Assembly (NCBI RefSeq): GCF_004364315.1
Contig: NZ_SOBR01000002.1
Span: forward strand, 310,001-374,000
Direction of reading: 5' to 3'
DNA length: 64,000 nt
Origin: Chromohalobacter marismortui
GTDB lineage: Bacteria > Pseudomonadota > Gammaproteobacteria > Pseudomonadales > Halomonadaceae
The position numbers and the translations under genes are program-made. Below are positions 1 to 64,000 of this stretch, in pieces. Under the pieces are notes generated by a model. It worked only from the letters and a program-made list of their open reading frames with translations, did not search any database and was not told the origin of the DNA. The first letter of the stretch is position 1. Every line of letters starts with the position of its first letter.

Positions 1-536
1 TGCGGATAAGAAGGCAGCGCGTTGCCATCGACTTCCTGACGGAAGTTGTCCATCTGTTCTTCGCTCAGACGGCCCTCGAGGAAGGAACGCGCATAGATAC
101 CTGGCGTGACGTGCCCCTGGATATACAGCAGGTCGCCCTTATGGTCGCCGTTATCCGCACGGAAGAAGTGGTTGAAGCCCACTTCGTACAAGGTGGCACT
201 GGACTGATAACTGGCGATATGACCGCCCAGGCCCTTGTGCTTCTTGTTGGCGCGCAGCACCTGCACCATCGCATTCCAGCGGATGGCCGAGCGAATCTTG
301 CGCTCGATGAACATGTCACCGGGCATCTTGGCTTCACGATGCATCGGGATCGTGTTGCGATGCGGCGTGGTCCCGGAAAAGGGAGGTGAAGAGCCATCGC
401 GACGCAGACGATCCGCCAAGCGGCTCATGATATACCGAGCGCGCTCTTCGCCCTCATGCTCGATGACCGAGGCCAAGGAATCCAGCCATTCCGTGGTTTC
501 GATCGGATCGAGATCGTTTCTTGCCTCCAGACTCAT
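1..536 (-). CDS. aceE: Pyruvate dehydrogenase E1 component, N-terminal part (runs off the window)
   Basis: The first about 178 residues of a homodimeric AceE-type pyruvate dehydrogenase E1, the thiamine-diphosphate enzyme that decarboxylates pyruvate and passes the acetyl group to lipoylated E2. Reading the minus strand gives the family's N-terminal block: DPIETTEWLDSL, RYIMSRL, NTIP, then RSAIRWNAMVQVLRA, GGHIASYQSSATLYEVG, FNHFF and PGIYARSFLEGRLSEEQ, closely matching E. coli AceE as remembered. I chose the ATG whose first base is at 536 because GGAGAG lies about 8 bases upstream; another in-frame ATG at 572 would add 12 residues but lacks as good a ribosome site. The gene continues past position 1, so aceF/lpd linkage cannot be seen. 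Confidence 0.95.
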   Translation of the reverse strand, partial: MSLEARNDLDPIETTEWLDSLASVIEHEGEERARYIMSRLADRLRRDGSSPPFSGTTPHRNTIPMHREAKMPGDMFIERKIRSAIRWNAMVQVLRANKKHKGLGGHIASYQSSATLYEVGFNHFFRADNGDHKGDLLYIQGHVTPGIYARSFLEGRLSEEQMDNFRQEVDGNALPSYP

Positions 537-851
537 AGACGTCTCTCCGAATGAAGATTGTATGTCGGTCATGGCCCGTCTACGCATCGCGATGGGGCCT
601 GTGGCGCTCTTCAGTGCGGGCGCGACCTTCTTTGGGTCGTGTCTCCGGGGAAAACTTTCTGTAATTTCCTTACAGCGGGGCGTGCAAGACGCACGAATTC
701 AGCCACGAAGATACCGCAAACGTTGTCTGCTGCCAATTCGATAGGTCGCAAGCGGCCTGCAAAATGCTTATGGCCCATGCCGCCATGACCAGGATCAGGG
801 GTATAGGACAAAGGTTGACATGATGTAGTGAATTTACACGCACGACGCGCG
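537..851. other. Intergenic region between ampD and aceE
   Basis: About 315 bases without a credible gene. It must carry the aceE promoter, since aceE reads away to the left. I looked for a PdhR-type operator (AATTGGT-N3-ACCAATT) and found none. A short self-complementary GACGCGCGTC lies just past the ampD stop but has no T-run, so it is not a convincing terminator. Small open frames here have no ribosome sites and no family resemblance. Confidence 0.6.
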
Positions 852-1424
852 TCATGACGTTGCGTATGGCAGGGCATCCAGGCAGCGACGAAAATAGGCC
901 CAATCGAAGGCCGGCCCCGGATCGGTCTTGCGCAGCGGCGCGACATGCGCGTGACTGGTCACGCGTTCGAGACTCAAGGCCGGATAGTGCTCACGCAACG
1001 CCATAAACACACGTGCCAAGCACCGATACTGTGCGTCGCGGTAGGCATGAACCTCATCGCCTTCCAGCTCGATGCCGATACTGAAGTCATTGAGCTCACG
1101 GCGCTCGCGCTGACCATCCCACCAGCGCGAGCGGCCTGCGTGCCAGGCACGCTTGTCGAACCCCACGAACTGCACGATGTCACCGTCGCGACGAATCAGC
1201 ACGTGGGCCGAGACCCGCAGAGAGTGAAGCGTAGCAAAGTAGGGATGCGCGGCCGGATCGAGACAGTTGGTGAACAACCGTTCGATGGCATCGCCGCCGA
1301 AACGTCCCGGGGGCAGACTGATGGAGTGCAGCACCAGTGCCGACACTTCGCCTTCGGGGCGTCTATTGTGATTGGGCGATTCGAGGTGTCGCGCTGACGC
1401 CAGCCAATGATTGTCGACCCGCAT
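852..1424 (-). CDS. ampD: 1,6-anhydro-N-acetylmuramoyl-L-alanine amidase AmpD
   Basis: 190 residues, the usual AmpD length. This cytoplasmic zinc amidase removes the peptide from anhydro-muropeptides during peptidoglycan recycling, and so controls AmpR-dependent beta-lactamase inducers. The Amidase_2 fold is visible: zinc ligand His33 in LVLHSIS, the N-terminal PNHNRRP, the FSIGIELEG strand near 114-122 containing the catalytic glutamate, His158 in VTSHAHVAP and Asp168 in KTDPGPAFDW. There is no signal peptide, which separates it from periplasmic AmiD. AGGAG lies 6-10 bases before the ATG. It is divergent from nadC; ampE is not adjacent. Confidence 0.95.
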   Translation of the reverse strand: MRVDNHWLASARHLESPNHNRRPEGEVSALVLHSISLPPGRFGGDAIERLFTNCLDPAAHPYFATLHSLRVSAHVLIRRDGDIVQFVGFDKRAWHAGRSRWWDGQRERRELNDFSIGIELEGDEVHAYRDAQYRCLARVFMALREHYPALSLERVTSHAHVAPLRKTDPGPAFDWAYFRRCLDALPYATS

Positions 1425-1446
1425 GACGACTCCTGTCTCTTTGGGA

Positions 1447-1479
1447 CGTACTTGTCGGGGCGTACTTGTCGGGGCGTAC
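1447..1479. repeat. 14-bp tandem repeat between ampD and nadC
   Basis: The unit CGTACTTGTCGGGG occurs twice back to back (1447-1460 and 1461-1474), followed by CGTAC of a third copy. It sits in the ampD/nadC divergent intergenic region, upstream of the ampD start and about 60 bases upstream of the nadC -10 box. It could be a regulatory iteron or simple slippage; nothing in the sequence decides. Confidence 0.7.
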
Positions 1480-1512
1480 GCTTCGCAACGCGTTCGGATA
1501 ACGAGCCCACCC

Positions 1513-1542
1513 CTGACCGACGCCCCATGAACCGGATATAAT
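1513..1542 (+). promoter_or_regulatory. Putative sigma-70 promoter of nadC
   Basis: A perfect TATAAT at 1537-1542 is preceded, after an 18-base spacer, by CTGACC at 1513-1518 (a weak match to TTGACA). The -10 box lies 36 bases before the nadC ATG at 1579, leaving a short leader that contains AAAGG near the start codon. The call is by consensus match only. Confidence 0.55.
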
Positions 1543-1578
1543 CCCCCTATTGTCGCACATCAAAGAAAGGCGCCCGAC

Positions 1579-2433
1579 ATGCAATATCGCGAAGCCCTCG
1601 CGGAGGAGATCCGCACCAGTGCTGCCCGTCTGCTGGCAGAGGATGTCGGCCCCGGCGACATCACCGCACAGTTGATCCCTGCCAAGCAGTGGGCCTGGGC
1701 ACGCGTCGTGGCACGTGAAGACGCAGTGCTGTGCGGGGTGGCGTGGGTCGATGAGCTTTATCGGCGCCTCGATCCGAGCGTCAAGCTCACCTGGCACGCC
1801 GCCGATGGCGATGCCCTCGCGCCGGATCAGGTCTTCCTCGAACTGGAAGGCCCCGCCCGCAGCCTGATGACCGGCGAACGCGCGGCCCTCAACCTGCTGC
1901 AGACACTCTCGGGAACGGCGACGCGCACGCGTCATTACATCGCGCAGGTGGCAGACACCGGCGTGGCATTGCTGGATACGCGCAAGACCCTGCCCGGACT
2001 ACGCCTGGCACAGAAATACGCCGTCACCTGCGGCGGCGGCCATAATCACCGCCTCGGGCTGCACGACGCCTTCCTGATCAAGGAAAACCATATCGCCGCC
2101 TGCGGCGGCATCGTCAAAGCCGTCACCGCGGCGCGCCGCATCGCCAGCGACCTGCCGGTGGAAGTGGAAGTGGAGTCGCTCGACGAGCTGGACGCCGCAC
2201 TCGAGGCTGGCGCCGACACCATCATGCTCGATAACTTCGATCTCGAGACGCTACGCGAGGCAGTCGCACGCACGGCCGGACGCAGCCGCCTGGAAGCCTC
2301 CGGCAATGTCAGCGAAGCAACGCTGCGCGATATCGCCGATACCGGGGTCGACAGCATCTCTATCGGCGCGTTGACCAAGGACCTCGAGGCCGTCGATCTC
2401 TCGATGCGCGTGGTGCGTACCGAGACACGCTGA
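1579..2433 (+). CDS. nadC: Nicotinate-nucleotide pyrophosphorylase (carboxylating) NadC
   Basis: 284 residues, standard length for quinolinate phosphoribosyltransferase, which joins quinolinate and PRPP to make nicotinate mononucleotide in de novo NAD synthesis. Family signatures: [14 protein letters not shown] near 99-112, [10 protein letters not shown] at 133-142, [11 protein letters not shown] at 151-161, KENH at 168-171, [11 protein letters not shown], and the C-terminal phosphate-binding stretches LEASGNVS and [10 protein letters not shown]. It faces nadA convergently with a 24-base gap, so the two steps of quinolinate formation and use are encoded tail to tail. AAAGG precedes the ATG. 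Confidence 0.96.
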
Positions 2434-2457
2434 CCACCTGCGTGGCGGCCGCATCAT

Positions 2458-3489
2458 TCAACGTCCGAAGGCAAGCATTCGTTCCAGAGGCTTGAGGGCC
2501 TGCTGGCGCAACGCCGCCTCGATGTGAATCTCACCACCGCCGTCACTCAAGACACGCTCGAGGCGGTCCAGATCATTCATCGCCATCCACGGGCAGTGCG
2601 CGCAGCTCCGGCAGGTCGCGCCATTGCCTGCCGTGGGCGCCTCGAACAGCGTCTTGTCCGGCACCGCTTGCTGCATCTTGTAGAAAATACCGCGATCGGT
2701 GGCCACGATCAGTCGCGACTGATCGAGCGCTTGTGCCGCCTTGATCAGCTGCGAGGTCGATCCGACCACATCGGCCAGTTCGATCACTCCCGCCGGCGAC
2801 TCGGGATGCACCAGTAACGCGGCGTCGGGATGGACTTTCTTGAGATCCTTCACGCCCTGGGCCTTGAACTCCTCGTGCACGATACAGGCGCCATCCCAGA
2901 GCAGCATGTCGGCGCCGGTGCGTTCACGGATGTAGCGCCCCAGATGCTTGTCCGGCGCCCACAGGATCTTTTCGCCGCGAGCCTGAAGGTGCTCGATGAC
3001 CTCGACCGCGATCGACGAGGTCACCACCCAATCCGCGCGCGCCTTGACCGCCGCCGAGGTATTCGCATAAACCACGACCGTACGCTCGGGATGCGCGTCG
3101 CAAAAAGCCGCGAATTCATCCGCTGGACAGCCGTCATCCAACGAGCAGGTCGCCGCCAGCGTGGGCATCAGCACGCGTTTTTCGGGGGACAGGATCTTGG
3201 CCGTCTCCCCCATGAAGCGCACCCCGGCCACCACCAGCGTCGTCGCCGGATGCCGGGCACCGAAGCGCGCCATCTCCAGGGAATCGGCCACGCACCCGCC
3301 GCTTTCCTCGGCCAACTGCTGAATGGCATCATCGGTATAATAATGCGCCACCAAGGTGGCATGGCGCTCACTCAGTAAACGCTTGATCGTTTCAGTCTGC
3401 GCAAGCACCGAGGCGCTAGGGGCGGCCGGAGAATACGCCCGAGCCAGCGGCGAGGCCGCTGCGGTCGTTTTTGGTGTCATGATCGTCAT
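2458..3489 (-). CDS. nadA: Quinolinate synthase NadA (4Fe-4S)
   Basis: Condenses iminoaspartate and dihydroxyacetone phosphate to quinolinate in NAD biosynthesis. From the ATG at 3489 the protein has 343 residues; the three predicted cluster ligands are Cys115 ([10 protein letters not shown]), Cys202 (GACIVHEEF) and Cys299 (CRSCAHC), each offset by two from E. coli 113/200/297. Other conserved blocks: [67 protein letters not shown]. The frame stays open upstream to 3660, but that extension has no homology feel and reaches the tRNA terminator. ATGs at 3528 and 3480 are alternatives; no strong ribosome site singles one out, so the start is uncertain by a few codons. Confidence 0.95.
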
Positions 3490-3668
3490 CGTGTCTACCA
3501 CTGTGACTGGCAGGGGCTCCCCCTGCATAACGAGAAGCGTCGCGCCGCGATCTCTTCGCGGACGCATCGCACCCGAGGTCATGGTACTGCTCGTCAGCAC
3601 CTGCTTTCCAGCATCGTGGCCACGTCGATACCGCCATGAGGTGCCATGCAAAAGGGGCACCAGAACGC

Positions 3669-3697
3669 AAAAACCCCGCCTCGAGCGAGACGGGGTT
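3669..3697 (-). terminator. Rho-independent terminator of the tRNA-Lys cluster
   Basis: On the minus strand CCCCGTCTCG pairs with the following CGAGGCGGGG (3674-3695, one G-U pair) and is followed directly by TTTTT. It lies 6 bases downstream of the last tRNA-Lys and upstream of nadA, so it probably ends the tRNA transcript and insulates nadA. Confidence 0.85.
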
Positions 3698-3703
3698 GAA
3701 TGC

Positions 3704-3778
3704 TGGTGGGTCGTGTAGGATTCGAACCTACGACCAATTGGTTAAAAGCCAACTGCTCTACCACTGAGCTAACGACCC
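3704..3778 (-). tRNA. tRNA-Lys (anticodon UUU), copy 1
   Basis: The minus strand reads GGGTCGTTAGCTCAG at the 5' end, an anticodon loop CTTTTAA with anticodon UUU, the T-arm GGTTCGAATCC and an encoded 3' ACCA. Acceptor stem GGGTCGT pairs with ACGACCC. Length is 75 including CCA. The sequence is identical in all three copies. This is the last copy in transcription order, immediately before the terminator. Confidence 0.97.
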
Positions 3779-3783
3779 ATAAT

Positions 3784-3799
3784 CTGCCCACGTGGGCAG
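3784..3799. repeat. 16-bp perfect palindrome between tRNA-Lys copies
   Basis: CTGCCCACGTGGGCAG is fully self-complementary and fills most of the 34-base gap between tRNA copies 1 and 2. With no T-run on the minus strand it is unlikely to terminate; it could fold as a processing or stability element in the polycistronic tRNA precursor. Confidence 0.6.
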
Positions 3800-3812
3800 T
3801 CTAAGGCGGCAA

Positions 3813-3887
3813 TGGTGGGTCGTGTAGGATTCGAACCTACGACCAATTGGTTAAAAGCCAACTGCTCTACCACTGAGCTAACGACCC
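3813..3887 (-). tRNA. tRNA-Lys (anticodon UUU), copy 2
   Basis: Base-for-base identical to the copies at 3704 and 3944, with encoded CCA. The 34-base gap to copy 1 and the 56-base gap to copy 3 share no obvious sequence beyond each containing a short inverted repeat. Identity of all three suggests recent duplication or gene conversion. Confidence 0.97.
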
Positions 3888-3918
3888 GCCGCCGGGTCTT
3901 CGAGACAGACCATCGCAC

Positions 3919-3937
3919 CACGTCATTCAATGACGTG
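3919..3937. repeat. Short hairpin between tRNA-Lys copies 2 and 3
   Basis: CACGTCAT (3919-3926) is complementary to ATGACGTG (3930-3937) around a three-base loop. No T-run follows on the minus strand. Together with the palindrome at 3784 it means each tRNA spacer holds one compact stem, compatible with RNase processing of a shared transcript. Confidence 0.5.
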
Positions 3938-3943
3938 CGTCGA

Positions 3944-4018
3944 TGGTGGGTCGTGTAGGATTCGAACCTACGACCAATTGGTTAAAAGCCAACTGCTCTA
4001 CCACTGAGCTAACGACCC
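3944..4018 (-). tRNA. tRNA-Lys (anticodon UUU), copy 3 (first transcribed)
   Basis: Identical to the two copies downstream, 75 bases including encoded CCA, anticodon UUU. It lies 68 bases beyond the stop of rluB, which reads the same way, so the cluster could be read from rluB or from its own promoter in 4019-4086; I could not identify a clear promoter there. Confidence 0.97.
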
Positions 4019-4086
4019 GTCCCGACAGGGCGCACATAGTACTGATAACGCTCGACATTGACAAGATTTTTTTGCCGGGAAGCCGC

Positions 4087-4947
4087 TCACCGCGAGCGTC
4101 GAGAGTTCTTCGGCTTGCGCATGGCATTGACCGGACGACGCTTGTTCTTGTCTCGGCTCCAACGGTTCTGCTCGTCGGGCGTCAACTCGGGCACCTTGCG
4201 CGCCGGCAGACCCGCCAATTGAGACAGATCGTCGATCTCTTCCTGGGACAGCTCGACCCATTCACCCGCCTTGGCACGCTTGTCGAGGAAGATATTGCCA
4301 TAGCGAACTCGCTTGAGGCGGCTCACCGTGAGCTCTTGCGACTCCCAAAGACGACGTACCTCGCGGTTGCGCCCCTCGAGAATCACCACGTGAAACCAGG
4401 TGTTGATGCCTTCGCCGCCGAATTCTTGCACATCGGTGAAGCGTGCCGGGCCATCTTCGAGTATCACCCCCTCGGTCATGGCGGTCACGTGCTCTTGGCG
4501 AACGGTACCCATCACGCGCACGGCGTATTCGCGCTCGACCTGCGTGGCAGGATGCATCAAGCGGTTGGCGAGTTCACCGTCGGTGGTGAACAGCAGCAAC
4601 CCGCTGGTATTGATATCCAGACGCCCGATAGCGATCCAGCGCTCGCCCTTGAGGCGCGGCAAACGATCGAAGACAGTACGCCGCCCCTCCGGGTCGCGAC
4701 GCGTGCATAACTCGCCCTCGGGCTTGTTGTACATGATGACGCGCCGCGGCACTTCATCAGCGTCGCGCAGATTGACGGGACGCTCATCGAAGGTGACCCG
4801 GTCACGCGTCTCGATGCGATCACCCAATGTGGCGACCTGGCCGTTGACCTTGACGCGGCCATCGGTGATGGCGGTTTCCATCTCGCGGCGCGAGCCGAAG
4901 CCTGCGCGGGCCAGCACCTTCTGCAATTTTTCGGTAGGCGTGTTCAT
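4087..4947 (-). CDS. rluB: 23S rRNA pseudouridine synthase RluB
   Basis: 286 residues. RluB isomerises U2605 (E. coli numbering) of 23S rRNA. Residues 1-60 form an S4 RNA-binding domain ([23 protein letters not shown]). The RsuA/RluB catalytic core follows, with [14 protein letters not shown] near 72-85, catalytic Asp111 in [26 protein letters not shown], and YAVRVMG. The C-terminus is a basic tail rich in Lys and Arg, common in RluB. Its ATG overlaps the scpB stop by four bases, so the genes are translationally coupled in the usual scpA-scpB-rluB order. Confidence 0.95.
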
Positions 4948-5834
4948 GAATCGAACGTGGTCTCGTCTGTTGAATGTTCCGCGTCCGCCGCGTCAAAAGC
5001 GTGGGCGTCGCCCTCGTCAGGCGACGTCTCGGCTTCTTCTTCGCGTCGGCGGGCGCGTTCGGCCAGGCGAGCTTCGAGTTCTGCAAAGCTCACGCCCGAC
5101 CGCTCGGACGCCTTCCCGGCGTGCTGATCGTCGGCCGTCCCGGCCGTCGTTGTTTCTATCGCATCTGGCTCGCCCTCGGATGGCGACATTACCTGCGACG
5201 CCTCCTCGGTCGATGCCGTATTCTCGGCGTTGTCGGCGTGACTGTCACGAACCGATGAGTGCTCCGCCTCTTCGCCTCCCAACGCTTGTTCGAAACGCGT
5301 CTCGAATTCTTTGAGCTCGTGCATCGGCGGCAAGGCATCGAGCGTCTTGAGGCCGAAGTCATCGAGAAAGGCACGCGTGGTGGCATAGACCGAGGGACGT
5401 CCCGGCACATCACGCTGCCCCACCACGCGAATCCATCCCCGCTCGGTCAAGGTACGCATGATCGAGCTGCTGACCGAGACCCCGCGCACTTCTTCGATAT
5501 CGCCACGCGTGACGGGTTGACGATAGGCGATCAGCGCCAAGGTCTCCAGTAGCGCGCGCGAATAACGTTGCGGCCTTTCGTCCCAGAGTCGCGAGATCCA
5601 CGGTGAAAAGCGCGCACGGATGCGCACCTGAAAACCCGAGGCAGTCTCGATGAGCTCCAGGGCAGTGTGCTCGAGGCGCTCACCGAGACGCGCCAAGGCA
5701 TCGCGCAGCTCACCGCGCGAAGGGCGCTCTCGCGCGTCGAACAGACTCTCCAGGCGCTCGGCGGTCAACGGTTCGCCGGCGGCCAGCAACGCCGCTTCGC
5801 AGACTTCGTCGAGAGACGTAGACGTCTCGTTCAT
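4944..5834 (-). CDS. scpB: Segregation and condensation protein B ScpB
   Basis: ScpB is the kite-type winged-helix subunit that dimerises and binds ScpA in the SMC (or MksB) condensin-like complex. Residues about 1-190 carry the tandem winged-helix fold: [64 protein letters not shown], and [18 protein letters not shown]. At 296 residues it is about 100 longer than minimal ScpB; the extra C-terminal part is low complexity, acidic and Ser/Thr/Glu/Asp rich, with a basic [15 protein letters not shown] segment. Acidic tails are common in halophilic gammaproteobacteria. It overlaps scpA and rluB by four bases each. Confidence 0.93.
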
Positions 5835-6745
5835 CGGGGGTCCTCTTCGACATCGGCAAAGGCGCTTTCCCCGCCCTCGTCACCCTCCGTGCCGGCGGTG
5901 TCATCGACCGCCTCGGCCGCCAGCCGGGCACGCACATGAATCGGCGACAGCGGCGCGTTCTGCGCGATCTCGATCATCGCCTCTTTGGCCAGCTCGAGAA
6001 TCGCCATGAAAGTCACCACCACCCCCGCGCGCCCCTCCTCGAGCGTGAACAGCGCCTCGAAGGGCACGTAACGCTGGCCGTCCAGTTGCTCCATGATCCT
6101 AAGCATGCGCTCGCGTGTAGACAGCACCTCGCGGCTGATCTGGTGCGATTGCTGAAAGTCGGCGCGCTTGAGCAGGTCCGACAGGGCATGCAAGAGTTCG
6201 TCCAGCTCGACGTCGGGATGGATCACACGCGTCTCCAGGGTCGGCAGCGCGGCCTGCGCCGCCACCCAATCACGCCCAGCGCGCGGCAGTTCATCCAGCC
6301 CTTCGGCGGCCAATTTCAACTGCTCGTATTCCTGCAGGCGGCGGATCAACTCGGCACGCGGATCTTCGGCCTCCTCATCTTCGCTCTTGGGCGGACGCGG
6401 TAACAAGGTACGCGACTTGATCTCCGCCAGCATGGCCGCCATCAGCAAATACTCACCGGCCAGATCGATCTCCAGCGCCCGCATCAGTTCGACGTATTCG
6501 ATGTACTGATGCGTGATCGCCGCTACGTCGATGCCCAGGATGTCGAGATTCTGGCGCCGGATCAGGTACAGCAACAGATCCAGCGGCCCCTCGAAGGTCT
6601 CGAGAAAGACGCGCAACGCCTCGGGCGGAATGTAGAGATCTTCCGGCAACTCGGTGATGGGCTGATCGTGCAGGCGCGCCAACACCGCCGCTTGGGACGC
6701 GACCGACGCGGTATCGGCACTCACGGGCTCGGCGGTATCACTCAC
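5831..6745 (-). CDS. scpA: Segregation and condensation protein A ScpA
   Basis: ScpA is the kleisin that bridges SMC heads with ScpB. The N-terminal kleisin signature is clear: LETFEGPLDLLLYLIRRQNLDI, then ITHQYIEYVELM, LAGEYLLMAAMLAEIKSRTLLP, and the C-terminal winged helix with VVTFMAILELAKE. I start at a GTG at 6745 (304 residues) because AGGAGAG lies 8 bases upstream; the frame extends to an ATG at 6838, but the added 31 residues are Arg-rich and unlike the family. First gene of the scpA-scpB-rluB operon. Confidence 0.93.
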   Translation of the reverse strand: MSDTAEPVSADTASVASQAAVLARLHDQPITELPEDLYIPPEALRVFLETFEGPLDLLLYLIRRQNLDILGIDVAAITHQYIEYVELMRALEIDLAGEYLLMAAMLAEIKSRTLLPRPPKSEDEEAEDPRAELIRRLQEYEQLKLAAEGLDELPRAGRDWVAAQAALPTLETRVIHPDVELDELLHALSDLLKRADFQQSHQISREVLSTRERMLRIMEQLDGQRYVPFEALFTLEEGRAGVVVTFMAILELAKEAMIEIAQNAPLSPIHVRARLAAEAVDDTAGTEGDEGGESAFADVEEDPR

Positions 6746-6859
6746 GCGTAACGCTCTCCTCGACTGCGCCTCACGGCGCGACCTTCGACAAACGCGCAGT
6801 GTAGCAAGCCCGCCGGGGAGCGAACACGCCCCCGTCATGCAAGATATGTCGATGGATCG

Positions 6860-7975
6860 TCAGGCGCCCTCGGTCGTACGCGCAAAACGCCGGTAGGTAA
6901 AGTCGGGCACGCCCAAGGCATCGCGCACCGCCAAGGTCTGCACCTCGTCATGGTAGGGCGATTTTTCGCACACTGGGTCCATCTGCGCGGCATCACCGGT
7001 GAGCATCAGCGCCTGACAACGGCAGCCGGCCCAGTCGATTTCCTTGCGCTCGCAGCTCTGGCAGATCTCGGGCATCCAGTCCGTGCCGCGATAGGCGTTG
7101 AAGGCCGGACTGTCGTACCAGATATCGCCCAGCGCGTGATCTGCAACATTCCAGAACGCCAGGTGCGGAATCGTCTCCGCCGCATGGCACGGCAACACCT
7201 TACCCGAGGGCGTCACATTGAGGGATTGGCGCCCCCAGCCGTTCATGCAGGGCTTGGGTAGGCGCGCGTGGTAATCCGGGACCACGGCGTCGATGACCAG
7301 ACGCCCTTGCAGGCGCTCACGCCCAGCCTCAACCCGCTCGACAGCCTCCATGACCTGCTCGCGACTCGGCATCAGGGCGGCGCGATTGACCAGTGCCCAG
7401 CCATAGTACTGCGCATGGGCGATCTCCAGCCGCCGCGCTCCCAGTTCCACGGCCAGGTCCACGAAGTCGTCGATCTGATGCAGGTTGATGCGGTGGATCA
7501 CCGCGTTCAGCGTCAGCGGCAGTCCGACGGCCGTCACCTCGGCGGCGAAGGCCCGCTTGCGCGCATGAGCGCCGGTCATGTTGGCGACGTGATCGGTCAC
7601 CTCGGGCGTAGCGCCCTGAAACGACAGCTGGACGTGATCGAGGCCCGCCTCCGCCAGGGTCTCCAGCCGGGCACGGTCGATATTGACGCCCGCGGTGATC
7701 AGGTTGGAATACAAGCCCGCGTCCACGCAGGCCGCCACCAGCTCGGGCAAGTCGGGACGCAGCGCGGGCTCGCCGCCCGATAGATGGACCTGCAGCACGC
7801 CGAGCTCGGCGGCTTCGGCGAAGACCCGTCGCCAGGTCGCGGTATCCAGCTCGTGGCGGCGGCGCTCCAGGGCCACCGGATTGGAACAGTACGGGCACTG
7901 CAGGGGACAGCGATGCGTCAATTCCGCCAGCATCCCCATGGGCGGCTGCACGTCATGCGCTTGCGAATGTGTCAT
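6860..7975 (-). CDS. pqqE: PqqA peptide cyclase PqqE (radical SAM)
   Basis: 371 residues. PqqE is the radical SAM enzyme that forms the carbon-carbon bond between Glu and Tyr of PqqA. The radical SAM cluster site is CPLQCPYC (Cys23, Cys27, Cys30), followed by [14 protein letters not shown]. The C-terminal SPASM-type auxiliary cluster region holds many cysteines ([39 protein letters not shown]). The start at 7975 overlaps the pqqD stop (ATGA); an upstream extension of 31 residues is excluded by that coupling. Last gene of pqqABCDE; a pqqF/G protease is not present nearby. Confidence 0.96.
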
Positions 7976-8253
7976 GCAACCTCCAGGACACGTTTCTCGA
8001 CCAACCCAGCGAACATGGCCGTGACGTCCTGGGCGATGCGTTCGCGCGGCGCCTGATAGGTCTCGCACAGCCGATCGATGATCGTGCCGACGCTGCGTTC
8101 GCCATCCACCTGGCCGACCACGGCCTGCGCGATACCATCGAGCTGGAAGACGCGCTCGGGCGCCAGCAATACCCAGCCGCCCCGCCGTTTATCTTCACGC
8201 AGCCTGACGCCGCGCGGCAGGCGCACGATGTTGCTTTCCTGAATTGCCGTCAT
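7972..8253 (-). CDS. pqqD: PQQ biosynthesis peptide chaperone PqqD
   Basis: 93 residues from the ATG at 8253. PqqD binds the PqqA peptide and presents it to PqqE. Visible features are [34 protein letters not shown] split over a beta hairpin and helix, [14 protein letters not shown], and the winged-helix-like C-terminal [22 protein letters not shown]. The start overlaps pqqC by four bases and its stop overlaps pqqE, so all three are coupled. PqqD is sometimes fused to PqqC or PqqE; here it is separate. Confidence 0.94.
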
Positions 8254-9017
8254 GACGTTCCCGTTTGCGCGTCGCCATCCCAGGCTCCGGGCGGCACGTG
8301 GCCGGGCGCGACATAGGCGTGATGCAAGGCGTCCAGTTGGGTCCACAGCACCTGGCATTTGAATATCAATGCCTCGAGCACCGCCTGCTGCTGATCCGGA
8401 CGTTCGGCATGGCGCTTGACGTAGTCGAGCGCCATCTCCGCATCCCGCGGCGCCTGAGTCAGACGTGGCTCGAAATAGGCCAGCGTCTCGGCGGAGACGA
8501 AGTTGTAGTGCTTGAGCATGCCGCTGACCCGCTGACCGATCACCAGCGGTGAAAACAGCTCGGTCAACGACGAGGCAATGGCCTCCAGTACACTGCGCTC
8601 GCGCACGAAATGAAGGTAAGCCTCCACCGCAAAGCGCGTGGCCGGCAGAACCCGTCGGGCCGAGACCACCATTTCGCGATCCAGTTCCAGCCCGTCGGTG
8701 AGCTTCAGCCAGCGCGCGATACCACCCTCGCCCTCGACTTCACCGTCGTGATCCACCAGCCGGGTGCGCCACGCGCGGCGCAGCGCCGGATCGTCGAGAC
8801 GCGCGATCAGCGAGGCGTCCTTGAGCGGGATCATCGACTGGTAGTAATAGCGATTGAGGGCCCATGCCTGGACCTGACGGCGATTCAGTTCGCCGTTTTG
8901 CAGCATGAGCTGGAAGGAATGGCGATGATGGTAACGCTGCTCGCCGATCGCTCGTAATCGTGCTTCCAGCTCGTCCGCGCTCATCGCCTCGTGGATCGGG
9001 GTTTCAATATCACTCAT
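8250..9017 (-). CDS. pqqC: Pyrroloquinoline-quinone synthase PqqC
   Basis: 255 residues, within the usual size. PqqC carries out the final cofactorless ring closure and eight-electron oxidation to PQQ. Recognisable blocks: RAIGEQRYHHRHSFQLMLQ, QVQAWALNRYYYQSMIPLKD, DHDGEVEGEGGIARWLKL, VLPATRFAVEAYLHFVRER, SLTELFSP, MLKHYNFV, ALDYVKRHA and LEALIFKCQVLW. The ATG at 9017 overlaps the pqqB stop as TGATG; another ATG two codons upstream would overlap by more. Confidence 0.96.
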   Translation of the reverse strand: MSDIETPIHEAMSADELEARLRAIGEQRYHHRHSFQLMLQNGELNRRQVQAWALNRYYYQSMIPLKDASLIARLDDPALRRAWRTRLVDHDGEVEGEGGIARWLKLTDGLELDREMVVSARRVLPATRFAVEAYLHFVRERSVLEAIASSLTELFSPLVIGQRVSGMLKHYNFVSAETLAYFEPRLTQAPRDAEMALDYVKRHAERPDQQQAVLEALIFKCQVLWTQLDALHHAYVAPGHVPPGAWDGDAQTGTS

Positions 9018-9916
9018 CAGCATTCCAGTTCCATGCCGTCGTGGGCGATCTCCCACCCGTGACGCCTGGCCTCCCGGCGCTCCGGGGAGCCGTCGATCAA
9101 GACCGGGTTGGTGTTGTTGATGTGAACGAAGACACGTCGTCCGATGTTCAGCGACGACAACGCGGCCATGCTGCCCGTCTCGCCGGACATCGACATGTGC
9201 CCCATGCGGCTTCCCGTCTTGTGGCCGACACCGGCGCGAATCATCTCGTCGTCACGCCACAGCGTACCGTCGAACAGCAACAGATCGGCGCCCTCGAGAC
9301 GTGCCGCCAGGCGTTCGTTCATCGCGGCACAACCGGGAATGTAATAGGCACGCCGCGCGCCGACGCGAAACTCCACGCCCACGGTGGCCTCGCCTTCGCT
9401 GCCGATGTCGGGGTTTTCGCCCTCCAGATACAGCGCCGCCTTGCCGGGCACCGCGAATATGCGCGCCTCGAGCCCCTCGGCGAGCGTCAGAGTCTCTTCC
9501 AGTGCCACTTCGACACGTTCGACATGATCGGGAGCGAGAACGTTGAAGACCGGACTGTCGCGCAACGCGGCATGAATCTCCGACGTCGCGTGAAGACGAT
9601 AGGGCGAACTTTCACGCAGACTCAGCAGACCGCCGACATGATCGACATCGCCGTTGGTCAGCAAGATCGAGGCGATCGGCGTGTCACGCTTCCCCTGACG
9701 CGGAAACAGCGCCGGGGTCCCGCGTATCTGGGTGAGCACCTCGGGGGCGCAGTTGATCAAGGCCCACGAGCGGCCATCGGCGCTCACGGCCAGGGAGGAT
9801 TGGGTTCGCGGCGTGACGCGTGGATCGCCCGCCCACGCCAGCCGGCATACATCGCAACGACAGTTCCACTGAGGGAGGCCGCCACCGGCGGCCGCCCCGA
9901 GTACATGGATATACAA
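9017..9916 (-). CDS. pqqB: PQQ biosynthesis protein PqqB (metallo-beta-lactamase fold)
   Basis: 299 residues. PqqB is a metallo-beta-lactamase-fold protein, reported as a hydroxylase acting on the Glu-Tyr intermediate before PqqC. The N-terminus YIHVLGAAAGGGLPQWNC and the zinc-knuckle CRCDVC are diagnostic, as are TQSSLAVS, NCAPEV, LLTNGDVDHVGGLLSLRE and GHMSMSG. The only start that fits the conserved N-terminus is TTG at 9914-9916; GAGG lies 7 bases upstream in the seven-base gap after pqqA. TTG plus a moderate ribosome site may lower PqqB relative to PqqA. Confidence 0.95.
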   Translation of the reverse strand: MYIHVLGAAAGGGLPQWNCRCDVCRLAWAGDPRVTPRTQSSLAVSADGRSWALINCAPEVLTQIRGTPALFPRQGKRDTPIASILLTNGDVDHVGGLLSLRESSPYRLHATSEIHAALRDSPVFNVLAPDHVERVEVALEETLTLAEGLEARIFAVPGKAALYLEGENPDIGSEGEATVGVEFRVGARRAYYIPGCAAMNERLAARLEGADLLLFDGTLWRDDEMIRAGVGHKTGSRMGHMSMSGETGSMAALSSLNIGRRVFVHINNTNPVLIDGSPERREARRHGWEIAHDGMELEC

Positions 9917-9923
9917 CGCCGCC

Positions 9924-10001
9924 TCAGAATTCGGCGGGCATGTAGTCGTTGATTTCCAGCGCGATGCAGATTTCCGTCACTTCCGGGGTCATCCAGGCCA
10001 T
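9924..10001 (-). CDS. pqqA: PQQ precursor peptide PqqA
   Basis: A 25-codon gene on the minus strand. The peptide begins MAWMTPEVTEICIALEIN and contains Glu16 and Tyr20 in the ExxxY spacing (EINDY), the two residues cross-linked by PqqE to build PQQ, then ends MPAEF. GGAGAG lies 6-11 bases before the ATG. It heads the pqqABCDE operon, seven bases ahead of the pqqB TTG. Confidence 0.95.
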   Translation of the reverse strand: MAWMTPEVTEICIALEINDYMPAEF

Positions 10002-10071
10002 TTCCGTCTCTCCATCAGGGTGAATGTCACCGTTCCATCATAAACCGTTAGCGTGATTAGCGCATCTTCAA

Positions 10072-10148
10072 CTAGCCATTGTCCGCTGCATCATCGGCCT
10101 TGCGGTAGCGTCCCGCGTAGTCGAAGAGCTTATCGCGGATCTGCCAAT
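10072..10148 (-). pseudogene. Displaced 3' end of radD
   Basis: The minus strand reads [20 protein letters not shown] followed by ADNG and a TAG stop at 10072-10074. The first 20 residues are identical to the RadD C-terminus encoded at 13142, which then ends DAS. Three of the four base differences between the copies are synonymous; the fourth changes the residue before the Trp. There is no start codon or ribosome site. It reads as the original last codons of radD, separated from the gene by the 3-kb islet. Confidence 0.85.
10088..10148. repeat. 61-bp direct repeat, distal copy (att-like)
   Basis: Matches 13149-13209 at 57 of 61 positions in the same orientation. Similarity starts at GCATCATCGGCCTTGCG and stops abruptly after CTGCCA. 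The two copies bracket the MOSC/amidotransferase/MocR islet like attL/attR, although no integrase is present between them. Confidence 0.85.
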
Positions 10149-10205
10149 GAATGGCATGGCCACTCCTATCCACGTGGCAGGCAACATCGAGCTAAGCATA
10201 GCTGA

Positions 10206-10883
10206 CTACCGACTATAGAGGCGGGGGTTCCAGTTTTCGACTTGGCGCTTTTGCAGCCTTTTCGACGCGATCTTGCGCCACGAGTCGGATAAGCCTTCGA
10301 GACCGGCAATGACACTCAGAACATCAAAATTGAGAGTATCGACATAAAGTGAATGCCAGATACGGTATAATGTCCATTCTGGGCTTGGGCTATCCAGCTT
10401 GATCAGCGTATCACTACACCCCACCATCCCCGGCTCAAGCACTCTGTAGTACCATCCCGTACGACCGGAGTTCTGCAGTCGCAACGCCATATCCGAGACG
10501 CCAAAGCGTAAATTCAGCTTCCAACAGGGTTGCCGCCCCTGTGAAACTTGCAAAGTCGCCTCACCAAGACGAAAAATATCACCAACAGCGACCGTATGTT
10601 CCAGTAAGCCTATTGTGGATAAGTTCTCACCAAAAGCTCCCGCTGAGCGCAACACAGATAGGTTGCCGAGTTCGTGTTGCCAAGTAGCGTAGTGTTCAAA
10701 TGGATAATGATGAACCGCTTTCTCTACGCCGCCATGAAGCCGACGATCAGCTTGTTCATCAACCTCGAATCCTTCCCAACCCAAGTAGCAGGCATCTGTC
10801 ATGGGCGTTTTGGCAATGGCACTGGTTTTGTCGCTGCCACTTAATAACGTAGCACGACCTGTCAGAACAGTTACCTGAGTCAT
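10206..10883 (-). CDS. MOSC domain protein, YiiM-like
   Basis: 225 residues. MOSC proteins bind the molybdenum cofactor; E. coli YiiM is reported to reduce N-hydroxylated bases such as 6-hydroxylaminopurine. Landmarks are TSAIAKTP near 20-27, DEQADRRLHGG near 42-52, AFGENLS at 83-89, GDIFRLGEATLQVSQ, and QPCWKL with Cys120 as the expected Mo ligand, then the helical 3-alpha C-terminal domain (WHSLYVDT, LSVIAGLEGLSDSWRKIASKRL). The ATG at 10883 overlaps the amidotransferase stop as ATGA, so the two are coupled. Within the AT-richer islet. The substrate is not known from sequence. Confidence 0.88.
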   Translation of the reverse strand: MTQVTVLTGRATLLSGSDKTSAIAKTPMTDACYLGWEGFEVDEQADRRLHGGVEKAVHHYPFEHYATWQHELGNLSVLRSAGAFGENLSTIGLLEHTVAVGDIFRLGEATLQVSQGRQPCWKLNLRFGVSDMALRLQNSGRTGWYYRVLEPGMVGCSDTLIKLDSPSPEWTLYRIWHSLYVDTLNFDVLSVIAGLEGLSDSWRKIASKRLQKRQVENWNPRLYSR

Positions 10884-11581
10884 GAAGAGAGTCCTGCTAG
10901 CCAATCTCGTAGTAGCTTCTGCCCCGCCTCTTTGAGCAGAGAAGCACTTAGAAGAGCTTGCTGACGCAGATTTTGAGGTGAGATATTCGCTCTTGCCAGC
11001 TCAAGCGTATGGCCGATCAACCACCGCTCGAAGCCATCTGCCTCCACTTCCGGATGAAACTGTAAGCCCATCAGCGTATTCCCCACGCTAAATCCCTGAA
11101 CCGAGCAAACATCCGTCGCAGCCAGAACCGTTGCCCCCTCAGGCAACGTAAAGCGCTCACCATGCCAGTGAAGTACTGGCACCCCCTCAAGATGCTTCAA
11201 CGGCCCTAAGTAACCGGCAGATGAAAGTGAAAGCGTCTTGAAGCCAATTTCCACTCGTGGCTGAGGCAGGACTTCTCCACCTAAAGCTTGAGCCATCAGC
11301 TGCGCTCCTAGACAAATTCCGAGCGTAGGCATGCCCAGCTCCAAACGCTTACGCAAGAATCGCTGGGTTTCGCAAAGGAAAGGATAACCCAGCGTATCGT
11401 TAACACTGATTGGGCCACCTAGAACTATCACCAAGTCCGGAGCCAAGGGGTCGCGATTATCAAGCTCGACAACGCCGTTATCTATGTATTCCAAGGTATA
11501 GTCGGCAGACTCAAGAACACTTTTCCAGTGCCCAAGATCCTCGAATGAGACATGGCGCAGTATGAGTGCAGTGCGAGACAT
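10880..11581 (-). CDS. Class I glutamine amidotransferase-like protein
   Basis: 233 residues, a stand-alone GATase1 domain resembling the GMP-synthase amidotransferase half and E. coli YfeJ. The catalytic triad is visible: Cys90 in GICLGAQLMAQALGG, His176 and Glu178 in QFHPEVEADGF; the oxyanion region is VIVLGGPISVND. No synthetase domain follows, so the acceptor is unknown; it may hydrolyse a gamma-glutamyl substrate. I start at 11581 (MSRTALILRH) because an in-frame ATG at 11623 falls inside the operator-like inverted repeat. Coupled to the MOSC gene and divergent from the MocR regulator. Confidence 0.85.
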   Translation of the reverse strand: MSRTALILRHVSFEDLGHWKSVLESADYTLEYIDNGVVELDNRDPLAPDLVIVLGGPISVNDTLGYPFLCETQRFLRKRLELGMPTLGICLGAQLMAQALGGEVLPQPRVEIGFKTLSLSSAGYLGPLKHLEGVPVLHWHGERFTLPEGATVLAATDVCSVQGFSVGNTLMGLQFHPEVEADGFERWLIGHTLELARANISPQNLRQQALLSASLLKEAGQKLLRDWLAGLSS

Positions 11582-11618
11582 GGAAGCGATCCATTGCGAA
11601 TTTGCGTTGAGTCTAGGA

Positions 11619-11673
11619 GGCATCTGGCCTGATGATAAGTGCCAGTTTTCAAATTTTCACTAGGCCAGATGCC
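11619..11673. promoter_or_regulatory. Inverted repeat between amidotransferase and mocR genes (putative operator)
   Basis: GGCATCTGGCCT (11619-11630) and AGGCCAGATGCC (11662-11673) are perfect 12-bp inverted arms separated by 31 bases, centred in the divergent promoter region; the right arm ends 8 bases before the mocR ATG. Between them, on the minus strand, TGAAAA and TATCAT are 16 bases apart and could be the promoter of the amidotransferase operon. Operator function for the adjacent MocR protein is inferred from position. Confidence 0.6.
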
Positions 11674-11681
11674 GAGATCGT

Positions 11682-13145
11682 ATGTCGACTATCACCTTTT
11701 CATTAGACTTAGACGGCAATAGCCAAGCACCTCTTTTCCTAGTCATTGCCAAGGCGGTTATCCGTGATATCCGGAGTGGACGCCTGCCACCTCAAACACG
11801 ACTTCCCGGGACACGGACGCTAGCACGTCAACTAGCAGTTAACCGCAATACTGTCGATGCCGCTTATCAGGAATTAATCGCTCAAGGCTGGGCCGAGACT
11901 CTCCCCGCTAGTGGAACTTACATCTCGCGGGATCTGCCGCAGAGCAGCGAGCCACCTGAACCATCTCATTCAGTACAGGCTACGCAGAATGCTTCCGTCT
12001 CATCACCGACGCCTTCTCTCTCATTCAATGATGGCGCTCCCGATACACGGTTGGTGCCATCGAAGGCATTGGCGCGGGCATTCCGGCGCGCCGTGATACG
12101 CCCTGACTTCCAACAGCGTTCGGATTACCAAGATGGGATGGGTAATGCAGCCTTGCGCCAAGCACTGTCCGATTACTTGACCTCACATCGAGGTAAGCAT
12201 TATGCCGCCGACCACATCCTAGTGACCCGCGGTAGCCAAATGGCCCTTTATTTATCGGCTAGAACACTTCTGTCGCAGGACGACGCCATCGCTATGGAAG
12301 ATCCTGGCTATCCGCAGGCTCGAGAAGCTTTTCTCGCCACAGGTGCACGCGTTATCGGTATACCGGTTGACGATAAGGGGATCTGCATTGAGTCGTTGGA
12401 GCACGCTTTGAACGCTAATCCTGAAATACGCGCGGTCTATATCACGCCACACCATCAATATCCCACGACGGTGACCTTGGGAGCTGCCAGACGCCTTAGG
12501 CTTTTAGAGCTAGCCCGGCGATACGACCTTGTTTTGATAGAGGATGACTACGATCACGAGTATCATTTTGAAGGACGCCCGGTTCACCCAATAGCCTCCA
12601 TGGCCAACGAGAACGAGCAAATCATTTATATAGGGTCTCTTTCCAAATTACTCAGCCCGGGAATCAGGGTGGGGTACGTCCATGCACCACCCAATCTACT
12701 AGATCCCATGCTGGAAGTGAGGTCAATCATTGACCGTCAGGGTGACATCCCCCTTGAAATGGCGATTGCCGAGCTAATGGCGAATGGTGAGCTGGCACGC
12801 CATACGAGAAAGAGTCGCCAGCTGTACCGTGCCCGCAGAGATATAATGGCCGATAATCTTCATGCTGCATTCGGCAAAACAATAGACTTCAATCTTCCTA
12901 CAGGTGGCCTGGCCATCTGGCTGCGTCTTCCCCGCGACGTCGACATATGTAGCTTGGCACATGAAGCTGAGCAACAGGGGTTATCCGTTACTCCAGGAGA
13001 ATATTTCACCGTGGATGTCATGCCACCGCGTGCATTCCGGCTCGGGTATGGTGCCCTCGACAACACCCAGATCCAGGAAGCCGTAAAAGTGCTCTCCAGC
13101 GCGTACAGACAAGTTCGCTTTGAATCGTCAAGCTTAAGCCCTTAG
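11682..13145 (+). CDS. MocR-family regulator (GntR HTH fused to aminotransferase-like domain)
   Basis: 487 residues. Residues about 14-82 form a GntR winged helix ([50 protein letters not shown]). After a Ser/Pro-rich linker the fold-type I aminotransferase domain runs to the end, with [23 protein letters not shown] at 287-294 and the PLP lysine Lys322 in [15 protein letters not shown]. Such proteins sense PLP or a PLP-reactive amine and usually control a divergent neighbour, here the amidotransferase-MOSC pair. Its stop overlaps the radD stop by three bases on the opposite strand, marking the islet edge. AT-richer codon use than radD. Confidence 0.92.
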
Positions 13146-14965
13146 CTCGCATCATCGGCCTTGCGATAGCGCCCCGCGTAGTCGAAGAGCTTGTCGCGGA
13201 TCTGCCAGTAACGCCCCACCTTGCGACCGATCACGAAGTCCGGGGCCTTGAGACGCCGCTCGTCGGCGATCACCGCCTCGGGCGAATCCGGCCGCCAGTC
13301 GCTGCCCGGCGCCCGCAGGTGATGGCGCAGAAAGGCCAGCGTGAAGGCGCGACGCTGCGCGGCAGTTTCCAGCGCGAACCATTCGTCGAGCGTGGCACCG
13401 TCTTCGTCATGGTAGGTCACTTTCAGGCGCGGCAGCCCGCGGCCATTGGTTACCGCCTGTAACTGCATCCCCGAGACGCGCAGCACCTTGGCTTCCTTGA
13501 GGCGCAGCGCAGCCTTGAGCTTGTCGTCGGGATCGACCAGTCGCTCGTCGCATTGATGGCAGGCGCGCGCGGCGATGTCGTTTTCCGCGCCGCACTGATC
13601 GCAGACCTTGAAGCGAAAACGAAAGTCGCACTGCCGGCGCCGTCCGTCCGTGTCTTCCAGCAGGCCTTGGCAGCGACGGCCGTAATGTTCGATGACCAAC
13701 TCGCCATCGCGCTTGCCCCAGAACAGATTGGCATGCCCGCATGCCGGACATTCGACCTGCACCGGTTCGGCATCGGAATCGGGCCGGGGCTCGCCGACCT
13801 CCGGCGCATACAGGTCCCAGGGATTGCCCGCATAATCGAGGATCAGGCAGTCCTGCTTGCCCGGCGCCAGGCGCAAGCCGCGCCCGACGATCTGCTGATA
13901 CAGGCTGACGGACTCCGTGGGCCTCAGGATCGCGATCAGATCCACGTGCGGGGCATCGAAACCGGTGGTGAGGACCGCCACGTTGACGAGATACTTCAAC
14001 CGCTGCGCCTTGAAGTCCTCGATCAGCGCTTCGCGCTCCCGCCCCGGCGTCGCGCCCACGATCAGCGCCGCCTGCTGCGCCGGCAGATACCCCATGATTT
14101 CACGCGCGTGCGCCACCGTGGCCGCGAAGATCATCACGCCGCGCCGCTCGCGGGCCTGCTCGACGACCTCGGCGATGATACCCGGCGTCGCCCGGTGCCC
14201 CTGCACGACGCGGTTCAGTGCCTCTTCCTCGAAGCCGCCGCCGCGACCCGGCGACAGCCGCGAGAAGTCATACCGGGTCTGCTCGCCATCTTCGGCATAC
14301 AGTGCGGCATCCACGCGCCGGGGCGGCGCCAGATACCCCTGCTTGACCATCAGCCGCAGTGGCTGCTCGAACACGCAGTCCTGAAAGAAGCAATCCGCAT
14401 CGCCGCACACCATGCCGTGGTGATGACGGTGGTAGATGAAGCCTTGTCCCAGACGATACGGCGTCGCCGTCAGGCCCAGCACCTTGAGATGCGGGTTGTG
14501 GCGCCGCAGGTGTGCGATCACCTGATGATAACTCGACGCGCCCTTGTCCTCCCGGACCTTGCCCGCCGACGCCCCCGGCGGAATGCGGTGGCACTCGTCG
14601 ATGACCAGCAGAGTGAACGCGCCCCACGCGTCGTGGGCCTCGAAACGTGCCAGGCTCCTGACCACGGACTGCACCGAACCGAAGACCACCTGACGCTCGC
14701 TCTCCTTGCGCCCCAGACCGGCACTGAACAGGTCCGCCTCCAGTCCATAGGCGCGGTACTTGGCATGGTTCTGCTCGACCAGCTCCCGAACGTGCGCCAG
14801 CACCAGGACCCGGCCGCGTGCCAGCCGTGCCAGCTCGGCGATGACCAGCGACTTGCCGCTGCCGGTGGGCAGCACCACCACGGCGGGATCGTCGCCGCGC
14901 CGGAAATGCGCGATGACGTTATCGACGGCCTGATGCTGGTAGGGGCGAAGCGAGGGCGCGCTCAT
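13142..14965 (-). CDS. radD: DNA repair helicase-like ATPase RadD (YejH)
   Basis: 607 residues from the ATG at 14965. RadD is an SF2 protein that interacts with SSB and acts in double-strand break repair and RecA-dependent recombination. The first lines match E. coli YejH closely: [10 protein letters not shown], Walker A PTGSGKS at 33-39, DECH at 123-126, [53 protein letters not shown]. Residues beyond about 380 hold zinc-type CxxC pairs ([31 protein letters not shown]). Its last codons are duplicated at 10072-10148, so the present end (DAS) was probably supplied by the islet; the older end seems to have been DAADNG. Confidence 0.95.
13149..13209. repeat. 61-bp direct repeat, radD-attached copy (att-like)
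   Basis: Second member of the pair with 10088-10148 (four mismatches). It encodes the C-terminal residues of the intact radD. Identity ends four bases before the radD stop codon, close to where the mocR gene ends. Confidence 0.85.
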
Positions 14966-15124
14966 GCGGGACATCCACGGGCAAAAGGCGAATGTTAGCA
15001 TCGCCGACAAGGCCACGGGGTCGATCAATGCCTTGATCTTGGTGCCGGGCGCCCCGACTTGATAAGTACAACGCAATGTCACGATGATCTCGAATCACGG
15101 CAACACCAACTCTCAGGAGGTCCC

Positions 15125-15334
15125 ATGCAAGCCCCCACCAGCCCCGATTGTCCCGAATGCGGCAGCCGCGCCAAGCGATTCCCGCCCGGCCGCGAAGGGC
15201 AGTACCATGTCTTCTGCGAGGATTGCGGTCATGACTTCGGACGCTACGACCGCCTCGTCGCGGACTATCGTCATGCTCTCGAAGAACTGGAGTCGCATCT
15301 CGAGACCTCCCCCGGTGCCTCGCGAGACGCCTGA
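15125..15334 (+). CDS. Small CPxCG/zinc-ribbon protein of unknown function
   Basis: 69 residues starting at an ATG with AGGAGG exactly placed at 15115-15120. Two cysteine pairs, CPECG and CEDCG, separated by about 24 residues (RAKRFPPGREGQYHVF), form a probable zinc ribbon; the rest is an acidic helix (DRLVADYRHALEELESHLE). The frame is open further upstream but lacks a ribosome site there. It is divergent from radD and precedes a monooxygenase-like gene by 48 bases. I do not recognise a named family; a small regulatory or chaperone-type role is only a guess. Confidence 0.75.
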   Translation: MQAPTSPDCPECGSRAKRFPPGREGQYHVFCEDCGHDFGRYDRLVADYRHALEELESHLETSPGASRDA

Positions 15335-15382
15335 TTCCGTGCCCATCCGTCATTCATCATCTTCTTTTCCAGCGGAGGTCAC

Positions 15383-15700
15383 ATGTCTTCGAATACAGCG
15401 CATTTCGTCGTGCTCGCCGAGTTCCGGATCAAGGAAGGCCAGGTGCCGGCCTTCCTCGCCCTGGCCCACAACGACGCCAACGAATCACTGGCCAATGAGG
15501 AAGGCTGCCTGGCATTCGACGTGCTGACGCCGGAAGGCAGCGACAACCTGGTCGTACTGCATGAGGTCTATCGTGACCGCGACGCTTTCGAGCATCACAT
15601 GCAGATGCCCCACTACGCGCCGTTCAAGGAAGGTAGCGCCCCCTTGCTCGTCGATGAGCCGTCGGTACGCTTCTTCTACACGGCCACTCGTCCCGCGTGA
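15383..15700 (+). CDS. Antibiotic biosynthesis monooxygenase (ABM) domain protein, YgiN-like
   Basis: 105 residues forming a single dimeric ferredoxin-like ABM domain. Typical features are FVVLAEFRIKEGQVPAFLAL, NEEGCLAFDVLTPEGSDNLVVLHEVYRD and AFEHHMQMPHYAPFKE. Family members are cofactor-free quinol or polyketide monooxygenases (E. coli YgiN) or reactive-aldehyde and heme-related enzymes; the substrate cannot be deduced. GGAGGTC lies about 6 bases before the ATG. It may be cotranscribed with the zinc-ribbon gene upstream. Confidence 0.85.
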   Translation: MSSNTAHFVVLAEFRIKEGQVPAFLALAHNDANESLANEEGCLAFDVLTPEGSDNLVVLHEVYRDRDAFEHHMQMPHYAPFKEGSAPLLVDEPSVRFFYTATRPA

Positions 15701-15715
15701 TGGTCCCTCGCCAGA

Positions 15716-15746
15716 CAAGACCGCGACGCCGAGCGCCGCGGTCTTG
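15716..15746. terminator. Hairpin between convergent genes
   Basis: CAAGACCGCG (15716-15725) pairs perfectly with CGCGGTCTTG (15737-15746) around an 11-base loop, between the monooxygenase stop and the convergent tartrate dehydratase stop. Neither side has a T-run, so it may act as a weak or Rho-assisted bidirectional terminator. Confidence 0.5.
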
Positions 15747-15782
15747 ACATATCGACGTACTCGACGGCAAGTGGCCCAAGCT

Positions 15783-16946
15783 CTACAGGTGGGCGTGAAA
15801 AACCTTCATCAACTCGGCCTTGTCCTCGAAGCCGATCCCCGGCATGGCCGGAATCGCCACGTAGCCGTTCTCGATCGGTGTGGAGTCGGCGAAGCCGCCG
15901 AAGGGCGCAAAGACCCGCGGGTAGGATTCATTGCCGCCCAGCTTGAGACCGGCAGCGATATTGAGGGCGAACTGGTGCCCACCGTGCGGGATGCACTGGC
16001 GGGGCGACCAGCCGCGAATGCGCAGCTCGTCGAGCATGCGCAGGTACTCGACCAGACCGTAGGACAGCACCGGGTCCATCTGCAGGATGTCGCGATCGGG
16101 TCGCATGCCGCCATGACGCAGCAGATTGCGCACGTCCTGATGCGAGAACAGGTTCTCCCCCGTGGCGGTCGGGCCGGCATAGTGCTCGCATAGCTGGCGC
16201 TGCAGGGCGTAGTCGAGCGGATCGCCGGCCTCCTCGTACCAGCGCACCCCGTAGGGGGCCAGGCCATCGGCGAAGGCCAGCGTGTCCTGCAGACCGAAAC
16301 GGCCATTGGCATCCACCGCCAGGTGCGACGCCTCGCCCACGACCTCCAGTGCCGCCTCGACCCGTTGCAGGTCTTCGGCGAGCGGCACGCCGCCGATCTT
16401 CATCTTGGTGGCCACGTAGCCCATCTCCAGGTAATCGCGCATCTCTTCCTGAAGCCCCTGGATTTCCTTGCCGGGATGGTAATAGCCGCCGGCGGCATAG
16501 ACCGAGACGTGGCGATCCACCTCACCGTCCCCGAAACGCTCGGCCAACAGCTGCGCCAGCGGCTTGTTCTCGACCTTGGCCACGATGTCCCAGATCGCCA
16601 TGTCGATGACCCCCACCGCCACCGAGCGTTCGCCGTGGCCGCCCGGCTTCTCATTGGCCATCAGCGTCGCCCAGACCTTGAACGGGTCGAGATTGTGGCC
16701 ACTGTCATCGAGCAACGACGCCGGATCCGCTTCCTCCAGGCGGGGCAGGAAACGCTCCCGCAGCAGGCCGCTCTGGGCATAGCGTCCGTTCGAGTTGAAG
16801 CCATAGCCCACGACCTGGCGGCCATCGACCCTGGCGTCGGTGTAGACCGCCAGGATGGAGACATCCATCCTGGCGAACGAGATATAGGCGTTGGCAATGT
16901 CGGAAGCGATCGACACCCGCGCCTCCTTGATGTCGGTAATTCGCAT
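15783..16946 (-). CDS. D(-)-tartrate dehydratase (enolase superfamily)
   Basis: 387 residues, strongly resembling Bradyrhizobium D(-)-tartrate dehydratase as I remember it: VGYGFNSNGRYAQSGLLRER, MANEKPGGHGERSVAVGVID, VYAAGGYYHPGK, VDANGRF, GGMRPDRDILQ, GWSPRQCIPHGGHQ. It belongs to the mandelate racemase group: base Lys183 in KMKIGG, metal ligands Asp212, Glu238 and Glu264, and His321. The reaction is D-tartrate to oxaloacetate and water. The ATG at 16946 has AAGGAG just upstream; a GTG two codons earlier is an alternative. It is the last gene after tctC-tctA-tctB, so imported tartrate feeds straight into the TCA cycle. Confidence 0.9.
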   Translation of the reverse strand: MRITDIKEARVSIASDIANAYISFARMDVSILAVYTDARVDGRQVVGYGFNSNGRYAQSGLLRERFLPRLEEADPASLLDDSGHNLDPFKVWATLMANEKPGGHGERSVAVGVIDMAIWDIVAKVENKPLAQLLAERFGDGEVDRHVSVYAAGGYYHPGKEIQGLQEEMRDYLEMGYVATKMKIGGVPLAEDLQRVEAALEVVGEASHLAVDANGRFGLQDTLAFADGLAPYGVRWYEEAGDPLDYALQRQLCEHYAGPTATGENLFSHQDVRNLLRHGGMRPDRDILQMDPVLSYGLVEYLRMLDELRIRGWSPRQCIPHGGHQFALNIAAGLKLGGNESYPRVFAPFGGFADSTPIENGYVAIPAMPGIGFEDKAELMKVFHAHL

Positions 16947-16986
16947 GTTCACTCCTTGTCTCGCGGCCAGCGCCGTTGTGGAACGA

Positions 16987-17442
16987 TCACGACCAGATAC
17001 CGGTCGGCAGTCTCACGCTCAGGACTTCCGTAAAGGCCAGATAGAAGACCCCGATCAGCACCGCGACGATGGGCACCCACTGCACGAGTCGCCGGCCCGA
17101 TACGGCGCCTTCGACGTTCGCCAGGTACCAGGTCAGGCCGAAGAAAACGATGGCCGTCGCCAGCAGAAAGCCCAGCAGGTCGATGGCGTACCACCAGGCG
17201 AACAGGACGGCGATCATCATCAACAGGCGGCGTGGATTGCCTTCGATGGTGACCTCGCGCGCCGCCGGCTTGGTGAATGCCTTGACGATCAGCGCCAGGG
17301 ACAACGCGACCGTGATCACCAGGATGGCGCGGGGAAAGATGATGCTCAGCCGGCCCATGCTCTCGCGCGGGAACCACAGGATGGCGGCGAACAGCAAGCC
17401 AAAGAGCCCCGCGGCGAAGTCGGTATTGAGTCGCAGAGTCAT
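16987..17442 (-). CDS. tctB: Tripartite tricarboxylate transporter small membrane subunit TctB
   Basis: 151 residues with four hydrophobic segments: FAAGLFGLLFAAILWF, IIFPRAILVITVALSLALI, LLMMIAVLFAWWYAIDLLGF leading into LATAIVFFGLTWYL, and VPIVAVLIGVFYLAF. This matches TctB, the small permease subunit of TTT systems. Its start overlaps the tctA stop (ATGA), and the tartrate dehydratase follows 40 bases downstream. The family is poorly conserved, so the call leans on size, topology and context. Confidence 0.88.
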   Translation of the reverse strand: MTLRLNTDFAAGLFGLLFAAILWFPRESMGRLSIIFPRAILVITVALSLALIVKAFTKPAAREVTIEGNPRRLLMMIAVLFAWWYAIDLLGFLLATAIVFFGLTWYLANVEGAVSGRRLVQWVPIVAVLIGVFYLAFTEVLSVRLPTGIWS

Positions 17443-18980
17443 GGCGATTTCTCCTCGTCCGAGTCGACCTTGGCCATGCGGCCGCTACGCTCCAGCCACC
17501 CCGGCAACAGCGTCGTCGCGACACTCAGCACCACCAGGCAGGCGAGAACGATGGAGAGCGGATTGGCCACCAGTCGTAGCCAGGGGATCGGGTCCACCAC
17601 GGCCACCAGCATGGTCTGCACATAGCCCTTCTCGGCGATGACGCCCAGTATCATGCCCAGCACGATGGGCGCCGCCTGGATGCCGATCAGGCGCAGGAAA
17701 TACCCCGCCGTGCCCAGCAACAACATGATGAACACGTCGATCATGCTGTTGCGCAGCGCGTAGGTGCCCAGGATGGTGACCATGGCGATGCTCGGCAGCA
17801 GGAAGTAAAACGGCGTCTTGACCACCACGCGGTGAATCAGGCGCCCGCCCAGCAGGCCCACCGGCAGCAGGAACATCGCCGCGAAGCCCATCGACAGAAT
17901 GAAGCCATTGGTCAGCACCCCGGTTTCGGTGAACAGATCCAGCCCCGGGCGCAGGCCATGCATGAGCAATACCCCGAGAATGATGGCATCCGGTGGCGCA
18001 CCGGGAATGCCCAGGGTCAGCAGCGGCACCATGCTGCCGGCCACCATGACGTTGTTGCTCGATTCCGAGGCGATCACACCATCGACGTTGCCCTTGCCGA
18101 ACGACGCCGGATCCCTGGAGAAACGGCGGGCCTCGTTGTAGGCCACCAAACTGGTGACGTTACCCCCCGCGCCCGGGATGATGGCGATGATCTGGCCGAT
18201 GATGCAGGAGCGGATCAGATTGATGGGCTTGCCGAAGATATGCCTACCCATGCGCCCGATGGCCGACCCCGCGCCGCCCTGGAGCTTGCCGCTCTCCGGC
18301 AGGGCGCCCCGCCCCTGAGCGGCCATCGAGATCAGCTCGGGCACCACGAACAGTCCGATCAGGGCAACGATCAGCGCGATGCCGCCCTGCAGCGCCGGAA
18401 TGCCGAAGATGAAACGGGTTTCGCCGCCGATCGGCGAAACGCCGATGGTGCTCAGCAGCATGCCGATGCAACCGCCGAGCAACCCCTTGAGCAGCGAGCC
18501 ACTCGAGAGGCTGGCCACCAGCGTCAGCCCCAGTAGGGCGACCCAGAACATCTCGGCCGGGCCGAACACCACGGCGAGTCGCGCCAATGGCGGCGCCAGC
18601 AACAATAGGAACGCCACCCCGACGATGCCGCCGACCACCGAGGCAATAGTCGCCGCCGCCAGGGCTTCGTAGGCACGCCCCTGGCGCGCCATGGGATAGC
18701 CATCGAAGGTCGTGGCAATGGACGACGGCGTTCCGGGTGTGTTGATCAGAATGGCGGTAAAAGCGCCGCCGTAGATGGCGCCCATATAGACCGCCCCCAG
18801 CGCCATCAGGCCCTGCAGAGGCGACATCGTGAAGGTGAACGGCAGCAGCACCGCCAGCGCCATGGTCGCCGTCAACCCCGGCAAGGCGCCGATGAACAAC
18901 CCCGCCGTCACCCCGCACAGGATGGTGACGAGGCCTTCGAGGGTCAGGATCGAAAACAGGGCTTCCAGTAACATGTCCAT
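17439..18980 (-). CDS. tctA: Tripartite tricarboxylate transporter large membrane subunit TctA
   Basis: 513 residues, about twelve hydrophobic segments, the large permease of a TTT solute:cation symporter. Family motifs: GALPGLTATMALAVLLPFTF near the N-terminus, GGAFTAILINTPGTPSSIATTFDGYPMARQG, the repeated motif IPGAGGNVTSLVAYNEARRFS, and LGIPGAPPDAIILG. The gene order C-A-B with tartrate dehydratase behind suggests D-tartrate or a related dicarboxylate as cargo. GGGGAG lies about 7 bases before the ATG. Confidence 0.95.
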   Translation of the reverse strand: MDMLLEALFSILTLEGLVTILCGVTAGLFIGALPGLTATMALAVLLPFTFTMSPLQGLMALGAVYMGAIYGGAFTAILINTPGTPSSIATTFDGYPMARQGRAYEALAAATIASVVGGIVGVAFLLLLAPPLARLAVVFGPAEMFWVALLGLTLVASLSSGSLLKGLLGGCIGMLLSTIGVSPIGGETRFIFGIPALQGGIALIVALIGLFVVPELISMAAQGRGALPESGKLQGGAGSAIGRMGRHIFGKPINLIRSCIIGQIIAIIPGAGGNVTSLVAYNEARRFSRDPASFGKGNVDGVIASESSNNVMVAGSMVPLLTLGIPGAPPDAIILGVLLMHGLRPGLDLFTETGVLTNGFILSMGFAAMFLLPVGLLGGRLIHRVVVKTPFYFLLPSIAMVTILGTYALRNSMIDVFIMLLLGTAGYFLRLIGIQAAPIVLGMILGVIAEKGYVQTMLVAVVDPIPWLRLVANPLSIVLACLVVLSVATTLLPGWLERSGRMAKVDSDEEKSP

Positions 18981-19029
18981 GAGCCAACTCCCCTTTTCGC
19001 ATGATGGGTCGCGTCGGATGAACGGCCGC

Positions 19030-19068
19030 CACCCGCGCCTGCGTCCAGAAAGATCGCAGGCGCGGGTG
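19030..19068. promoter_or_regulatory. Strong stem-loop between tctC and tctA
   Basis: CACCCGCGCCTGCG (19030-19043) and CGCAGGCGCGGGTG (19055-19068) are perfect 14-bp complements with an 11-base loop. It lies between the binding-protein gene (upstream in transcription) and tctA. No T-run follows, so it probably stabilises the tctC message end or partly attenuates, giving more binding protein than permease, as in many binding-protein operons. Confidence 0.65.
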
Positions 19069-19083
19069 ACGCATCACGTCGCG

Positions 19084-20043
19084 TTATTGGTTGGCTTTGG
19101 CTTCTTCGAGGATCGGCTGGTAGGCCGTCTTGAGTTGCTGCATGACCTCGTCCACTTCGCCATCGGTAATATCGGTCATGACGAAGCCGAGCGGCTCCTG
19201 CTTTTCGGCGATGCGCTCATTGGTCTTGGCAAACGCATCCTCCAGCTTGTTGACGATGGCGTCCGGCGTTCCCTTGGGCACGGCCACGCCGCGATAGGCA
19301 CCGCCGACGATGTCATAGCCCAGCTCCTTGAACGTCGGCACATCCGGTAGCGCGGGGACGCGTTCTTCCGAGGCCACGGCCAGCACGCGGGCGTTGTCCT
19401 GCATCTGCACGCCGAGCATCGAATAGTTGAAGATGCCCGAGACGTGATTGCCCTGGACCGCCGCCGGCAACGGCCCCGTACCGGTGAACGGAATGTAGGT
19501 CACATCGATACCCGCCTCACGTTCCAGACGCAAGGCGCCCAGATGGTTGGCGCTGAAGGTCCCGCTGCCGCCCAGCGTCACCGCCTGCGGATTCTTCTTG
19601 GCATACTGGACCAGGTCGTCAAGCGTCTTGAATTGGCTGTCCTTGGGGACGATCAAGGCGTTGGGCGTGGTATGAAAGAAGGTCACGATCTTCCAACCAT
19701 CGGTCTCGTAACCGGCATTCTCGCGCATGATGGGCTGCGCGATGATATGCGGGATATTGACCCCGATCATCTCGTAGCCCGTGGGCTCGGCCGTGTTCTG
19801 GAACTCGCTCCAGCCGACGGCGCCCCCGCCGCCGGGACGGTGGTTGACGTTGACATCGACCCCCAGGATTTCTTCCAGATGAGGCTCCTGGAAGCGTGCG
19901 GTGACATCGGACTCACCACCCGGATCGAACGGAATCGTGTAGGTAATGGGTTGTTCGGGGTACTCGGCGAGGGCGATGCCCGGCATGCCCAGGGCAACCA
20001 TCAGGGTCAGCGAGCCTGCCCAGCGTGTCGTGGCGCGTGTCAT
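19084..20043 (-). CDS. tctC: Tripartite tricarboxylate transporter substrate-binding protein TctC
   Basis: 319 residues. A signal peptide (MTRATTRWAGSLTLMVALGM, cleavage near ALA-EYP around residue 26) precedes the Bug/TctC domain: YPEQPITYTIPFDPGGESDVTAR, VNVNHRPGGGGAVGW, VTLGGSGTFSANHLGALRLE, YIPFTGTGPLPAAVQGNHV, ALPDVPTFKELGYDIVGGAYRG. It would capture the substrate in the periplasm for TctAB. AAGGAG lies 8 bases before the ATG. First gene of the tctC-tctA-tctB-tartrate dehydratase transcript. Confidence 0.95.
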   Translation of the reverse strand: MTRATTRWAGSLTLMVALGMPGIALAEYPEQPITYTIPFDPGGESDVTARFQEPHLEEILGVDVNVNHRPGGGGAVGWSEFQNTAEPTGYEMIGVNIPHIIAQPIMRENAGYETDGWKIVTFFHTTPNALIVPKDSQFKTLDDLVQYAKKNPQAVTLGGSGTFSANHLGALRLEREAGIDVTYIPFTGTGPLPAAVQGNHVSGIFNYSMLGVQMQDNARVLAVASEERVPALPDVPTFKELGYDIVGGAYRGVAVPKGTPDAIVNKLEDAFAKTNERIAEKQEPLGFVMTDITDGEVDEVMQQLKTAYQPILEEAKANQ

Positions 20044-20378
20044 TGGCGTACTCCTTGGTCTTGTTGTGGTCGGGCGACGTTTCCCGCTCGCTTGTTCTTG
20101 TCACCGTCATGGCAGAACGAATGAAACGTCATACGCATTTCATGTCGGGGAAATGCATACCGCACCTTTGAAGCTAGCCAACTTGTAAAATCTGTCCACT
20201 AACAGGAGGTAGACCTTAGTCTGGTCACGCAGTAAAACGTGTTTCTCAGCATGGAGAGAATAAAACAAATACAACAAAAACAAATACTTGTCAGATAAAA
20301 ATCTTTTTTAAAAAAGGGGAGGGCCGACGTTGCCTGAGTTGTTCAAGGAATGCTGTCACACGTTGTCAGACGCCGCCG
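20044..20378. promoter_or_regulatory. AT-rich control region upstream of tctC
   Basis: About 335 bases with no gene, between tctC and the GntR regulator gene, both read leftwards. Positions 20180-20320 are AT-rich with runs of A and T, unlike the GC-rich flanks. It must hold the tctC promoter and likely the operator of the adjacent GntR protein; CTGT-N6-ACAG at about 20193-20206 is a small imperfect dyad, but I cannot assign the site with confidence. Confidence 0.5.
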
Positions 20379-21137
20379 TTACCCTTCGAATACCCGGCGA
20401 CGCGAATTGCCGATGTGCTCGCGCATCCGCTGGCAGGCCAGTTCGGCATCGCCCGCACGAATGGCCTCGAAGATTCGCACATGCTCATCCTGGACTTCCG
20501 GCAAATGCAGCCCCGGACGACGCAGACCGAGGTTGCGCGCCAGATTCTGGCCGAAATTGATCTGTGTCTTGAGGGACAGGAGGGTATCGCTGAAAAACCG
20601 GTTGTTGGTGGCATAGGCCACCGCGAGGTGAAAGCCGAAATCGGCATCCACGCCAAGTTCGCCCCCTTGAATACAGGCTTCCAGACGCTGCAGCGCCTTC
20701 TCGATGTCCTTGAGCGACGACGACGAGGCATAGTGCGTGGCGGCACGTGCCGACTCGCCCTCGAGCGCCGCACGGAACTCGAAACAACGCTGCATGTCCG
20801 CCAGGCTGTCCAGCGGGGCGAAGTCCAGCATGGCACGGTCCGGACGGCGCATCACGTAACTCCCTGCGCCGCGCTGAGAGCGTACTACGCCATCTTCCCT
20901 CAAACGTGACAGCGCCTGGCGAACGACCGGACGTGATACCTGATTCATCTCAGCCAGCCTGGCCTCGGAGGGCAGCCGATGCCCCTCGTCGTACTCCCCT
21001 TGCAGGATGCGCTCGACGATATCGCCATAGACCTTGTCGCTGAGCCGCGCAGGGCCCATGTGCGAGTCCGCGACACCCGCATGAGAAAAGCCTCCGTGCC
21101 GTTCGGAGTGAGAGTCGTGTGTCATTGACGGGTCCAT
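20379..21137 (-). CDS. FCD-type GntR transcriptional regulator, probably of the tartrate genes
   Basis: 252 residues from the ATG at 21137. An N-terminal GntR winged helix (LSDKVYGDIVERILQGEYDEGHRLPSEARLAEMNQVSRPVVRQALSRLREDGVV in pieces) is followed by an all-helical FCD ligand domain (FEFRAALEGESARAAT, DADFGFHLAVAYATNNRFF, EHVRIFEAIRAGDAELACQRMREHI). FCD domains bind carboxylic acids. Its location upstream of, and reading towards, the tctCAB-tartrate dehydratase operon suggests control by tartrate or oxaloacetate. The start is uncertain: an ATG at 21125 is possible and none has a strong ribosome site. Confidence 0.9.
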   Translation of the reverse strand: MDPSMTHDSHSERHGGFSHAGVADSHMGPARLSDKVYGDIVERILQGEYDEGHRLPSEARLAEMNQVSRPVVRQALSRLREDGVVRSQRGAGSYVMRRPDRAMLDFAPLDSLADMQRCFEFRAALEGESARAATHYASSSSLKDIEKALQRLEACIQGGELGVDADFGFHLAVAYATNNRFFSDTLLSLKTQINFGQNLARNLGLRRPGLHLPEVQDEHVRIFEAIRAGDAELACQRMREHIGNSRRRVFEG

Positions 21138-21244
21138 GAATGCAACATACCTGCGCAAGCTAACGCATTTCGAAGCGCCTGTGGGTCATGCGAGGACCCA
21201 CAGGCGTCCTCGTGCCCCCGTCGTTGCATGGCGAGAGGGCGCGA

Positions 21245-24200
21245 TCAGTCCACCCACACCCGGGCGTTGCGGAACATCCGCATCCAGGCACCGTCCTGCC
21301 GCCATTCGTCGGGACGCCAGGAGTTGGTGACCGCGCGGGCCACACGCTCGGGGTGCGGCATCATGATCGTCACGCGGCCATCCGGCGTGGTCAGCCCCGT
21401 GATGCCCGCAGAAGAGCCATTGGGGTTGGCGGGATAGCGCGTCGTCACCTGGCCGTAGTTGTCCACATAGCGCAGGGCGATCTGGTCGCTGGTCTGCATG
21501 CTGCGCAAGTGGCCGCTGTCACGGAACTCGGCGCGCCCCTCGCCGTGGGCCACGGCGATCGGCAGGCGCGACCCTTCCATGCCGGCCAGCAGGATCGACG
21601 GGCTCTTCTCGACCTGCACCATGCTCACGCGCGCCTCGAACTGCTCGGACTCGTTGCGCACGAAACGCGGCCAGTTCTCGGCCCCGGGGATCAACGACTT
21701 GAGCTGCGAGAGCATCTGGCAGCCGTTGCACACCCCCAGCGAGAAGCTGTCATCACGCTGGAAGAAGCCGGCGAAGGCATCGCGCGCGCGATCATTGAAC
21801 AGCACCGACTTGGCCCAGCCGCCGCCGGCGCCGAGCACGTCGCCGTACGAGAAGCCGCCACAGGCGACCAGCCCCTTCATGGTCGCCAGATCGACGCGCC
21901 CTTCGAGGATATCGCTCATGTGCACGTCGATGGCCGCGAAGCCGGCATGGTCGAAGGCCGCCGCCATCTCGACATGCCCGTTGACACCCTGCTCGCGTAA
22001 TATCGCCACACGGGGTTGTGCGCCGCGTCCGATGTAGGGCGCAGCGATGTCCTCGTCGACATCGAAGCTGGGCTGTGCCGAGAGACCGGGGTCGCGCAGG
22101 TCGAGCAAGGCATCGAATTCGGACTTGGCACACTGCGGATTGTCGCGCAGCGCCTGCATGCGGTAGCTGGTCTCGGTCCAGGTGCGCTGGGCGATGGCCC
22201 GCGTGGTTTCCAGCAGCGGCTCCTCGAACAAGGTGACACGCACCTGATCGTCGTAACGCGGCCGCGCCACCACCCCGCAGGTCTCGAGACCCGCCGCCGC
22301 CAGTTGGGCGAGCACGAACTCGGTATCGCGGCGATTGACCTGAATCACTGCGCCCAGTTCTTCGGCGAACAAGGCATCGAAGGCCTCGTAGGCGTCATCG
22401 ATCAACCAGTCGAGCTTGACCTCCAGTCCGCCGCGCGCCGCAAAGGCCATTTCCAGCAGGGTCACCAGCAGACCGCCGTCGCTGCGATCATGGTAGGCAA
22501 GCAACTTGCCGTCAGCATTGAGTCCTTGAATGACGGCGAAAAAGGCCTTGAGATCCTCGGCATCCTCGAGATCGGGACACGCATCACCGACCTGTCCGTA
22601 TACCTGGGCCAACGCCGACCCACCAAGACGGTTCTGCCCCTGGCCCAGGTCGATGAGAATCAAGTCGCTCTCGTCCTGATCCAGGCGCAACTGCGGGGTC
22701 AGGGTGCGCATGGCATCGGTGACCGGCGCGAAACCGGTGATATCGAGCGTCAGCGGCGCTGTCACGCTCTTGTCTTCGTGTTCGCCCTCGGCGGTTTCTT
22801 CCCGCCAGGCGGTGCGCATGGACATCGAGTCCTTGCCCACCGGAATGGCGATGCCCAGCTGCGGGCAGAGGTCCATGCCCACGGCATGCACGGCGTCATA
22901 CAGGGCCTGGTTCTCGCCGTCATGCTCGGCGGCGCTCATCCAGTTGGCGGAGAGCTTGATGTCGGAAAGCTTGGCGATCGGCGCCGCCGCCAGGTTGGTG
23001 ATGGCCTCGGCCACCGCCAGGCGGGCGCTGGCCGCCGGGTCGACCAGTGCCACCGGCGGACGCTCGCCGAGGGCCATGGCCTCGCCGGCATGCGTATCGA
23101 AACTGGCTGTGGTCACCGCGCAGTCCGCCACGGGTACCTGCCAGGGCCCGACCATCTGGTCGCGCGCCACCTGACCGGTGATCGAACGGTCGCCGATGGT
23201 GATCAGAAAGCTCTTGGACGCCACGGCCGGCAGCCGCAGCACCCGATCCAGCGCCTCACGCAGATCGAGATTGTCGAGCCCCAGGCTGGGCATCGTCAGC
23301 GTGCGTCGCTCGAAGGCCCGCGACATCTTGGGCGGCTTGCCGAACAGCACGTTCATCGGCAGGTCGACGGGACGCGTATCGAAGTGACCATCGTGGACCG
23401 ACAGATGGTGAGCCTCGGTCGCCTCGCCGACCACGGCATAGGGGCAACGCTCGCGCCGGCACAGCGCGTCGAAGGCCTCCAGGTCGTCCGGCGCCACCGC
23501 CAGCACGTAGCGCTCCTGGGCCTCGTTGCACCAGATGGCCAGCGGGCTCATGCCCGGCTCGGCATTGGGGATGTCGCGCAGCTCGAAACGCCCGCCCCGC
23601 TCGCCGTCCTTGACCAGCTCCGGCAGCGCATTGGACAGCCCGCCGGCGCCCACGTCGTGAATGAAGCAGATGGGATTGTCGTCGCCCAGCGCCCAGCACC
23701 GGTCGATGACTTCCTGGACGCGGCGTTCGATCTCCGCGTTGTCACGTTGTACGGAGGCGAAATCGAGATCCTCGCTGGAGGCGCCCGAGGCCATGCTCGA
23801 CGCCGCCCCGCCGCCGAGGCCAATCTTCATCGACGGCCCCCCCATCACGATCAGCTTGCCACCGACCGGTATATCGCCCTTGGCGACATGGCCGTCGCGA
23901 ATATTGCCGTAGCCGCCGGCGAGCATCACCGGCTTGTGATAGCCGCGCCGCTCGATCCCGGCCGCGCCGACCGCGTCCTGCTCGTAGGTGCGGAAAAAGC
24001 CGCTCAGGTTGGGGCGTCCGAACTCGTTGTTGAACGCCGCCCCGCCGATGGGCGCCTCGAGCATGATGTCGAGTGCCGACTGAATGCGCGCGGGCTTGCC
24101 GTAGTCGAAGGCTTCCCAGGGCTGCACGAACTCGGGGATACGCAGGTTGGACACCGCGAACCCGGTGAGCCCCGCCTTGGGCTTGCCGCCGACGCCGGTC

Positions 24201-25186
24201 GCGCCTTCGTCGCGAATCTCGCCGCCGGCCCCGGTCGCCGCGCCGGGGTGCGGCGCGATGGCCGTCGGATGGTTATGGGTCTCCACCTTCATCAGAATGT
24301 GGATGGGTTCTTGTGTCGCTGCATAGCGCGCTTCCTGCTCGTGACCCGGCAACCAGGGGGCGGCAAAGAAGCGCCCGGCCTCAGTACCACGAATCACGGC
24401 AGCATTGTCGCTGTAGGCCGAAAGGATATCGTCGCTGGAACACGCATGGGTGTTCTTGATCATCTTGAACAGCGAATGCGGCTGGGCCTCGCCATCGATG
24501 GTCCAGTCGGCGTTGAATATCTTGTGCCGGCAGTGCTCGGAATTGGCCTGCGCGAACATCATCAATTCGACGTCGGTGGGATTGCGAGCGAGCGAGCGAA
24601 AGGCCTCGAGCAGATAATCGATTTCGTCATCGGCCAGCGCCAGACCCAGCCCATCGTTGGCATCCACCAGCGCGTCGCGTCCGCCTCCGAGTACATCGAT
24701 TCGCCCCAGCGGCGCCGGCTCGTGCTGCTCGAACAGCTTGACGGCATCACTCGAATTGGCCAGTACCGTTTCGGTCATGGGGTCGTGCAGCACCGCGACG
24801 AGCGCCGCGAACGTCGCTTCGTCGAGCTTGCCCGCCAGCGTCACGCGATACGCGATGCCGCGCTCGATGCGCCGCACCTGAGCCAGGCCGCAATTGTGGG
24901 CGATGTCGGTGGCCTTGGAGGACCACGGCGACAACGTGCCCAGGCGGGGCACGACCAGGAACAACTGCCCCTGGGGCTCGGCGTCCGCGCCCTCGCGCAC
25001 GGGACCGTAGGTCAGCAGTTGCGCCAGGATCTCGCGCGCCGTGTCGTCAAGCTCGTCTTGGTGGTCGACGAAGTGCACGTAATCGGCGTGCAACGCCTCG
25101 ACCTCGGGCACGGCATCACGCAACGCGGCTAACAGCTTGGCATGGCGGAAAGCGGAAAGGGCGGGCGCTCCTCGCAGTTCGAGCAT
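21245..25186 (-). CDS. purL: Phosphoribosylformylglycinamidine synthase PurL
   Basis: 1313 residues, the single-chain gammaproteobacterial form. It converts FGAR, ATP and glutamine to FGAM in purine synthesis. Order: N-terminal domain ([18 protein letters not shown]), linker, two synthetase halves ([45 protein letters not shown] in parts, [29 protein letters not shown]), and a C-terminal glutaminase with Cys1156 (GVCNGCQML), His1278 and Glu1280 (MPHPERV). I start at 25186 (AGAGG upstream); the open frame extends 50 codons further without homology. Monocistronic and divergent from mltF. Confidence 0.97.
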
Positions 25187-25378
25187 GTCGAATAAGCCTC
25201 TGGGACAACAGGTAGACGATGCCGCGGGCGGCGGCCAATGAGCCCCCATGATAATGGAAAAGCCGCTCACGGGCGAAACCACCCATTGCAGGATAGCGAC
25301 ACGCGTGGAATCGGCACCGGGTGACATGAGAGGCAACGCCCGATAAGGTATCCCCTCTCATCGCTGACCAGAACCGGT

Positions 25379-26833
25379 ATGCTCGATGCTCTGCTTCGTT
25401 ACATGCGCCCTGTGGCGGCAACTTTCTTCGCCCTGCTCGCGCTGCTGACGCCCGACAATCGCCTCTTCCTCGAACGGGATGCGGCCTTGTCGGCGATTTC
25501 CTCGCGTGGCTTCATTGAGGTCGCCACCCGCAACACCCCGACCACGTATTACGAAGGTCGCCACGGCCCCACAGGGTTCGAATACGAGCTGGTGCAACAA
25601 TTCGCCGCAATGCTCGGCGTCAGCCTCACGGTCGATAGCCAAGGCAATATCGACGATGTGCTCGATGCCGTGCGCGACGGCCGTGCCGACTTCGGCGCCG
25701 CCAATCTGGCGCTCGATCCTATCGAGCCTGGCATCCTCTACAGTCGCCCGATCATGGCGATGCAGCCCCTGGTGATCCATGGCCCGGACATCGCGACGCC
25801 TGAAACGCCGCAGGACTTGCTGGGCCTGAAAATCGCTGTGATCAAGAACTCGGGCACTAGCCGCGCCCTGCGAGCGCTGCAAGAAAAGTTTCCCAAGCTG
25901 AGTTGGCAGGAAACCGATGAGCTGGAGGTCACCGACCTCATCGAGATGGTCGAGAAAGGCGAACTCGATGCCGCCGTCGTCTACGCGCATCAATTCAAGA
26001 TCAACCGTCTGTTCTTTCCCGACGTCGAGCGTGGTTTCGCGTTGGGCAAGCCACAAAGCCTGGTATGGGCGTTTCCCAAGAGCAACGGTGTCGCCCTCCT
26101 GCAAGCGGCCAATCGGCTTATCGCGCGCATGCAGCACAATGGCAAGTTGCGTGCATTGATCGACCAGTACTTCGGTCATGACAATTATCTGGAATACGTA
26201 GGGGCAAGCATTTTCATTCGCCATACCCAAAAGCGCTTGCCGAAATACGAGGATGCCTTCAAGAAAGCCGCTCGTCGAACCGGCTTCGACTGGAAATTGC
26301 TTGCCGCATTGGGCTATCAGGAATCGCATTGGAAACCGCGTGCCACATCGCCGACCGGCGTGCGGGGGCTCATGATGCTGACCAATGCCACCGCCGGCGA
26401 AGTCGGCGTGAGCAACCGTCTCGACCCCGAACAGAGCATCAGAGGCGGCGCCACCTATCTCAAGCATGTGAAGGGTCGGCTGCAGGAAGAGATCACCGAG
26501 CCGGATCGCACCTGGATGGCCCTGGCGGCCTATAACGTCGGCTTGGGGCATCTCTACGATGCCCAGAAGATCGCCGAGATGCGGGGTGGCGATCCCTACA
26601 GTTGGGCCGACGTCCGCAAGGCACTACCGCTGCTGCAGAAGCGCAAATGGTACAGCCAGGTGCGTCACGGCTATGCGCGCGGCGGCGAACCGGTGATCTA
26701 CGTGCGCAACATTCGCCGTTACTACGAAATCCTCAAGTACGTGGACCGCAGTCGCCGTCAATTCCACCAGCTCGGCAAAAGCGACGACACCTTCCCCCAA
26801 ACGCCCTTCAATACCGTCCCACCGGTGCTGTAG
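25379..26833 (+). CDS. mltF: Membrane-bound lytic murein transglycosylase F
   Basis: 484 residues. MltF cleaves peptidoglycan glycan strands with 1,6-anhydro product formation at the outer membrane. A hydrophobic N-terminal segment ([14 protein letters not shown]) is followed by an SBP_bac_3-like domain at about 45-270 ([33 protein letters not shown]) and an SLT domain with the catalytic Glu315 in [11 protein letters not shown], then [12 protein letters not shown] and [11 protein letters not shown]. This binding-domain plus transglycosylase order is diagnostic. No lipobox is seen. An 8-bp inverted repeat (25326-25333/25354-25361) lies just before the start. Confidence 0.95.
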
Positions 26834-26860
26834 GCGATCGCCACGATATGGTTTCGTGCA

Positions 26861-27316
26861 TCATTCGCGCCGCGCCGCAAAGAATGCCTTGAGCAATTGC
26901 GTGGCGCGCGAGGCCAGCACCCCACCTTCCACCTCGACACGATGATTGAACCACGGCTGGGCAAACAGGTTGGCCCGTGACTCGACCATGCCGCTCTTGG
27001 GTTCGGCAGCGCCATACACGACTCGGCCTACACGCGCATGAATGAGTGCGCCGGCGCACATCATGCAGGGTTCCAAGGTGACGAAGAGCGTGCAGCTATC
27101 CAGCCGGTAATTTCCCAGATGCGCGGCGGCGTCGCGCAAGGCGCGTACCTCGGCATGCCCGCTCGGGTCATGACACGACACCGGGGCGTTGAACCCGGCG
27201 CCCACGATCTCGCCACCGGGCTCGACCACCACCGCGCCCACCGGCACCTCGCCTGCCTCCAACCCCATGCGCGCTTGATCCAGCGCACGGTGCATGTAGA
27301 AGGTATCGCTGCGCAT
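26861..27316 (-). CDS. tadA: tRNA-specific adenosine deaminase TadA
   Basis: 151 residues from the ATG at 27316, which has GGAGTG 8 bases upstream. TadA deaminates A34 to inosine in tRNA-Arg(ACG) and is essential in most bacteria. The zinc deaminase signature is complete: His54-Ala-Glu56 (SGHAEVRALRDAA) and PCMMC with Cys84 and Cys87; LFVTLEPCMMCAGALIHARV and VYGAAEPKSG are typical. The upstream open extension overlaps tesB and is not needed. Convergent with mltF, divergent from tesB. Confidence 0.95.
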   Translation of the reverse strand: MRSDTFYMHRALDQARMGLEAGEVPVGAVVVEPGGEIVGAGFNAPVSCHDPSGHAEVRALRDAAAHLGNYRLDSCTLFVTLEPCMMCAGALIHARVGRVVYGAAEPKSGMVESRANLFAQPWFNHRVEVEGGVLASRATQLLKAFFAARRE

Positions 27317-27388
27317 CACGAAGGCACTCCGGTATGCTGGTAGAATTGGAACAGTCGTATGAAAACGAGCCATCAGAAGGATGCCGGC

Positions 27389-28195
27389 ATGACGCACCCC
27401 CTCGCCACCCTCGTCGACCTACTAGGCCTTGAACCCCTGGAGGAAAACCTGTTTCGCGGTCGCAGTCAGGACCTCGGTCTTCCCCAGTTGTTTGGCGGCC
27501 AGGTCCTCGGCCAAGCACTCTCCGCCGCCACCCGCACGGTGGAAGCGACCCGTCGGGCCCATTCGCTGCATGGCTATTTTCTGCGCCCCGGCGATGCCAA
27601 ACGCCCCGTAGTGTATCAGGTCGACCGCGTACGCGACGGCGGCAGTTTCACCACCCGCCGGGTCAGCGCCATCCAGAACGGCAAGACCATCTTCTTCTGC
27701 AGTGCCTCGTTCCAGGGTGAAGAACCCGGCTTCATCCATCAGCGCGTGATGCCCGAACTCGACTCGCCCCAAGCACTGCTCGACGCGGGGGCCGAGGTGC
27801 AACGTTTCGACGGCCACCCCATCGAGTTCCTGCATTTCCCGGATACCACCACTGACATGCCACGCAAACGACTCTGGTTCCGCCTGGCCGGCGAGTTGCC
27901 CAACGACGGCTCATTGCATCGCAACCTGCTCGCCTACAGCTCTGATTTCAACCTGCTGACCACCAGCCTCGTCTCGCACGACACCTTTTTCGGCGATCCT
28001 CGACTGCAGATCGCGAGTCTCGATCATGCCTTATGGTTCCATGACGAGGCGGCCATCAACGACTGGTTACTGTATGACATGGAAAGCCCCTGGGCCGGCG
28101 GAGCTCGCGGATTCGCGCGCGGCAGCGTCTACGACCGACAAGGACGCTTGGTGGCGTCGGTGGCACAGGAAGGGCTGACGCGACTGCGCGACTGA
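27389..28195 (+). CDS. tesB: Acyl-CoA thioesterase II TesB
   Basis: 268 residues, a double hotdog thioesterase hydrolysing medium- and long-chain acyl-CoA. Signatures: LPQLFGGQVLGQAL near 31-44, RRAHSLHGYFLRPGD at 56-69, RDGGSFTTRRVSAIQNGKTIFFC at 82-104 (in parts), and LAYSSDFNLL containing Asp186, equivalent to E. coli Asp204, then SLDHALWFH. The ATG at 27389 has AGGA 8-11 bases upstream; an ATG at 27359 would add ten residues. Likely monocistronic. Confidence 0.95.
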   Translation: MTHPLATLVDLLGLEPLEENLFRGRSQDLGLPQLFGGQVLGQALSAATRTVEATRRAHSLHGYFLRPGDAKRPVVYQVDRVRDGGSFTTRRVSAIQNGKTIFFCSASFQGEEPGFIHQRVMPELDSPQALLDAGAEVQRFDGHPIEFLHFPDTTTDMPRKRLWFRLAGELPNDGSLHRNLLAYSSDFNLLTTSLVSHDTFFGDPRLQIASLDHALWFHDEAAINDWLLYDMESPWAGGARGFARGSVYDRQGRLVASVAQEGLTRLRD

Positions 28196-28267
28196 GCCAC
28201 GCTCAGGAGAGGCGACATGCGCGGGCAGGGACACCCGACACGGATGAGGGCGGAGGCATCAATGAAA

Positions 28268-28291
28268 AGGCGCGGGACATGGCCCGCGCCT
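28268..28291 (-). terminator. Terminator of the alcohol dehydrogenase gene
   Basis: AGGCGCGGG (28268-28276) pairs with CCCGCGCCT (28283-28291) around a six-base loop; on the minus strand the stem is followed by TTTTC. It lies 33 bases past the dehydrogenase stop. It could also help terminate tesB from the other side, though without a T-run. Confidence 0.75.
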
Positions 28292-28324
28292 GACACGATC
28301 ACTGAGTAAGCCGTACTGGACTGC

Positions 28325-29380
28325 TCAGTCGTTCTTCATCGATGCCATGTCGATGACGAAGCGATAACGTACATCGCCTTTCTGCATGCGGTCCCAGGCT
28401 TCGTTGATGTTCTGGATATCGATCATCTCGACATCGCAGGTAATGCCCTTCTCGGCGCAGAAATCCAGCAATTCCTGCGTCTCGGGAATGCCGCCGATCA
28501 ACGAGCCGGCCAGCACCCGGCGCCGGAAGATCAGGTTGGCACCCGCCACGCCAGGCTCCAGGGGCTGCATCTGGCCGACCAGAATATGCGTGCCGTCATA
28601 CTTCAAGGCTTGCAGGTACGGGTTCAGGTCGTGCTCATTGGGCACGGTATCGAGCATGAAGTCGAAGGTTTCGGTGACCGCCGCCATCTGCGCCTCGTCA
28701 GTGGAGACCACCACGTGATCGGCGCCGTTCGACTTGGCCTCTTCCACCTTGCTCTCGGAGCGCGTGAACAGCGTGACCTCGGCGCCCAGCGCCTGGGCCA
28801 GCTTGACGCCCATGTGGCCCAGACCGCCCATGCCGATGACGCCGACCTTATGCCCCGGCTTGACGCCGTAATGCACGAGCGGCGAATAAGTGGTGATACC
28901 AGCGCACAGCAGCGGCGCGGCGGACTTCAGATCGATACCTTCCGGCATGCGCAGCACGAATCGTTCGCTGACCGTGACCCGATCGGAATAGCCGCCCTGA
29001 GTAAGGCTGCCGTCATGGCGATCGGGGCTGCCGTAGGTCATGGTGAAACCTTCGGCACAATACTGCTCCAGGCCATCGCCGCACGCCTGGCAATGACGGC
29101 AGGAATCGACCATGCAGCCCACGCCGACCACGTCACCTGCCTTGAAATTGCTGACCTCGCTGCCGACGGAGGTGACCCGACCGACGATCTCGTGACCGGG
29201 CACGATCGGATACTGCGCCATCCCCCAGTCGTCGCGCGCGAAGTGCAGATCGCTGTGGCATACGCCGCAGTAAAGAATCTCGATGGCGACATCATCCGGG
29301 CGCGGTTCACGGCGCTCGAAGGCAAACGGCTCGAGTGCCGACTCCGCAGAGTGCATGGCATAGCCCGTCGCTTGTGGCAT
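28325..29380 (-). CDS. Zinc-dependent NADP(H)-type alcohol/aldehyde dehydrogenase (YahK/CAD-like)
   Basis: 351 residues, medium-chain dehydrogenase of the cinnamyl-alcohol dehydrogenase group. The catalytic zinc region is CGVCHSDLHFARDDWG and GHEIVGRV; structural zinc cysteines are Cys94, 97, 100 and 108 (CRHCQACGDGLEQYC). The nucleotide fold is VGVIGMGGLGHMGVKLAQALG, with FTRSESK after the second strand suggesting NADP(H). E. coli YahK-like enzymes reduce broad aldehydes. AAAGGA precedes the ATG at 29380. Divergent from an AraC regulator, an arrangement like yqhD/yqhC, so aldehyde detoxification is a reasonable guess. Confidence 0.9.
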   Translation of the reverse strand: MPQATGYAMHSAESALEPFAFERREPRPDDVAIEILYCGVCHSDLHFARDDWGMAQYPIVPGHEIVGRVTSVGSEVSNFKAGDVVGVGCMVDSCRHCQACGDGLEQYCAEGFTMTYGSPDRHDGSLTQGGYSDRVTVSERFVLRMPEGIDLKSAAPLLCAGITTYSPLVHYGVKPGHKVGVIGMGGLGHMGVKLAQALGAEVTLFTRSESKVEEAKSNGADHVVVSTDEAQMAAVTETFDFMLDTVPNEHDLNPYLQALKYDGTHILVGQMQPLEPGVAGANLIFRRRVLAGSLIGGIPETQELLDFCAEKGITCDVEMIDIQNINEAWDRMQKGDVRYRFVIDMASMKND

Positions 29381-29621
29381 AGCGAATATCCTTTCAATGG
29401 TGAGTGCAATCGCGTAACGGCTCGGCGTCATGTACGAGCGATCACCGAGCCTCGATCACGAACGCCGACAGTGTGGGCATGACAGGCCGTCTCGACCATG
29501 CCCGATTCTATGCAATGTTTGCCAGATACTGCTCGCCACCCACACGATAATCATGCCAGACGGCAAATTTCATGCACGATGTTATCCTATGACGGCGTTC
29601 GCTATCGCCGAGGAGACGCCG

Positions 29622-30551
29622 ATGACCCTGCTACACCCGCCCCCCCCGAGCCCCACGCATGCTGCCGTCGAGCATACGCTGGAAGAACGTCTCGCAGCAC
29701 GCCTGGCGCCGCTGGCGACCCAGGAAGGCTTCGCCGCCACTTCCCTGCCCGGCGTACAGCTGATCACTTCGCACTGCGGGCACGCGCGCACACCGCTGAT
29801 GTACGAACCGAGCCTGGTGATCATCGTGCAAGGCAACAAGACCGGCTACCTCGAGGATCGCATCATCCACTACGGTGCCGGCCACTATCTGATTCAGGCC
29901 ATGCCGCTGCCCTTCGAATGCGAGACCCATGCCAGCGATACGGCGCCCTTGTTGGGGCTTTCGGTGAGTCTCGACATGGCCATGCTCGGCGAGATGGTCA
30001 GGCGCCTGCCCTCGACGCCTCCCACGCGCATGCCCGCCCCCATGGCCGCCGTCGACATGGACGCGGACATGGGCGATAGCGTCATGCGGCTGATCGACTG
30101 CCTGCACGATCACGAACAAGCCGCAGCGCTGGGCGACGGCCGCATCCGCGAGGTGCTGTTCGCCGCACTGCGCGGTCCCCAGGGCGCCTCACTGCGCCAG
30201 CTGGTGGCCCATCACGGTCAATATTCCCGCATCGCCGAGGCGCTGACTTTCCTGCATCAGCAATATACCCAGCCCTTGAACGTGGAAAGCCTCGCCCAGC
30301 GCGTCAACATGAGCGCCTCGCACTTTCACCATCACTTCAAGCGCACGACGCAACTCGCACCAATGCAGTATCTCAAGCGCTTGCGGCTACTCAAGGCACG
30401 CCTGCTGCTCACCCAGCAAGGCTACCAGGTGGCGCAGGCGGGCAGCCAGGTCGGCTATCAGAGCGCCTCGCAGTTCAGTCGCGATTACAAACGCTATTTC
30501 GGGCAAAGTCCCCTGGATGATCGTCAGTCCCGGATTAGCCACTTGCCATGA
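29622..30551 (+). CDS. AraC-family regulator with AraC_N domain, next to aldehyde reductase-type gene
   Basis: 309 residues. The N-terminal half is an AraC_N cupin-like sensor (PGVQLITSHCGHARTPLMYEPSLVIIVQGNK, YGAGHYLIQAMPLPFECET in parts). The C-terminal half has two HTH motifs (VESLAQRVNMSASHFHHHFKR; YQVAQAGSQVGYQSASQFSRDYKRYFG). The protein type equals E. coli YqhC. GAGGAG at 29609-29614 selects the ATG at 29622. The 240-base gap to the divergent dehydrogenase gene would hold both promoters; I could not define the operator. Confidence 0.9.
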   Translation: MTLLHPPPPSPTHAAVEHTLEERLAARLAPLATQEGFAATSLPGVQLITSHCGHARTPLMYEPSLVIIVQGNKTGYLEDRIIHYGAGHYLIQAMPLPFECETHASDTAPLLGLSVSLDMAMLGEMVRRLPSTPPTRMPAPMAAVDMDADMGDSVMRLIDCLHDHEQAAALGDGRIREVLFAALRGPQGASLRQLVAHHGQYSRIAEALTFLHQQYTQPLNVESLAQRVNMSASHFHHHFKRTTQLAPMQYLKRLRLLKARLLLTQQGYQVAQAGSQVGYQSASQFSRDYKRYFGQSPLDDRQSRISHLP

Positions 30552-30664
30552 ACTCGGTGTGAAATACACTGAAGTTGCGGCCCCGACATGCCGATAACAT
30601 TCCCATCACCATCAGATTGGCGAATGGATGGCATTCAGGCACGACATGGCAAGGAAAGCACGAC

Positions 30665-33151
30665 ATGGCCCTATTTCTGACATCGCAAGGCCTGCCAGAC
30701 GCCATTCAGGGAGAGTGGGACGTCAAACTCATTGCCTTGTCTTGTCTCGTGGCCTGGGTGGCGGCAGGCCTGGGCCTGCTCATCGGCGACCGCATGCAGG
30801 AAGCCAACGGCAATTGGCGACGCCAGGGTTGGCTGCTGGCCGGTGCCGGCATGATGGGACTCGGCGTATGGAGCATGCATTTCACCGGCATGCTGGCCCT
30901 GCGCCTGCCGCTGCCCATGCAGTACGATGTGGGCCTGACACTGCTATCCCTCTTGCCTGCCATGCTCGGCAGCGGCTATGCCCTGCGGATCATGGCGATG
31001 CCCCGGCCCCACCTGAGCTATTCCCTGGTCGGCGGCATCGTGCTCGGCATGGGTATCGGCATCATGCACTACCTGGGCATGGAAGCCATGCGCATGCCCG
31101 TCGCCGTACGCTATGACGCGACCCTTTTCTTCATATCGCTCGGCGTTGCGCTGGTACTCGGCATGGTGGCCATGCTGGCCCATCGCTACTGCGTTCGTCA
31201 TCGACGCCTGGCACACCTCGACCGCCGACTGTTCGGGGTCGCCGCCTGTATCTCGCTGGCCATCAGCGGCATGCACTATACCGCCATGTCGGCCACCTAT
31301 TATCTGCCCACGGCGACGCCCGTGCCTCAACAAGCGGTGGCGCCTGCCTCCTGGCTGGGTGTCAGCGTCAGCGGTATCGTCACCTTCCTGTTGATGATTG
31401 CCGGCCTCTGGGTATTCATCGCTCGGCGTCTGCAGCGCCATCAGCGCCAATCCGTCATGTCGCGCGAGCAACTCATGGAGGTGATCGCCGCCATCAACGA
31501 CGCTTTCTTACTCTTCGATGACCAAGGCCGGATCGTGCTCAGCAACCGTACGTTCTCGACGCTGACCGGCTATACCCCCGCCGAAATCCACAACCAGCCT
31601 TTATCGATTCTCGAATACTCACATGAAAGCGCTCAGGCGCACCGAGACATCCAACGTTTCGTCGCCCAGCATGGCCAATGGCAAGGCGAGATCGAGGCGC
31701 GACGCAAGAACGGCGAGGCATTTCCTGTACGCGTCAGCGTCAATCGCGTCGATTACAGCCACGGCAACGCCCATCACTTCGTCGCCACGCTTCATGACCT
31801 GAGCGCCCACCGTGAAGCGGAAGCGAAGATTCATCGCCTCGCCCATCACGACCCCTTGACCGATCTGCCCAACCGCCAGACGCTTCATAGGCGCCTTGGC
31901 GCCATGCAGGCAAGATGTCACACGCGGGGACAGAGCGGCGCGTTGATCATGCTCGATATCGACAACTTCAAGGCGCTCAACGACTCACGAGGCAATGCCG
32001 CCGGCGATATGCTGCTGCGCCATGTGACACGACGCCTCGCGCGTTTCGCTCTCCACGAACACGACCTGGCACGCCTGGGCGGCAACGAATTCGCCCTGGT
32101 GGTGACCGACTTGCCATCCGACCGCGACGCCGCCACCGTCGAGTTGCAACACCGCTTGTCCACCGTGCAACAAGCCGTCGGTGGCGTGTACGATCTCGAC
32201 GGCTTTTCGCACACCACGACGCACAGCCTGGGCGGTGTTTGGTTCCACGCCGAGGACATCGCCACGGAGGAGCTCGTCAAGCGTGCCAGCCTGGCGCTTT
32301 CGCGGGCCAAGCAGGACGGGGGCAACGCGTGTCACGTCTTCCATCCTGAGCTGGAAGCCGCCCTGCATGACCGCGTATGGTTGGAAGCCGAGCTGCGCAA
32401 GGGCCTTCAAGACGCTCAGATGCGCTTGCTCTACCAACCCCAGGTCGATGCCGAGGGCACGATCATCGGGGCCGAAGCATTGATCCGCTGGCAGCATCCT
32501 GAACGCGGCATGATATCGCCGGGCGCTTTCATTCCCCTTGCCGAGGAAACCGGACTGATCGTGCCCATGGGGCATTGGGTACTGGCCGAGGCGTGCGAAC
32601 GGCTCGCCCGCTGGGCCACCGACCCGGCGCTGGCTCACCTGCAGCTATCCGTCAACGTCAGCGTGCACCAATTCCAGCAACACGACTTCGTCGCCCAGGT
32701 ACTGGCCGCACTCGCCGACTATCAGGCACCGCCCGAGCGGTTGACCCTGGAACTGACCGAGAGCCTGCTACTCGCCAATGTCGAGAGCGTCATCGAGAAG
32801 ATGATGCAGCTCAAGCATCATGGCGTCAGTTTTTCCCTGGATGACTTCGGCACCGGCTATTCGTCGCTGGCCTATCTCAAACGCCTGCCCTTCAACGCCC
32901 TGAAGATCGATATTTCGTTCGTCCGCGACGTCCTCGTCGACGCCAACGACGCCGCCATCGTCAAGACCATTATCGCGCTGGCCGACAGCTTGCAACTCAA
33001 GACCGTGGCCGAAGGCGTGGAAACCCTGACCCAACGCGATTTCCTCGCGCGGCTCGGGTGTCATCATTACCAAGGCTATTACTACGGACGTCCCGGCCCC
33101 GCCGAGGACTTCGAGGCGCTCATCACCCCCTCCTACGCACCCTATGCCTAG
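30665..33151 (+). CDS. MHYT-PAS-GGDEF-EAL membrane protein, probable c-di-GMP phosphodiesterase
   Basis: 828 residues. Residues 20-255 contain seven hydrophobic helices with MHYT motifs (MHF at 71, MHY at 134 and 203), a proposed copper/gas-sensing domain. A PAS domain follows (about 265-380, FLLFDDQGRIVLSNRTFSTLTGYTP), then a GGDEF domain (about 385-560) with GGNEF at 472-476 instead of GGDEF, so cyclase activity is doubtful. The EAL domain (about 570-828) keeps EALIRW, NVSVHQFQ, ELTES, DDFGTGYSSLAYLKRLP, KID and EGVET, so hydrolysis of c-di-GMP is expected. AAGGAA precedes the ATG at 30665. A probable signalling protein for motility or biofilm. Confidence 0.93.
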   Translation: MALFLTSQGLPDAIQGEWDVKLIALSCLVAWVAAGLGLLIGDRMQEANGNWRRQGWLLAGAGMMGLGVWSMHFTGMLALRLPLPMQYDVGLTLLSLLPAMLGSGYALRIMAMPRPHLSYSLVGGIVLGMGIGIMHYLGMEAMRMPVAVRYDATLFFISLGVALVLGMVAMLAHRYCVRHRRLAHLDRRLFGVAACISLAISGMHYTAMSATYYLPTATPVPQQAVAPASWLGVSVSGIVTFLLMIAGLWVFIARRLQRHQRQSVMSREQLMEVIAAINDAFLLFDDQGRIVLSNRTFSTLTGYTPAEIHNQPLSILEYSHESAQAHRDIQRFVAQHGQWQGEIEARRKNGEAFPVRVSVNRVDYSHGNAHHFVATLHDLSAHREAEAKIHRLAHHDPLTDLPNRQTLHRRLGAMQARCHTRGQSGALIMLDIDNFKALNDSRGNAAGDMLLRHVTRRLARFALHEHDLARLGGNEFALVVTDLPSDRDAATVELQHRLSTVQQAVGGVYDLDGFSHTTTHSLGGVWFHAEDIATEELVKRASLALSRAKQDGGNACHVFHPELEAALHDRVWLEAELRKGLQDAQMRLLYQPQVDAEGTIIGAEALIRWQHPERGMISPGAFIPLAEETGLIVPMGHWVLAEACERLARWATDPALAHLQLSVNVSVHQFQQHDFVAQVLAALADYQAPPERLTLELTESLLLANVESVIEKMMQLKHHGVSFSLDDFGTGYSSLAYLKRLPFNALKIDISFVRDVLVDANDAAIVKTIIALADSLQLKTVAEGVETLTQRDFLARLGCHHYQGYYYGRPGPAEDFEALITPSYAPYA

Positions 33152-33154
33152 CGC

Positions 33155-33178
33155 AGGTCACTCAGGTCACTCAGGTCA
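33155..33178. repeat. 9-bp tandem repeat over the permease stop codon
   Basis: AGGTCACTC is repeated at 33155-33163 and 33164-33172 with a partial third unit to 33178. Read on the minus strand, each unit puts another in-frame TGA behind the TauE-family permease gene. It lies just after the EAL gene stop at 33151. Confidence 0.6.
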
Positions 33179-33908
33179 GCCCCATCATGCCACGCACGGC
33201 GTAGTATCCGCCCACCAGAGTGACCAGCCAGCGCGTCCAGCCGCGAAAGCTCGCATCCGTCAAGCGTCGCAGGATGGCATTCCCGGCGCGAGTCCCCAGG
33301 AAACTCAACGGAATCGCCAACGCTATCCAGCCCCACTGCCCGCGCTCCAATGCCAGTACCGCCTGGAAATAAAACACGACCTTGATGGTATGCGCGATGA
33401 CTTGAATCGCCGCCTTGGAGGCCACCACCGTGCGCCTGTCGAGCCGCGTGCGCACGAAGCCGATATCGATGGTCGGCCCCGACACGCCGGCGGCGATCGT
33501 CAGGCCGCCGGCGACCAGCCCGCACAGGATGGCATCGACGGGCCGCGAGACATCGAACCGGAACCAGCGACGCGGCAACCACACCAGAATCGGCATGACC
33601 CCGATCAAAAGCAGCACGACATTCTCGCTGGGAGTATAACGAACGCTTGCCAGCAGCAGCGCCGCCATGATCACGCCCAGCACGATCCACGCCACGATGC
33701 GCCAATCGATGTAATGCCGCGATAGCCAGGCCCGCGAAGCGTTGGCGCCCATCTGGATGATGCCGTGCACGGCGATGGCCGTCGTGGCCGGCATCCAGGC
33801 CAGCAGAAAGCCCATCAGGATCAAGCCGCCTGCCATGCCGAAGACGCCGGACAATGCCGAGGCAAAGAACACCACGCCGAGCAGCATCAGAGAAAGAACA
33901 AACGTCAT
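33171..33908 (-). CDS. TSUP family (TauE/SafE) membrane permease
   Basis: 245 residues with about seven to eight hydrophobic helices. The TauE/SafE type is suggested by FFASALSGVFGMAGGLILMGFLL, MGANASRAWLSRHYIDWR, LVAGGLTIAAGVSGPTIDIGFV and KAAIQVIAHTIKVVFYFQAVLAL. The family exports sulfite, sulfoacetate, taurine-related or other organic anions; the cargo here is unknown. Convergent with the EAL gene and with a 58-base gap to deoR, which reads the same way from upstream, so readthrough from deoR is possible. Confidence 0.85.
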   Translation of the reverse strand: MTFVLSLMLLGVVFFASALSGVFGMAGGLILMGFLLAWMPATTAIAVHGIIQMGANASRAWLSRHYIDWRIVAWIVLGVIMAALLLASVRYTPSENVVLLLIGVMPILVWLPRRWFRFDVSRPVDAILCGLVAGGLTIAAGVSGPTIDIGFVRTRLDRRTVVASKAAIQVIAHTIKVVFYFQAVLALERGQWGWIALAIPLSFLGTRAGNAILRRLTDASFRGWTRWLVTLVGGYYAVRGMMGLT

Positions 33909-33966
33909 CGCCGCCCCGAATCGCCCCGTAACGGCTGTTCATCAGCCCACATGCGCACGCCTCGCC

Positions 33967-34752
33967 TCACACCACCTTGAGCGTCGGCCAAGCGTGCCCC
34001 GGCCGCGCCATCAAGGTATCACGCAGCGCCTCGCCCGCCGCACCGCTGGTCAGCATCACATCAAAGGCTTCGAGATCGGCGAAAAACGCCGGCCGCACCC
34101 GGTCGAGCTTGCTCTCGTCGGCGACGAGGATGCATAGCACGGCAGCCTCCAGCGCTACCTGCTTGGGCACCACCTCATGGAAGTGAAAGCAGCTCACGCC
34201 CTTGTCGACGTGGACGCCGGCGGCGGAAATGAACGCCTTGTTGATACCCAGGCGACGAATCGCGGTGATCAGCTCCTCACCACCGAAGGATTGCGACACC
34301 GGATAATAGAGACCGCCCAGCAACACCAGCCGCACGTGAGGCAAGGCGAGTTGCTCGATGGCGTTGGCGACATTGAGAGCATAGGTCACCACCGTCAGCG
34401 GCAGCTCGGGGTCGAGCTGGGCGAACAGCGGAATCAGCGTCGTGCCGCAGTCCACGAAGATCGTGTCATCGGCCTCGACCATGCGCGCCGCCTCGTCGCA
34501 CATGCGCTGCTTGGCCTGGGCGAAACTGTCCTGCTGGGCAGCGAAATCATAGCCGGTGGATACCTGCGGATGCTCGGCCAGCAGCAAGCGCCCGCCCAGC
34601 GAGACGATGGTGTCCTGGCTGGCGGCGATGTCACGGCGTATGGTCATCTCCGACACTTGGCAGCGTTGAGCGGCCTCGGCGATCGGCAGCATGCCTTCTG
34701 CACGCAGGGTGTCCTGCAGCCATTGAAGGCGTGCCGCACTGCGGCTGTTCAT
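33967..34752 (-). CDS. deoR: Deoxyribonucleoside operon repressor DeoR
   Basis: 261 residues. An N-terminal DeoR-type HTH (RLQWLQDTLRAEGMLPIAEAAQRCQVSEMTIRRDIA) precedes the sugar-phosphate sensor domain (IFVDCGTTLIPLF, VVTYALNVANAI, VRLVLLGGLYY, KAFISAAGVHVDKGVSCFHFHE, LVADESKLDRVRPA). It is like E. coli DeoR, whose inducer is deoxyribose-5-phosphate. GGGAGA lies 6 bases before the ATG at 34752. Divergent from the deo operon with a matching operator in between, which supports the specific name over other DeoR-family members. Confidence 0.92.
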   Translation of the reverse strand: MNSRSAARLQWLQDTLRAEGMLPIAEAAQRCQVSEMTIRRDIAASQDTIVSLGGRLLLAEHPQVSTGYDFAAQQDSFAQAKQRMCDEAARMVEADDTIFVDCGTTLIPLFAQLDPELPLTVVTYALNVANAIEQLALPHVRLVLLGGLYYPVSQSFGGEELITAIRRLGINKAFISAAGVHVDKGVSCFHFHEVVPKQVALEAAVLCILVADESKLDRVRPAFFADLEAFDVMLTSGAAGEALRDTLMARPGHAWPTLKVV

Positions 34753-34835
34753 GTCACATCTCCCTCGGCACGCCGGTCGACGAGCATCACTCGCCATTCC
34801 CCGGCACATTTTTGTTAGCTTAGGCACAAAATTTC

Positions 34836-34851
34836 TGTTAAAAAAATAACA
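34836..34851. promoter_or_regulatory. Putative DeoR operator
   Basis: TGTTA-AAAAAA-TAACA has the same arms and spacing as the E. coli DeoR palindrome (TGTTA-N6-TAACA). A further half-like TGTTAG occurs at 34813-34818, 23 bases from the first. Both lie in the AT-rich gap between deoR and deoC, so one regulator could control both directions. Confidence 0.75.
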
Positions 34852-34995
34852 AAAGTATCCCAACAATAAAGACAAGGACATTACCATGCCAGCGTCTTCT
34901 TGCGCGCCGTCCGGCTCAACGGGCGGCAGTACGACCGACTCATCGCTCCATGCCCCGGCCGCGACCGGACGCATGCCACTCGGGGACTCACGCCC

Positions 34996-35769
34996 ATGAC
35001 CGATCTCAAGCCCATCGCCCGTCAGGCCTTGGCCCTGATGGATCTCACCTCACTCAACGACGATGACGACAGCGCCCGTATACAGGCGCTATGCCGCCGT
35101 GCCGACACGCCCGTCGGCCATCCCGCCGCGCTGTGCCTGTATCCAGCCTTCATCGAGGACGCCCAGCGCGAACTCGACGCCCTCGGTCTGATCCAGCGCG
35201 TGCGCATCGCCACGGTGACCAACTTCCCCGACGGCGCGCCCAACGCCGAGCGTGCCGCGCGCGAGACACGCCTCGCCGTGGCCGCCGGCGCCGACGAAGT
35301 CGACGTGGTCTTCCCCTACCGGGCACTGCTCGACGGCGCGCCCGATGTCGGCCGCTTGCTCGTCGAGGCTTGCCGCGAGGCCTGTGGTGGCGCGACCTTG
35401 AAGGTCATCCTGGAAACCGGTGAACTTCAGGATCCCACGCTGATTCGTCAGGCGGCCGAGATCGCCATCGCCGCTGGCGCCGACTTCATCAAGACCTCCA
35501 CCGGCAAGGTGGCCGTCAACGCCACCCTCGAGGCCGCCGAGATCATGCTCGAGACGATTCGCGACAGCGGCCGCGACGTCGGCTTCAAGGCCGCCGGCGG
35601 CATTCGCACGAGCGAGGATGCCAAGGCCTATCTCGAGCTGGCCGCACGGATCATGGGCGAGGCATGGATCAGCCCCGCGCACTTCCGCTTCGGCGCCTCG
35701 GGGCTGCTCGATGCCCTGCTCGCCACGCTGGAAGTCGGCGAGACCAAGGCGCCCCAAGAGGGTTACTGA
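34996..35769 (+). CDS. deoC: Deoxyribose-phosphate aldolase DeoC
   Basis: 257 residues. Splits deoxyribose-5-phosphate to acetaldehyde and glyceraldehyde-3-phosphate. Highly like E. coli Deo[50 protein letters not shown], and the Schiff-base lysine Lys166 in [17 protein letters not shown], with the second active lysine Lys198 in [16 protein letters not shown] start at [10 protein letters not shown] by homology; GGGGA is about 10 bases upstream. First gene of deoC-deoA-deoB-deoD-cdd. Confidence 0.96.
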
Positions 35770-35843
35770 GCGCTCACCGGCCGCTATCGACATTCAACGG
35801 CAGACATCGACAAGCAACGACAAACAACAACACGGTTATCGTC

Positions 35844-37178
35844 ATGCTGATTCAAGACATCCTCCGCCGTAAGCGCGACGCCGAAGCCCTCGACGCCGAC
35901 GCCATCCACACCTTCATGCGCGGCGTCGCCGATGGCAGCGTAGGCGACGCCCAGATCGGCGCCTTCGCCATGGCGGTCGTGCTCAACGGCATGAACCGCG
36001 ACGAAGCCATCGCGCTGACCGAGGCCACCCGCGACTCCGGCCAGGTCCTGCGCTGGCACGACCTGCACCTCGACGGCCCGGTGCTCGACAAGCACTCCAC
36101 CGGCGGCGTGGGCGATCTGGTATCGCTGGTGCTGGGGCCGTGGATCGCCGCCTGCGGCGGCCATGTGCCCATGATCTCGGGGCGCGGGCTCGGCCACACC
36201 GGTGGCACGCTGGACAAACTCGAAGCTATTCCCGGCTATGACGTCACCCCCGACGACGCTCGCTTCCGCCGCCTGGTCAAGGACGTCGGCGTGGCGATCA
36301 TCGGGCAGACCGGCACCCTCGCCCCTGCCGACAAGCGCCTGTACGGCGTGCGCGACGTGACCGCCACGGTCGAGTCGCTGCCGCTGATCGTGGCCTCGAT
36401 TCTGGGCAAGAAGCTGGCCTGCGGGCTCGACACCCTGGTCATGGACGTCAAGGTCGGCAACGGCGCCTTCATGCCCACCGCCGAGGCCTCCCGGGAACTG
36501 GCCGAGGCCATCGTCGCCATCGGCAGCAGCGCCGGCACGCCCACCAGCGTGCTGTTGACCGACATGAATCAGCCGCTCGCCGACTGCGCCGGCAATGCCC
36601 TGGAAGTGCACGAAGCGTTGCGTCTTCTGAGAGGGGAAGGTCGCGATAGCCGCCTCTATCGGGTCACCCATGCCCTGGCCACGGAAATGCTCGTGCAAGC
36701 CGGTCTCGCCACCGATGCCGACGACGCCGCGATACGTCTGGAAACCGCCCTGGCCTCCGGCGAGGCACTGGAACGCTTCGCGCGCATGGTGCACGGCCTC
36801 GGCGGGCCGAGCGATCTGGCCGAACGCCCCGCGCACTATTTAGCACCCGCCCCCTGCACGACCGAGGTCGTCGCGCCTCGGGCCGGCACCGTCAACGCCA
36901 TCGACACCCGCGCGCTGGGGCTCGGCGTCGTCGAACTGGGCGGCGGACGCCGCAACGCCGGGGATGCCATCGACCCTCGCGTCGGCCTCTCGCATATCAC
37001 CCCGCTCGGCGAGCGCGTCGAGGCCGGGCAACCGCTGTTGCGCCTTCACGCCGCCAGCCAAACCGACGCCGATGCAGTCTCTCGGCGTCTGCGCGAGGCG
37101 TTCACCCTGGGCGAACCGGATCCCGCCGTGCCGACGTCGTTGATCCATGCCACCCTGCGTCAGGAGACATCGTCATGA
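35844..37178 (+). CDS. deoA: Thymidine phosphorylase DeoA
   Basis: 444 residues. Phosphorolysis of thymidine and deoxyuridine to base and deoxyribose-1-phosphate. Features are [57 protein letters not shown] (parts), the phosphate/pyrimidine-binding [22 protein letters not shown], and [11 protein letters not shown], matching the class II nucleoside phosphorylase fold. The longer frame starting at 35664 overlaps deoC and is rejected. No strong ribosome site is visible before the ATG, so the 74-base gap after deoC may limit translation. The stop overlaps the deoB start (ATGA). Confidence 0.96.
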
Positions 37179-38425
37179 TCCGCGCCATCCTGCTCGTCCT
37201 CGATTCCTTCGGCATCGGCAATGCCCCGGATGCCGCCGCGTTCGGCGATGCCGGCGCGGATACGCTAGGCCATATCGCGCGTCACCGGGCCGCTGCCGGC
37301 CGACCGCTCGCGTTGCCCAACCTGGCAAAGCTGGGGCTCTATCACGCGCATCACCTTGCCACCGGCGAGTGGGCCGCGGGCATCACGCCCCCCGAGACGC
37401 TCGACGGCGCCTACGCGGCGGCATCCGAGATTTCCTCGGGCAAGGACACGCCCTCCGGGCATTGGGAGATCGCCGGCGTGCCGGCACTGTTCGAATGGGG
37501 TTACTTCCTCGACAAGACGCAGAGCTTCCCGCCCGATCTTTTGGAAGCGCTGATCGAGCGCGCCGACCTGCCCGGCGTGTTGGGCAACTGCCATGCGTCC
37601 GGCATGCCGATCCTCGAGGCACTGGGCGAAGAACATATCGCCACTGGCAAGCCCATCGTCTATACCTCGGCGGACTCGGTGTTCCAGATCGCCGCTCACG
37701 AGACCCATTTCGGCCTGGACCGCTTGTATGCGCTGTGCGAGATTGCCCGCGAGCTGCTGATGCCCTACAACATCGGTCGCGTCATCGCCCGCCCCTTCGT
37801 CGGCGAGACGCTGGACGCCTTCGAGCGCACCGGCAACCGTCGCGACTACGCCATCGAGCCCCCCACCCCGACCGTACTCCAAAAGCTGCACGACGGCGGC
37901 GGTACGGTATTGGGCGTGGGCAAGATCGGCGATATCTATGCGCATTGCGGCGTCTCCAGAGTGTTCAAGGCCCACGGCCATGACGCGCTGTTCGATGCCA
38001 CGCTCGAAGCCATCGATGAAGCAGGCGATCGAACGCTGGTAATGACCAACTTCGTCGACTTCGACACGCTGTACGGCCACCGGCGCGATCCGGACGGCTA
38101 CGCCGAGGCGCTGGAAGCCTTCGACCGGCGCCTGCCGGAAATACTGGCGGCGCTCGGTCCCGAGGATTTGCTCATTCTCACCGCCGATCACGGCAACGAC
38201 CCGACCTGGACAGGGACCGACCACACGCGCGAACAAGTCCCCGTGCTTGCCAGCGGCGCGCGTTTGGCGGCGGGACCGTTGGGCGACGAGGCCGGCCGTC
38301 TGACGACCTTCGCCGATATCGGCCAGAGCCTGGCGACACACTTCGGTCTCGCGCCCATGGCCCACGGCAGTGACTTCCTGAGCCCGGCGCCCGCCGCCGC
38401 CTCCACGACGACAACAGGAGACTGA
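37175..38425 (+). CDS. deoB: Phosphopentomutase DeoB
   Basis: 416 residues. Interconverts (deoxy)ribose-1-phosphate and -5-phosphate; alkaline-phosphatase superfamily with manganese. Metal-binding blocks: [29 protein letters not shown] (split), the substrate stretch [20 protein letters not shown]-free core, [17 protein letters not shown] and [22 protein letters not shown] (split), VPVLASG. It is coupled to deoA by a four-base overlap and followed by deoD after four bases. Confidence 0.96.
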
Positions 38426-38429
38426 CGCT

Positions 38430-39161
38430 ATGTCGACCCCGCATATCGATGCCCCCGCCGGTGCCTTCGCCGACACCGTGCTCATGCCCGGCGATCCGCT
38501 GCGCGCCCAGTTCATCGCCGAGACCTTTCTCGACGACGTCGAGTGCGTCAACCGGGTGCGCAACATGCTCGGTTTCACCGGCACCTATCGCGGCCGCAGG
38601 ATCTCGGTGATGGGCAGTGGCATGGGCATTCCCTCGATCTCGATCTATGCCAAGGAGCTGATCACCGAGTACGGCGCCAGGCGCCTGGTACGCGTAGGCT
38701 CCTGCGGCGCGGTGCGCGATGACGTGGCGGTCAACGACATCGTCGTGGGCATGGGCGCGTGTACCGATTCCGGCGTCAACCGTACGCGCTTCAAGGGCCA
38801 CGATTTCGCCGCCATCGCCGACTTCGATCTGACCCGTCACGCCGTCGACGCCGCGCGCGCACGTGGCATCCAGGCCAAGGTCGGCAACCTGTTCTCGGCG
38901 GATCTTTTCTACTCGCCCGACGACGCCATGTTCGACGTCATGAAGCGCCACGGCATTCTCGGCGTCGAGATGGAAGCCGCCGGGCTGTATGGCGTCGCCG
39001 CCGAGTTCGGCGCCCGCGCCTTGACCGTGTGCACGGTCTCCGATCATATCCTGAAAGGCGAAGCCCTCGACGCACAGACGCGCCAGACCGGCTTTCACGA
39101 GATGATGGCCATCACCCTCGAGGGCCTGCTCCGCGACGACGAGGACACCGCCCATGACTGA
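38430..39161 (+). CDS. deoD: Purine nucleoside phosphorylase DeoD-type
   Basis: 243 residues, hexameric trimer-of-dimers type. Cleaves purine (deoxy)nucleosides with phosphate. Motifs: [51 protein letters not shown] (split), [37 protein letters not shown] and CTVSDHIL containing the catalytic Asp. AGGAG precedes the ATG. Its end overlaps the cdd start by eight bases. Confidence 0.96.
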
Positions 39162-39576
39162 GCCGCGTTTCACGCCTCTTTCCGAGGCCTCACGTCAGGC
39201 ACTGATCGCGGTGCGCGACAGCGCCTATGCGCCCTACTCCCGGCACCCGGTGGGGGCACTGCTGATCGCCGAGAGCGGCCGGCATTATCTGGGCTGCAAC
39301 GTGGAAAGCGCCAACTTCAAGGGCCTATGCGCCGAAGCCGGCGCCATCAGCGCGATGAGCGCTCAGGGCGAGCGCGAGATCGTCACGCTGTACGTCATCG
39401 GCCCCGGCGAGCATCTATGCACGCCCTGTGGCGACTGCCGCCAGCGCATTCGCGAATTCGCCACGCCGGACACCGTGATCGTCGTCCTCGATGGCGACGG
39501 CACGCCGCTCAAGCACTACACCATGGAGCAGTTACTGCCCGACTCCTTCGGGCCGGAGAACCTTCCACCGGCGTGA
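39154..39576 (+). CDS. cdd: Cytidine deaminase Cdd
   Basis: 140 residues, the short tetrameric form. Deaminates cytidine and deoxycytidine to uridines, feeding DeoA. The zinc site has Cys59-Ala-Glu61 ([12 protein letters not shown]) and PCGDC with Cys92 and Cys95; [15 protein letters not shown] and [12 protein letters not shown] are typical substrate-binding stretches. It completes the salvage operon by converting dC into a DeoA substrate. Overlap with deoD suggests coupled translation. Confidence 0.95.
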
Positions 39577-39590
39577 GGCAGATTCCAGCC

Positions 39591-40520
39591 TCAAGCATCC
39601 CAATACGGCGGCTCGCCGATCGTCGTCTGCAAGTCGCCCAGGAACGCCGCCACCTTGGAGGAGCGCAAGCGGTTTTCCGGAAAGATCGCATGAATGCCTT
39701 GCGGGGCAGGCTCGCCGGAGGCCTCCCACTCGGACAGCACCGGCGTCAGCCGCCCGGCCTTGAGCTCCGCATGGATCAGCCAGGTCGGGAACAGCACGAT
39801 GCCCTGTCCCTGCAAGGCCGCTTCCAGCAAGCTTTCCGCATTGTTGCTGCGCAGGTTGCCACGCACCTCCCTGACTCGGTACTTACGGGCGCCGGGATCA
39901 CGGAAATACCACGGCTGAACGCCACGCGTGCCCTTGTAGATCAAGCAGTTGTGCTCGGATAACGCGTCCGGCGTCGCCGGCATGCCCCAGCGTTCAAGAT
40001 AGCCAGGCGCAGCGCACACCACGAAGTGTTGCCGGGCCAACTGCCGCGCGACCAGACTGGAATCATTCAGGGCCCCCACCCGCACCACGACATCGACGCC
40101 TTCCTGTACCGGATCGATGAAGGCATCGCTGAGCGTCAGCTCCGTCTCGAGCCGCGTATACCTGGCCTGAAAACTCGCCAGGCGTGGCGCGATATGCCGT
40201 CGCCCGAAAGCCACCGGGGCGTTGATGCGCAACAGCCCCTGCGGCTGCGAAGCCGTGCCCGCCGCCTGTTCCGTGGCGATATCCAGTGAATCCAGGATCT
40301 CGCGCACTTCCTGATAATACCGCTCCCCCACTTCCGTCAGCCGCACCGCGCGCGTATGCCGATAGAGCAGCCGCTGGCCCAATGCCTTCTCCAGCGCCGC
40401 GATATGACGCGACACCGAGGAGGCCGGCAACCCCTGCTGGCGCGCCGCCGCCGCAAAGCTCCCGGTGGCCGCGACCCGAACGAACAAGCGCAATGCCACC
40501 AACGACATCGAGTTGCTCAT
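39591..40520 (-). CDS. LysR-family regulator, divergent from DUF606 transporters
   Basis: 309 residues. N-terminal winged HTH (LVALRLFVRVAATGSFAAAARQQGLPASSVSRHIAALEKALGQRLLYRHTR in parts) and a LysR substrate domain (LLRINAPVAFGRRHIAPRLA, VDVVVRVGALNDSSLVARQL, GQGIVLFPTWLI). It belongs to the group often found next to transporters or oxidoreductases. The ATG at 40520 has AGGTG nine bases upstream. It is convergent with cdd (14-base gap) and divergent from the two DUF606 genes, which it probably controls. Confidence 0.9.
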   Translation of the reverse strand: MSNSMSLVALRLFVRVAATGSFAAAARQQGLPASSVSRHIAALEKALGQRLLYRHTRAVRLTEVGERYYQEVREILDSLDIATEQAAGTASQPQGLLRINAPVAFGRRHIAPRLASFQARYTRLETELTLSDAFIDPVQEGVDVVVRVGALNDSSLVARQLARQHFVVCAAPGYLERWGMPATPDALSEHNCLIYKGTRGVQPWYFRDPGARKYRVREVRGNLRSNNAESLLEAALQGQGIVLFPTWLIHAELKAGRLTPVLSEWEASGEPAPQGIHAIFPENRLRSSKVAAFLGDLQTTIGEPPYWDA

Positions 40521-40605
40521 AATGCAATTCACCTATGCCAAACCACCTCATTGTAGCGTTAAAAGCAAGGCGCTATCGTCGCCTTCCTTTTACGGAGGTT
40601 ACCCC

Positions 40606-41034
40606 ATGAAAACCATCATCCTATTGCTGGCCGTCCTCCTGGCAGGCATGGGCCTGTCCATGGAAGCCGGTCTACTCGGCCCCTTGGGAAAGGAGATCGG
40701 CCACTTCTCGGCGACCCTGTCGATCTTTCTCGTCGGCGGGTTGCTATTGACCCTGGCACTGATCTTCAGCCGACCCCGGCTCGGGCAACTGTTCCAACAG
40801 CCTCGTTGGCTCCTGACCGGTGGCATTCTCGGGCCGGTGTACGTCGTCGTGCTCACCATCGCCACGCCCTTCGTGGGCGTGGGCACGACCATGATCGGCA
40901 TTCTCAGCGGCCAGGTCGCCGCCAGCCTGGTCATCGACCATTTCGGCCTGCTGGGCAGCGAGCGCCGCGGCGTCGACGGCTACCGGCTGCTCGCCCTGCT
41001 ATTGATCATCGCCGCCCTCTGGCTCATGCAGTAA
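40606..41034 (+). CDS. DUF606 (YdcZ) family small DMT-type membrane protein, first of a pair
   Basis: 142 residues with five predicted helices (IILLLAVLLAGMGLSMEAGLL, ATLSIFLVGGLLLTLALIF, WLLTGGILGPVYVVVLTIATPFVG, TTMIGILSGQVAASLVI, LLALLLIIAALWLM). It is a half-size member of the drug/metabolite transporter superfamily that likely pairs with the next gene. GGAGG lies six bases before the ATG. The substrate is unknown. The upstream in-frame extension begins inside the LysR gene and is ignored. Confidence 0.85.
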   Translation: MKTIILLLAVLLAGMGLSMEAGLLGPLGKEIGHFSATLSIFLVGGLLLTLALIFSRPRLGQLFQQPRWLLTGGILGPVYVVVLTIATPFVGVGTTMIGILSGQVAASLVIDHFGLLGSERRGVDGYRLLALLLIIAALWLMQ

Positions 41035-41044
41035 GGAGACTCTC

Positions 41045-41527
41045 ATGCTATTGCCACTCATCTTTCTCGTGCTTCTCATCGGCGGCGCGGCCCTCGCCGC
41101 GCAATCGTCGATCAACGGCCGCCTCGGCGCCAATGTCGGCGTGCTGGAAAGCGCCTGGCTGACCTTTGCCTCGGGTGCCTTGATCACCTTCTTGTTGATG
41201 TTCTTCTTCGAGCCCGCGCACCAGGAGACGTTGTTCACGGTACCCAAATGGCAGTTGATCGGTGCCTTGTTCGGCGTGGTCTACATGATCGTCATCGTCT
41301 TCGCCGTGCCCCGCGTCGGTACCGCCGCGGCCACGGTCGCGACGATCTCCGGCCAGTTGCTGATGAGCGTATTGATCGACAACTTCGGCTGGCTGGGCAA
41401 CGCCCGCATGCCGCTGGACGCCTCGCGCTATACCGCCCTGGCCCTGCTCGCCGCTGCCCTGGTGCTGATTTATCTGAGCAACACGCGACAGCGGATCGCA
41501 CAGGCCAAGGCCACCGCCGCCGAATAA
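41045..41527 (+). CDS. DUF606 (YdcZ) family small DMT-type membrane protein, second of a pair
   Basis: 160 residues, five hydrophobic segments (LLPLIFLVLLIGGAALAAQS, AWLTFASGALITFLLMFFF, WQLIGALFGVVYMIVIVFAVP, AATVATISGQLLMSVLI, ALALLAAALVLIYL). The INGRLGANVGVLESAWLTF motif is characteristic of DUF606. It starts ten bases after its partner with AAGGAG upstream, so both are in one transcript. The two probably form an antiparallel heterodimer, as for other DMT half-transporters. Confidence 0.87.
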   Translation: MLLPLIFLVLLIGGAALAAQSSINGRLGANVGVLESAWLTFASGALITFLLMFFFEPAHQETLFTVPKWQLIGALFGVVYMIVIVFAVPRVGTAAATVATISGQLLMSVLIDNFGWLGNARMPLDASRYTALALLAAALVLIYLSNTRQRIAQAKATAAE

Positions 41528-41530
41528 TCC

Positions 41531-41737
41531 TCAGCGCAACGGCTCTAGCAGCGCGTTGAGGCCGTTGTGGTCGATTTCATGCATCAGGGCGAGCAGCCGC
41601 CCGATCTCCCCCTGCGGGAAGCCCTGCCGGGCGAACCAGGCAAGATAAGGGCCGGGGAGGTCAGCGATGAGTCGGCCTTCGTATTTACCGAAAGGCATCG
41701 TGCGGGTGGCGAGCTTTTGCAAATCGTCAGGGGTCAT
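41531..41737 (-). CDS. DUF3820 small protein
   Basis: 68 residues: MTPDDLQKLATRTMPFGKYE, then GRLIADLPGPYLAWFARQGF, GEIGRLLALMHEIDHNGL. This is the conserved gammaproteobacterial DUF3820 family, sometimes labelled quorum-sensing-regulated virulence factor, with unknown biochemical function. The MPFGKYxGRLIxDLPxxYLxWF pattern also occurs in the exonuclease-associated small domains. It is convergent with the DUF606 pair, three bases from its stop. Confidence 0.85.
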   Translation of the reverse strand: MTPDDLQKLATRTMPFGKYEGRLIADLPGPYLAWFARQGFPQGEIGRLLALMHEIDHNGLNALLEPLR

Positions 41738-41939
41738 GGCGGCGCTTCTCGCGTAACGGTCCAGGCGACCATGCTAACGGACGCGTCGACACGCGTCGCC
41801 ATGGCGCGCATGCCATGCGTCGCACGCATACCCCCATTACCAAGTAGCGTTTGAGCATAGTGCCCCGTGTGTCGGTAGAGTGGCAGGCCCTGCCATTGGC
41901 GCATGGCGCCACACGATAACGACAAACGGAGACTGGGTG

Positions 41940-43490
41940 ATGCAAACATCGCTACGGCCCTTGGTTTTCTGGCCAACCTTCCTGGTACTGCTGGCGGCGG
42001 TGATCGCCAGCTACGTCAATCTCGACGCCTTCCTGGCCACCGCCAGCGCGCTCAACGCTGCCATCCTGGATAACTTCGCGTGGCTCTTCAGCCTGGGCAG
42101 CCTGTACCTGCTGGTACTGGCCGTCATCGTCTATTTCTCGCCGCTGGGTAAACTACGTATCGGTGGCGAACAGGCAACGCCCATGCTGTCGCGACTGCGC
42201 TGGTTCTCGATCACGCTGTGCACCACGCTGGCTGTGGGGGTGCTGTTCTGGACCACCGCCGAGCCGCTGTATCACTTCATGGGGCCGCCCGCGTCGCTGG
42301 GTCTGGAGGCCGGTTCCAGCGATGCCATGCTGTTCGCGATGTCGACCATGTTCCTGCACTGGTCGTTCACGCCCTATGCCATCTACGCCGTGCCGGCACT
42401 GATCTTCGCGCTGGCGTTTTATAACCTGCGTTTGCGCTTCTCGATCTCGAGCATGCTGGAGCCGGTGTTCGGACCCAGGGTCAAGCGTTTCGGCGGCTTG
42501 ATCGACGCCGTCTCGCTCTACGCCCTGGTGGCCGGCATGGCCTCGTCGCTGGGCACCGGCGCGCTGACGTTGGCCGGCGGCGCGGGGCAGTATCTGGGTG
42601 GCGAGACCAGTCCGCTGCGTCTGGGCGTGGTCATCGCCTTGATCGTGGTGACCTTCGTGATTTCCGCGGCCAGCGGCCTGCAGAAAGGCATCGCGCGGCT
42701 ATCGTCGCTGAACGCCATCCTGCTGTTGATTCTCGGCGTGTTCATCTTCGTGGTGGGGCCGACGAGCTTCATGCTCTCGCTGGGCGTGGAATCCTTCGGC
42801 GTCTATCTCGACAACTTCTTCACCAAGAGCCTGTTCACCGGCGCCGCCGGCGAAGACCCGTGGCCACAGTGGTGGTCGATCTTCTACTGGGCGGTGTGGT
42901 TCGCCTGGGCACCCATGGCGGCGCTGTTTTTGGGCAAGATTTCACGCGGCTACACGGTTCGTGAGTTCCTGCGGGTCAATCTCTTCTACCCAGCCCTTTT
43001 CGCCTCCGCCTGGGTCATCATCTTCTCCGGCGCGGCGCTTTATTTTCAGGCCCGTACCGGTGTCGATCTGCATGCCATTCTCAATGATCGCGGCGTCGAG
43101 AACGTGCTCTACGAGCTGTTCCGTCAACTGCCTTTCGCCGGTGTCTGGATTCCCTTGCTGCTGTTCATCGCCTACATCTCCTACGTCACGGCGGCGGACT
43201 CGCAGACCGATGCCATCGGCAATCTGTGCACACGCGGCCTGACCGCCGACTCGGATCTCAACACCGGCGTGTCGATGAAGGTCCTGTGGGGCGTCATCGT
43301 CGGCATCGTGTCCTGGGTCATGGTCAGCTTCGTGGGCATCGACGGCATCAAGATGCTCTCCAACCTCGGCGGCCTGCCGGCGCTGATCATCGTGCTGCTC
43401 GCCACCGGCTCGCTATGGCGCTGGTTGAAGAATCCCGAGCGTCTCGCGGCACCGCCTCTCTCTTCCCACGCCTCCAAGGACGACGCATGA
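41940..43490 (+). CDS. BCCT family transporter
   Basis: 516 residues, about twelve helices. BCCT proteins import betaine, carnitine, choline or related quaternary/zwitterionic compounds with Na+ or H+. Landmarks: FWTTAEPLYHFMGPP in helix 4, MSTMFLHWSFTPYAIYA, and the helix-8 Trp box FYWAVWFAWAP followed by GKISRGYTVREFL. Compared with BetP the first Trp pair is VW rather than WW, and there is no long C-terminal osmosensory tail, so an osmoprotectant role is less likely than uptake of a nutrient. GGAG selects the ATG at 41940. The stop overlaps the CocE-type hydrolase start. Confidence 0.93.
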   Translation: MQTSLRPLVFWPTFLVLLAAVIASYVNLDAFLATASALNAAILDNFAWLFSLGSLYLLVLAVIVYFSPLGKLRIGGEQATPMLSRLRWFSITLCTTLAVGVLFWTTAEPLYHFMGPPASLGLEAGSSDAMLFAMSTMFLHWSFTPYAIYAVPALIFALAFYNLRLRFSISSMLEPVFGPRVKRFGGLIDAVSLYALVAGMASSLGTGALTLAGGAGQYLGGETSPLRLGVVIALIVVTFVISAASGLQKGIARLSSLNAILLLILGVFIFVVGPTSFMLSLGVESFGVYLDNFFTKSLFTGAAGEDPWPQWWSIFYWAVWFAWAPMAALFLGKISRGYTVREFLRVNLFYPALFASAWVIIFSGAALYFQARTGVDLHAILNDRGVENVLYELFRQLPFAGVWIPLLLFIAYISYVTAADSQTDAIGNLCTRGLTADSDLNTGVSMKVLWGVIVGIVSWVMVSFVGIDGIKMLSNLGGLPALIIVLLATGSLWRWLKNPERLAAPPLSSHASKDDA

Positions 43491-45523
43491 ACATCAAACA
43501 CGACTTTCCATACCGCGTGCGCGAGATCGAGAACCAATGGATCGTGCTCGCCGACGGCACGCGCCTGGCGGCCCGCATCTGGTTACCCGAGGATGCCGAA
43601 TCGAATCCGGTACCGGCGATCCTCGAATACCTGCCCTATCGCAAACGCGACGGCACGGCGGTGCGCGACGAGCTGACTCATCCCTACTTCGCCGGCCACG
43701 GTTACGCCTGCATTCGGGTCGATATGCGCGGCAATGGCGAGTCCGATGGGCTGATGGAGGACGAGTATGCCCCCCAGGAACAGCGTGATGCACTGGAGGT
43801 GATCGACTGGATCACCGGCCAGCCCTGGTGCGACGGCAAGCTCGGCATGATGGGCATCTCCTGGGGCGGCTTCAACAGCCTGCAACTCGCCGCCCTGCGC
43901 CCCGAGCCGCTCAAGGCGATCATCACGCTGTGCTCCACCGACGACCGCTATGCCGACGATATCCATTACAAGGGCGGCAACATGCTGCTCGAGAATCTCG
44001 GCTGGGCGGCGACCATGCTCAGTTTCTCGGCCGCCGTGCCCGATCCGGCGCTGGTCGGCGATCGCTGGCGCGAGATGTGGAAACACCGTCTCGACAACAT
44101 GCCGCTGCTGGCGGAAACCTGGCTCGAGCACCAGCATCGCGACGCCTACTGGAAACACGGTTCGATCTGCGAGAACTATCACCAAGCGCTAGGCGGCATC
44201 GAAGCGGCTGTCTATATGGTCAGCGGCTGGGCCGATTCGTACATCAACACAATCCCGCGGATGATGGACAATCTCTCATGCCCGAAGAAGGCGCTGATCG
44301 GGCCCTGGATGCACAAGTACCCCCATTTCGCGATCCCCGACCCGGCCATCGGTTTTCTGCAGGAGGCGCTGCGCTGGTGGGATTACTGGCTCAAGGATAC
44401 CGACACCGGCATCATGGACGAGCCACCCTGCACCTTCTATCTGCAGGATGGCGTGCCGCCGGCGCCCAAGTATCTCGAGCGTCCCGGGAAATGGGTGCAG
44501 ACCTCCCATTGGCCCGCGCCCAGCGACGAGGTCGAGACGCAGTTACTGGTGCTCGGCGACCAGGGATTGGCGTCCAACGGCCGCTTGAGCAACGACCGGC
44601 AAATCGCCTCGCCGCTGACCGCAGGCGCGCTGCAGGGCGAATACATTCCACTGTGGTTCGGCGCCGACTTTCCGCCGGACCAGCGCCGTGACGATGGCCT
44701 GTCGTTGACCTTCGACTCGGTGCCCTACATCGAAGGGCTCGATATTCTCGGCCAACCGAGACTTGCAGTGTCGGTCACCAGCACCGAAGCGTGCGGCCAA
44801 CTGCATGTGCGCCTATGCGACGTGGCCCCGAACGGCGAAAGCGCGCTGATCACCTATGGCACGCTCAATCTCACTCTGCGTGACGACCCCGGCACGATGA
44901 CGCCACCGGTACCGGGCGAGCCGCTGGACGTTCGCGTGCCGCTGGATCTGATCGGCTATCGCCTGCCCCCGGGACACCGCCTGCGCGTGGCGCTCTCCAG
45001 CGCCAGCTTTCCGCTGGTGTGGTCGCCGCAAAAGCGCGCGGATCTCACGCTTCAGGCCGGGACACCGACGCTGGAACTGCCCGTCTGCAAGGCGAGCTAT
45101 CTGCCGATGCCGTTCGCAGCGCCGGAGAGCGCGCCGCCCTGTCGCGTGGAAACGCTGCGTGCCGGTCAGCCCAAGCGCACGATCAGCGAGGACGTCGGCA
45201 GCGGCGAGGTGACCGTCACCGTGGAAGACGACATGGGCGACATTCGCTTCGAGGATCACGGCTTACGTGTCGAGCAAAAAGCAAAAGAGGTCTACAGCAG
45301 TCACCCGACCGACGCCACACGGACACGTGCCGATATCGAGTGGGTCTACCGCGCCAGCCGCGATGAAGGCGACGGCCAGTTCGCCGTCGAGGTGACCAGT
45401 CGCTACCACCTGCATTGCGACGCAGACACCTTCTACCTCAACGCCGAGCAAATCGCCCACGAGGGCGAGACGTTGATCAGCGAGAAGTCGTGGCAGCGCG
45501 AGATTCCACGCACGGCCATTTGA
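43487..45523 (+). CDS. CocE/NonD family hydrolase (X-Pro dipeptidyl-peptidase S15 type)
   Basis: 678 residues. Alpha/beta hydrolase core with nucleophile Ser125 in MGISWGGFNSLQ, an acid in SGWADSYIN and His in IGPWMHKYPH, followed by a PepX C-terminal beta-sandwich (about 400-570: RLAVSVTSTEACGQLHVRL, PPGHRLRVALSSASFPLVW). Such enzymes hydrolyse esters or amides (cocaine, cephalosporin side chains, peptides). The ATG overlaps the BCCT stop (ATGA), so hydrolase and transporter are made together: the substrate is probably a BCCT cargo bearing an ester or amide bond. No signal peptide, thus cytoplasmic. The last about 100 residues are not assigned. Confidence 0.9.
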   Translation: MNIKHDFPYRVREIENQWIVLADGTRLAARIWLPEDAESNPVPAILEYLPYRKRDGTAVRDELTHPYFAGHGYACIRVDMRGNGESDGLMEDEYAPQEQRDALEVIDWITGQPWCDGKLGMMGISWGGFNSLQLAALRPEPLKAIITLCSTDDRYADDIHYKGGNMLLENLGWAATMLSFSAAVPDPALVGDRWREMWKHRLDNMPLLAETWLEHQHRDAYWKHGSICENYHQALGGIEAAVYMVSGWADSYINTIPRMMDNLSCPKKALIGPWMHKYPHFAIPDPAIGFLQEALRWWDYWLKDTDTGIMDEPPCTFYLQDGVPPAPKYLERPGKWVQTSHWPAPSDEVETQLLVLGDQGLASNGRLSNDRQIASPLTAGALQGEYIPLWFGADFPPDQRRDDGLSLTFDSVPYIEGLDILGQPRLAVSVTSTEACGQLHVRLCDVAPNGESALITYGTLNLTLRDDPGTMTPPVPGEPLDVRVPLDLIGYRLPPGHRLRVALSSASFPLVWSPQKRADLTLQAGTPTLELPVCKASYLPMPFAAPESAPPCRVETLRAGQPKRTISEDVGSGEVTVTVEDDMGDIRFEDHGLRVEQKAKEVYSSHPTDATRTRADIEWVYRASRDEGDGQFAVEVTSRYHLHCDADTFYLNAEQIAHEGETLISEKSWQREIPRTAI

Positions 45524-45558
45524 GCAGCGGCGTGCATGTTATGCTCCGGGGTCGTTTC

Positions 45559-46488
45559 ATGGCCCCGGATACGTCTATGTCTTCCCGTGATGCGCTACCG
45601 CCGCTGGCGTGCCTGCGTGCCTTCGAGGCCGCCGCACGGCATGCCAGTTTCACGCAAGCCGGCAATGAACTCAGCCTGACCCAGAGCGCCGTCAGCCGTC
45701 AGATCAAGCGGCTCGAGGACGATCTGGGTCGGCCGCTGTTCGAGCGTCATTACGAAGGCTTGCGCCTGACACCCGCCGGCGAACGCTACTTCGGCGTGGT
45801 GCAGCGCCTGTTGCGCGATCTGCGTGACGAAACCGCACGCCTGCGGCGTCGCGGGGACGACCGTCAGTTGACGTTGGCCTCCAGTCCCACCATCGCCGCG
45901 ATCTGGCTGGCGCGGCAGCTTCCCGACTTTCAGCGTGCGCATCCGCATATCGAGATCCGCATCCTGACGGTCGAGGACCCTCACCGCCTGGACCTCGCCG
46001 AGTTCGACCTCGGCATCTACTATCACGTCCCGCATGAAGTCGATCCGCCCGGCCTCGATGCCGAGGCGATCTTCTCCCACGAGGAGGTCGCCGCCGTGTG
46101 CAGCCCGGCCTACCTGGCCCGACACGGCGACATCCGCGATGCCGACGACCTGCTCGCGCGTCACACGCTGATGGTCGTCGAAGATCATTATCACGACTGG
46201 TTGACCTGGGAAGGTTGGTACCAGGCACAGGGGCTGCACTGGCATGCTCCGGAGCACAGCCTGCGCGCCAACAGCTTCCAATTGCTGATGAATGCCACCC
46301 TGGCGGGGCAAGGCGTGACGCTGGGCTGGACACGCCTGCTTGCTGCGGACCTGGCACAGCGCAACCTGGTGCAGGTGCTACCGCATACGCTACCCAGCCG
46401 GGGACGGCTGTCATTGCTCACCCCGCAACATCGCCACCTGACCGACCCCATGCGCGCATTCCGGGCCTGGGTACTGAACACGGCTTGA
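45559..46488 (+). CDS. LysR-family regulator (GcvA-like) after BCCT-hydrolase pair
   Basis: 309 residues. HTH region LPPLACLRAFEAAARHASFTQAGNELSLTQSAVSRQIKRLEDDLG (in parts) is of the GcvA type. The effector domain shows LTLASSPTIAAIWLARQLPDF, FDLGIYYHVPHEVDPPGL, HTLMVVEDHYHDWLTWEGWY and NATLAGQGVTLGWTRLL. It follows the hydrolase by 35 bases in the same direction, and probably regulates that operon. Start choice is between 45541, 45559 and 45577; GGGG lies about 8 bases before 45559. Confidence 0.88.
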   Translation: MAPDTSMSSRDALPPLACLRAFEAAARHASFTQAGNELSLTQSAVSRQIKRLEDDLGRPLFERHYEGLRLTPAGERYFGVVQRLLRDLRDETARLRRRGDDRQLTLASSPTIAAIWLARQLPDFQRAHPHIEIRILTVEDPHRLDLAEFDLGIYYHVPHEVDPPGLDAEAIFSHEEVAAVCSPAYLARHGDIRDADDLLARHTLMVVEDHYHDWLTWEGWYQAQGLHWHAPEHSLRANSFQLLMNATLAGQGVTLGWTRLLAADLAQRNLVQVLPHTLPSRGRLSLLTPQHRHLTDPMRAFRAWVLNTA

Positions 46489-46598
46489 GCAGCGCCGGCG
46501 CCCATACGCCCAAAGTGGCACGCCTGGCCCATATCCGGTAAGCTGCACGCCCGCTGCCCGCCTACTCTGGCCCACTTCGCAGCCACCGAGACGACTTC

Positions 46599-47954
46599 AT
46601 GAGCTTTACCTCCTTGGGGCTTTCCGCCCCTATTCTGGATGCCGTGGCCGAGCAAGGCTACGAGACGCCCTCACCGATTCAGGCCAAGGCGATCCCCGCC
46701 GTCCTCGACGGGCGCGACGTCATGGCCGCCGCGCAGACCGGCACCGGCAAGACCGCCGGTTTCACACTGCCGATCCTCCAGCGCCTGTCCACCGGCACGC
46801 GCGCGCCCGCCAAGCAGGTGCGCGCGCTGATTCTCACCCCGACCCGCGAGCTGGCCGCTCAGATCGGCGCCAATATCGAGGCATACGGCAAACACCTGCC
46901 GCTGCGTAGCGCGGTGGTCTTCGGCGGCGTGAAAATCAACCCGCAGATCGCCAAGCTACGTGGCGGGGTCGACATCCTGGTGGCGACGCCGGGTCGATTG
47001 CTGGATCTGTATGGCCAGAAGGCCGTCAGCTTCGATGCCTTGGAGGTGCTGGTGCTGGACGAAGCCGACCGCATGCTCGACATGGGCTTCATTCACGATA
47101 TCCGTCGGATCCTCAAGACCCTGCCCGCCAAGCGTCAGAACCTGATGTTCTCGGCGACTTTCTCGCAAGAGATCCGCACGCTCGCCAAGGGCATGGTCAA
47201 TGACCCGGTGGAAATCTCGGTCACACCGCGCAACACCACCGCCGAGACGGTCACGCAGTGGATCCATCCGGTGGACAAGACCCGCAAGCCGGCACTGCTC
47301 ACACACCTGATCCACGAGAATCAGTGGCAGCAAGTGCTGGTCTTCATGCGCACCAAGCACGGCGCCAACCGCCTGAGCCGCCAGCTCGAAGACGCCGGCA
47401 TCGAGGCGGCGGCGATTCACGGCAACAAGAGCCAGAATGCGCGCACCAAGGCCCTCGACGGCTTCAAGAGCGGCGAGATTCGTGTGCTGGTGGCCACCGA
47501 TATCGCCGCCCGCGGCCTCGACATCGACCAGCTCCCGCAGGTGGTCAACTTCGAGCTGCCCAATGTCGCCGAGGACTACGTCCACCGTATCGGGCGGACC
47601 GGGCGTGCAGGCGCCAGCGGCCACGCGGTATCACTGGTCAGCCCCGAGGAAGGCAAGGAGCTCGCGGGCATCGAACGCCTGATTCGCCAGACGCTGGAAC
47701 GCCAAACCATCGCCGGCTTCGAGCCCAGCGAGGCACTCGTCAGCGGCCAGGGCACCAGCCCTGCGCGCGGTGGCAACGGTGGGGGCCAGCGCAACGGTAA
47801 CGGTCGCGACAACGGCCAACGTCGCGGTGGCAACTCAGGCGGTCACGACGCACGCAACGGCAATGCCTCCCGCGACCGCAATGGCGGCGAGAATCGCCCG
47901 CGCCGCCGTCGCGGCGGTCGAGGTCGCGGTAACGGCACCCAAGGCGGGGCATAA
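46599..47954 (+). CDS. rhlE: DEAD-box RNA helicase RhlE
   Basis: 451 residues. Full DEAD-box motif set: Q motif [57 protein letters not shown], then domain 2 [25 protein letters not shown] and [12 protein letters not shown]. The arrangement matches RhlE, which remodels ribosome assembly intermediates and mRNA. The last about 65 residues are Gly/Arg/Asn-rich with repeated [14 protein letters not shown]-type units ending in a basic [10 protein letters not shown] patch, an RNA-binding and possibly phase-separating tail. Monocistronic, convergent with a GntR gene. Confidence 0.95.
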
Positions 47955-47995
47955 GCCACGTCGCCCGTGAGTCGCGGCGATATCCCGTCAACGGC

Positions 47996-48679
47996 TCACG
48001 TGCCCTCATCGGGTGCCGATGACGCGCAACAACCGCGGGCAACGCTGTGAGACAGCCGGATGTGATCGTCCAGCAGCGCCCGTGCCGCCGCGATATCGCG
48101 GCTCAGCGCCAGTTCGACCAGCTCGCCATGTTGGCGATCAAGCGCCTTTCGCACCGCCGGATTGGGCGGCGCCAGACGCCGGTAGCGGTCGAACTGGTCG
48201 TGGAGTTGTTCGATGAAGCGCAGCAACCAATGGGAGCCGCACGAGGCGAGTAGCGCGCGGTGAAAGCGCAAGTGTGCCTGTTCCCACTCTTCCACCCGCT
48301 CAGGATGCTCGTCGGCACGCCGCAATCGATGGTGCGCCGCCAATACCTGTGATTCCCATTCCGAATCTCCCGCCTGAAACGCCTGCGTCAACGCCATGCA
48401 TTCAAGCTGGGCACGCAGTCCCGCGATGTCATCGAGCTCCTCGAGGTGCATCGCCGGCACCCGAAAGCCGCGCTGATTGACCTGCTCGAGCAGGCCGTAG
48501 GCCGCCAGCCGATTGAGCGCCTCGCGCAGCGGGCTGAGTCCGACTTGATAGTGATCCTTCAAGGCACTGATGGCGAGCTTCTCGCCCGCCACGAAACGCC
48601 CGCGAATCAGGTCCTGCTTGAGCGTCTCGAAGATCCGGCTCGAGGCCATGTCGCGACTAGCGGATGGCGATGCGGTCAT
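47996..48679 (-). CDS. FCD-type GntR regulator, divergent from GGT-like gene
   Basis: 227 residues. N-terminal HTH (SSRIFETLKQDLIRGRFVAGEKLAISALKDHYQVGLSPLREALNRLAAYGLLEQVNQRGFRVP in parts) and FCD helices (IAGLRAQLECMALTQAF, EQAHLRFHRALLASCGSHWLLRFIEQLHDQFDRYR split). The FCD domain normally binds an organic acid. It is divergent from the gamma-glutamyltransferase gene with 201 bases between, so it probably controls the cluster 48.9-55.7 kb. The cysteine-bearing C-terminus (GCCASS) is unusual but not interpretable. Confidence 0.9.
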   Translation of the reverse strand: MTASPSASRDMASSRIFETLKQDLIRGRFVAGEKLAISALKDHYQVGLSPLREALNRLAAYGLLEQVNQRGFRVPAMHLEELDDIAGLRAQLECMALTQAFQAGDSEWESQVLAAHHRLRRADEHPERVEEWEQAHLRFHRALLASCGSHWLLRFIEQLHDQFDRYRRLAPPNPAVRKALDRQHGELVELALSRDIAAARALLDDHIRLSHSVARGCCASSAPDEGT

Positions 48680-48824
48680 GGCGTGGTTCTCTTATCCAGT
48701 TCAAAGGTGATGGCCGGCGATGCGTATTGCCGACTCGGCAAGCAACGGATTGCCTCGGTGCAGGAGACACTTTGCCAAATCCCATATTGACGTTAATAAA
48801 ATCGCGCGCCATAGTCATCTCAAC

Positions 48825-48836
48825 AAAATCGATTTT
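48825..48836. promoter_or_regulatory. AT palindrome between GntR and GGT genes (candidate operator)
   Basis: AAAATCGATTTT is a perfect 12-bp palindrome. Related AAAATCG at 48798 and AAAACGATTT at 48844-48853 flank it. The 48780-48870 stretch is AT-rich and contains TATAAC at 48853-48858 as a possible -10 for the GGT gene. Position between a divergent regulator and its presumed target is the only functional evidence. Confidence 0.5.
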
Positions 48837-48880
48837 TTTACTCAAAACGATTTATAACACAACAATCGATCGGAGACGGC

Positions 48881-50515
48881 ATGTTGACGCCCTTTTCCCC
48901 GGCAACGCCCTACCCCTCCCAGCGCAGCGCCACCTATGCCAAGCACGGCATGGTCGCCGTCTCGCAGCCCCAAGCCAGCCAGATCGGCCGTGACATCCTC
49001 GCCCAGGGCGGCAACGCAGTGGACGCCGCCATCGCCACCGCCGCAGCGTTGACCGTGGTCGAGCCCACCGGCTGCGGGATCGGCGGCGATGCCTTCGCAC
49101 TGGTGTGGATCGCCGATGACAATGGCGGTACGGGCAACCTCCACGGCCTCAATGCCAGCGGTACCGCCCCCGCCGCCTTGACCCCGGAGGCGGTCGCCGG
49201 GGCCGGCTTCGAGACCATGCCGCTGTATGGCTGGACGCCGGTCACCGTGCCCGGTATCCCCGCGGCCTGGGCCGAGCTGTCGCGGCGCTTCGGCAAGCTC
49301 GACTTCCAGACGCTGCTCGCCCCGGCGATCCGCCTGGCCCGCGAGGGCTTTCCAGTCTCGCCGGTGATCGCCAGCCTGTGGCAGCGCGCCGAGTCGACCT
49401 TCCGCGAGCACCTAACCGATGCCGCCACCGCCGGCTGGTTCGAGACCTTCACGCCGACCGGGCGCGCCCCGCGCGCCGGCGAGTGGCACCGCTGCGAGGA
49501 CCAGGCGCAGACCCTGGAAGCCATCGCCGAGACCCGCTCCGAGAGCTTCTACCGCGGCGAACTGGCCGCGCGCATCGATGCCTTCTCCCGGGCGACCGGC
49601 GGCTACCTGCGCGCCGCGGACCTCGCCGGCTACCAGCCGGAGTGGGTCGCGCCGATCGCCGCCGACTACCGCGGTCACAAGGTCTGGGAGATCCCGCCCA
49701 ACGGCCAGGGGCTGGTCGCGCTGATGGCGCTGCGCATCCTCGAGGGCTTCGAGGTCGACAGCCGCGACGATCCCGAAGTGCTGCACCGCCAGCTCGAGGC
49801 GATGAAGCTGGCGTTCAGCGACGGCCAGGCCCATATCACCCAACCCGAACACATGCCCCATAGCGTCGAGGCGCTGCTCGGCGACGCCTACACCCGCGAG
49901 CGCCGCGCGCTGATCGGCGAGCGCGCACTCGAGCCGACCCCGGGCACCCCGCAGGCCGGCGGCACCGTCTACCTGGCCACCGCCGATGACGATGGCAACA
50001 TGGTGTCGTTCATCCAGAGCAACTACCACGGCTTCGGCGCCGGCGTAGTGGTACCGGGTACCGGCATCGCGATGCAGAATCGCGGCCACAACTTCAGCCT
50101 CGACCCGAGCCACGCCAACGTGCTCGCGCCGGGCAAGAAGACCTTCCACACCATCATTCCGGGCTTTCTGACCCGCGGCGATGGTACGCCGCTCGGGCCG
50201 TTCGGCGTGATGGGCGGCTTCATGCAGCCTCAGGGCCATGTCCAGGTGGTCATGAACCTGGTCGATTTCGGTCTCAACCCCCAGGCCGCGCTCGACGCAC
50301 CACGCTGGCAGTGGATGGGCGGCAAGCGCATCGGCATCGAGCACGGCTACCCGGCGCCGCTGGTGCGCGAGATGGCCGAGCGCGGTCATGACATGCACGT
50401 CGATCACGATCCGCGCGGCTTCGGCCGCGGTCAGGTGATCATCCGCGATCCCGAGAGCGGCATCTATTGCGGCGGCACCGAGCCGCGCACCGACGCCAGC
50501 ATCGCGGTGCTGTGA
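48881..50515 (+). CDS. Gamma-glutamyltransferase family protein (Ntn hydrolase)
   Basis: 544 residues. The N-terminal GGT half (MVAVSQPQASQIGRDILAQGGNAVDAAIATAAALTVVEP in pieces, GCGIGGDAFALVW) ends before the self-processing site; the expected nucleophile is Thr362 in AGGTVYLATADDDGNMVSFIQS, followed by NYHGFGAGVVVPGTGI and GGTEPRTDASIA. No signal peptide or lipobox, so it is probably cytoplasmic, like YwrD-type GGTs and unlike E. coli GGT. It may cleave a gamma-glutamyl or acyl-amide compound imported by a neighbouring transporter. CGGAGA precedes the ATG. Three bases separate its stop from the ChrA gene. Confidence 0.9.
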   Translation: MLTPFSPATPYPSQRSATYAKHGMVAVSQPQASQIGRDILAQGGNAVDAAIATAAALTVVEPTGCGIGGDAFALVWIADDNGGTGNLHGLNASGTAPAALTPEAVAGAGFETMPLYGWTPVTVPGIPAAWAELSRRFGKLDFQTLLAPAIRLAREGFPVSPVIASLWQRAESTFREHLTDAATAGWFETFTPTGRAPRAGEWHRCEDQAQTLEAIAETRSESFYRGELAARIDAFSRATGGYLRAADLAGYQPEWVAPIAADYRGHKVWEIPPNGQGLVALMALRILEGFEVDSRDDPEVLHRQLEAMKLAFSDGQAHITQPEHMPHSVEALLGDAYTRERRALIGERALEPTPGTPQAGGTVYLATADDDGNMVSFIQSNYHGFGAGVVVPGTGIAMQNRGHNFSLDPSHANVLAPGKKTFHTIIPGFLTRGDGTPLGPFGVMGGFMQPQGHVQVVMNLVDFGLNPQAALDAPRWQWMGGKRIGIEHGYPAPLVREMAERGHDMHVDHDPRGFGRGQVIIRDPESGIYCGGTEPRTDASIAVL

Positions 50516-50517
50516 TC

Positions 50518-51084
50518 ATGCTGCGTACTCAAGCCCAGCTATTCATGGCCTTCCTGCGCATCGGCCTGTTCGGTTTCGGCGGCGGCCCGTCGATGATCCC
50601 GCTGGTCCATCAGGAGGTCGTCAAGCGCCACGCCTGGATGGACGACGACGCATTCGCCGACGTGCTGGCGATCGGCAATACCCTGCCTGGGCCGATCGCC
50701 ACCAAGATGGCCGGTTACATCGGCTACCGGGTCGGCGGCATGCCGGGCGCGCTCAACGCCGTGGTCGCGGTGATCGTGCCGATCATCGTGGCGATGATCG
50801 CGCTGCTCAGCCTCTACGCCCGACACGGCGGCCAGCGCTGGGTACAGGGCATGGGCCAGGGCGTGGTGCCGGTGGTGATGGTGATGATGGCCAAGCTGAC
50901 CTGGGACTTCTTCGCCAAGTCGCGGGCCAGCCTCGGCTGGCTCGTGACGCTGACCATGGGCGCCGTCGCCGGTGGCTTGATCTACTGGCTCGACGTGCAT
51001 CCGGGGCTGGTGATCGGGGCGATCCTGCTGGCCGCGCTGCTCCGCCCCGAGCGACAGCAAACCACCGGCGAGACGAACAAATGA
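50518..51084 (+). CDS. ChrA family half-size permease, first of a pair
   Basis: 188 residues. The chromate-transporter signature FLRIGLFGFGGGPSMIPLVHQEVV occurs near the start (in two pieces here), with DDDAFADVLAIGNTLPGPIATKMAGYIGYRVGG after it; four to five hydrophobic helices follow. Short-chain ChrA proteins work as pairs of homologous halves. Known pairs export chromate, but here it is embedded behind a GGT-like gene and before a carboxylate transporter, so a different anion is possible. Its stop overlaps the second half by four bases. Confidence 0.9.
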   Translation: MLRTQAQLFMAFLRIGLFGFGGGPSMIPLVHQEVVKRHAWMDDDAFADVLAIGNTLPGPIATKMAGYIGYRVGGMPGALNAVVAVIVPIIVAMIALLSLYARHGGQRWVQGMGQGVVPVVMVMMAKLTWDFFAKSRASLGWLVTLTMGAVAGGLIYWLDVHPGLVIGAILLAALLRPERQQTTGETNK

Positions 51085-51611
51085 TCTATTGGCAGCTGTT
51101 CCTGGCCTTCTTCATTCCCAATATCGTCGGTTACGGCGGCGGCCCGGCGATCATCCCCTTGATCGAGAACGAGGTGGTCGGCCGCTATGGCTGGATGAGC
51201 TCCCAAGACTTCGCCGAGACCCTGGCGCTGGGCAACGCCCTGCCCAGCCCGATCGCTACCAAGATGGCCGGCTACATCGGCTACGACGTCGCCGGCGTGC
51301 CCGGCTCGCTGATCGCCACCTTCGCCACCGTCGCGCCCTCGCTATTACTGATGCTGGCCGCGCTGGGCACGCTGTATCGCTACCGCGACTCGATCAAGGT
51401 CAAGTCGATGAGCCAGTGGGTCCGCCCGGTGGTGATGACGCTGATGGCCTATCTGACGTGGCGCTTTCTCGCCGAAGGGCTGGACACCGCCGGCGCAGTG
51501 CACACCGCGATCATCGGCGGCGTGGCCGGCGTATTACTCCTGGCGACCCGGGTACACCCGGCGTTCGTGGTGTGTTTCGGGCTCGGCTACGGCGCGCTGC
51601 TGCTCGGGTAG
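51081..51611 (+). CDS. ChrA family half-size permease, second of a pair
   Basis: 176 residues with the same motif as its partner: FLAFFIPNIVGYGGGPAIIPLIENEVV and DFAETLALGNALPSPIATKMAGYIGYDVAG (each in pieces). The two halves share ALGN-LP-PIATKMAGYIGY almost exactly, indicating an old duplication. Predicted helices include LIATFATVAPSLLLMLAALGTLY and VVMTLMAYLTWRFLA. Coupled to the first half; 120 bases precede the next gene. Confidence 0.9.
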   Translation: MIYWQLFLAFFIPNIVGYGGGPAIIPLIENEVVGRYGWMSSQDFAETLALGNALPSPIATKMAGYIGYDVAGVPGSLIATFATVAPSLLLMLAALGTLYRYRDSIKVKSMSQWVRPVVMTLMAYLTWRFLAEGLDTAGAVHTAIIGGVAGVLLLATRVHPAFVVCFGLGYGALLLG

Positions 51612-51731
51612 CGAGCGCCATGACCTGCCCGTTCGCGGATTCGGCGATGTACCGCGCGAATCCAACAAGGCTCTGACGAGCCGGTAAGCAAGCAATGCAT
51701 GAATACGATGACCAACAAGGACAATATAGCC

Positions 51732-52742
51732 ATGTCATTTACTTCTCAGCAGAACAACACGCGGCTTCCAAAACGCCGTTCCTTCCGTTCCACACTGCTC
51801 ATCGCCGGGCTGATGCTGGGAACGACGCTCGGTGCCAGTACCACCGCGCTGGCCCAAGCCGAGGCCTATCCCAACAAACCGGTGGAATTCATCGTGCCGT
51901 GGTCACCGGGCGGTGGCAGCGACACCTTGATGCGCGTGATCTCCAATCATGTCGAACCCTATCTGGGCCAACCGATGCCGGTGATCAACATGCCCGGTGT
52001 CAGCGGCACCACGGGGCTCGAGGCACTGGCTGAGCGCGACCCCGACGGCTACACGGTGGGCCAGATCCACGAAGGCCTGCTGGTCGCCCACCATACCGGA
52101 TTGACCGACCTCAACTGGAACGACTTCACGCCGGTGGCCGCGATGACCGCCTCGCCGCAGTACCTGACGGTCAACGCCGACAGCCCCTGGCAGACCTTCG
52201 ACGAATTCGTCGACTATGCCCAGGACAACCCGGGCGAGATCCGTGTCGGCGTGACGCTTGGCGGGATTCCCCATGTCCACGCGGCGATGATGGAAGATGC
52301 CGCGAACCTGTCGTTCCGCTATGTCGGTTTCGAGGGCACCGGTGCTCGCATCCGTGCCCTCGTGGGCGGGCATATCGACGCGGCGATTGGGGATATCGCC
52401 TCGAGTGGCGAGTTCGTCAAGAATGGCGACCTGCGTTTCCTGGCGGTGGGCAGTACTGAGCGTCAGGAAGAGACGCCAGACGTGCCCACCTTCAAGGAAC
52501 TCGGTTACGACTCGCTCAGCCTCAACATCGTGCGCGGCCTGATCGCTCCCAAGGGTACGCCAGAGGATAAGGTCAAGGTACTCGCCGATGCCATGCAGGA
52601 ACTCTCCCGGGATGAGCAGTTCATCCAGGCGGTGCATAACGCCGGCGCCCAGGTGCATTTCGAAGGTCCTGATGCATTCGCTGACTACCTCGAGACCACC
52701 GACAAGACCATCGAACGGCTCTCCGGGAAGCTGGCCAAATGA
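51732..52742 (+). CDS. Tripartite tricarboxylate transporter substrate-binding protein TctC, second system
   Basis: 336 residues. Signal peptide with hydrophobic STLLIAGLMLGTTLGASTTALA, cleaved near ALAQA-EAYP. The Bug/TctC domain follows (YPNKPVEFIVPWSPGGGSDTLMR, NMPGVSGTTGLEALA, RVGVTLGGIPHVHAAMMED, YVGFEGTGARIRALVGGHIDAA in parts, DVPTFKELGYDSLSLNIVRG). AAGGA selects the ATG at 51732. It differs clearly from the TctC at 19084, implying another cargo. First gene of the second TTT set, with tctB overlapping by four bases. Confidence 0.93.
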   Translation: MSFTSQQNNTRLPKRRSFRSTLLIAGLMLGTTLGASTTALAQAEAYPNKPVEFIVPWSPGGGSDTLMRVISNHVEPYLGQPMPVINMPGVSGTTGLEALAERDPDGYTVGQIHEGLLVAHHTGLTDLNWNDFTPVAAMTASPQYLTVNADSPWQTFDEFVDYAQDNPGEIRVGVTLGGIPHVHAAMMEDAANLSFRYVGFEGTGARIRALVGGHIDAAIGDIASSGEFVKNGDLRFLAVGSTERQEETPDVPTFKELGYDSLSLNIVRGLIAPKGTPEDKVKVLADAMQELSRDEQFIQAVHNAGAQVHFEGPDAFADYLETTDKTIERLSGKLAK

Positions 52743-53284
52743 GCTCGCAGGCTCCCTCGCAGCAGACCCGGTCATCGGACCGGGTCGCCGACGCAGGCAC
52801 CCGGCGCGCCAACGCACTCGCCCATCTGCTGCTGAACGGCGTGCTGGTGGTGCTGTTCGGCGCGCTGTTCATCAAAGCCGGGGCGCTGCCCGCGTCGATG
52901 TGGGAACCGCTGGGGGCGGGGAGCTTTCCACGCCTGGTACTGGCCGTTCTGGTCGTGATCAACCTGGGCATCATGGCCCAGGAATGGCGACACTTCCGTG
53001 GGGCATCGAGTGCCGAGCCGGGGTTGGTCAGGCGCTGGCTGTGGCGCCACCGGCTGGCGTTCGGTGTCCTCGCGCTGTTCGCCCTGTACATCGTCGGCGT
53101 CCCGGCGCTGGGCTTTCGCCTGGCCTCGCTACTCTTCCTGACCCTGGCTCAACTCGCGCTCGGCGTACGCCGCCCACGCAGCCTGGCGATCGCCGCCGTC
53201 ATCGCCGTGACGTTCTCGTTCGGCCTCGACTGGCTGTTCCGGGATGTCTTCATCATCAGCCTTCCCCGCGGCCCCTTCGGCTGA
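52739..53284 (+). CDS. Tripartite tricarboxylate transporter small subunit TctB, second system
   Basis: 181 residues. After about 25 polar residues come four hydrophobic segments (LLLNGVLVVLFGALFIKAG, FPRLVLAVLVVINLGIMAQ, LAFGVLALFALYIVGVPALGF, LASLLFLTLAQLAL plus LAIAAVIAVTFSFGLDWLF). The GAGSFPRLVLAV pattern is common in TctB. Order here is C-B-A, unlike the C-A-B order of the tartrate system, so the two sets are not a local duplication. Confidence 0.88.
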   Translation: MSSQAPSQQTRSSDRVADAGTRRANALAHLLLNGVLVVLFGALFIKAGALPASMWEPLGAGSFPRLVLAVLVVINLGIMAQEWRHFRGASSAEPGLVRRWLWRHRLAFGVLALFALYIVGVPALGFRLASLLFLTLAQLALGVRRPRSLAIAAVIAVTFSFGLDWLFRDVFIISLPRGPFG

Positions 53285-53334
53285 ACATTGGCTGACACCA
53301 CGGCCTCGCGGCTGTCCTCGAGAGGAGACACAAC

Positions 53335-54837
53335 ATGACGGAAGCGCTGTTCGCCGGCATGGACCAGTTGTTCACGCTGCCGACCATGGCCACCATGCTG
53401 CTCGGCGTGGTCGCTGGCGTCATCGCCTCGGCGATTCCCGGCTTCACCATCACCATGGCCATCGTCTTGACCCTGCCGCTGACCTTCACCATGGACCCGC
53501 TGCAGGGCGTGGCAACCATGCTCGCGGTCTATGTCGGCGGCTATTCGGGCGGGCTGATCAGTGCGGCCCTGCTGGGCATCCCGGGCACGCCCTCGTCGGT
53601 GGCCACTACCTTCGATGCCTTCCCGATGGCGCGCAGCGGCCAGCCCGGTCGCGCCCTGGCGCTGGGTATCTGGGCATCGTTCTTCGGCGCCCTGGTCAGC
53701 GCCATCATCCTGATCATCGCCGCTCCACCACTGGCGATGATCGCCGTCAAACTGGGCGCATGGGAGTATTTCTCGCTGATCATCTTCGCCATGACGGTAG
53801 TCGCCAGCCTGGTCGGCAAGTCGATGCTCAAGGGACTGATGACCGGCATGCTGGGACTGTTCATCGCCACCGTCGGCGCCGATCCGATGATGGGCGTGGC
53901 ACGCTTCACCTTCGATTTCGATCTGCTTGCCAATGGCTTTCCCTTTTTGGTGGTACTGATCGGTATCTTCGCCGTCAGCCAGTTGCTTCAGGAGGTCGAG
54001 GACGCTGAACAGACCCAGCACGGCAAGCAGTTGATTCCTGCCAACGTCGCCTTCAAGCCATTGGATGCGCTGCGCGAAACGCTGACCTACCCGATCAACC
54101 TGATCCGTTCGTCGCTGGTCGGGGTGTTCATCGGCGCGGTCCCCGGCGCCGGGGGCAGCATCGCCAACCTGCTGGCCTACGATCAGGCCAAGCGTGCTTC
54201 CAAAACACCCGAGACGTTTGGCACCGGCACGCCCGAGGGGGTGATCGCCTCGGAATCCGGCAACTCGGCGACGTCCGGCGGCGGGCTGATCCCGATGATC
54301 GCATTGGGCATTCCGGGCAGCGCCGTCGACGCAGTCCTGATGGCCTCACTGATGGTGCATGGCATCGGCATCGGCCCGCGGCTGATCCTCGATCACGGCG
54401 ACCTGGTCTACGGCATGTTCATGGCCATGCTGCTGGCCGCATTCATGGTGCTGGTGGTGTGCCTGTTCAGCATGCGCCTGTTTCTGCGTGTCACCGACGT
54501 GCCACGCTCGGTGATCGTACCGGTGGTGCTGGTGTGTTGCGTGGTCGGCGCCTTCGCCCTCAACAATCGCATCACCGACATCTACCTGCTGCTCGGCGTG
54601 GGGATCTTCGGCTATATCCTCAGCAAGCTCGACTACCCGCTGGCGCCGCTGGTACTCGGGGTGATTCTCGGACCGATCGCCGAGACCAACCTGCGCCGCG
54701 CGCTGATGACCGACGAGGACTGGACGCTGTTCTTCACCCGGCCGATCTCGCTGACACTGTTGATCCTCGCCGCGGTGTCGGTCGCCTTTGCGATTCGTCA
54801 TCGGCTGCGCCAGCGCCGCAGCGAGCAGACCGCCTGA
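53335..54837 (+). CDS. Tripartite tricarboxylate transporter large subunit TctA, second system
   Basis: 500 residues with about eleven to twelve helices. Motifs: SAIPGFTITMAIVLTLPLTFTM, GGYSGGLISAALLGIPGTPSSVATTFDAFPMAR (split), VPGAGGSIANLLAYDQAKRASKTPETFG (split), and IALGIPGSAVDAVLMASLMVHG. AGGAGA lies eight bases before the ATG. With its TctC/TctB partners it imports an unknown organic acid; the neighbouring GGT-like enzyme suggests a gamma-glutamyl or acylated acid, as inference. Confidence 0.94.
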   Translation: MTEALFAGMDQLFTLPTMATMLLGVVAGVIASAIPGFTITMAIVLTLPLTFTMDPLQGVATMLAVYVGGYSGGLISAALLGIPGTPSSVATTFDAFPMARSGQPGRALALGIWASFFGALVSAIILIIAAPPLAMIAVKLGAWEYFSLIIFAMTVVASLVGKSMLKGLMTGMLGLFIATVGADPMMGVARFTFDFDLLANGFPFLVVLIGIFAVSQLLQEVEDAEQTQHGKQLIPANVAFKPLDALRETLTYPINLIRSSLVGVFIGAVPGAGGSIANLLAYDQAKRASKTPETFGTGTPEGVIASESGNSATSGGGLIPMIALGIPGSAVDAVLMASLMVHGIGIGPRLILDHGDLVYGMFMAMLLAAFMVLVVCLFSMRLFLRVTDVPRSVIVPVVLVCCVVGAFALNNRITDIYLLLGVGIFGYILSKLDYPLAPLVLGVILGPIAETNLRRALMTDEDWTLFFTRPISLTLLILAAVSVAFAIRHRLRQRRSEQTA

Positions 54838-54894
54838 TCCGGCCTCCTCGGGGGCCGCTTCGACACCTCATCGATGACAACAAGGAATTCGCCC

Positions 54895-55752
54895 ATGTCA
54901 CCTTCCCGCTTGCTGGACTGTCATGCGACCGTGGCCGCACCGCTCAAGCTGGCCATCGCCGGCCTGCTCGTCGGCGTCAGCCTGACTGGCGCCACCTCTG
55001 TGCTGGCCGACGACACCCCTTCCACCGACAGGCGCTCCGTACGCATCGCGGTCGACGTGCCCTATCCGCCCTTCGAATACCGCAAGGCCAACGGCGAGCT
55101 GGCGGGTTTCGAGATCGAGCTGGGCAACGCGCTTTGCCGGCGCGCCAAGCTGGACTGCGAATGGGTCGTACAGGGCTGGGACGGGATCATTCCTGGACTC
55201 TTGGCACGCAAGTACGACGCCATCCTGTCGTCAATGCGCATCACTCCCGCCCGCGAGCGGCAGGTCCGCTTCACCGACCCCTACGCCATGTCACCCAAGG
55301 TATGGGTGGCGCATACTGGCCACGACATCTCGCTCGATGATCCGCAGTCACTCTCCGGCCTGTCGGTGGGCATTCAACGTGGCACCACCCAGGACAACTA
55401 CGTCACCCAGCGCTACAGTGACAGCCTGGACATTCGCCGCTACAACACCGCCGCCGACGTGGCGCTGGATCTGCAAGCCGAGCGCATCGACCTGGCCTTC
55501 ATCAACTATCCGGTGGCGCTCGACACCCTGAACATCGGCGCGAGCGACGCCCAATTCGTGCAGGTCGGACCGCGCATCAACAGCCCCGAGTCGATCTTTG
55601 GCAAGGGTAACGCCATCGCCGTGCGGCCGCGCGACGAAGCGCTCGCCGCCTCGTTCAACCAGGCGCTGGACAGCGTCTACGCCGACGGCACCTTCGTCGA
55701 GCTGATGGAAAAGTACTTCGACTACGACCTGCGACCCGACGCGCGGCTATAA
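54895..55752 (+). CDS. Orphan amino-acid-type periplasmic binding protein (SBP_bac_3)
   Basis: 285 residues. A hydrophobic signal (LKLAIAGLLVGVSLTGATSVLA, shown in parts) precedes SBP_bac_3: VRIAVDVPYPPFEYRKANGELAGF, FEIELGNALCRRAKLDCEWV, GLLARKYDAILSSMRITPARERQV, VRFTDPYAM, with Lys/Arg/Orn/His-binding resemblance. No ABC permease or ATPase genes lie near. It follows the TctA gene by 57 bases in the same direction. AAGGA selects the ATG at 54895 over one seven codons earlier. It may deliver to a distant transporter or act as a sensor input. Confidence 0.9.
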   Translation: MSPSRLLDCHATVAAPLKLAIAGLLVGVSLTGATSVLADDTPSTDRRSVRIAVDVPYPPFEYRKANGELAGFEIELGNALCRRAKLDCEWVVQGWDGIIPGLLARKYDAILSSMRITPARERQVRFTDPYAMSPKVWVAHTGHDISLDDPQSLSGLSVGIQRGTTQDNYVTQRYSDSLDIRRYNTAADVALDLQAERIDLAFINYPVALDTLNIGASDAQFVQVGPRINSPESIFGKGNAIAVRPRDEALAASFNQALDSVYADGTFVELMEKYFDYDLRPDARL

Positions 55753-55761
55753 CGCCTTGCA

Positions 55762-55793
55762 TGGCCGGGCCAACAATGCGCATGGCCCGGCCA
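55762..55793. terminator. Hairpin after the binding-protein gene
   Basis: TGGCCGGGCCA (55762-55772) pairs perfectly with TGGCCCGGCCA (55783-55793), loop of 10. It sits ten bases after the binding-protein stop and 29 before the convergent oxidoreductase stop. No T-run on either side, so termination efficiency is uncertain. Confidence 0.55.
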
Positions 55794-55822
55794 AGCCAGC
55801 GGGTGAACCCGCTTCGCGACGC

Positions 55823-56830
55823 TCAGAACTCCAGGCAGATCTTGCCGAAGTGACGCCCCGCCTCCTGGTGGCGAAACGCCTCGGCGATCTCATCGAGGGC
55901 GAATCGGCGGTCGATGACCGGTCGCATATCACTGGCGTCGATGGCGCGGATCATCTCGATCTGGTCGCGCCGGCTGCCCACGATCAAGCCCTGCAGACGC
56001 GCCTGCTTGGCCATCAACTTGGCCGTGGGGATCTCGCCGCCGCGCCCGGTGAGCACGCCGATCAACGAGATGTGACCGCCGATGCGCACGGCGTCGATGG
56101 ATTGCGGTAGCGTGGCCGGCCCTCCGACCTCGATGACGTGATCCACGCCTCGGCCATCGGTGAGTGCCTTGACGCGCTTGCCCCACGCCGGCTCGGTCTT
56201 GTAGTTGAGCGTGTGATCGGCCCCCAGCTCCTTGAGCCGTGCGATCTTCTCGTCCGAGGACGAGGTCGCGATCACGGTGGCGCCCATCAGCTTGGCGAAC
56301 TGCAAGGCGAAGATGGACACGCCGCCGGTGCCGAGCACCAGCACCGTGTCACCCGCCTTGAGGTTGCCATCCACCACCAGCGCTCGCCAGGCGGTCAAGC
56401 CGGCGGTGGTCAAGGTGGCGGCTTCGGCATGGTCGTAATCACGCGGCGCATGGGTGAACCAGGTCGCGGGACGCACGACCTGCTCGCGGGCGTAACCATC
56501 GACGCCATCACCAGGCGTGGTGGTGAAGTCGCCGATCCGTGCCGGCCCTTCGAGCCACTCGGGGAAGAAAGTCGATACCACCCGATCCCCCACGGTGAAG
56601 TCCTCGACACCTGCGCCCACCGCGTCGACGACACCGGCACCGTCCGACATGGGGATACGACCGTCTTCGGTGGGCATGGCCCCGGCGACGACACCGTAGT
56701 CATGGTAATTGAGCGAGCTGGCATGCACCCGCACACGCACCTCGCCCGGCCCCGGCTCGCCCGGCGCTTCGCGTTCGTGAACATCGAGCTTATCCAGCCC
56801 GCCCGGACTACGTAATGTAACGACGTTCAT
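55823..56830 (-). CDS. Zinc-independent MDR oxidoreductase (quinone oxidoreductase-like)
   Basis: 335 residues. GroES-like domain (VRVRVHASSLNYHDYGVVAG, PMSDGAGVVDAVGAGVEDFTVGDRV in parts) and a Rossmann domain with VLVLGTGGVSIFALQFAKLMGATVIATSSSDEK (split). The cysteines of zinc-type ADHs are missing, so it resembles NADPH:quinone reductases and enoyl reductases. AAGGAG lies six bases before the ATG at 56830. No metabolic partner is adjacent, and the substrate is unknown. Confidence 0.88.
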   Translation of the reverse strand: MNVVTLRSPGGLDKLDVHEREAPGEPGPGEVRVRVHASSLNYHDYGVVAGAMPTEDGRIPMSDGAGVVDAVGAGVEDFTVGDRVVSTFFPEWLEGPARIGDFTTTPGDGVDGYAREQVVRPATWFTHAPRDYDHAEAATLTTAGLTAWRALVVDGNLKAGDTVLVLGTGGVSIFALQFAKLMGATVIATSSSDEKIARLKELGADHTLNYKTEPAWGKRVKALTDGRGVDHVIEVGGPATLPQSIDAVRIGGHISLIGVLTGRGGEIPTAKLMAKQARLQGLIVGSRRDQIEMIRAIDASDMRPVIDRRFALDEIAEAFRHQEAGRHFGKICLEF

Positions 56831-57043
56831 TGCACTCTCCTTACGACCATGCAGCGTTCCCACGACACCACGCCATGACATGGCATCGCGAATGTCTTTC
56901 TTTCATGATGGTGACGATTGGCCACGAGGCAAGGGCGACCGTGACGTTGCCGCCCTCGTCACGGTCCATGCGTCGGTGCATCGCGGGATTGCCGGTGCCC
57001 GCTTGGCGCGGCATAGTGGCTCATCGCCCATCAGGATACCTTC

Positions 57044-57565
57044 ATGCCCCGCTCCCCGGTCATTCCCCTCGATCAGCTCGTGCTCGAACGGCACACCCAT
57101 GGCACACATTTCGAGGCCGCGCAGGCCGCCTTCGCGGCCGCCGCCGGGGCGACGCACCTGGGCGCCCGGCTCGTCGAGGTGCCCCCCGGCAAACGTGCCT
57201 GGCCTCACCACGCCCATCACGCCAACGACGAACTCTTCGTGATTCTCGCCGGCACGGGCGAATTGCGCTGGGGAGAGAACCGCCATCCCGTCACCAGCGG
57301 CGACGTCGTGGTCTGCCCGGCGGGAGGCAAGGAGAGCGCACACCAGTTGATCGCATCGCCGGATAGTCCGATACCGCTTCGCTACTTGGCCGTCAGTTCG
57401 ATGCGCGAGCCGGATATCCTCGAATATCCTGATTCAGACAAACTCGGGATTTTTACCGGCAGTGCGCCGGGCGGCGACACCGATAAACACCCCCTGACAC
57501 GCTTCATGCGTCACTGCGATACGGTCGTCTACTGGGAAGGAGAAACAGGCGACGACACGCCATGA
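57044..57565 (+). CDS. Cupin domain protein
   Basis: 173 residues with a single cupin barrel. Motif 1 resembles WPHHAHHANDELFVILAGTG with three His and one Glu as probable metal ligands, motif 2 is SGDVVVCPAGGKESAHQLIA. The C-terminal IPLRYLAVSSMREPDILEYPDSDKLGIF stretch is typical for a class of small bacterial cupins often listed as unknown. AGGA is seven bases before the ATG. 19 bases separate it from the convergent TPM gene. Function unknown; sugar or organic-acid binding is one option. Confidence 0.85.
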   Translation: MPRSPVIPLDQLVLERHTHGTHFEAAQAAFAAAAGATHLGARLVEVPPGKRAWPHHAHHANDELFVILAGTGELRWGENRHPVTSGDVVVCPAGGKESAHQLIASPDSPIPLRYLAVSSMREPDILEYPDSDKLGIFTGSAPGGDTDKHPLTRFMRHCDTVVYWEGETGDDTP

Positions 57566-57583
57566 GGCGTGCCGTCGGGCATG

Positions 57584-58201
57584 TCATTCCAGCACGACCA
57601 AACGATTGGGCAGTTCATTGCGTTCGTGCGTGGCGGGCACGTTCTCTCGAAGGTGCTCGCCGCATGCTTCGATGCAGGTGAGGAAGCCCTGCAGCGTCTG
57701 GCCTTGCTTCACCTGCTGTGTAAAGGCCGAGACTATCCCCTGCCAGATTTCGTCATCGAGGCGGCTGGAAATGCCGCGATCGACGAGGATCTCCACGTAA
57801 CGCTCGGCTTCGGAGACGAAGATCAGCATGCCCGTGCCGTCTTGCGTATGGTGCAGGTTCTGCTCGAGAAATTGCCGTCGCGCCAGGTTGGCGGCTCGCC
57901 AGAGGCGCACGCGACGCGGGATCAGCCGTGTCGTCACCGCCGGCAACCGAAACACGATCGCCAGCACCGCGAAGCACGCCCACTGCACGATCAAAAGCTC
58001 CGAGGCGTCCAGCCATTGGGGAAAGTAATTGATCGCTCCCGGAATCAACAGGGCCAGAATGCCCGCCCAAAGCAATGGGATATAGGTGTAATCGTCGGCC
58101 TGCGGCGCGAGCACGGTCACCAGTTCGGCGTCGGTACCGTGCTCGATATGCGTGATGGCATCACGCACCTGCTGCTGCTCGCTGTCACTCAATAATGCCA
58201 T
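57584..58201 (-). CDS. TPM domain membrane protein
   Basis: 205 residues. A short soluble start (LLSDSEQQQVRDAITHIEHGTDAELVTVL) leads into two hydrophobic segments (YIPLLWAGILALLIPGAINYF; LLIVQWACFAVLAIVFRLPAV) and then TPM-like elements (LHHTQDGTGMLIFVSEAERYVEILVDRGIS in parts, VSAFTQQVKQGQTLQGFLTCIEACGEHL). This is the second TPM gene type in lemA-associated operons. TPM domains have been linked to photosystem repair in plants and to periplasmic or envelope functions in bacteria. Confidence 0.85.
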   Translation of the reverse strand: MALLSDSEQQQVRDAITHIEHGTDAELVTVLAPQADDYTYIPLLWAGILALLIPGAINYFPQWLDASELLIVQWACFAVLAIVFRLPAVTTRLIPRRVRLWRAANLARRQFLEQNLHHTQDGTGMLIFVSEAERYVEILVDRGISSRLDDEIWQGIVSAFTQQVKQGQTLQGFLTCIEACGEHLRENVPATHERNELPNRLVVLE

Positions 58202-58222
58202 GGTGCTGTCCCTTGCGTTGAT

Positions 58223-59005
58223 CTACCAGTCACCGGAGGCACCGCCCCCGCCGAAACCACCACCGCCGCCACCGAAGCCGCCGCCGCCGAGGCCGCCACC
58301 GCCGCCTCCGACACCGCCGCCCATGGCGCCGCCGAGCAGAACACCACCGAGCAGGCCACCGCGTCCGCGACGACGTCCGCCGCGTCCCCCGCCACCGATG
58401 CCGCGCACGATGGCCATGACGATCATCAGCATGACGAAGAACGCCACCGATGCACCGCCGACATCGCGCGCTTTGTCATGTTCGGGGGCCGCACCGACGG
58501 CAGGCGCATCGGCCATCGGGTCACCGCCGAGAACCTTGATGATCGCCTTAGTGCCCTGGATGATACCGGTCGCGTAATCGCCTTCACGAAATGCCGGGAT
58601 GATCGTCTGCGTGATGATCGCCGAGGACTGCGCGTCGGTCAGCCGCCCTTCGAGGCCGTAGCCGACCTCGATACGCACGTCGCGATCCGCCATGGAGACG
58701 ATCAGCAACGCACCGTTGTCCTCGCCTTGCTGGCCGATGCCCCAGTGGCGGCCCAGTTGATAGCCATATTGCTCGATCGGCACGCCCTGCAAGTCCGGCA
58801 GCGTGACCACGACCACCTGCTCGCTGGAGGCGTCCTCGTGCGCCGCGAGCATGCCGCTCAATTCCTTCTCGGTCGAAGCGTCCAGCAAGTCGGCCTGATC
58901 GACCACCCGCCCGGTCAACTCGGGAAACTCGATGTCCTGCGCCTGGACACTGAAGGCAACGGCCCACAGCAGCAACAAGCCTGTCAGACGAATGCAATGC
59001 TTCAT
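58223..59005 (-). CDS. TPM domain protein with signal peptide and Gly-rich tail (YgcG-like)
   Basis: 260 residues. Signal peptide 1-22 (LLLLWAVAFSVQA end). TPM domain about 25-150: LTGRVVDQADLLDASTEKELSGML, EQVVVVTLPDLQGVPIEQYGYQLGR, GALLIVSMADRDVRIEVGYGLEGRLTD (in parts). A transmembrane helix (VAFFVMLMIVMAIVRGI) and about 60 residues of almost pure Gly with Arg follow, a common feature of this family. Overlaps lemA by four bases, so the operon is lemA, this gene, TPM. Membrane-bound with an extracytoplasmic TPM domain. Confidence 0.9.
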   Translation of the reverse strand: MKHCIRLTGLLLLWAVAFSVQAQDIEFPELTGRVVDQADLLDASTEKELSGMLAAHEDASSEQVVVVTLPDLQGVPIEQYGYQLGRHWGIGQQGEDNGALLIVSMADRDVRIEVGYGLEGRLTDAQSSAIITQTIIPAFREGDYATGIIQGTKAIIKVLGGDPMADAPAVGAAPEHDKARDVGGASVAFFVMLMIVMAIVRGIGGGGRGGRRRGRGGLLGGVLLGGAMGGGVGGGGGGLGGGGFGGGGGGFGGGGASGDW

Positions 59006-59628
59006 TGGAACTCCACCTCAGGCGCCTGGTCGGCGTTCTCGGCCGTGGCTTCGAAATTTTCGCGAACCGACATGTCGCTATACAGCAAGGCATGCCAGAG
59101 TCGCCCGGGGAAGGTGCGAATCTCGGTATTGTACTGCTCGACCGCCTGGATGAAGTCGCGGCGTGCCACGGCGATGCGATTCTCGGTGCCTTCCAACTGT
59201 GACTGCAGCGCCAGGAAGTTCTGATTCGACTTCAACGCCGGATAACGTTCGGACACCGCCATCAGGCGACTCAGCGCGCCGGTCAACTGGCTCTGCGCTT
59301 GCTGGAATTGTTGCAGCTTCGCGGGATCATCCAGCGAGTCGGCATCGATGTTGATCGAAGTCGCCTTGGCACGCGCTTCGATGACGGCGGTGAGTGTTTC
59401 CTGTTCCTGGTTGGCGAAGCCCTTGACGGTTTCCACCAGGTTGGGCACCAGGTCAGCGCGCCGCTGATACTGATTCTCCACTTGCGCCCACGCCGCCTTC
59501 ACTTTCTCGTCCAGCGTGGGGAGGTTGTTGATACCGCAGCCCGTCAGCGTCAGGGCAAGGCACAGCCACAGCGTAACCTGAACGACGGCGCGGGAAGTGA
59601 GCGGCATGGGCATGGGTCGCGGCAGCAT
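59002..59628 (-). CDS. lemA: LemA family protein, lipoprotein form
   Basis: 208 residues from the ATG at 59628. LemA has an N-terminal anchor and a four-helix bundle outside the cytoplasm. A lipobox LTGC places the lipidated Cys at about residue 31. The family signatures YNNLPTLDEKVKAAWAQVENQYQRRADLVPNLVETVKGFA-like are present in pieces (NNLPTLDEKVKAAWAQVENQ, RRADLVPNLVETVKGF), then NFLALQSQLEGTENRIAVARRDF and YNTEIRTFPG. Some bacteria use LemA with TPM proteins in stress or envelope responses. Start alternatives at 59613 and 59607 retain the lipobox. Confidence 0.92.
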   Translation of the reverse strand: MLPRPMPMPLTSRAVVQVTLWLCLALTLTGCGINNLPTLDEKVKAAWAQVENQYQRRADLVPNLVETVKGFANQEQETLTAVIEARAKATSINIDADSLDDPAKLQQFQQAQSQLTGALSRLMAVSERYPALKSNQNFLALQSQLEGTENRIAVARRDFIQAVEQYNTEIRTFPGRLWHALLYSDMSVRENFEATAENADQAPEVEFQ

Positions 59629-59815
59629 ACGTGTTTTCCAGTGATGAGTGCGAAGATGGAGTCCCCAACTTACAGGGGGACATGCAGCATGCATAGTCGC
59701 GTCTGCGCCGAGACCGTATTTCCTGCGCGTGCCAGACGCCGCAAAATTAAACCTGCCTCATACGCCGATGTTGCGTAGAATTCTCGACGTTGCGAATAAC
59801 TTGAAAGGGCATGAC

Positions 59816-60538
59816 ATGGGTAGGGCTTTCCAGAACCGCAAGGAATCCATGGCCAAGACGGCCGACGCCAAGACCAAGGTGTACAGCAAATACGGGCGCG
59901 AGATTTACGTCTGCGCCAAAAACGGCGGCGTCGACCCCGCGGGCAATCTCGCCCTGCGTGGCTTGATCGAACGCGCCAAGAAGGATCAGGTCCCGTCGCA
60001 CGTCATCGACAAGGCGCTGGACAAGGCCAAGGGCGGAGGCGGCGAGGACTACTCCCTCGCGCGCTACGAGGGTTTCGGCCCGGGCAGCTGCATGATCATC
60101 GTCGAATGCCTGACCGATAACCCCAACCGCACCTTCGGCGATGTACGCGCCTGCTTCAACAAGGCCAAGGGCAAGCTAGGCACCCCGGGCAGCGTCAGCC
60201 ACATGTTCGATCACTGCGCGATCCTCGCCTTCGAGGGCCGCGACGAGGAGACAGTCCTGGAAGCCTTGATGGAGGCCGATGTCGACGTTACCGACATCGA
60301 AAGCGACGCCGACCGCATTACGGTGTTTGCGCCCCACACCGACTATGCCAAGACCAAAGAGGCCCTCGCCGAGGCCTTCGGTGAACTCGACTTCGAGGCC
60401 GACGAGATTCAGTTCTTGCCGCAGACCACGACCCCCGTCGCCGGGGATGACGTGGCCATGCTCGACAAGCTGCTCGCCACCCTCAACGATCTCGACGACG
60501 TTCAGAACATTTATCATAGCGCCGAGCGGCAAGACTGA
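59816..60538 (+). CDS. YebC/PmpR family DNA-binding protein, YeeN subgroup
   Basis: 240 residues. [20 protein letters not shown], then [79 protein letters not shown] and [12 protein letters not shown] place it with YebC-type proteins; the spacing and internal PAGN (instead of the YebC DPxxNP) is closer to E. coli YeeN. Proposed roles are transcription regulation or relief of ribosome stalling. AAGGG lies eight bases before the ATG. Divergent from lemA. Confidence 0.92.
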
Positions 60539-60658
60539 CTCGGCCTCGCCGACGATACATTCGCCGACGATGCACTTATCGAACAGGCGCACGCCAACCA
60601 CGACAGGCCGGCGTGGGCCTATACAGACCGTCCCTTTTCCACGGGAGCCCGGTATCGC

Positions 60659-61671
<1,013 letters not shown>

Positions 61672-61675
<4 letters not shown>

Positions 61676-62433
61676 ATTTCCGCGCAGTCGGCACCATTTA
61701 CCATTTCGAATTGGCACGCGCGTGGCGCACGCTGCTGCAAAGCCTGGTCTCGCCAGTGATCTCCACATCGCTGTATTTCGTGGTCTTCGGCGCCGCTATC
61801 GGTTCGCGCATTCAAGAAGTCGAAGGCGTCAGCTACGGCGCCTTCATCGTGCCCGGACTGATCATGTTGATGCTACTCACCCAAAGCGTCTCCAACGCCT
61901 CGTTCGGAATCTTCTTCCCCAAGTTCACCGGCACCATCTACGAAGTGCTCTCGGCGCCGGTCTCATACGTCGAGATCGTCCTCGGGTATGTGGGAGCGGC
62001 GGCCACCAAATCCCTCATCCTGGGGTTGATCATCCTCGTCACCGCCAGTTTCTTCGTCCCCTTGCGTATCGACCATCCGCTGTGGATGTTGCTGTTCTTG
62101 ATCCTTACCGCGCTCACCTTCAGCCTGCTGGGCTTCATCATCGGGATCTGGGCGGAAGGTTTCGAGAAGCTGCAACTCGTACCGCTGTTGATCATCACGC
62201 CACTGACCTTCCTTGGCGGCAGCTTCTACTCCATCGACATGCTGCCCCCTGTATGGCAGACGGTGACGCTGTTCAACCCGGTGGTGTATCTGGTCAGTGG
62301 CTTTCGCTGGAGTTTCTACGGCATCAGTGATGTGAGTGTCGGCGCCAGCCTGCTCATGATCCTGGTCTTTCTTAGCCTGTGTCTGGCGCTTGTCGGGTGG
62401 ATCTTCAAAACCGGCTACAACATCAAGCCCTAG
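61672..62433 (+). CDS. ABC-2 type permease (YadH-like)
   Basis: 253 residues with six hydrophobic helices: [53 protein letters not shown] (split), [40 protein letters not shown] (split), [25 protein letters not shown] and [20 protein letters not shown]. This is the ABC2_membrane fold and the genetic partner of the upstream ATPase. The [19 protein letters not shown] stretch is a hallmark of this subfamily. Confidence 0.93.
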
Positions 62434-62518
62434 GCATTTTCAGACAGTCCCCGAGCCTTGAAAATTGGCCCATAGTGCGCGTTAGCGTGCCCATTTGCGT
62501 TTTTACCAAGATGCCGCC

Positions 62519-63514
62519 ATGCCGATTCTGAACAGCACCATCCATCGCATCGACAACCCCGATACCGAGACGCCCGCCACGCTGACGCGCGCCGAACATG
62601 CGCAGTCATCGACGGCGCCGCTCGAGGCGCTGCTGGCGAGTGTCAATGACAGCTTTCATGCCAAGCCCAAGGCGTGGGGCCACTTCGGCGAGACAGGCAG
62701 CAGCACTTTCGCCGCGGGACTCTCGGAGTATTTGGCAGGAACGCTCGATTTCGTCACCTGGAGCGCACGGGTGGCGGAGCGCCTCAATGCCTTGATCGAT
62801 ACCCACCTCTCGGTGGGGGGGCACCTGCTGTTCGTGCATTATCAGCACGGCGAGCGGCAGTACCTGAGCATGGCCATGCTTCACCATCGACAAGGCTTTG
62901 CCATCGACAATGCTCTCGAGGTGACCGAAACGCCGCAGCTCAACCTTGGCCAATTGATGCTCGCCGTGCGCATCGACCTCACCCAATGGCAGGGCGGTCA
63001 TTCACAGCAATATGTATCCTTCATCAAGGATCGCGGCGGCAAGAAGTTCGCCGAAGGCTTCCGTGAACTGCTCGGCGTCGAGGAAGGCGTGGATGCCAGC
63101 GGCGAAACCAGGACCTTGCTCAAGGCATTCAGCGACTATGTCGAACGCCAAGACTTGCCCGACGACGAGAGCCGCGAGAAGACCGATGCCGTGATCGATT
63201 ACGCCAGCACCCAGGCCAAGCACGGCGAAAAAGTAACCCTCGACGAACTGTCTGAACTCGTCGATGAACAGCAACCCAAGGCGTTCTACGACTACATCCG
63301 CCACCAGGATTACGGCCTCTCCGAGGAGATTCCGCCCGACAAGCGCACGCTCAATCAGTTTCGACGCTTCACGGGGCGCGCCAGCGGCGTCTCGATCAGT
63401 TTCGACTCCCACTTGCTGGGCAACAGCATCGAATTCGACGCCGAGCGCGATCGCCTGATCATCAAGCAAGTGCCCGGCGCCCTGAAGGAACAGCTCAAGC
63501 AGCGCGAACGCTAG
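62519..63514 (+). CDS. yejK: Nucleoid-associated protein YejK (NdpA)
   Basis: 331 residues, conserved gammaproteobacterial length. YejK is a nucleoid protein reported to affect topoisomerase IV and gyrase. Signature blocks: LNSTIHRIDNPDTET, LLASVNDSFHAKPKAWGHFG, LFVHYQHGERQYLSMAMLHHRQGFAI (split), LNLGQLMLAVRIDLTQWQ, YVSFIKDRGGKKFAEGFRE LLGVEEGV. I start at MPILNST by homology; a TTG eight codons earlier is possible, and no strong ribosome site is visible. Confidence 0.93.
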   Translation: MPILNSTIHRIDNPDTETPATLTRAEHAQSSTAPLEALLASVNDSFHAKPKAWGHFGETGSSTFAAGLSEYLAGTLDFVTWSARVAERLNALIDTHLSVGGHLLFVHYQHGERQYLSMAMLHHRQGFAIDNALEVTETPQLNLGQLMLAVRIDLTQWQGGHSQQYVSFIKDRGGKKFAEGFRELLGVEEGVDASGETRTLLKAFSDYVERQDLPDDESREKTDAVIDYASTQAKHGEKVTLDELSELVDEQQPKAFYDYIRHQDYGLSEEIPPDKRTLNQFRRFTGRASGVSISFDSHLLGNSIEFDAERDRLIIKQVPGALKEQLKQRER

Positions 63515-63538
63515 GTGTTACCGTCAAGCACTGGAAAA

Positions 63539-64000
63539 TCAGCGCTCCAGATAGCGCGGTTTGACGATACCCTCGAGCGCCTTTGCAGGAATGCGTAGCA
63601 CCGGTTGCCCATACGAGTAGGGCGCGATGTCATAGGCGTTATAGCCTACCCGCCATTCGTCGGCGAGCGGTGCCACGTTGCGGTTCATGCTCAGTGGCCA
63701 GGAGTCGGTAAAGTCGATCTCCGCCCGTTGTGTGTCCAGCCAGCGTAGATGCGCGCGCGACAGCGCCTTGCGATAGGCCGTCGTCTGCCCCTCACGCAGC
63801 ATGTCATCGAGCGTCACGACACGTCGTGCACGCTCATCGATGACCATGAACTGGGTCAGCGGCATGCCGTGCGCACCGCCGGTGAACAGGTAACTATCGA
63901 GTTTGACGGTGGTTAGATCGGCATGCCGGTCATAGACCTCCGCCTTGAAAACAGCCTGGTAACCGGGCAATTCAGGGGCGCGCTCCCGGGCGACCTTGGC
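63539..64000 (-). CDS. DUF3298-domain protein, C-terminal part (runs off the window)
   Basis: At least 153 residues without a start codon inside the window; the frame is open to position 64000. The visible part contains DSYLFTGGAHGMPLTQFMVIDE, VVTLDDMLREGQ, WPLSMNRNVAPLADEWRVGYNAYDIAPYSYGQPVLRIPA (split), the pattern of the DUF3298 domain found in RsiV-like and lysozyme-inhibitor-type envelope proteins. The N-terminal part, which would show a signal peptide, is outside. Convergent with yejK, 24 bases apart. Confidence 0.8.
   Translation of the reverse strand, partial: AKVARERAPELPGYQAVFKAEVYDRHADLTTVKLDSYLFTGGAHGMPLTQFMVIDERARRVVTLDDMLREGQTTAYRKALSRAHLRWLDTQRAEIDFTDSWPLSMNRNVAPLADEWRVGYNAYDIAPYSYGQPVLRIPAKALEGIVKPRYLER

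Follow-up and report, generated by a model that had tools for sequence, protein, structure and literature searches.

A three-gene islet between two copies of the radD 3' end: a candidate CIME-like integrative unit

How did three apparently foreign genes come to lie between two copies of the end of radD, and could they have moved there as one unit? In the window (the whole 64-kb stretch of DNA analysed, from a genome labelled G000 and compared with nine congeners, including G005, G007 and G009), the last 61 bases of radD (13149-13209) are present again at 10088-10148, in the same orientation and with 57/61 positions identical. The repeat search returned the pair as 10088-10146 and 13149-13207, 95% identical over 59 nt at a spacing of 3061. 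It is among four direct-repeat families of at least 45 nt in the window, the other three being a family of three tRNA-Lys genes and two diverged families (≤75% identity). The radD frame is kept and remains open in both copies, the gene copy running to KADDAS-stop and the detached copy to KADDAADNG-stop, and three of the four differences are silent. Re-comparison and reading of both copies thus reproduced the original prediction of a second, in-frame radD end that stops after ADNG. At the gene copy, radD and mocR are convergent with overlapping stop codons (13142-13144 vs 13143-13145). No notable dyad was found in the repeat; the best, 6/11, is nothing unusual in radD, whose dyads reach 9, and was rejected as core-like. 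The features are as follows.

10088..10148, minus strand: second, detached radD 3' end (attR-like), a hybrid whose positions 1-42 are of G005/G007 type and whose tail from position 56 onward is mainly of G009 type, with ADNG-stop
10206..10904, minus strand: MOSC-domain protein, YiiM-like (PF03473, PF03475; NF008577 189 bits, below the equivalog cut-off of 294)
10880..11623, minus strand: class-I glutamine amidotransferase, PRK07053 type (PF00117; NF005458 283 bits, cut-off 250)
11619..11673, no strand: control region between the divergent genes, containing a perfect inverted repeat of 12 bases (GGCATCTGGCCT/AGGCCAGATGCC); conserved blocks in relatives
11682..13145, plus strand: MocR/PdxR-type regulator with GntR and aminotransferase domains (PF00392, PF00155; NF052282 370.6 bits, cut-off 320)
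13142..14965, minus strand: radD (DNA repair helicase RadD/YejH), intact (NF053632 878 bits, cut-off 720; ORF 13142-15082, ATG at 14965)
13149..13209, minus strand: gene-borne repeat copy (attL-like), identical at repeat positions 15 and 42 to G009 and six further congeners
13153..13165, minus strand: 13-base interval of the putative exchange, CGCAAGGCCGATG in radD sense, from SNP mapping; it corresponds to 10092-10104 in the detached copy

The G+C content is ∼0.64 on either side and 0.51-0.54 across 10-13 kb (1-kb windows). The segment between the repeats holds three intact ORFs, none of them a recombinase according to the ORF list and to domain and family profiles, and it is therefore the AT-richer, integrase-free islet that had been anticipated. 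Judged from the annotation, the cargo is a complete module of a divergent MocR-type regulator, a class-I glutamine amidotransferase, a YiiM-like MOSC protein and a likely operator. The inverted repeat in the control region is the probable MocR operator, and the cargo is probably self-regulated. A detoxification role like that of YiiM is no more than a guess. Blocks of this region recur in 24 relatives: TAGGCC in 24/24, GCCAGT in 21/24 and CTGGCC in 16/24, with all three in 14/24. The islet genes are under purifying selection (omega ∼0.15), implying long residence. PADLOC yielded no match for the three islet proteins, and a defence function was discarded. Transposon ends were also rejected: a 9-base inverted match of the islet ends, equalled in 10 of 1000 shuffles, is only partly kept in G007.

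We found the same module in 28 of 80 MocR loci (the best 80 of 133 relatives), nearly all alphaproteobacterial by name and at 47-63% identity; the scan of genome contigs for MocR loci used exact 8-residue patterns, so that relatives at 60-80% identity may be missed. Among 275 family genomes searched at E ≤ 1e-60, relatives of the amidotransferase occur in only 25 besides G000 and G007, at 45-52% identity, and none exceeds 52%. At E ≤ 1e-80, the MOSC protein was found in one of 369 genomes of the class, its own. Plasmids yielded 2042 matches to the MocR protein, none of them reaching 60% identity. A phage origin of the amidotransferase was rejected, as no viral contig carries a relative and the 27 phage records are all below 60% identity; so was a plasmid source of the whole islet, for which the best DNA matches cover at most 13%. 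We found no paper treating MocR, a MOSC domain and a glutamine amidotransferase together. The family holds a complete MocR-amidotransferase-MOSC module with a likely operator, and no close relatives of it were found there beyond the two congeners.

Islet-free relatives had been expected to carry radD directly before pqqA, and in eight of the nine congeners radD does run into pqqA with one repeat copy. The left and right flanks match G009 with an overlap of 62 bp, meaning that one repeat copy is left. G007 is filled at the same place, with a detached radD end of its own; the islet is present in 2/10 genomes compared (G000, G007). The ends of the two islets correspond, with [AG]GC-TAA-GGG on the radD side and GTGGRTAGGAGYGGCCATGCCA ahead of the detached repeat, and radD ends in KADDAS in G000 and in KADEAG in G007.

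We consider it slightly better than an even chance (a probability of roughly 0.5) that the 3,061-bp unit is a non-autonomous, att-flanked integrative cargo islet, similar to a CIME. One end of the islet would bear a duplicate of the radD 3' terminus, used as its own attachment sequence. On a presumed circular intermediate, this copy would undergo one reciprocal exchange, probably inside CGCAAGGCCGATG, with the end of radD in the chromosome, and the cargo would be inserted; the direction of transfer is likewise presumed. Insertion would supply radD with a new, equivalent C-terminus (that of KADDAS or KADEAG type) and push the old one downstream as the detached copy, and the reverse exchange would empty the site. 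As the islet has no recombinase, it may be a stripped remnant of a larger element, with a former integrase lost or acting from elsewhere, as in CIMEs, or the exchange between repeats may be made by host recombination.

The evidence that bears most directly on this reading lies inside the repeat. At repeat positions 15 and 42, T and C are found in G005, G007 and the detached copy of G000, and C and T in the gene copy of G000, in G009 and in all six other congeners. Around the repeats, G000 shares few alleles derived in G005/G007 (1/10 on the left over 1.5 kb, gene copy included, and 2/32 on the right beyond the repeat over ∼1.2 kb) and most of those derived in G009 (29/34 left, 30/34 right); the G009 type prevails in the gene copy and, up to the repeats, in both flanks. 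G005/G007 alleles are thus seen at 2/2 sites in the repeat versus 3/42 in the rest (Fisher p = 0.011), and under simple assumptions the chance that two of three random changes give exactly these two alleles is 2e-4 to 7e-4. By these two SNPs the detached copy of G000 looks like a hybrid. Its first 42 bases at least were probably imported with the islet; only the part after them resembles the former gene end that had been proposed. From the same two SNPs, the transferred unit appears to equal a single repeat period of 3,061 bp and the exchange to lie inside 13 bases, and on this mapping at least the last 11 bases of radD, through the stop of KADDAS, are of islet-side origin. This is the pattern expected from insertion of an att-flanked circle, and the opposite of that predicted by one-sided homologous recombination. 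A gene-end swap of the latter kind, named in the original prediction as the main alternative, calls for a gene copy of foreign origin and a detached copy that is native; the two informative sites display the reverse. Integration that restores the radD 3' end is supported by the empty sites, by the filled site in G007 with the same ends and by the one-period allele pattern, with a recombinase as one putative agent.

Other positions fit less simply. In its tail, the detached copy carries G005/G007 alleles at positions 68 and 72, in a part where the outgroup alignment is poor. At position 21, both G007 copies have a T that is absent from G005, which needs gene conversion or coincidence. The G005/G007 type is, in these alignments, valid only locally; over the whole of radD, dS of G005 is 0.263 to G007, 0.261 to G000 and 0.242 to G009. 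Between the detached copies of G000 and of G007, 2/55 sites differ, fewer than at synonymous sites of mocR (P 5e-4) and of the MOSC gene (3e-4); compared with 5/58 in the mocR-amidotransferase spacer the difference is not significant (p = 0.24), and for this lack of excess we rejected special conservation of the detached copy as a sign of attachment function.

The contig of the islet carries no integrase, and the six tyrosine recombinase matches of G000 all lie on other contigs. An integrase acting in trans was not favoured by the 75 recombinase matches in the 10 genus genomes, no class of which is limited to G000 and G007, a weak comparison by length and score only. In the family, 264 genomes have a match to the radD end, of which only two have a second radD end. 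Forty of these 264 were picked for long contigs and searched up to 8 kb past radD (one reached only 3.5 kb); none had an integrase at radD, and the single one past it, in G066, sits at a tRNA-Lys 3.1 kb from radD. This case was also the only integrase that the integrase profile (22 integrases) detected in 110 loci. Given two second ends in 264 genomes and one integrase in 40, 3.1 kb away, radD is no evident hotspot. No ICE or IME of the same att specificity was found in these 40 genomes or in viral contigs, phages and plasmids, all of them limited samples. The viral contigs gave no match to a 22-base degenerate repeat pattern and one radD relative (33%), through peptide patterns that do not cover the repeat; the phages gave one 31-base match (E 0.08), and the plasmids four records, the best being a Halomonas record that resembles an ordinary radD. 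The proposed search for an integrase elsewhere that recognises the 61-bp sequence thus gave no element using this site in the relatives, phages, plasmids and viral contigs covered. Our literature search on radD as an integration site returned nothing evidently on point. A bolder version, which we consider rather unlikely, is a mobile cassette with neither its own nor a partner recombinase: the gene-end repeat would let a 3-kb circle move between radD sites by host recombination, and the coding constraint on radD would keep the repeat usable over species time.

The most probable of the competing explanations is still less likely than not. A single entry of the islet into the genus, by whatever route, may have been followed by passage from strain to strain only by homologous recombination in conserved flanks, as in minimal-mobile-element exchange; empty sites would be deletions between the 61-base repeats, and the hybrid copy a product of later flank replacements that ended in the repeats by chance. 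This needs no recombinase and is consistent with strong recombination in the region, where dS between the same genomes varies by gene: G007 does not differ from G005 in pqqC and pqqE (dS 0) but does in radD (0.26), while dS between G000 and G009 is 0.06 in pqqB and 0.30 in pqqC. The synonymous divergence between G000 and G007 is also similar in the islet (0.23-0.47) and in the core (radD and pqqBCE, 0.32-0.37; one small gene, 0.60), which a single old insertion with later losses would also fit. The shared T at position 21 and the unexceptional conservation of the detached copies agree with it too. Yet it requires that two separate exchanges, one per repeat copy, ended in the same 13 bases and left little donor-type flank on either side.

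Homology-facilitated illegitimate recombination, an improbable source of the locus, would have joined a linear fragment of a relative (radD and the three genes) by homology at radD and by microhomology on the other side, duplicating the native radD end. PMC5361080 and PMC3240628 describe such insertion of DNA beside a homology anchor as a known process and propose that old genes or gene ends are shifted downstream. The right joint has a GCCA microhomology to radD of G009 type, and the radD tail of the element resembles the tails of other family members, e.g., KADSAG. Against this, the native and foreign copies are the reverse of those expected at positions 15 and 42, and the 52% ceiling on amidotransferase identity leaves no known donor with this gene order. 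Such recombination may have made the first insertion in an ancestor; for G000 the alleles disfavour it. Finally, vertical inheritance of the three genes next to radD, with the second radD end a leftover of a duplication or a coincidence, is very improbable, since, despite the long residence suggested by purifying selection, the islet is missing beside radD in eight of nine congeners (contradicting vertical inheritance there without empty-site strains), amidotransferase relatives in the family are few and distant, the G+C content shifts, and the in-frame identity is 57/61.

In ten species the site is filled twice and empty eight times; together with the allele break in the repeat, this suggests that the islet may be handed on precisely, as one unit, although it bears no visible mobility gene. 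Small cargo-only islets of this kind are easily mistaken for frozen accidents, and the radD 3' end is a further possible integration target.

Of the known systems, Rhs and T6SS effector loci share the displacement of an old gene or gene end downstream by new cargo, attributed in PMC5361080 to homology-facilitated illegitimate recombination. There, however, the new end is a different effector, whereas at the islet the new end is almost the same as the old one and the foreign and native assignments are reversed. Minimal mobile elements of Neisseria are cargo between two conserved genes, present or absent among strains and devoid of mobility genes. The islet is likewise variable cargo between conserved genes without mobility genes; unlike the Neisseria type, which exchanges via conserved flanks, it is framed by a direct repeat, and its unit appears to end in the repeats. 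Phage 21 integrates at icd in the same way as prophage e14. The latter, as described in PMC11148124, integrates within icd near its 3' end, restoring the reading frame and duplicating 165 bp of the gene end, with 12 changes. The islet also lies in a coding gene near its 3' end, with the frame restored and the gene end duplicated, but e14 brings an integrase and phage genes, and the islet brings only three metabolic-type genes, a 61-bp duplication with four changes and no integrase gene of its own. CIMEs are decayed relatives of ICEs and IMEs, 1.2-13 kb long in the classical cases of S. salivarius, which keep cargo genes and att sites at gene 3' ends and have no recombination or transfer genes (PMC7563491). 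Similarly, the islet is small, comprises cargo only without integrase or transfer genes, has flanking att-like direct repeats (their att role being putative) at a gene 3' end, and has a precise empty site in eight of nine congeners. It differs in that no ICE or IME with the same target was found, and none in tandem, and its descent from such elements is putative.

The 3' end of radD is present twice in the window, as the original prediction had stated. A mechanical search returned the repeat as 59 bases at 95% identity, and 57 of 61 positions match between 10088-10148 and 13149-13209. The copies start 3,061 bases apart, and both keep the radD reading frame. Direct repeats of at least 45 bases form four families in the window, this one included; the others consist of a set of three tRNA-Lys genes (3.7-4.0 kb) and two diverged families with identity of at most 75%. 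Also as predicted, three intact genes of lower G+C content, none encoding a recombinase, lie between the copies (the islet). The mocR and radD genes are convergent, with overlapping stop codons:

10088-10148, detached copy of the radD end
10206-10904, minus strand, MOSC protein carrying a YiiM 3-alpha domain
10880-11623, minus strand, class-I glutamine amidotransferase
11619-11673, 12-base perfect inverted repeat between mocR and the amidotransferase gene
11682-13145, plus strand, MocR-type regulator scoring above the PdxR model cut-off
13149-13209, gene copy of the repeat, within the radD 3' end

The genus sample comprised ten genomes, including that of the window (G000). In eight of the nine other congeners, the three genes are absent and radD is directly followed by pqqA and pqqB (pqqA read by eye). 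In G009, whose radD is closest to that of G000 (98% protein identity), the left-flank and right-flank matches have 62 bases in common, which make up a single uninterrupted radD end. The ninth congener, G007, carries the islet at the equivalent site, together with a detached radD end of its own (seen by eye). Also by eye, a transposase-like insertion separates pqqA from pqqB in its radD locus (L034), at about 6080-7150. A radD-end match was found in 264 of 275 family genomes, and two matches in G000 and G007 only. Therefore, vertical inheritance of the islet genes beside radD with no empty-site strains, which would have spoken against an insertion, does not describe this genus.

Alleles within the repeat bear on the mode of entry. 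Counting from TGGCAG in the radD sense, positions 15 and 42 are T and C in the congener G005, in both G007 copies and in the G000 detached copy, and C and T in G009, six further congeners and the G000 gene copy. From position 56 on, the G000 detached copy is mostly G009-like; G005/G007 alleles stand at positions 68 and 72, in a region of poor outgroup alignment. In the flanks, G000 carries G005/G007-derived alleles at 1/10 sites on the left (1.5 kb including the gene copy) and at 2/32 on the right beyond the repeat, and G009-derived alleles at 29/34 and 30/34, respectively; on the right beyond position 190 the former type is represented by G005 alone, as G007 is interrupted. The repeat differs from the rest in G005/G007 alleles (Fisher p = 0.011), and under simple assumptions the probability that two random changes would fall on exactly these alleles is 2e-4 to 7e-4. 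Because the alleles are split in this way between the gene copy, the detached copy and the flanks, the incoming unit seems to begin within positions 43-55 of one copy and to end within the corresponding interval of the other, that is, to span one repeat period. A circle that recombined once with the chromosome would insert such a unit in a single step. With linear donor DNA as the source of the islet, two exchanges would be required, both falling in these 13 bases. One-sided homologous recombination, the gene-end swap held to be the main alternative in the original prediction, predicts a foreign gene copy and a native detached copy, whereas the opposite is observed.

Several points weigh against circle insertion. 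The allele argument for it depends on two SNPs, and G005 resembles G007 locally: over the whole radD the synonymous divergence of G005 is 0.263 to G007 and 0.261 to G000. The two G007 copies match at every one of 55 bases; their T at position 21 is absent in G005, so that gene conversion or coincidence must be invoked. Between G000 and G007, the detached copies show differences at 2/55 sites, fewer than at the synonymous sites of mocR and MOSC; the difference from the mocR-amidotransferase spacer (5/58) is not significant (p = 0.24). No unusual dyad was found in the repeat, and the 13-base interval is a candidate recombinase core. The adjoining stretch towards MOSC (10149-10205, about 5737-5836 in L034) has gaps of 42 and 4 bases between G000 and G007, next to the nearly unchanged repeat.

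Synonymous divergence between G000 and G007 is 0.23 in mocR, 0.25 in MOSC and 0.47 in the amidotransferase gene, similar to that in core genes (0.33 in radD, 0.34 in pqqB, 0.32 in pqqC, 0.37 in pqqE), with omega of about 0.15 for the islet genes vs 0.07-0.11 for the core genes. The islet alleles are thus about as old in this group as the species, and selection acts on them. The small gene beyond radD has diverged by 0.60. At synonymous sites, G005 and G007 (L035 and L034) are the same in pqqC and pqqE, with radD at 0.26; part of the pqq operon was probably exchanged recently, and recombination in the radD-pqq region is strong.

At E <= 1e-60, 25 further family genomes encode amidotransferase relatives, each with 45-52% identity. 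In a collection of 84,980 species, the MocR relatives (best 80 of 133) reach at most 57% identity. The order and orientation MOSC-amidotransferase-MocR recur in 28 of these 80 loci, with identities of 47-63%; in locus L123, a gap of 1.9 kb precedes mocR; adding the window, G007 and one scattered case, all three genes are found in 31 of the 108 loci examined. Judging by organism names, we take 27 of the 28 to be Alphaproteobacteria; L104 is labelled Marinicella. The control regions of 24 of these loci were inspected and contain TAGGCC (24/24), GCCAGT (21/24) and CTGGCC (16/24), with all three in 14/24, and the same blocks surround the inverted repeat at 11619-11673, a likely MocR operator. Given the recurring gene order and control-region blocks, the islet is a complete module, probably self-regulated, with almost nothing else aboard. 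YiiM-type MOSC proteins reduce N-hydroxylated bases, hence our guess of a role in detoxification. MocR-amidotransferase pairs of nearly equal spacing and identity occur in two MAG contigs, L135 and L137, which bear the labels Salinicola and Erythrobacter; one of the two labels may reflect a binning error.

A search for an integrase elsewhere that recognises the repeat had been suggested as a check. In viral contigs, phages and plasmids, no element with this radD end was found. None of the six tyrosine recombinase matches in G000 is on the contig of the window. At G000:C14:82-573 and 14654-15145, two short tyrosine recombinase frames (201 and 243 aa) with almost the same score lie in opposite orientation, one of them at the very start of the contig; they possibly belong to a separate mobile element. 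Within 8 kb past radD, an integrase was found in one of 40 family genomes (G066), 3.1 kb away and adjoining a tRNA-Lys pair; in the window, three tRNA-Lys genes stand in tandem at 3704-4018. As the islet has no recombinase and no matching element was found, it would be either a stripped, CIME-like remnant or a segment moved by host recombination through the repeats.

Gene-end insertion restoring radD is thus supported by the empty and filled sites and by the one-period allele pattern, and may have involved an integrase. Most likely, this is a non-autonomous att-flanked cargo islet. A literature search for integration at radD yielded no evident report. Homology-facilitated illegitimate recombination has been proposed for displaced genes and gene ends in T6SS and Rhs loci (PMC5361080). 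Classical CIMEs, as described in PMC7563491, measure 1.2-13 kb, and the islet matches them in size, cargo-only content and position at a gene 3' end. It may be said to work like a CIME; as ICE/IME descent and cis-mobilisation are putative here, we do not class it as one. Its gene-end duplication is similar to that of e14 in icd, where, according to PMC11148124, 165 bases are duplicated with 12 changes and the frame is kept.
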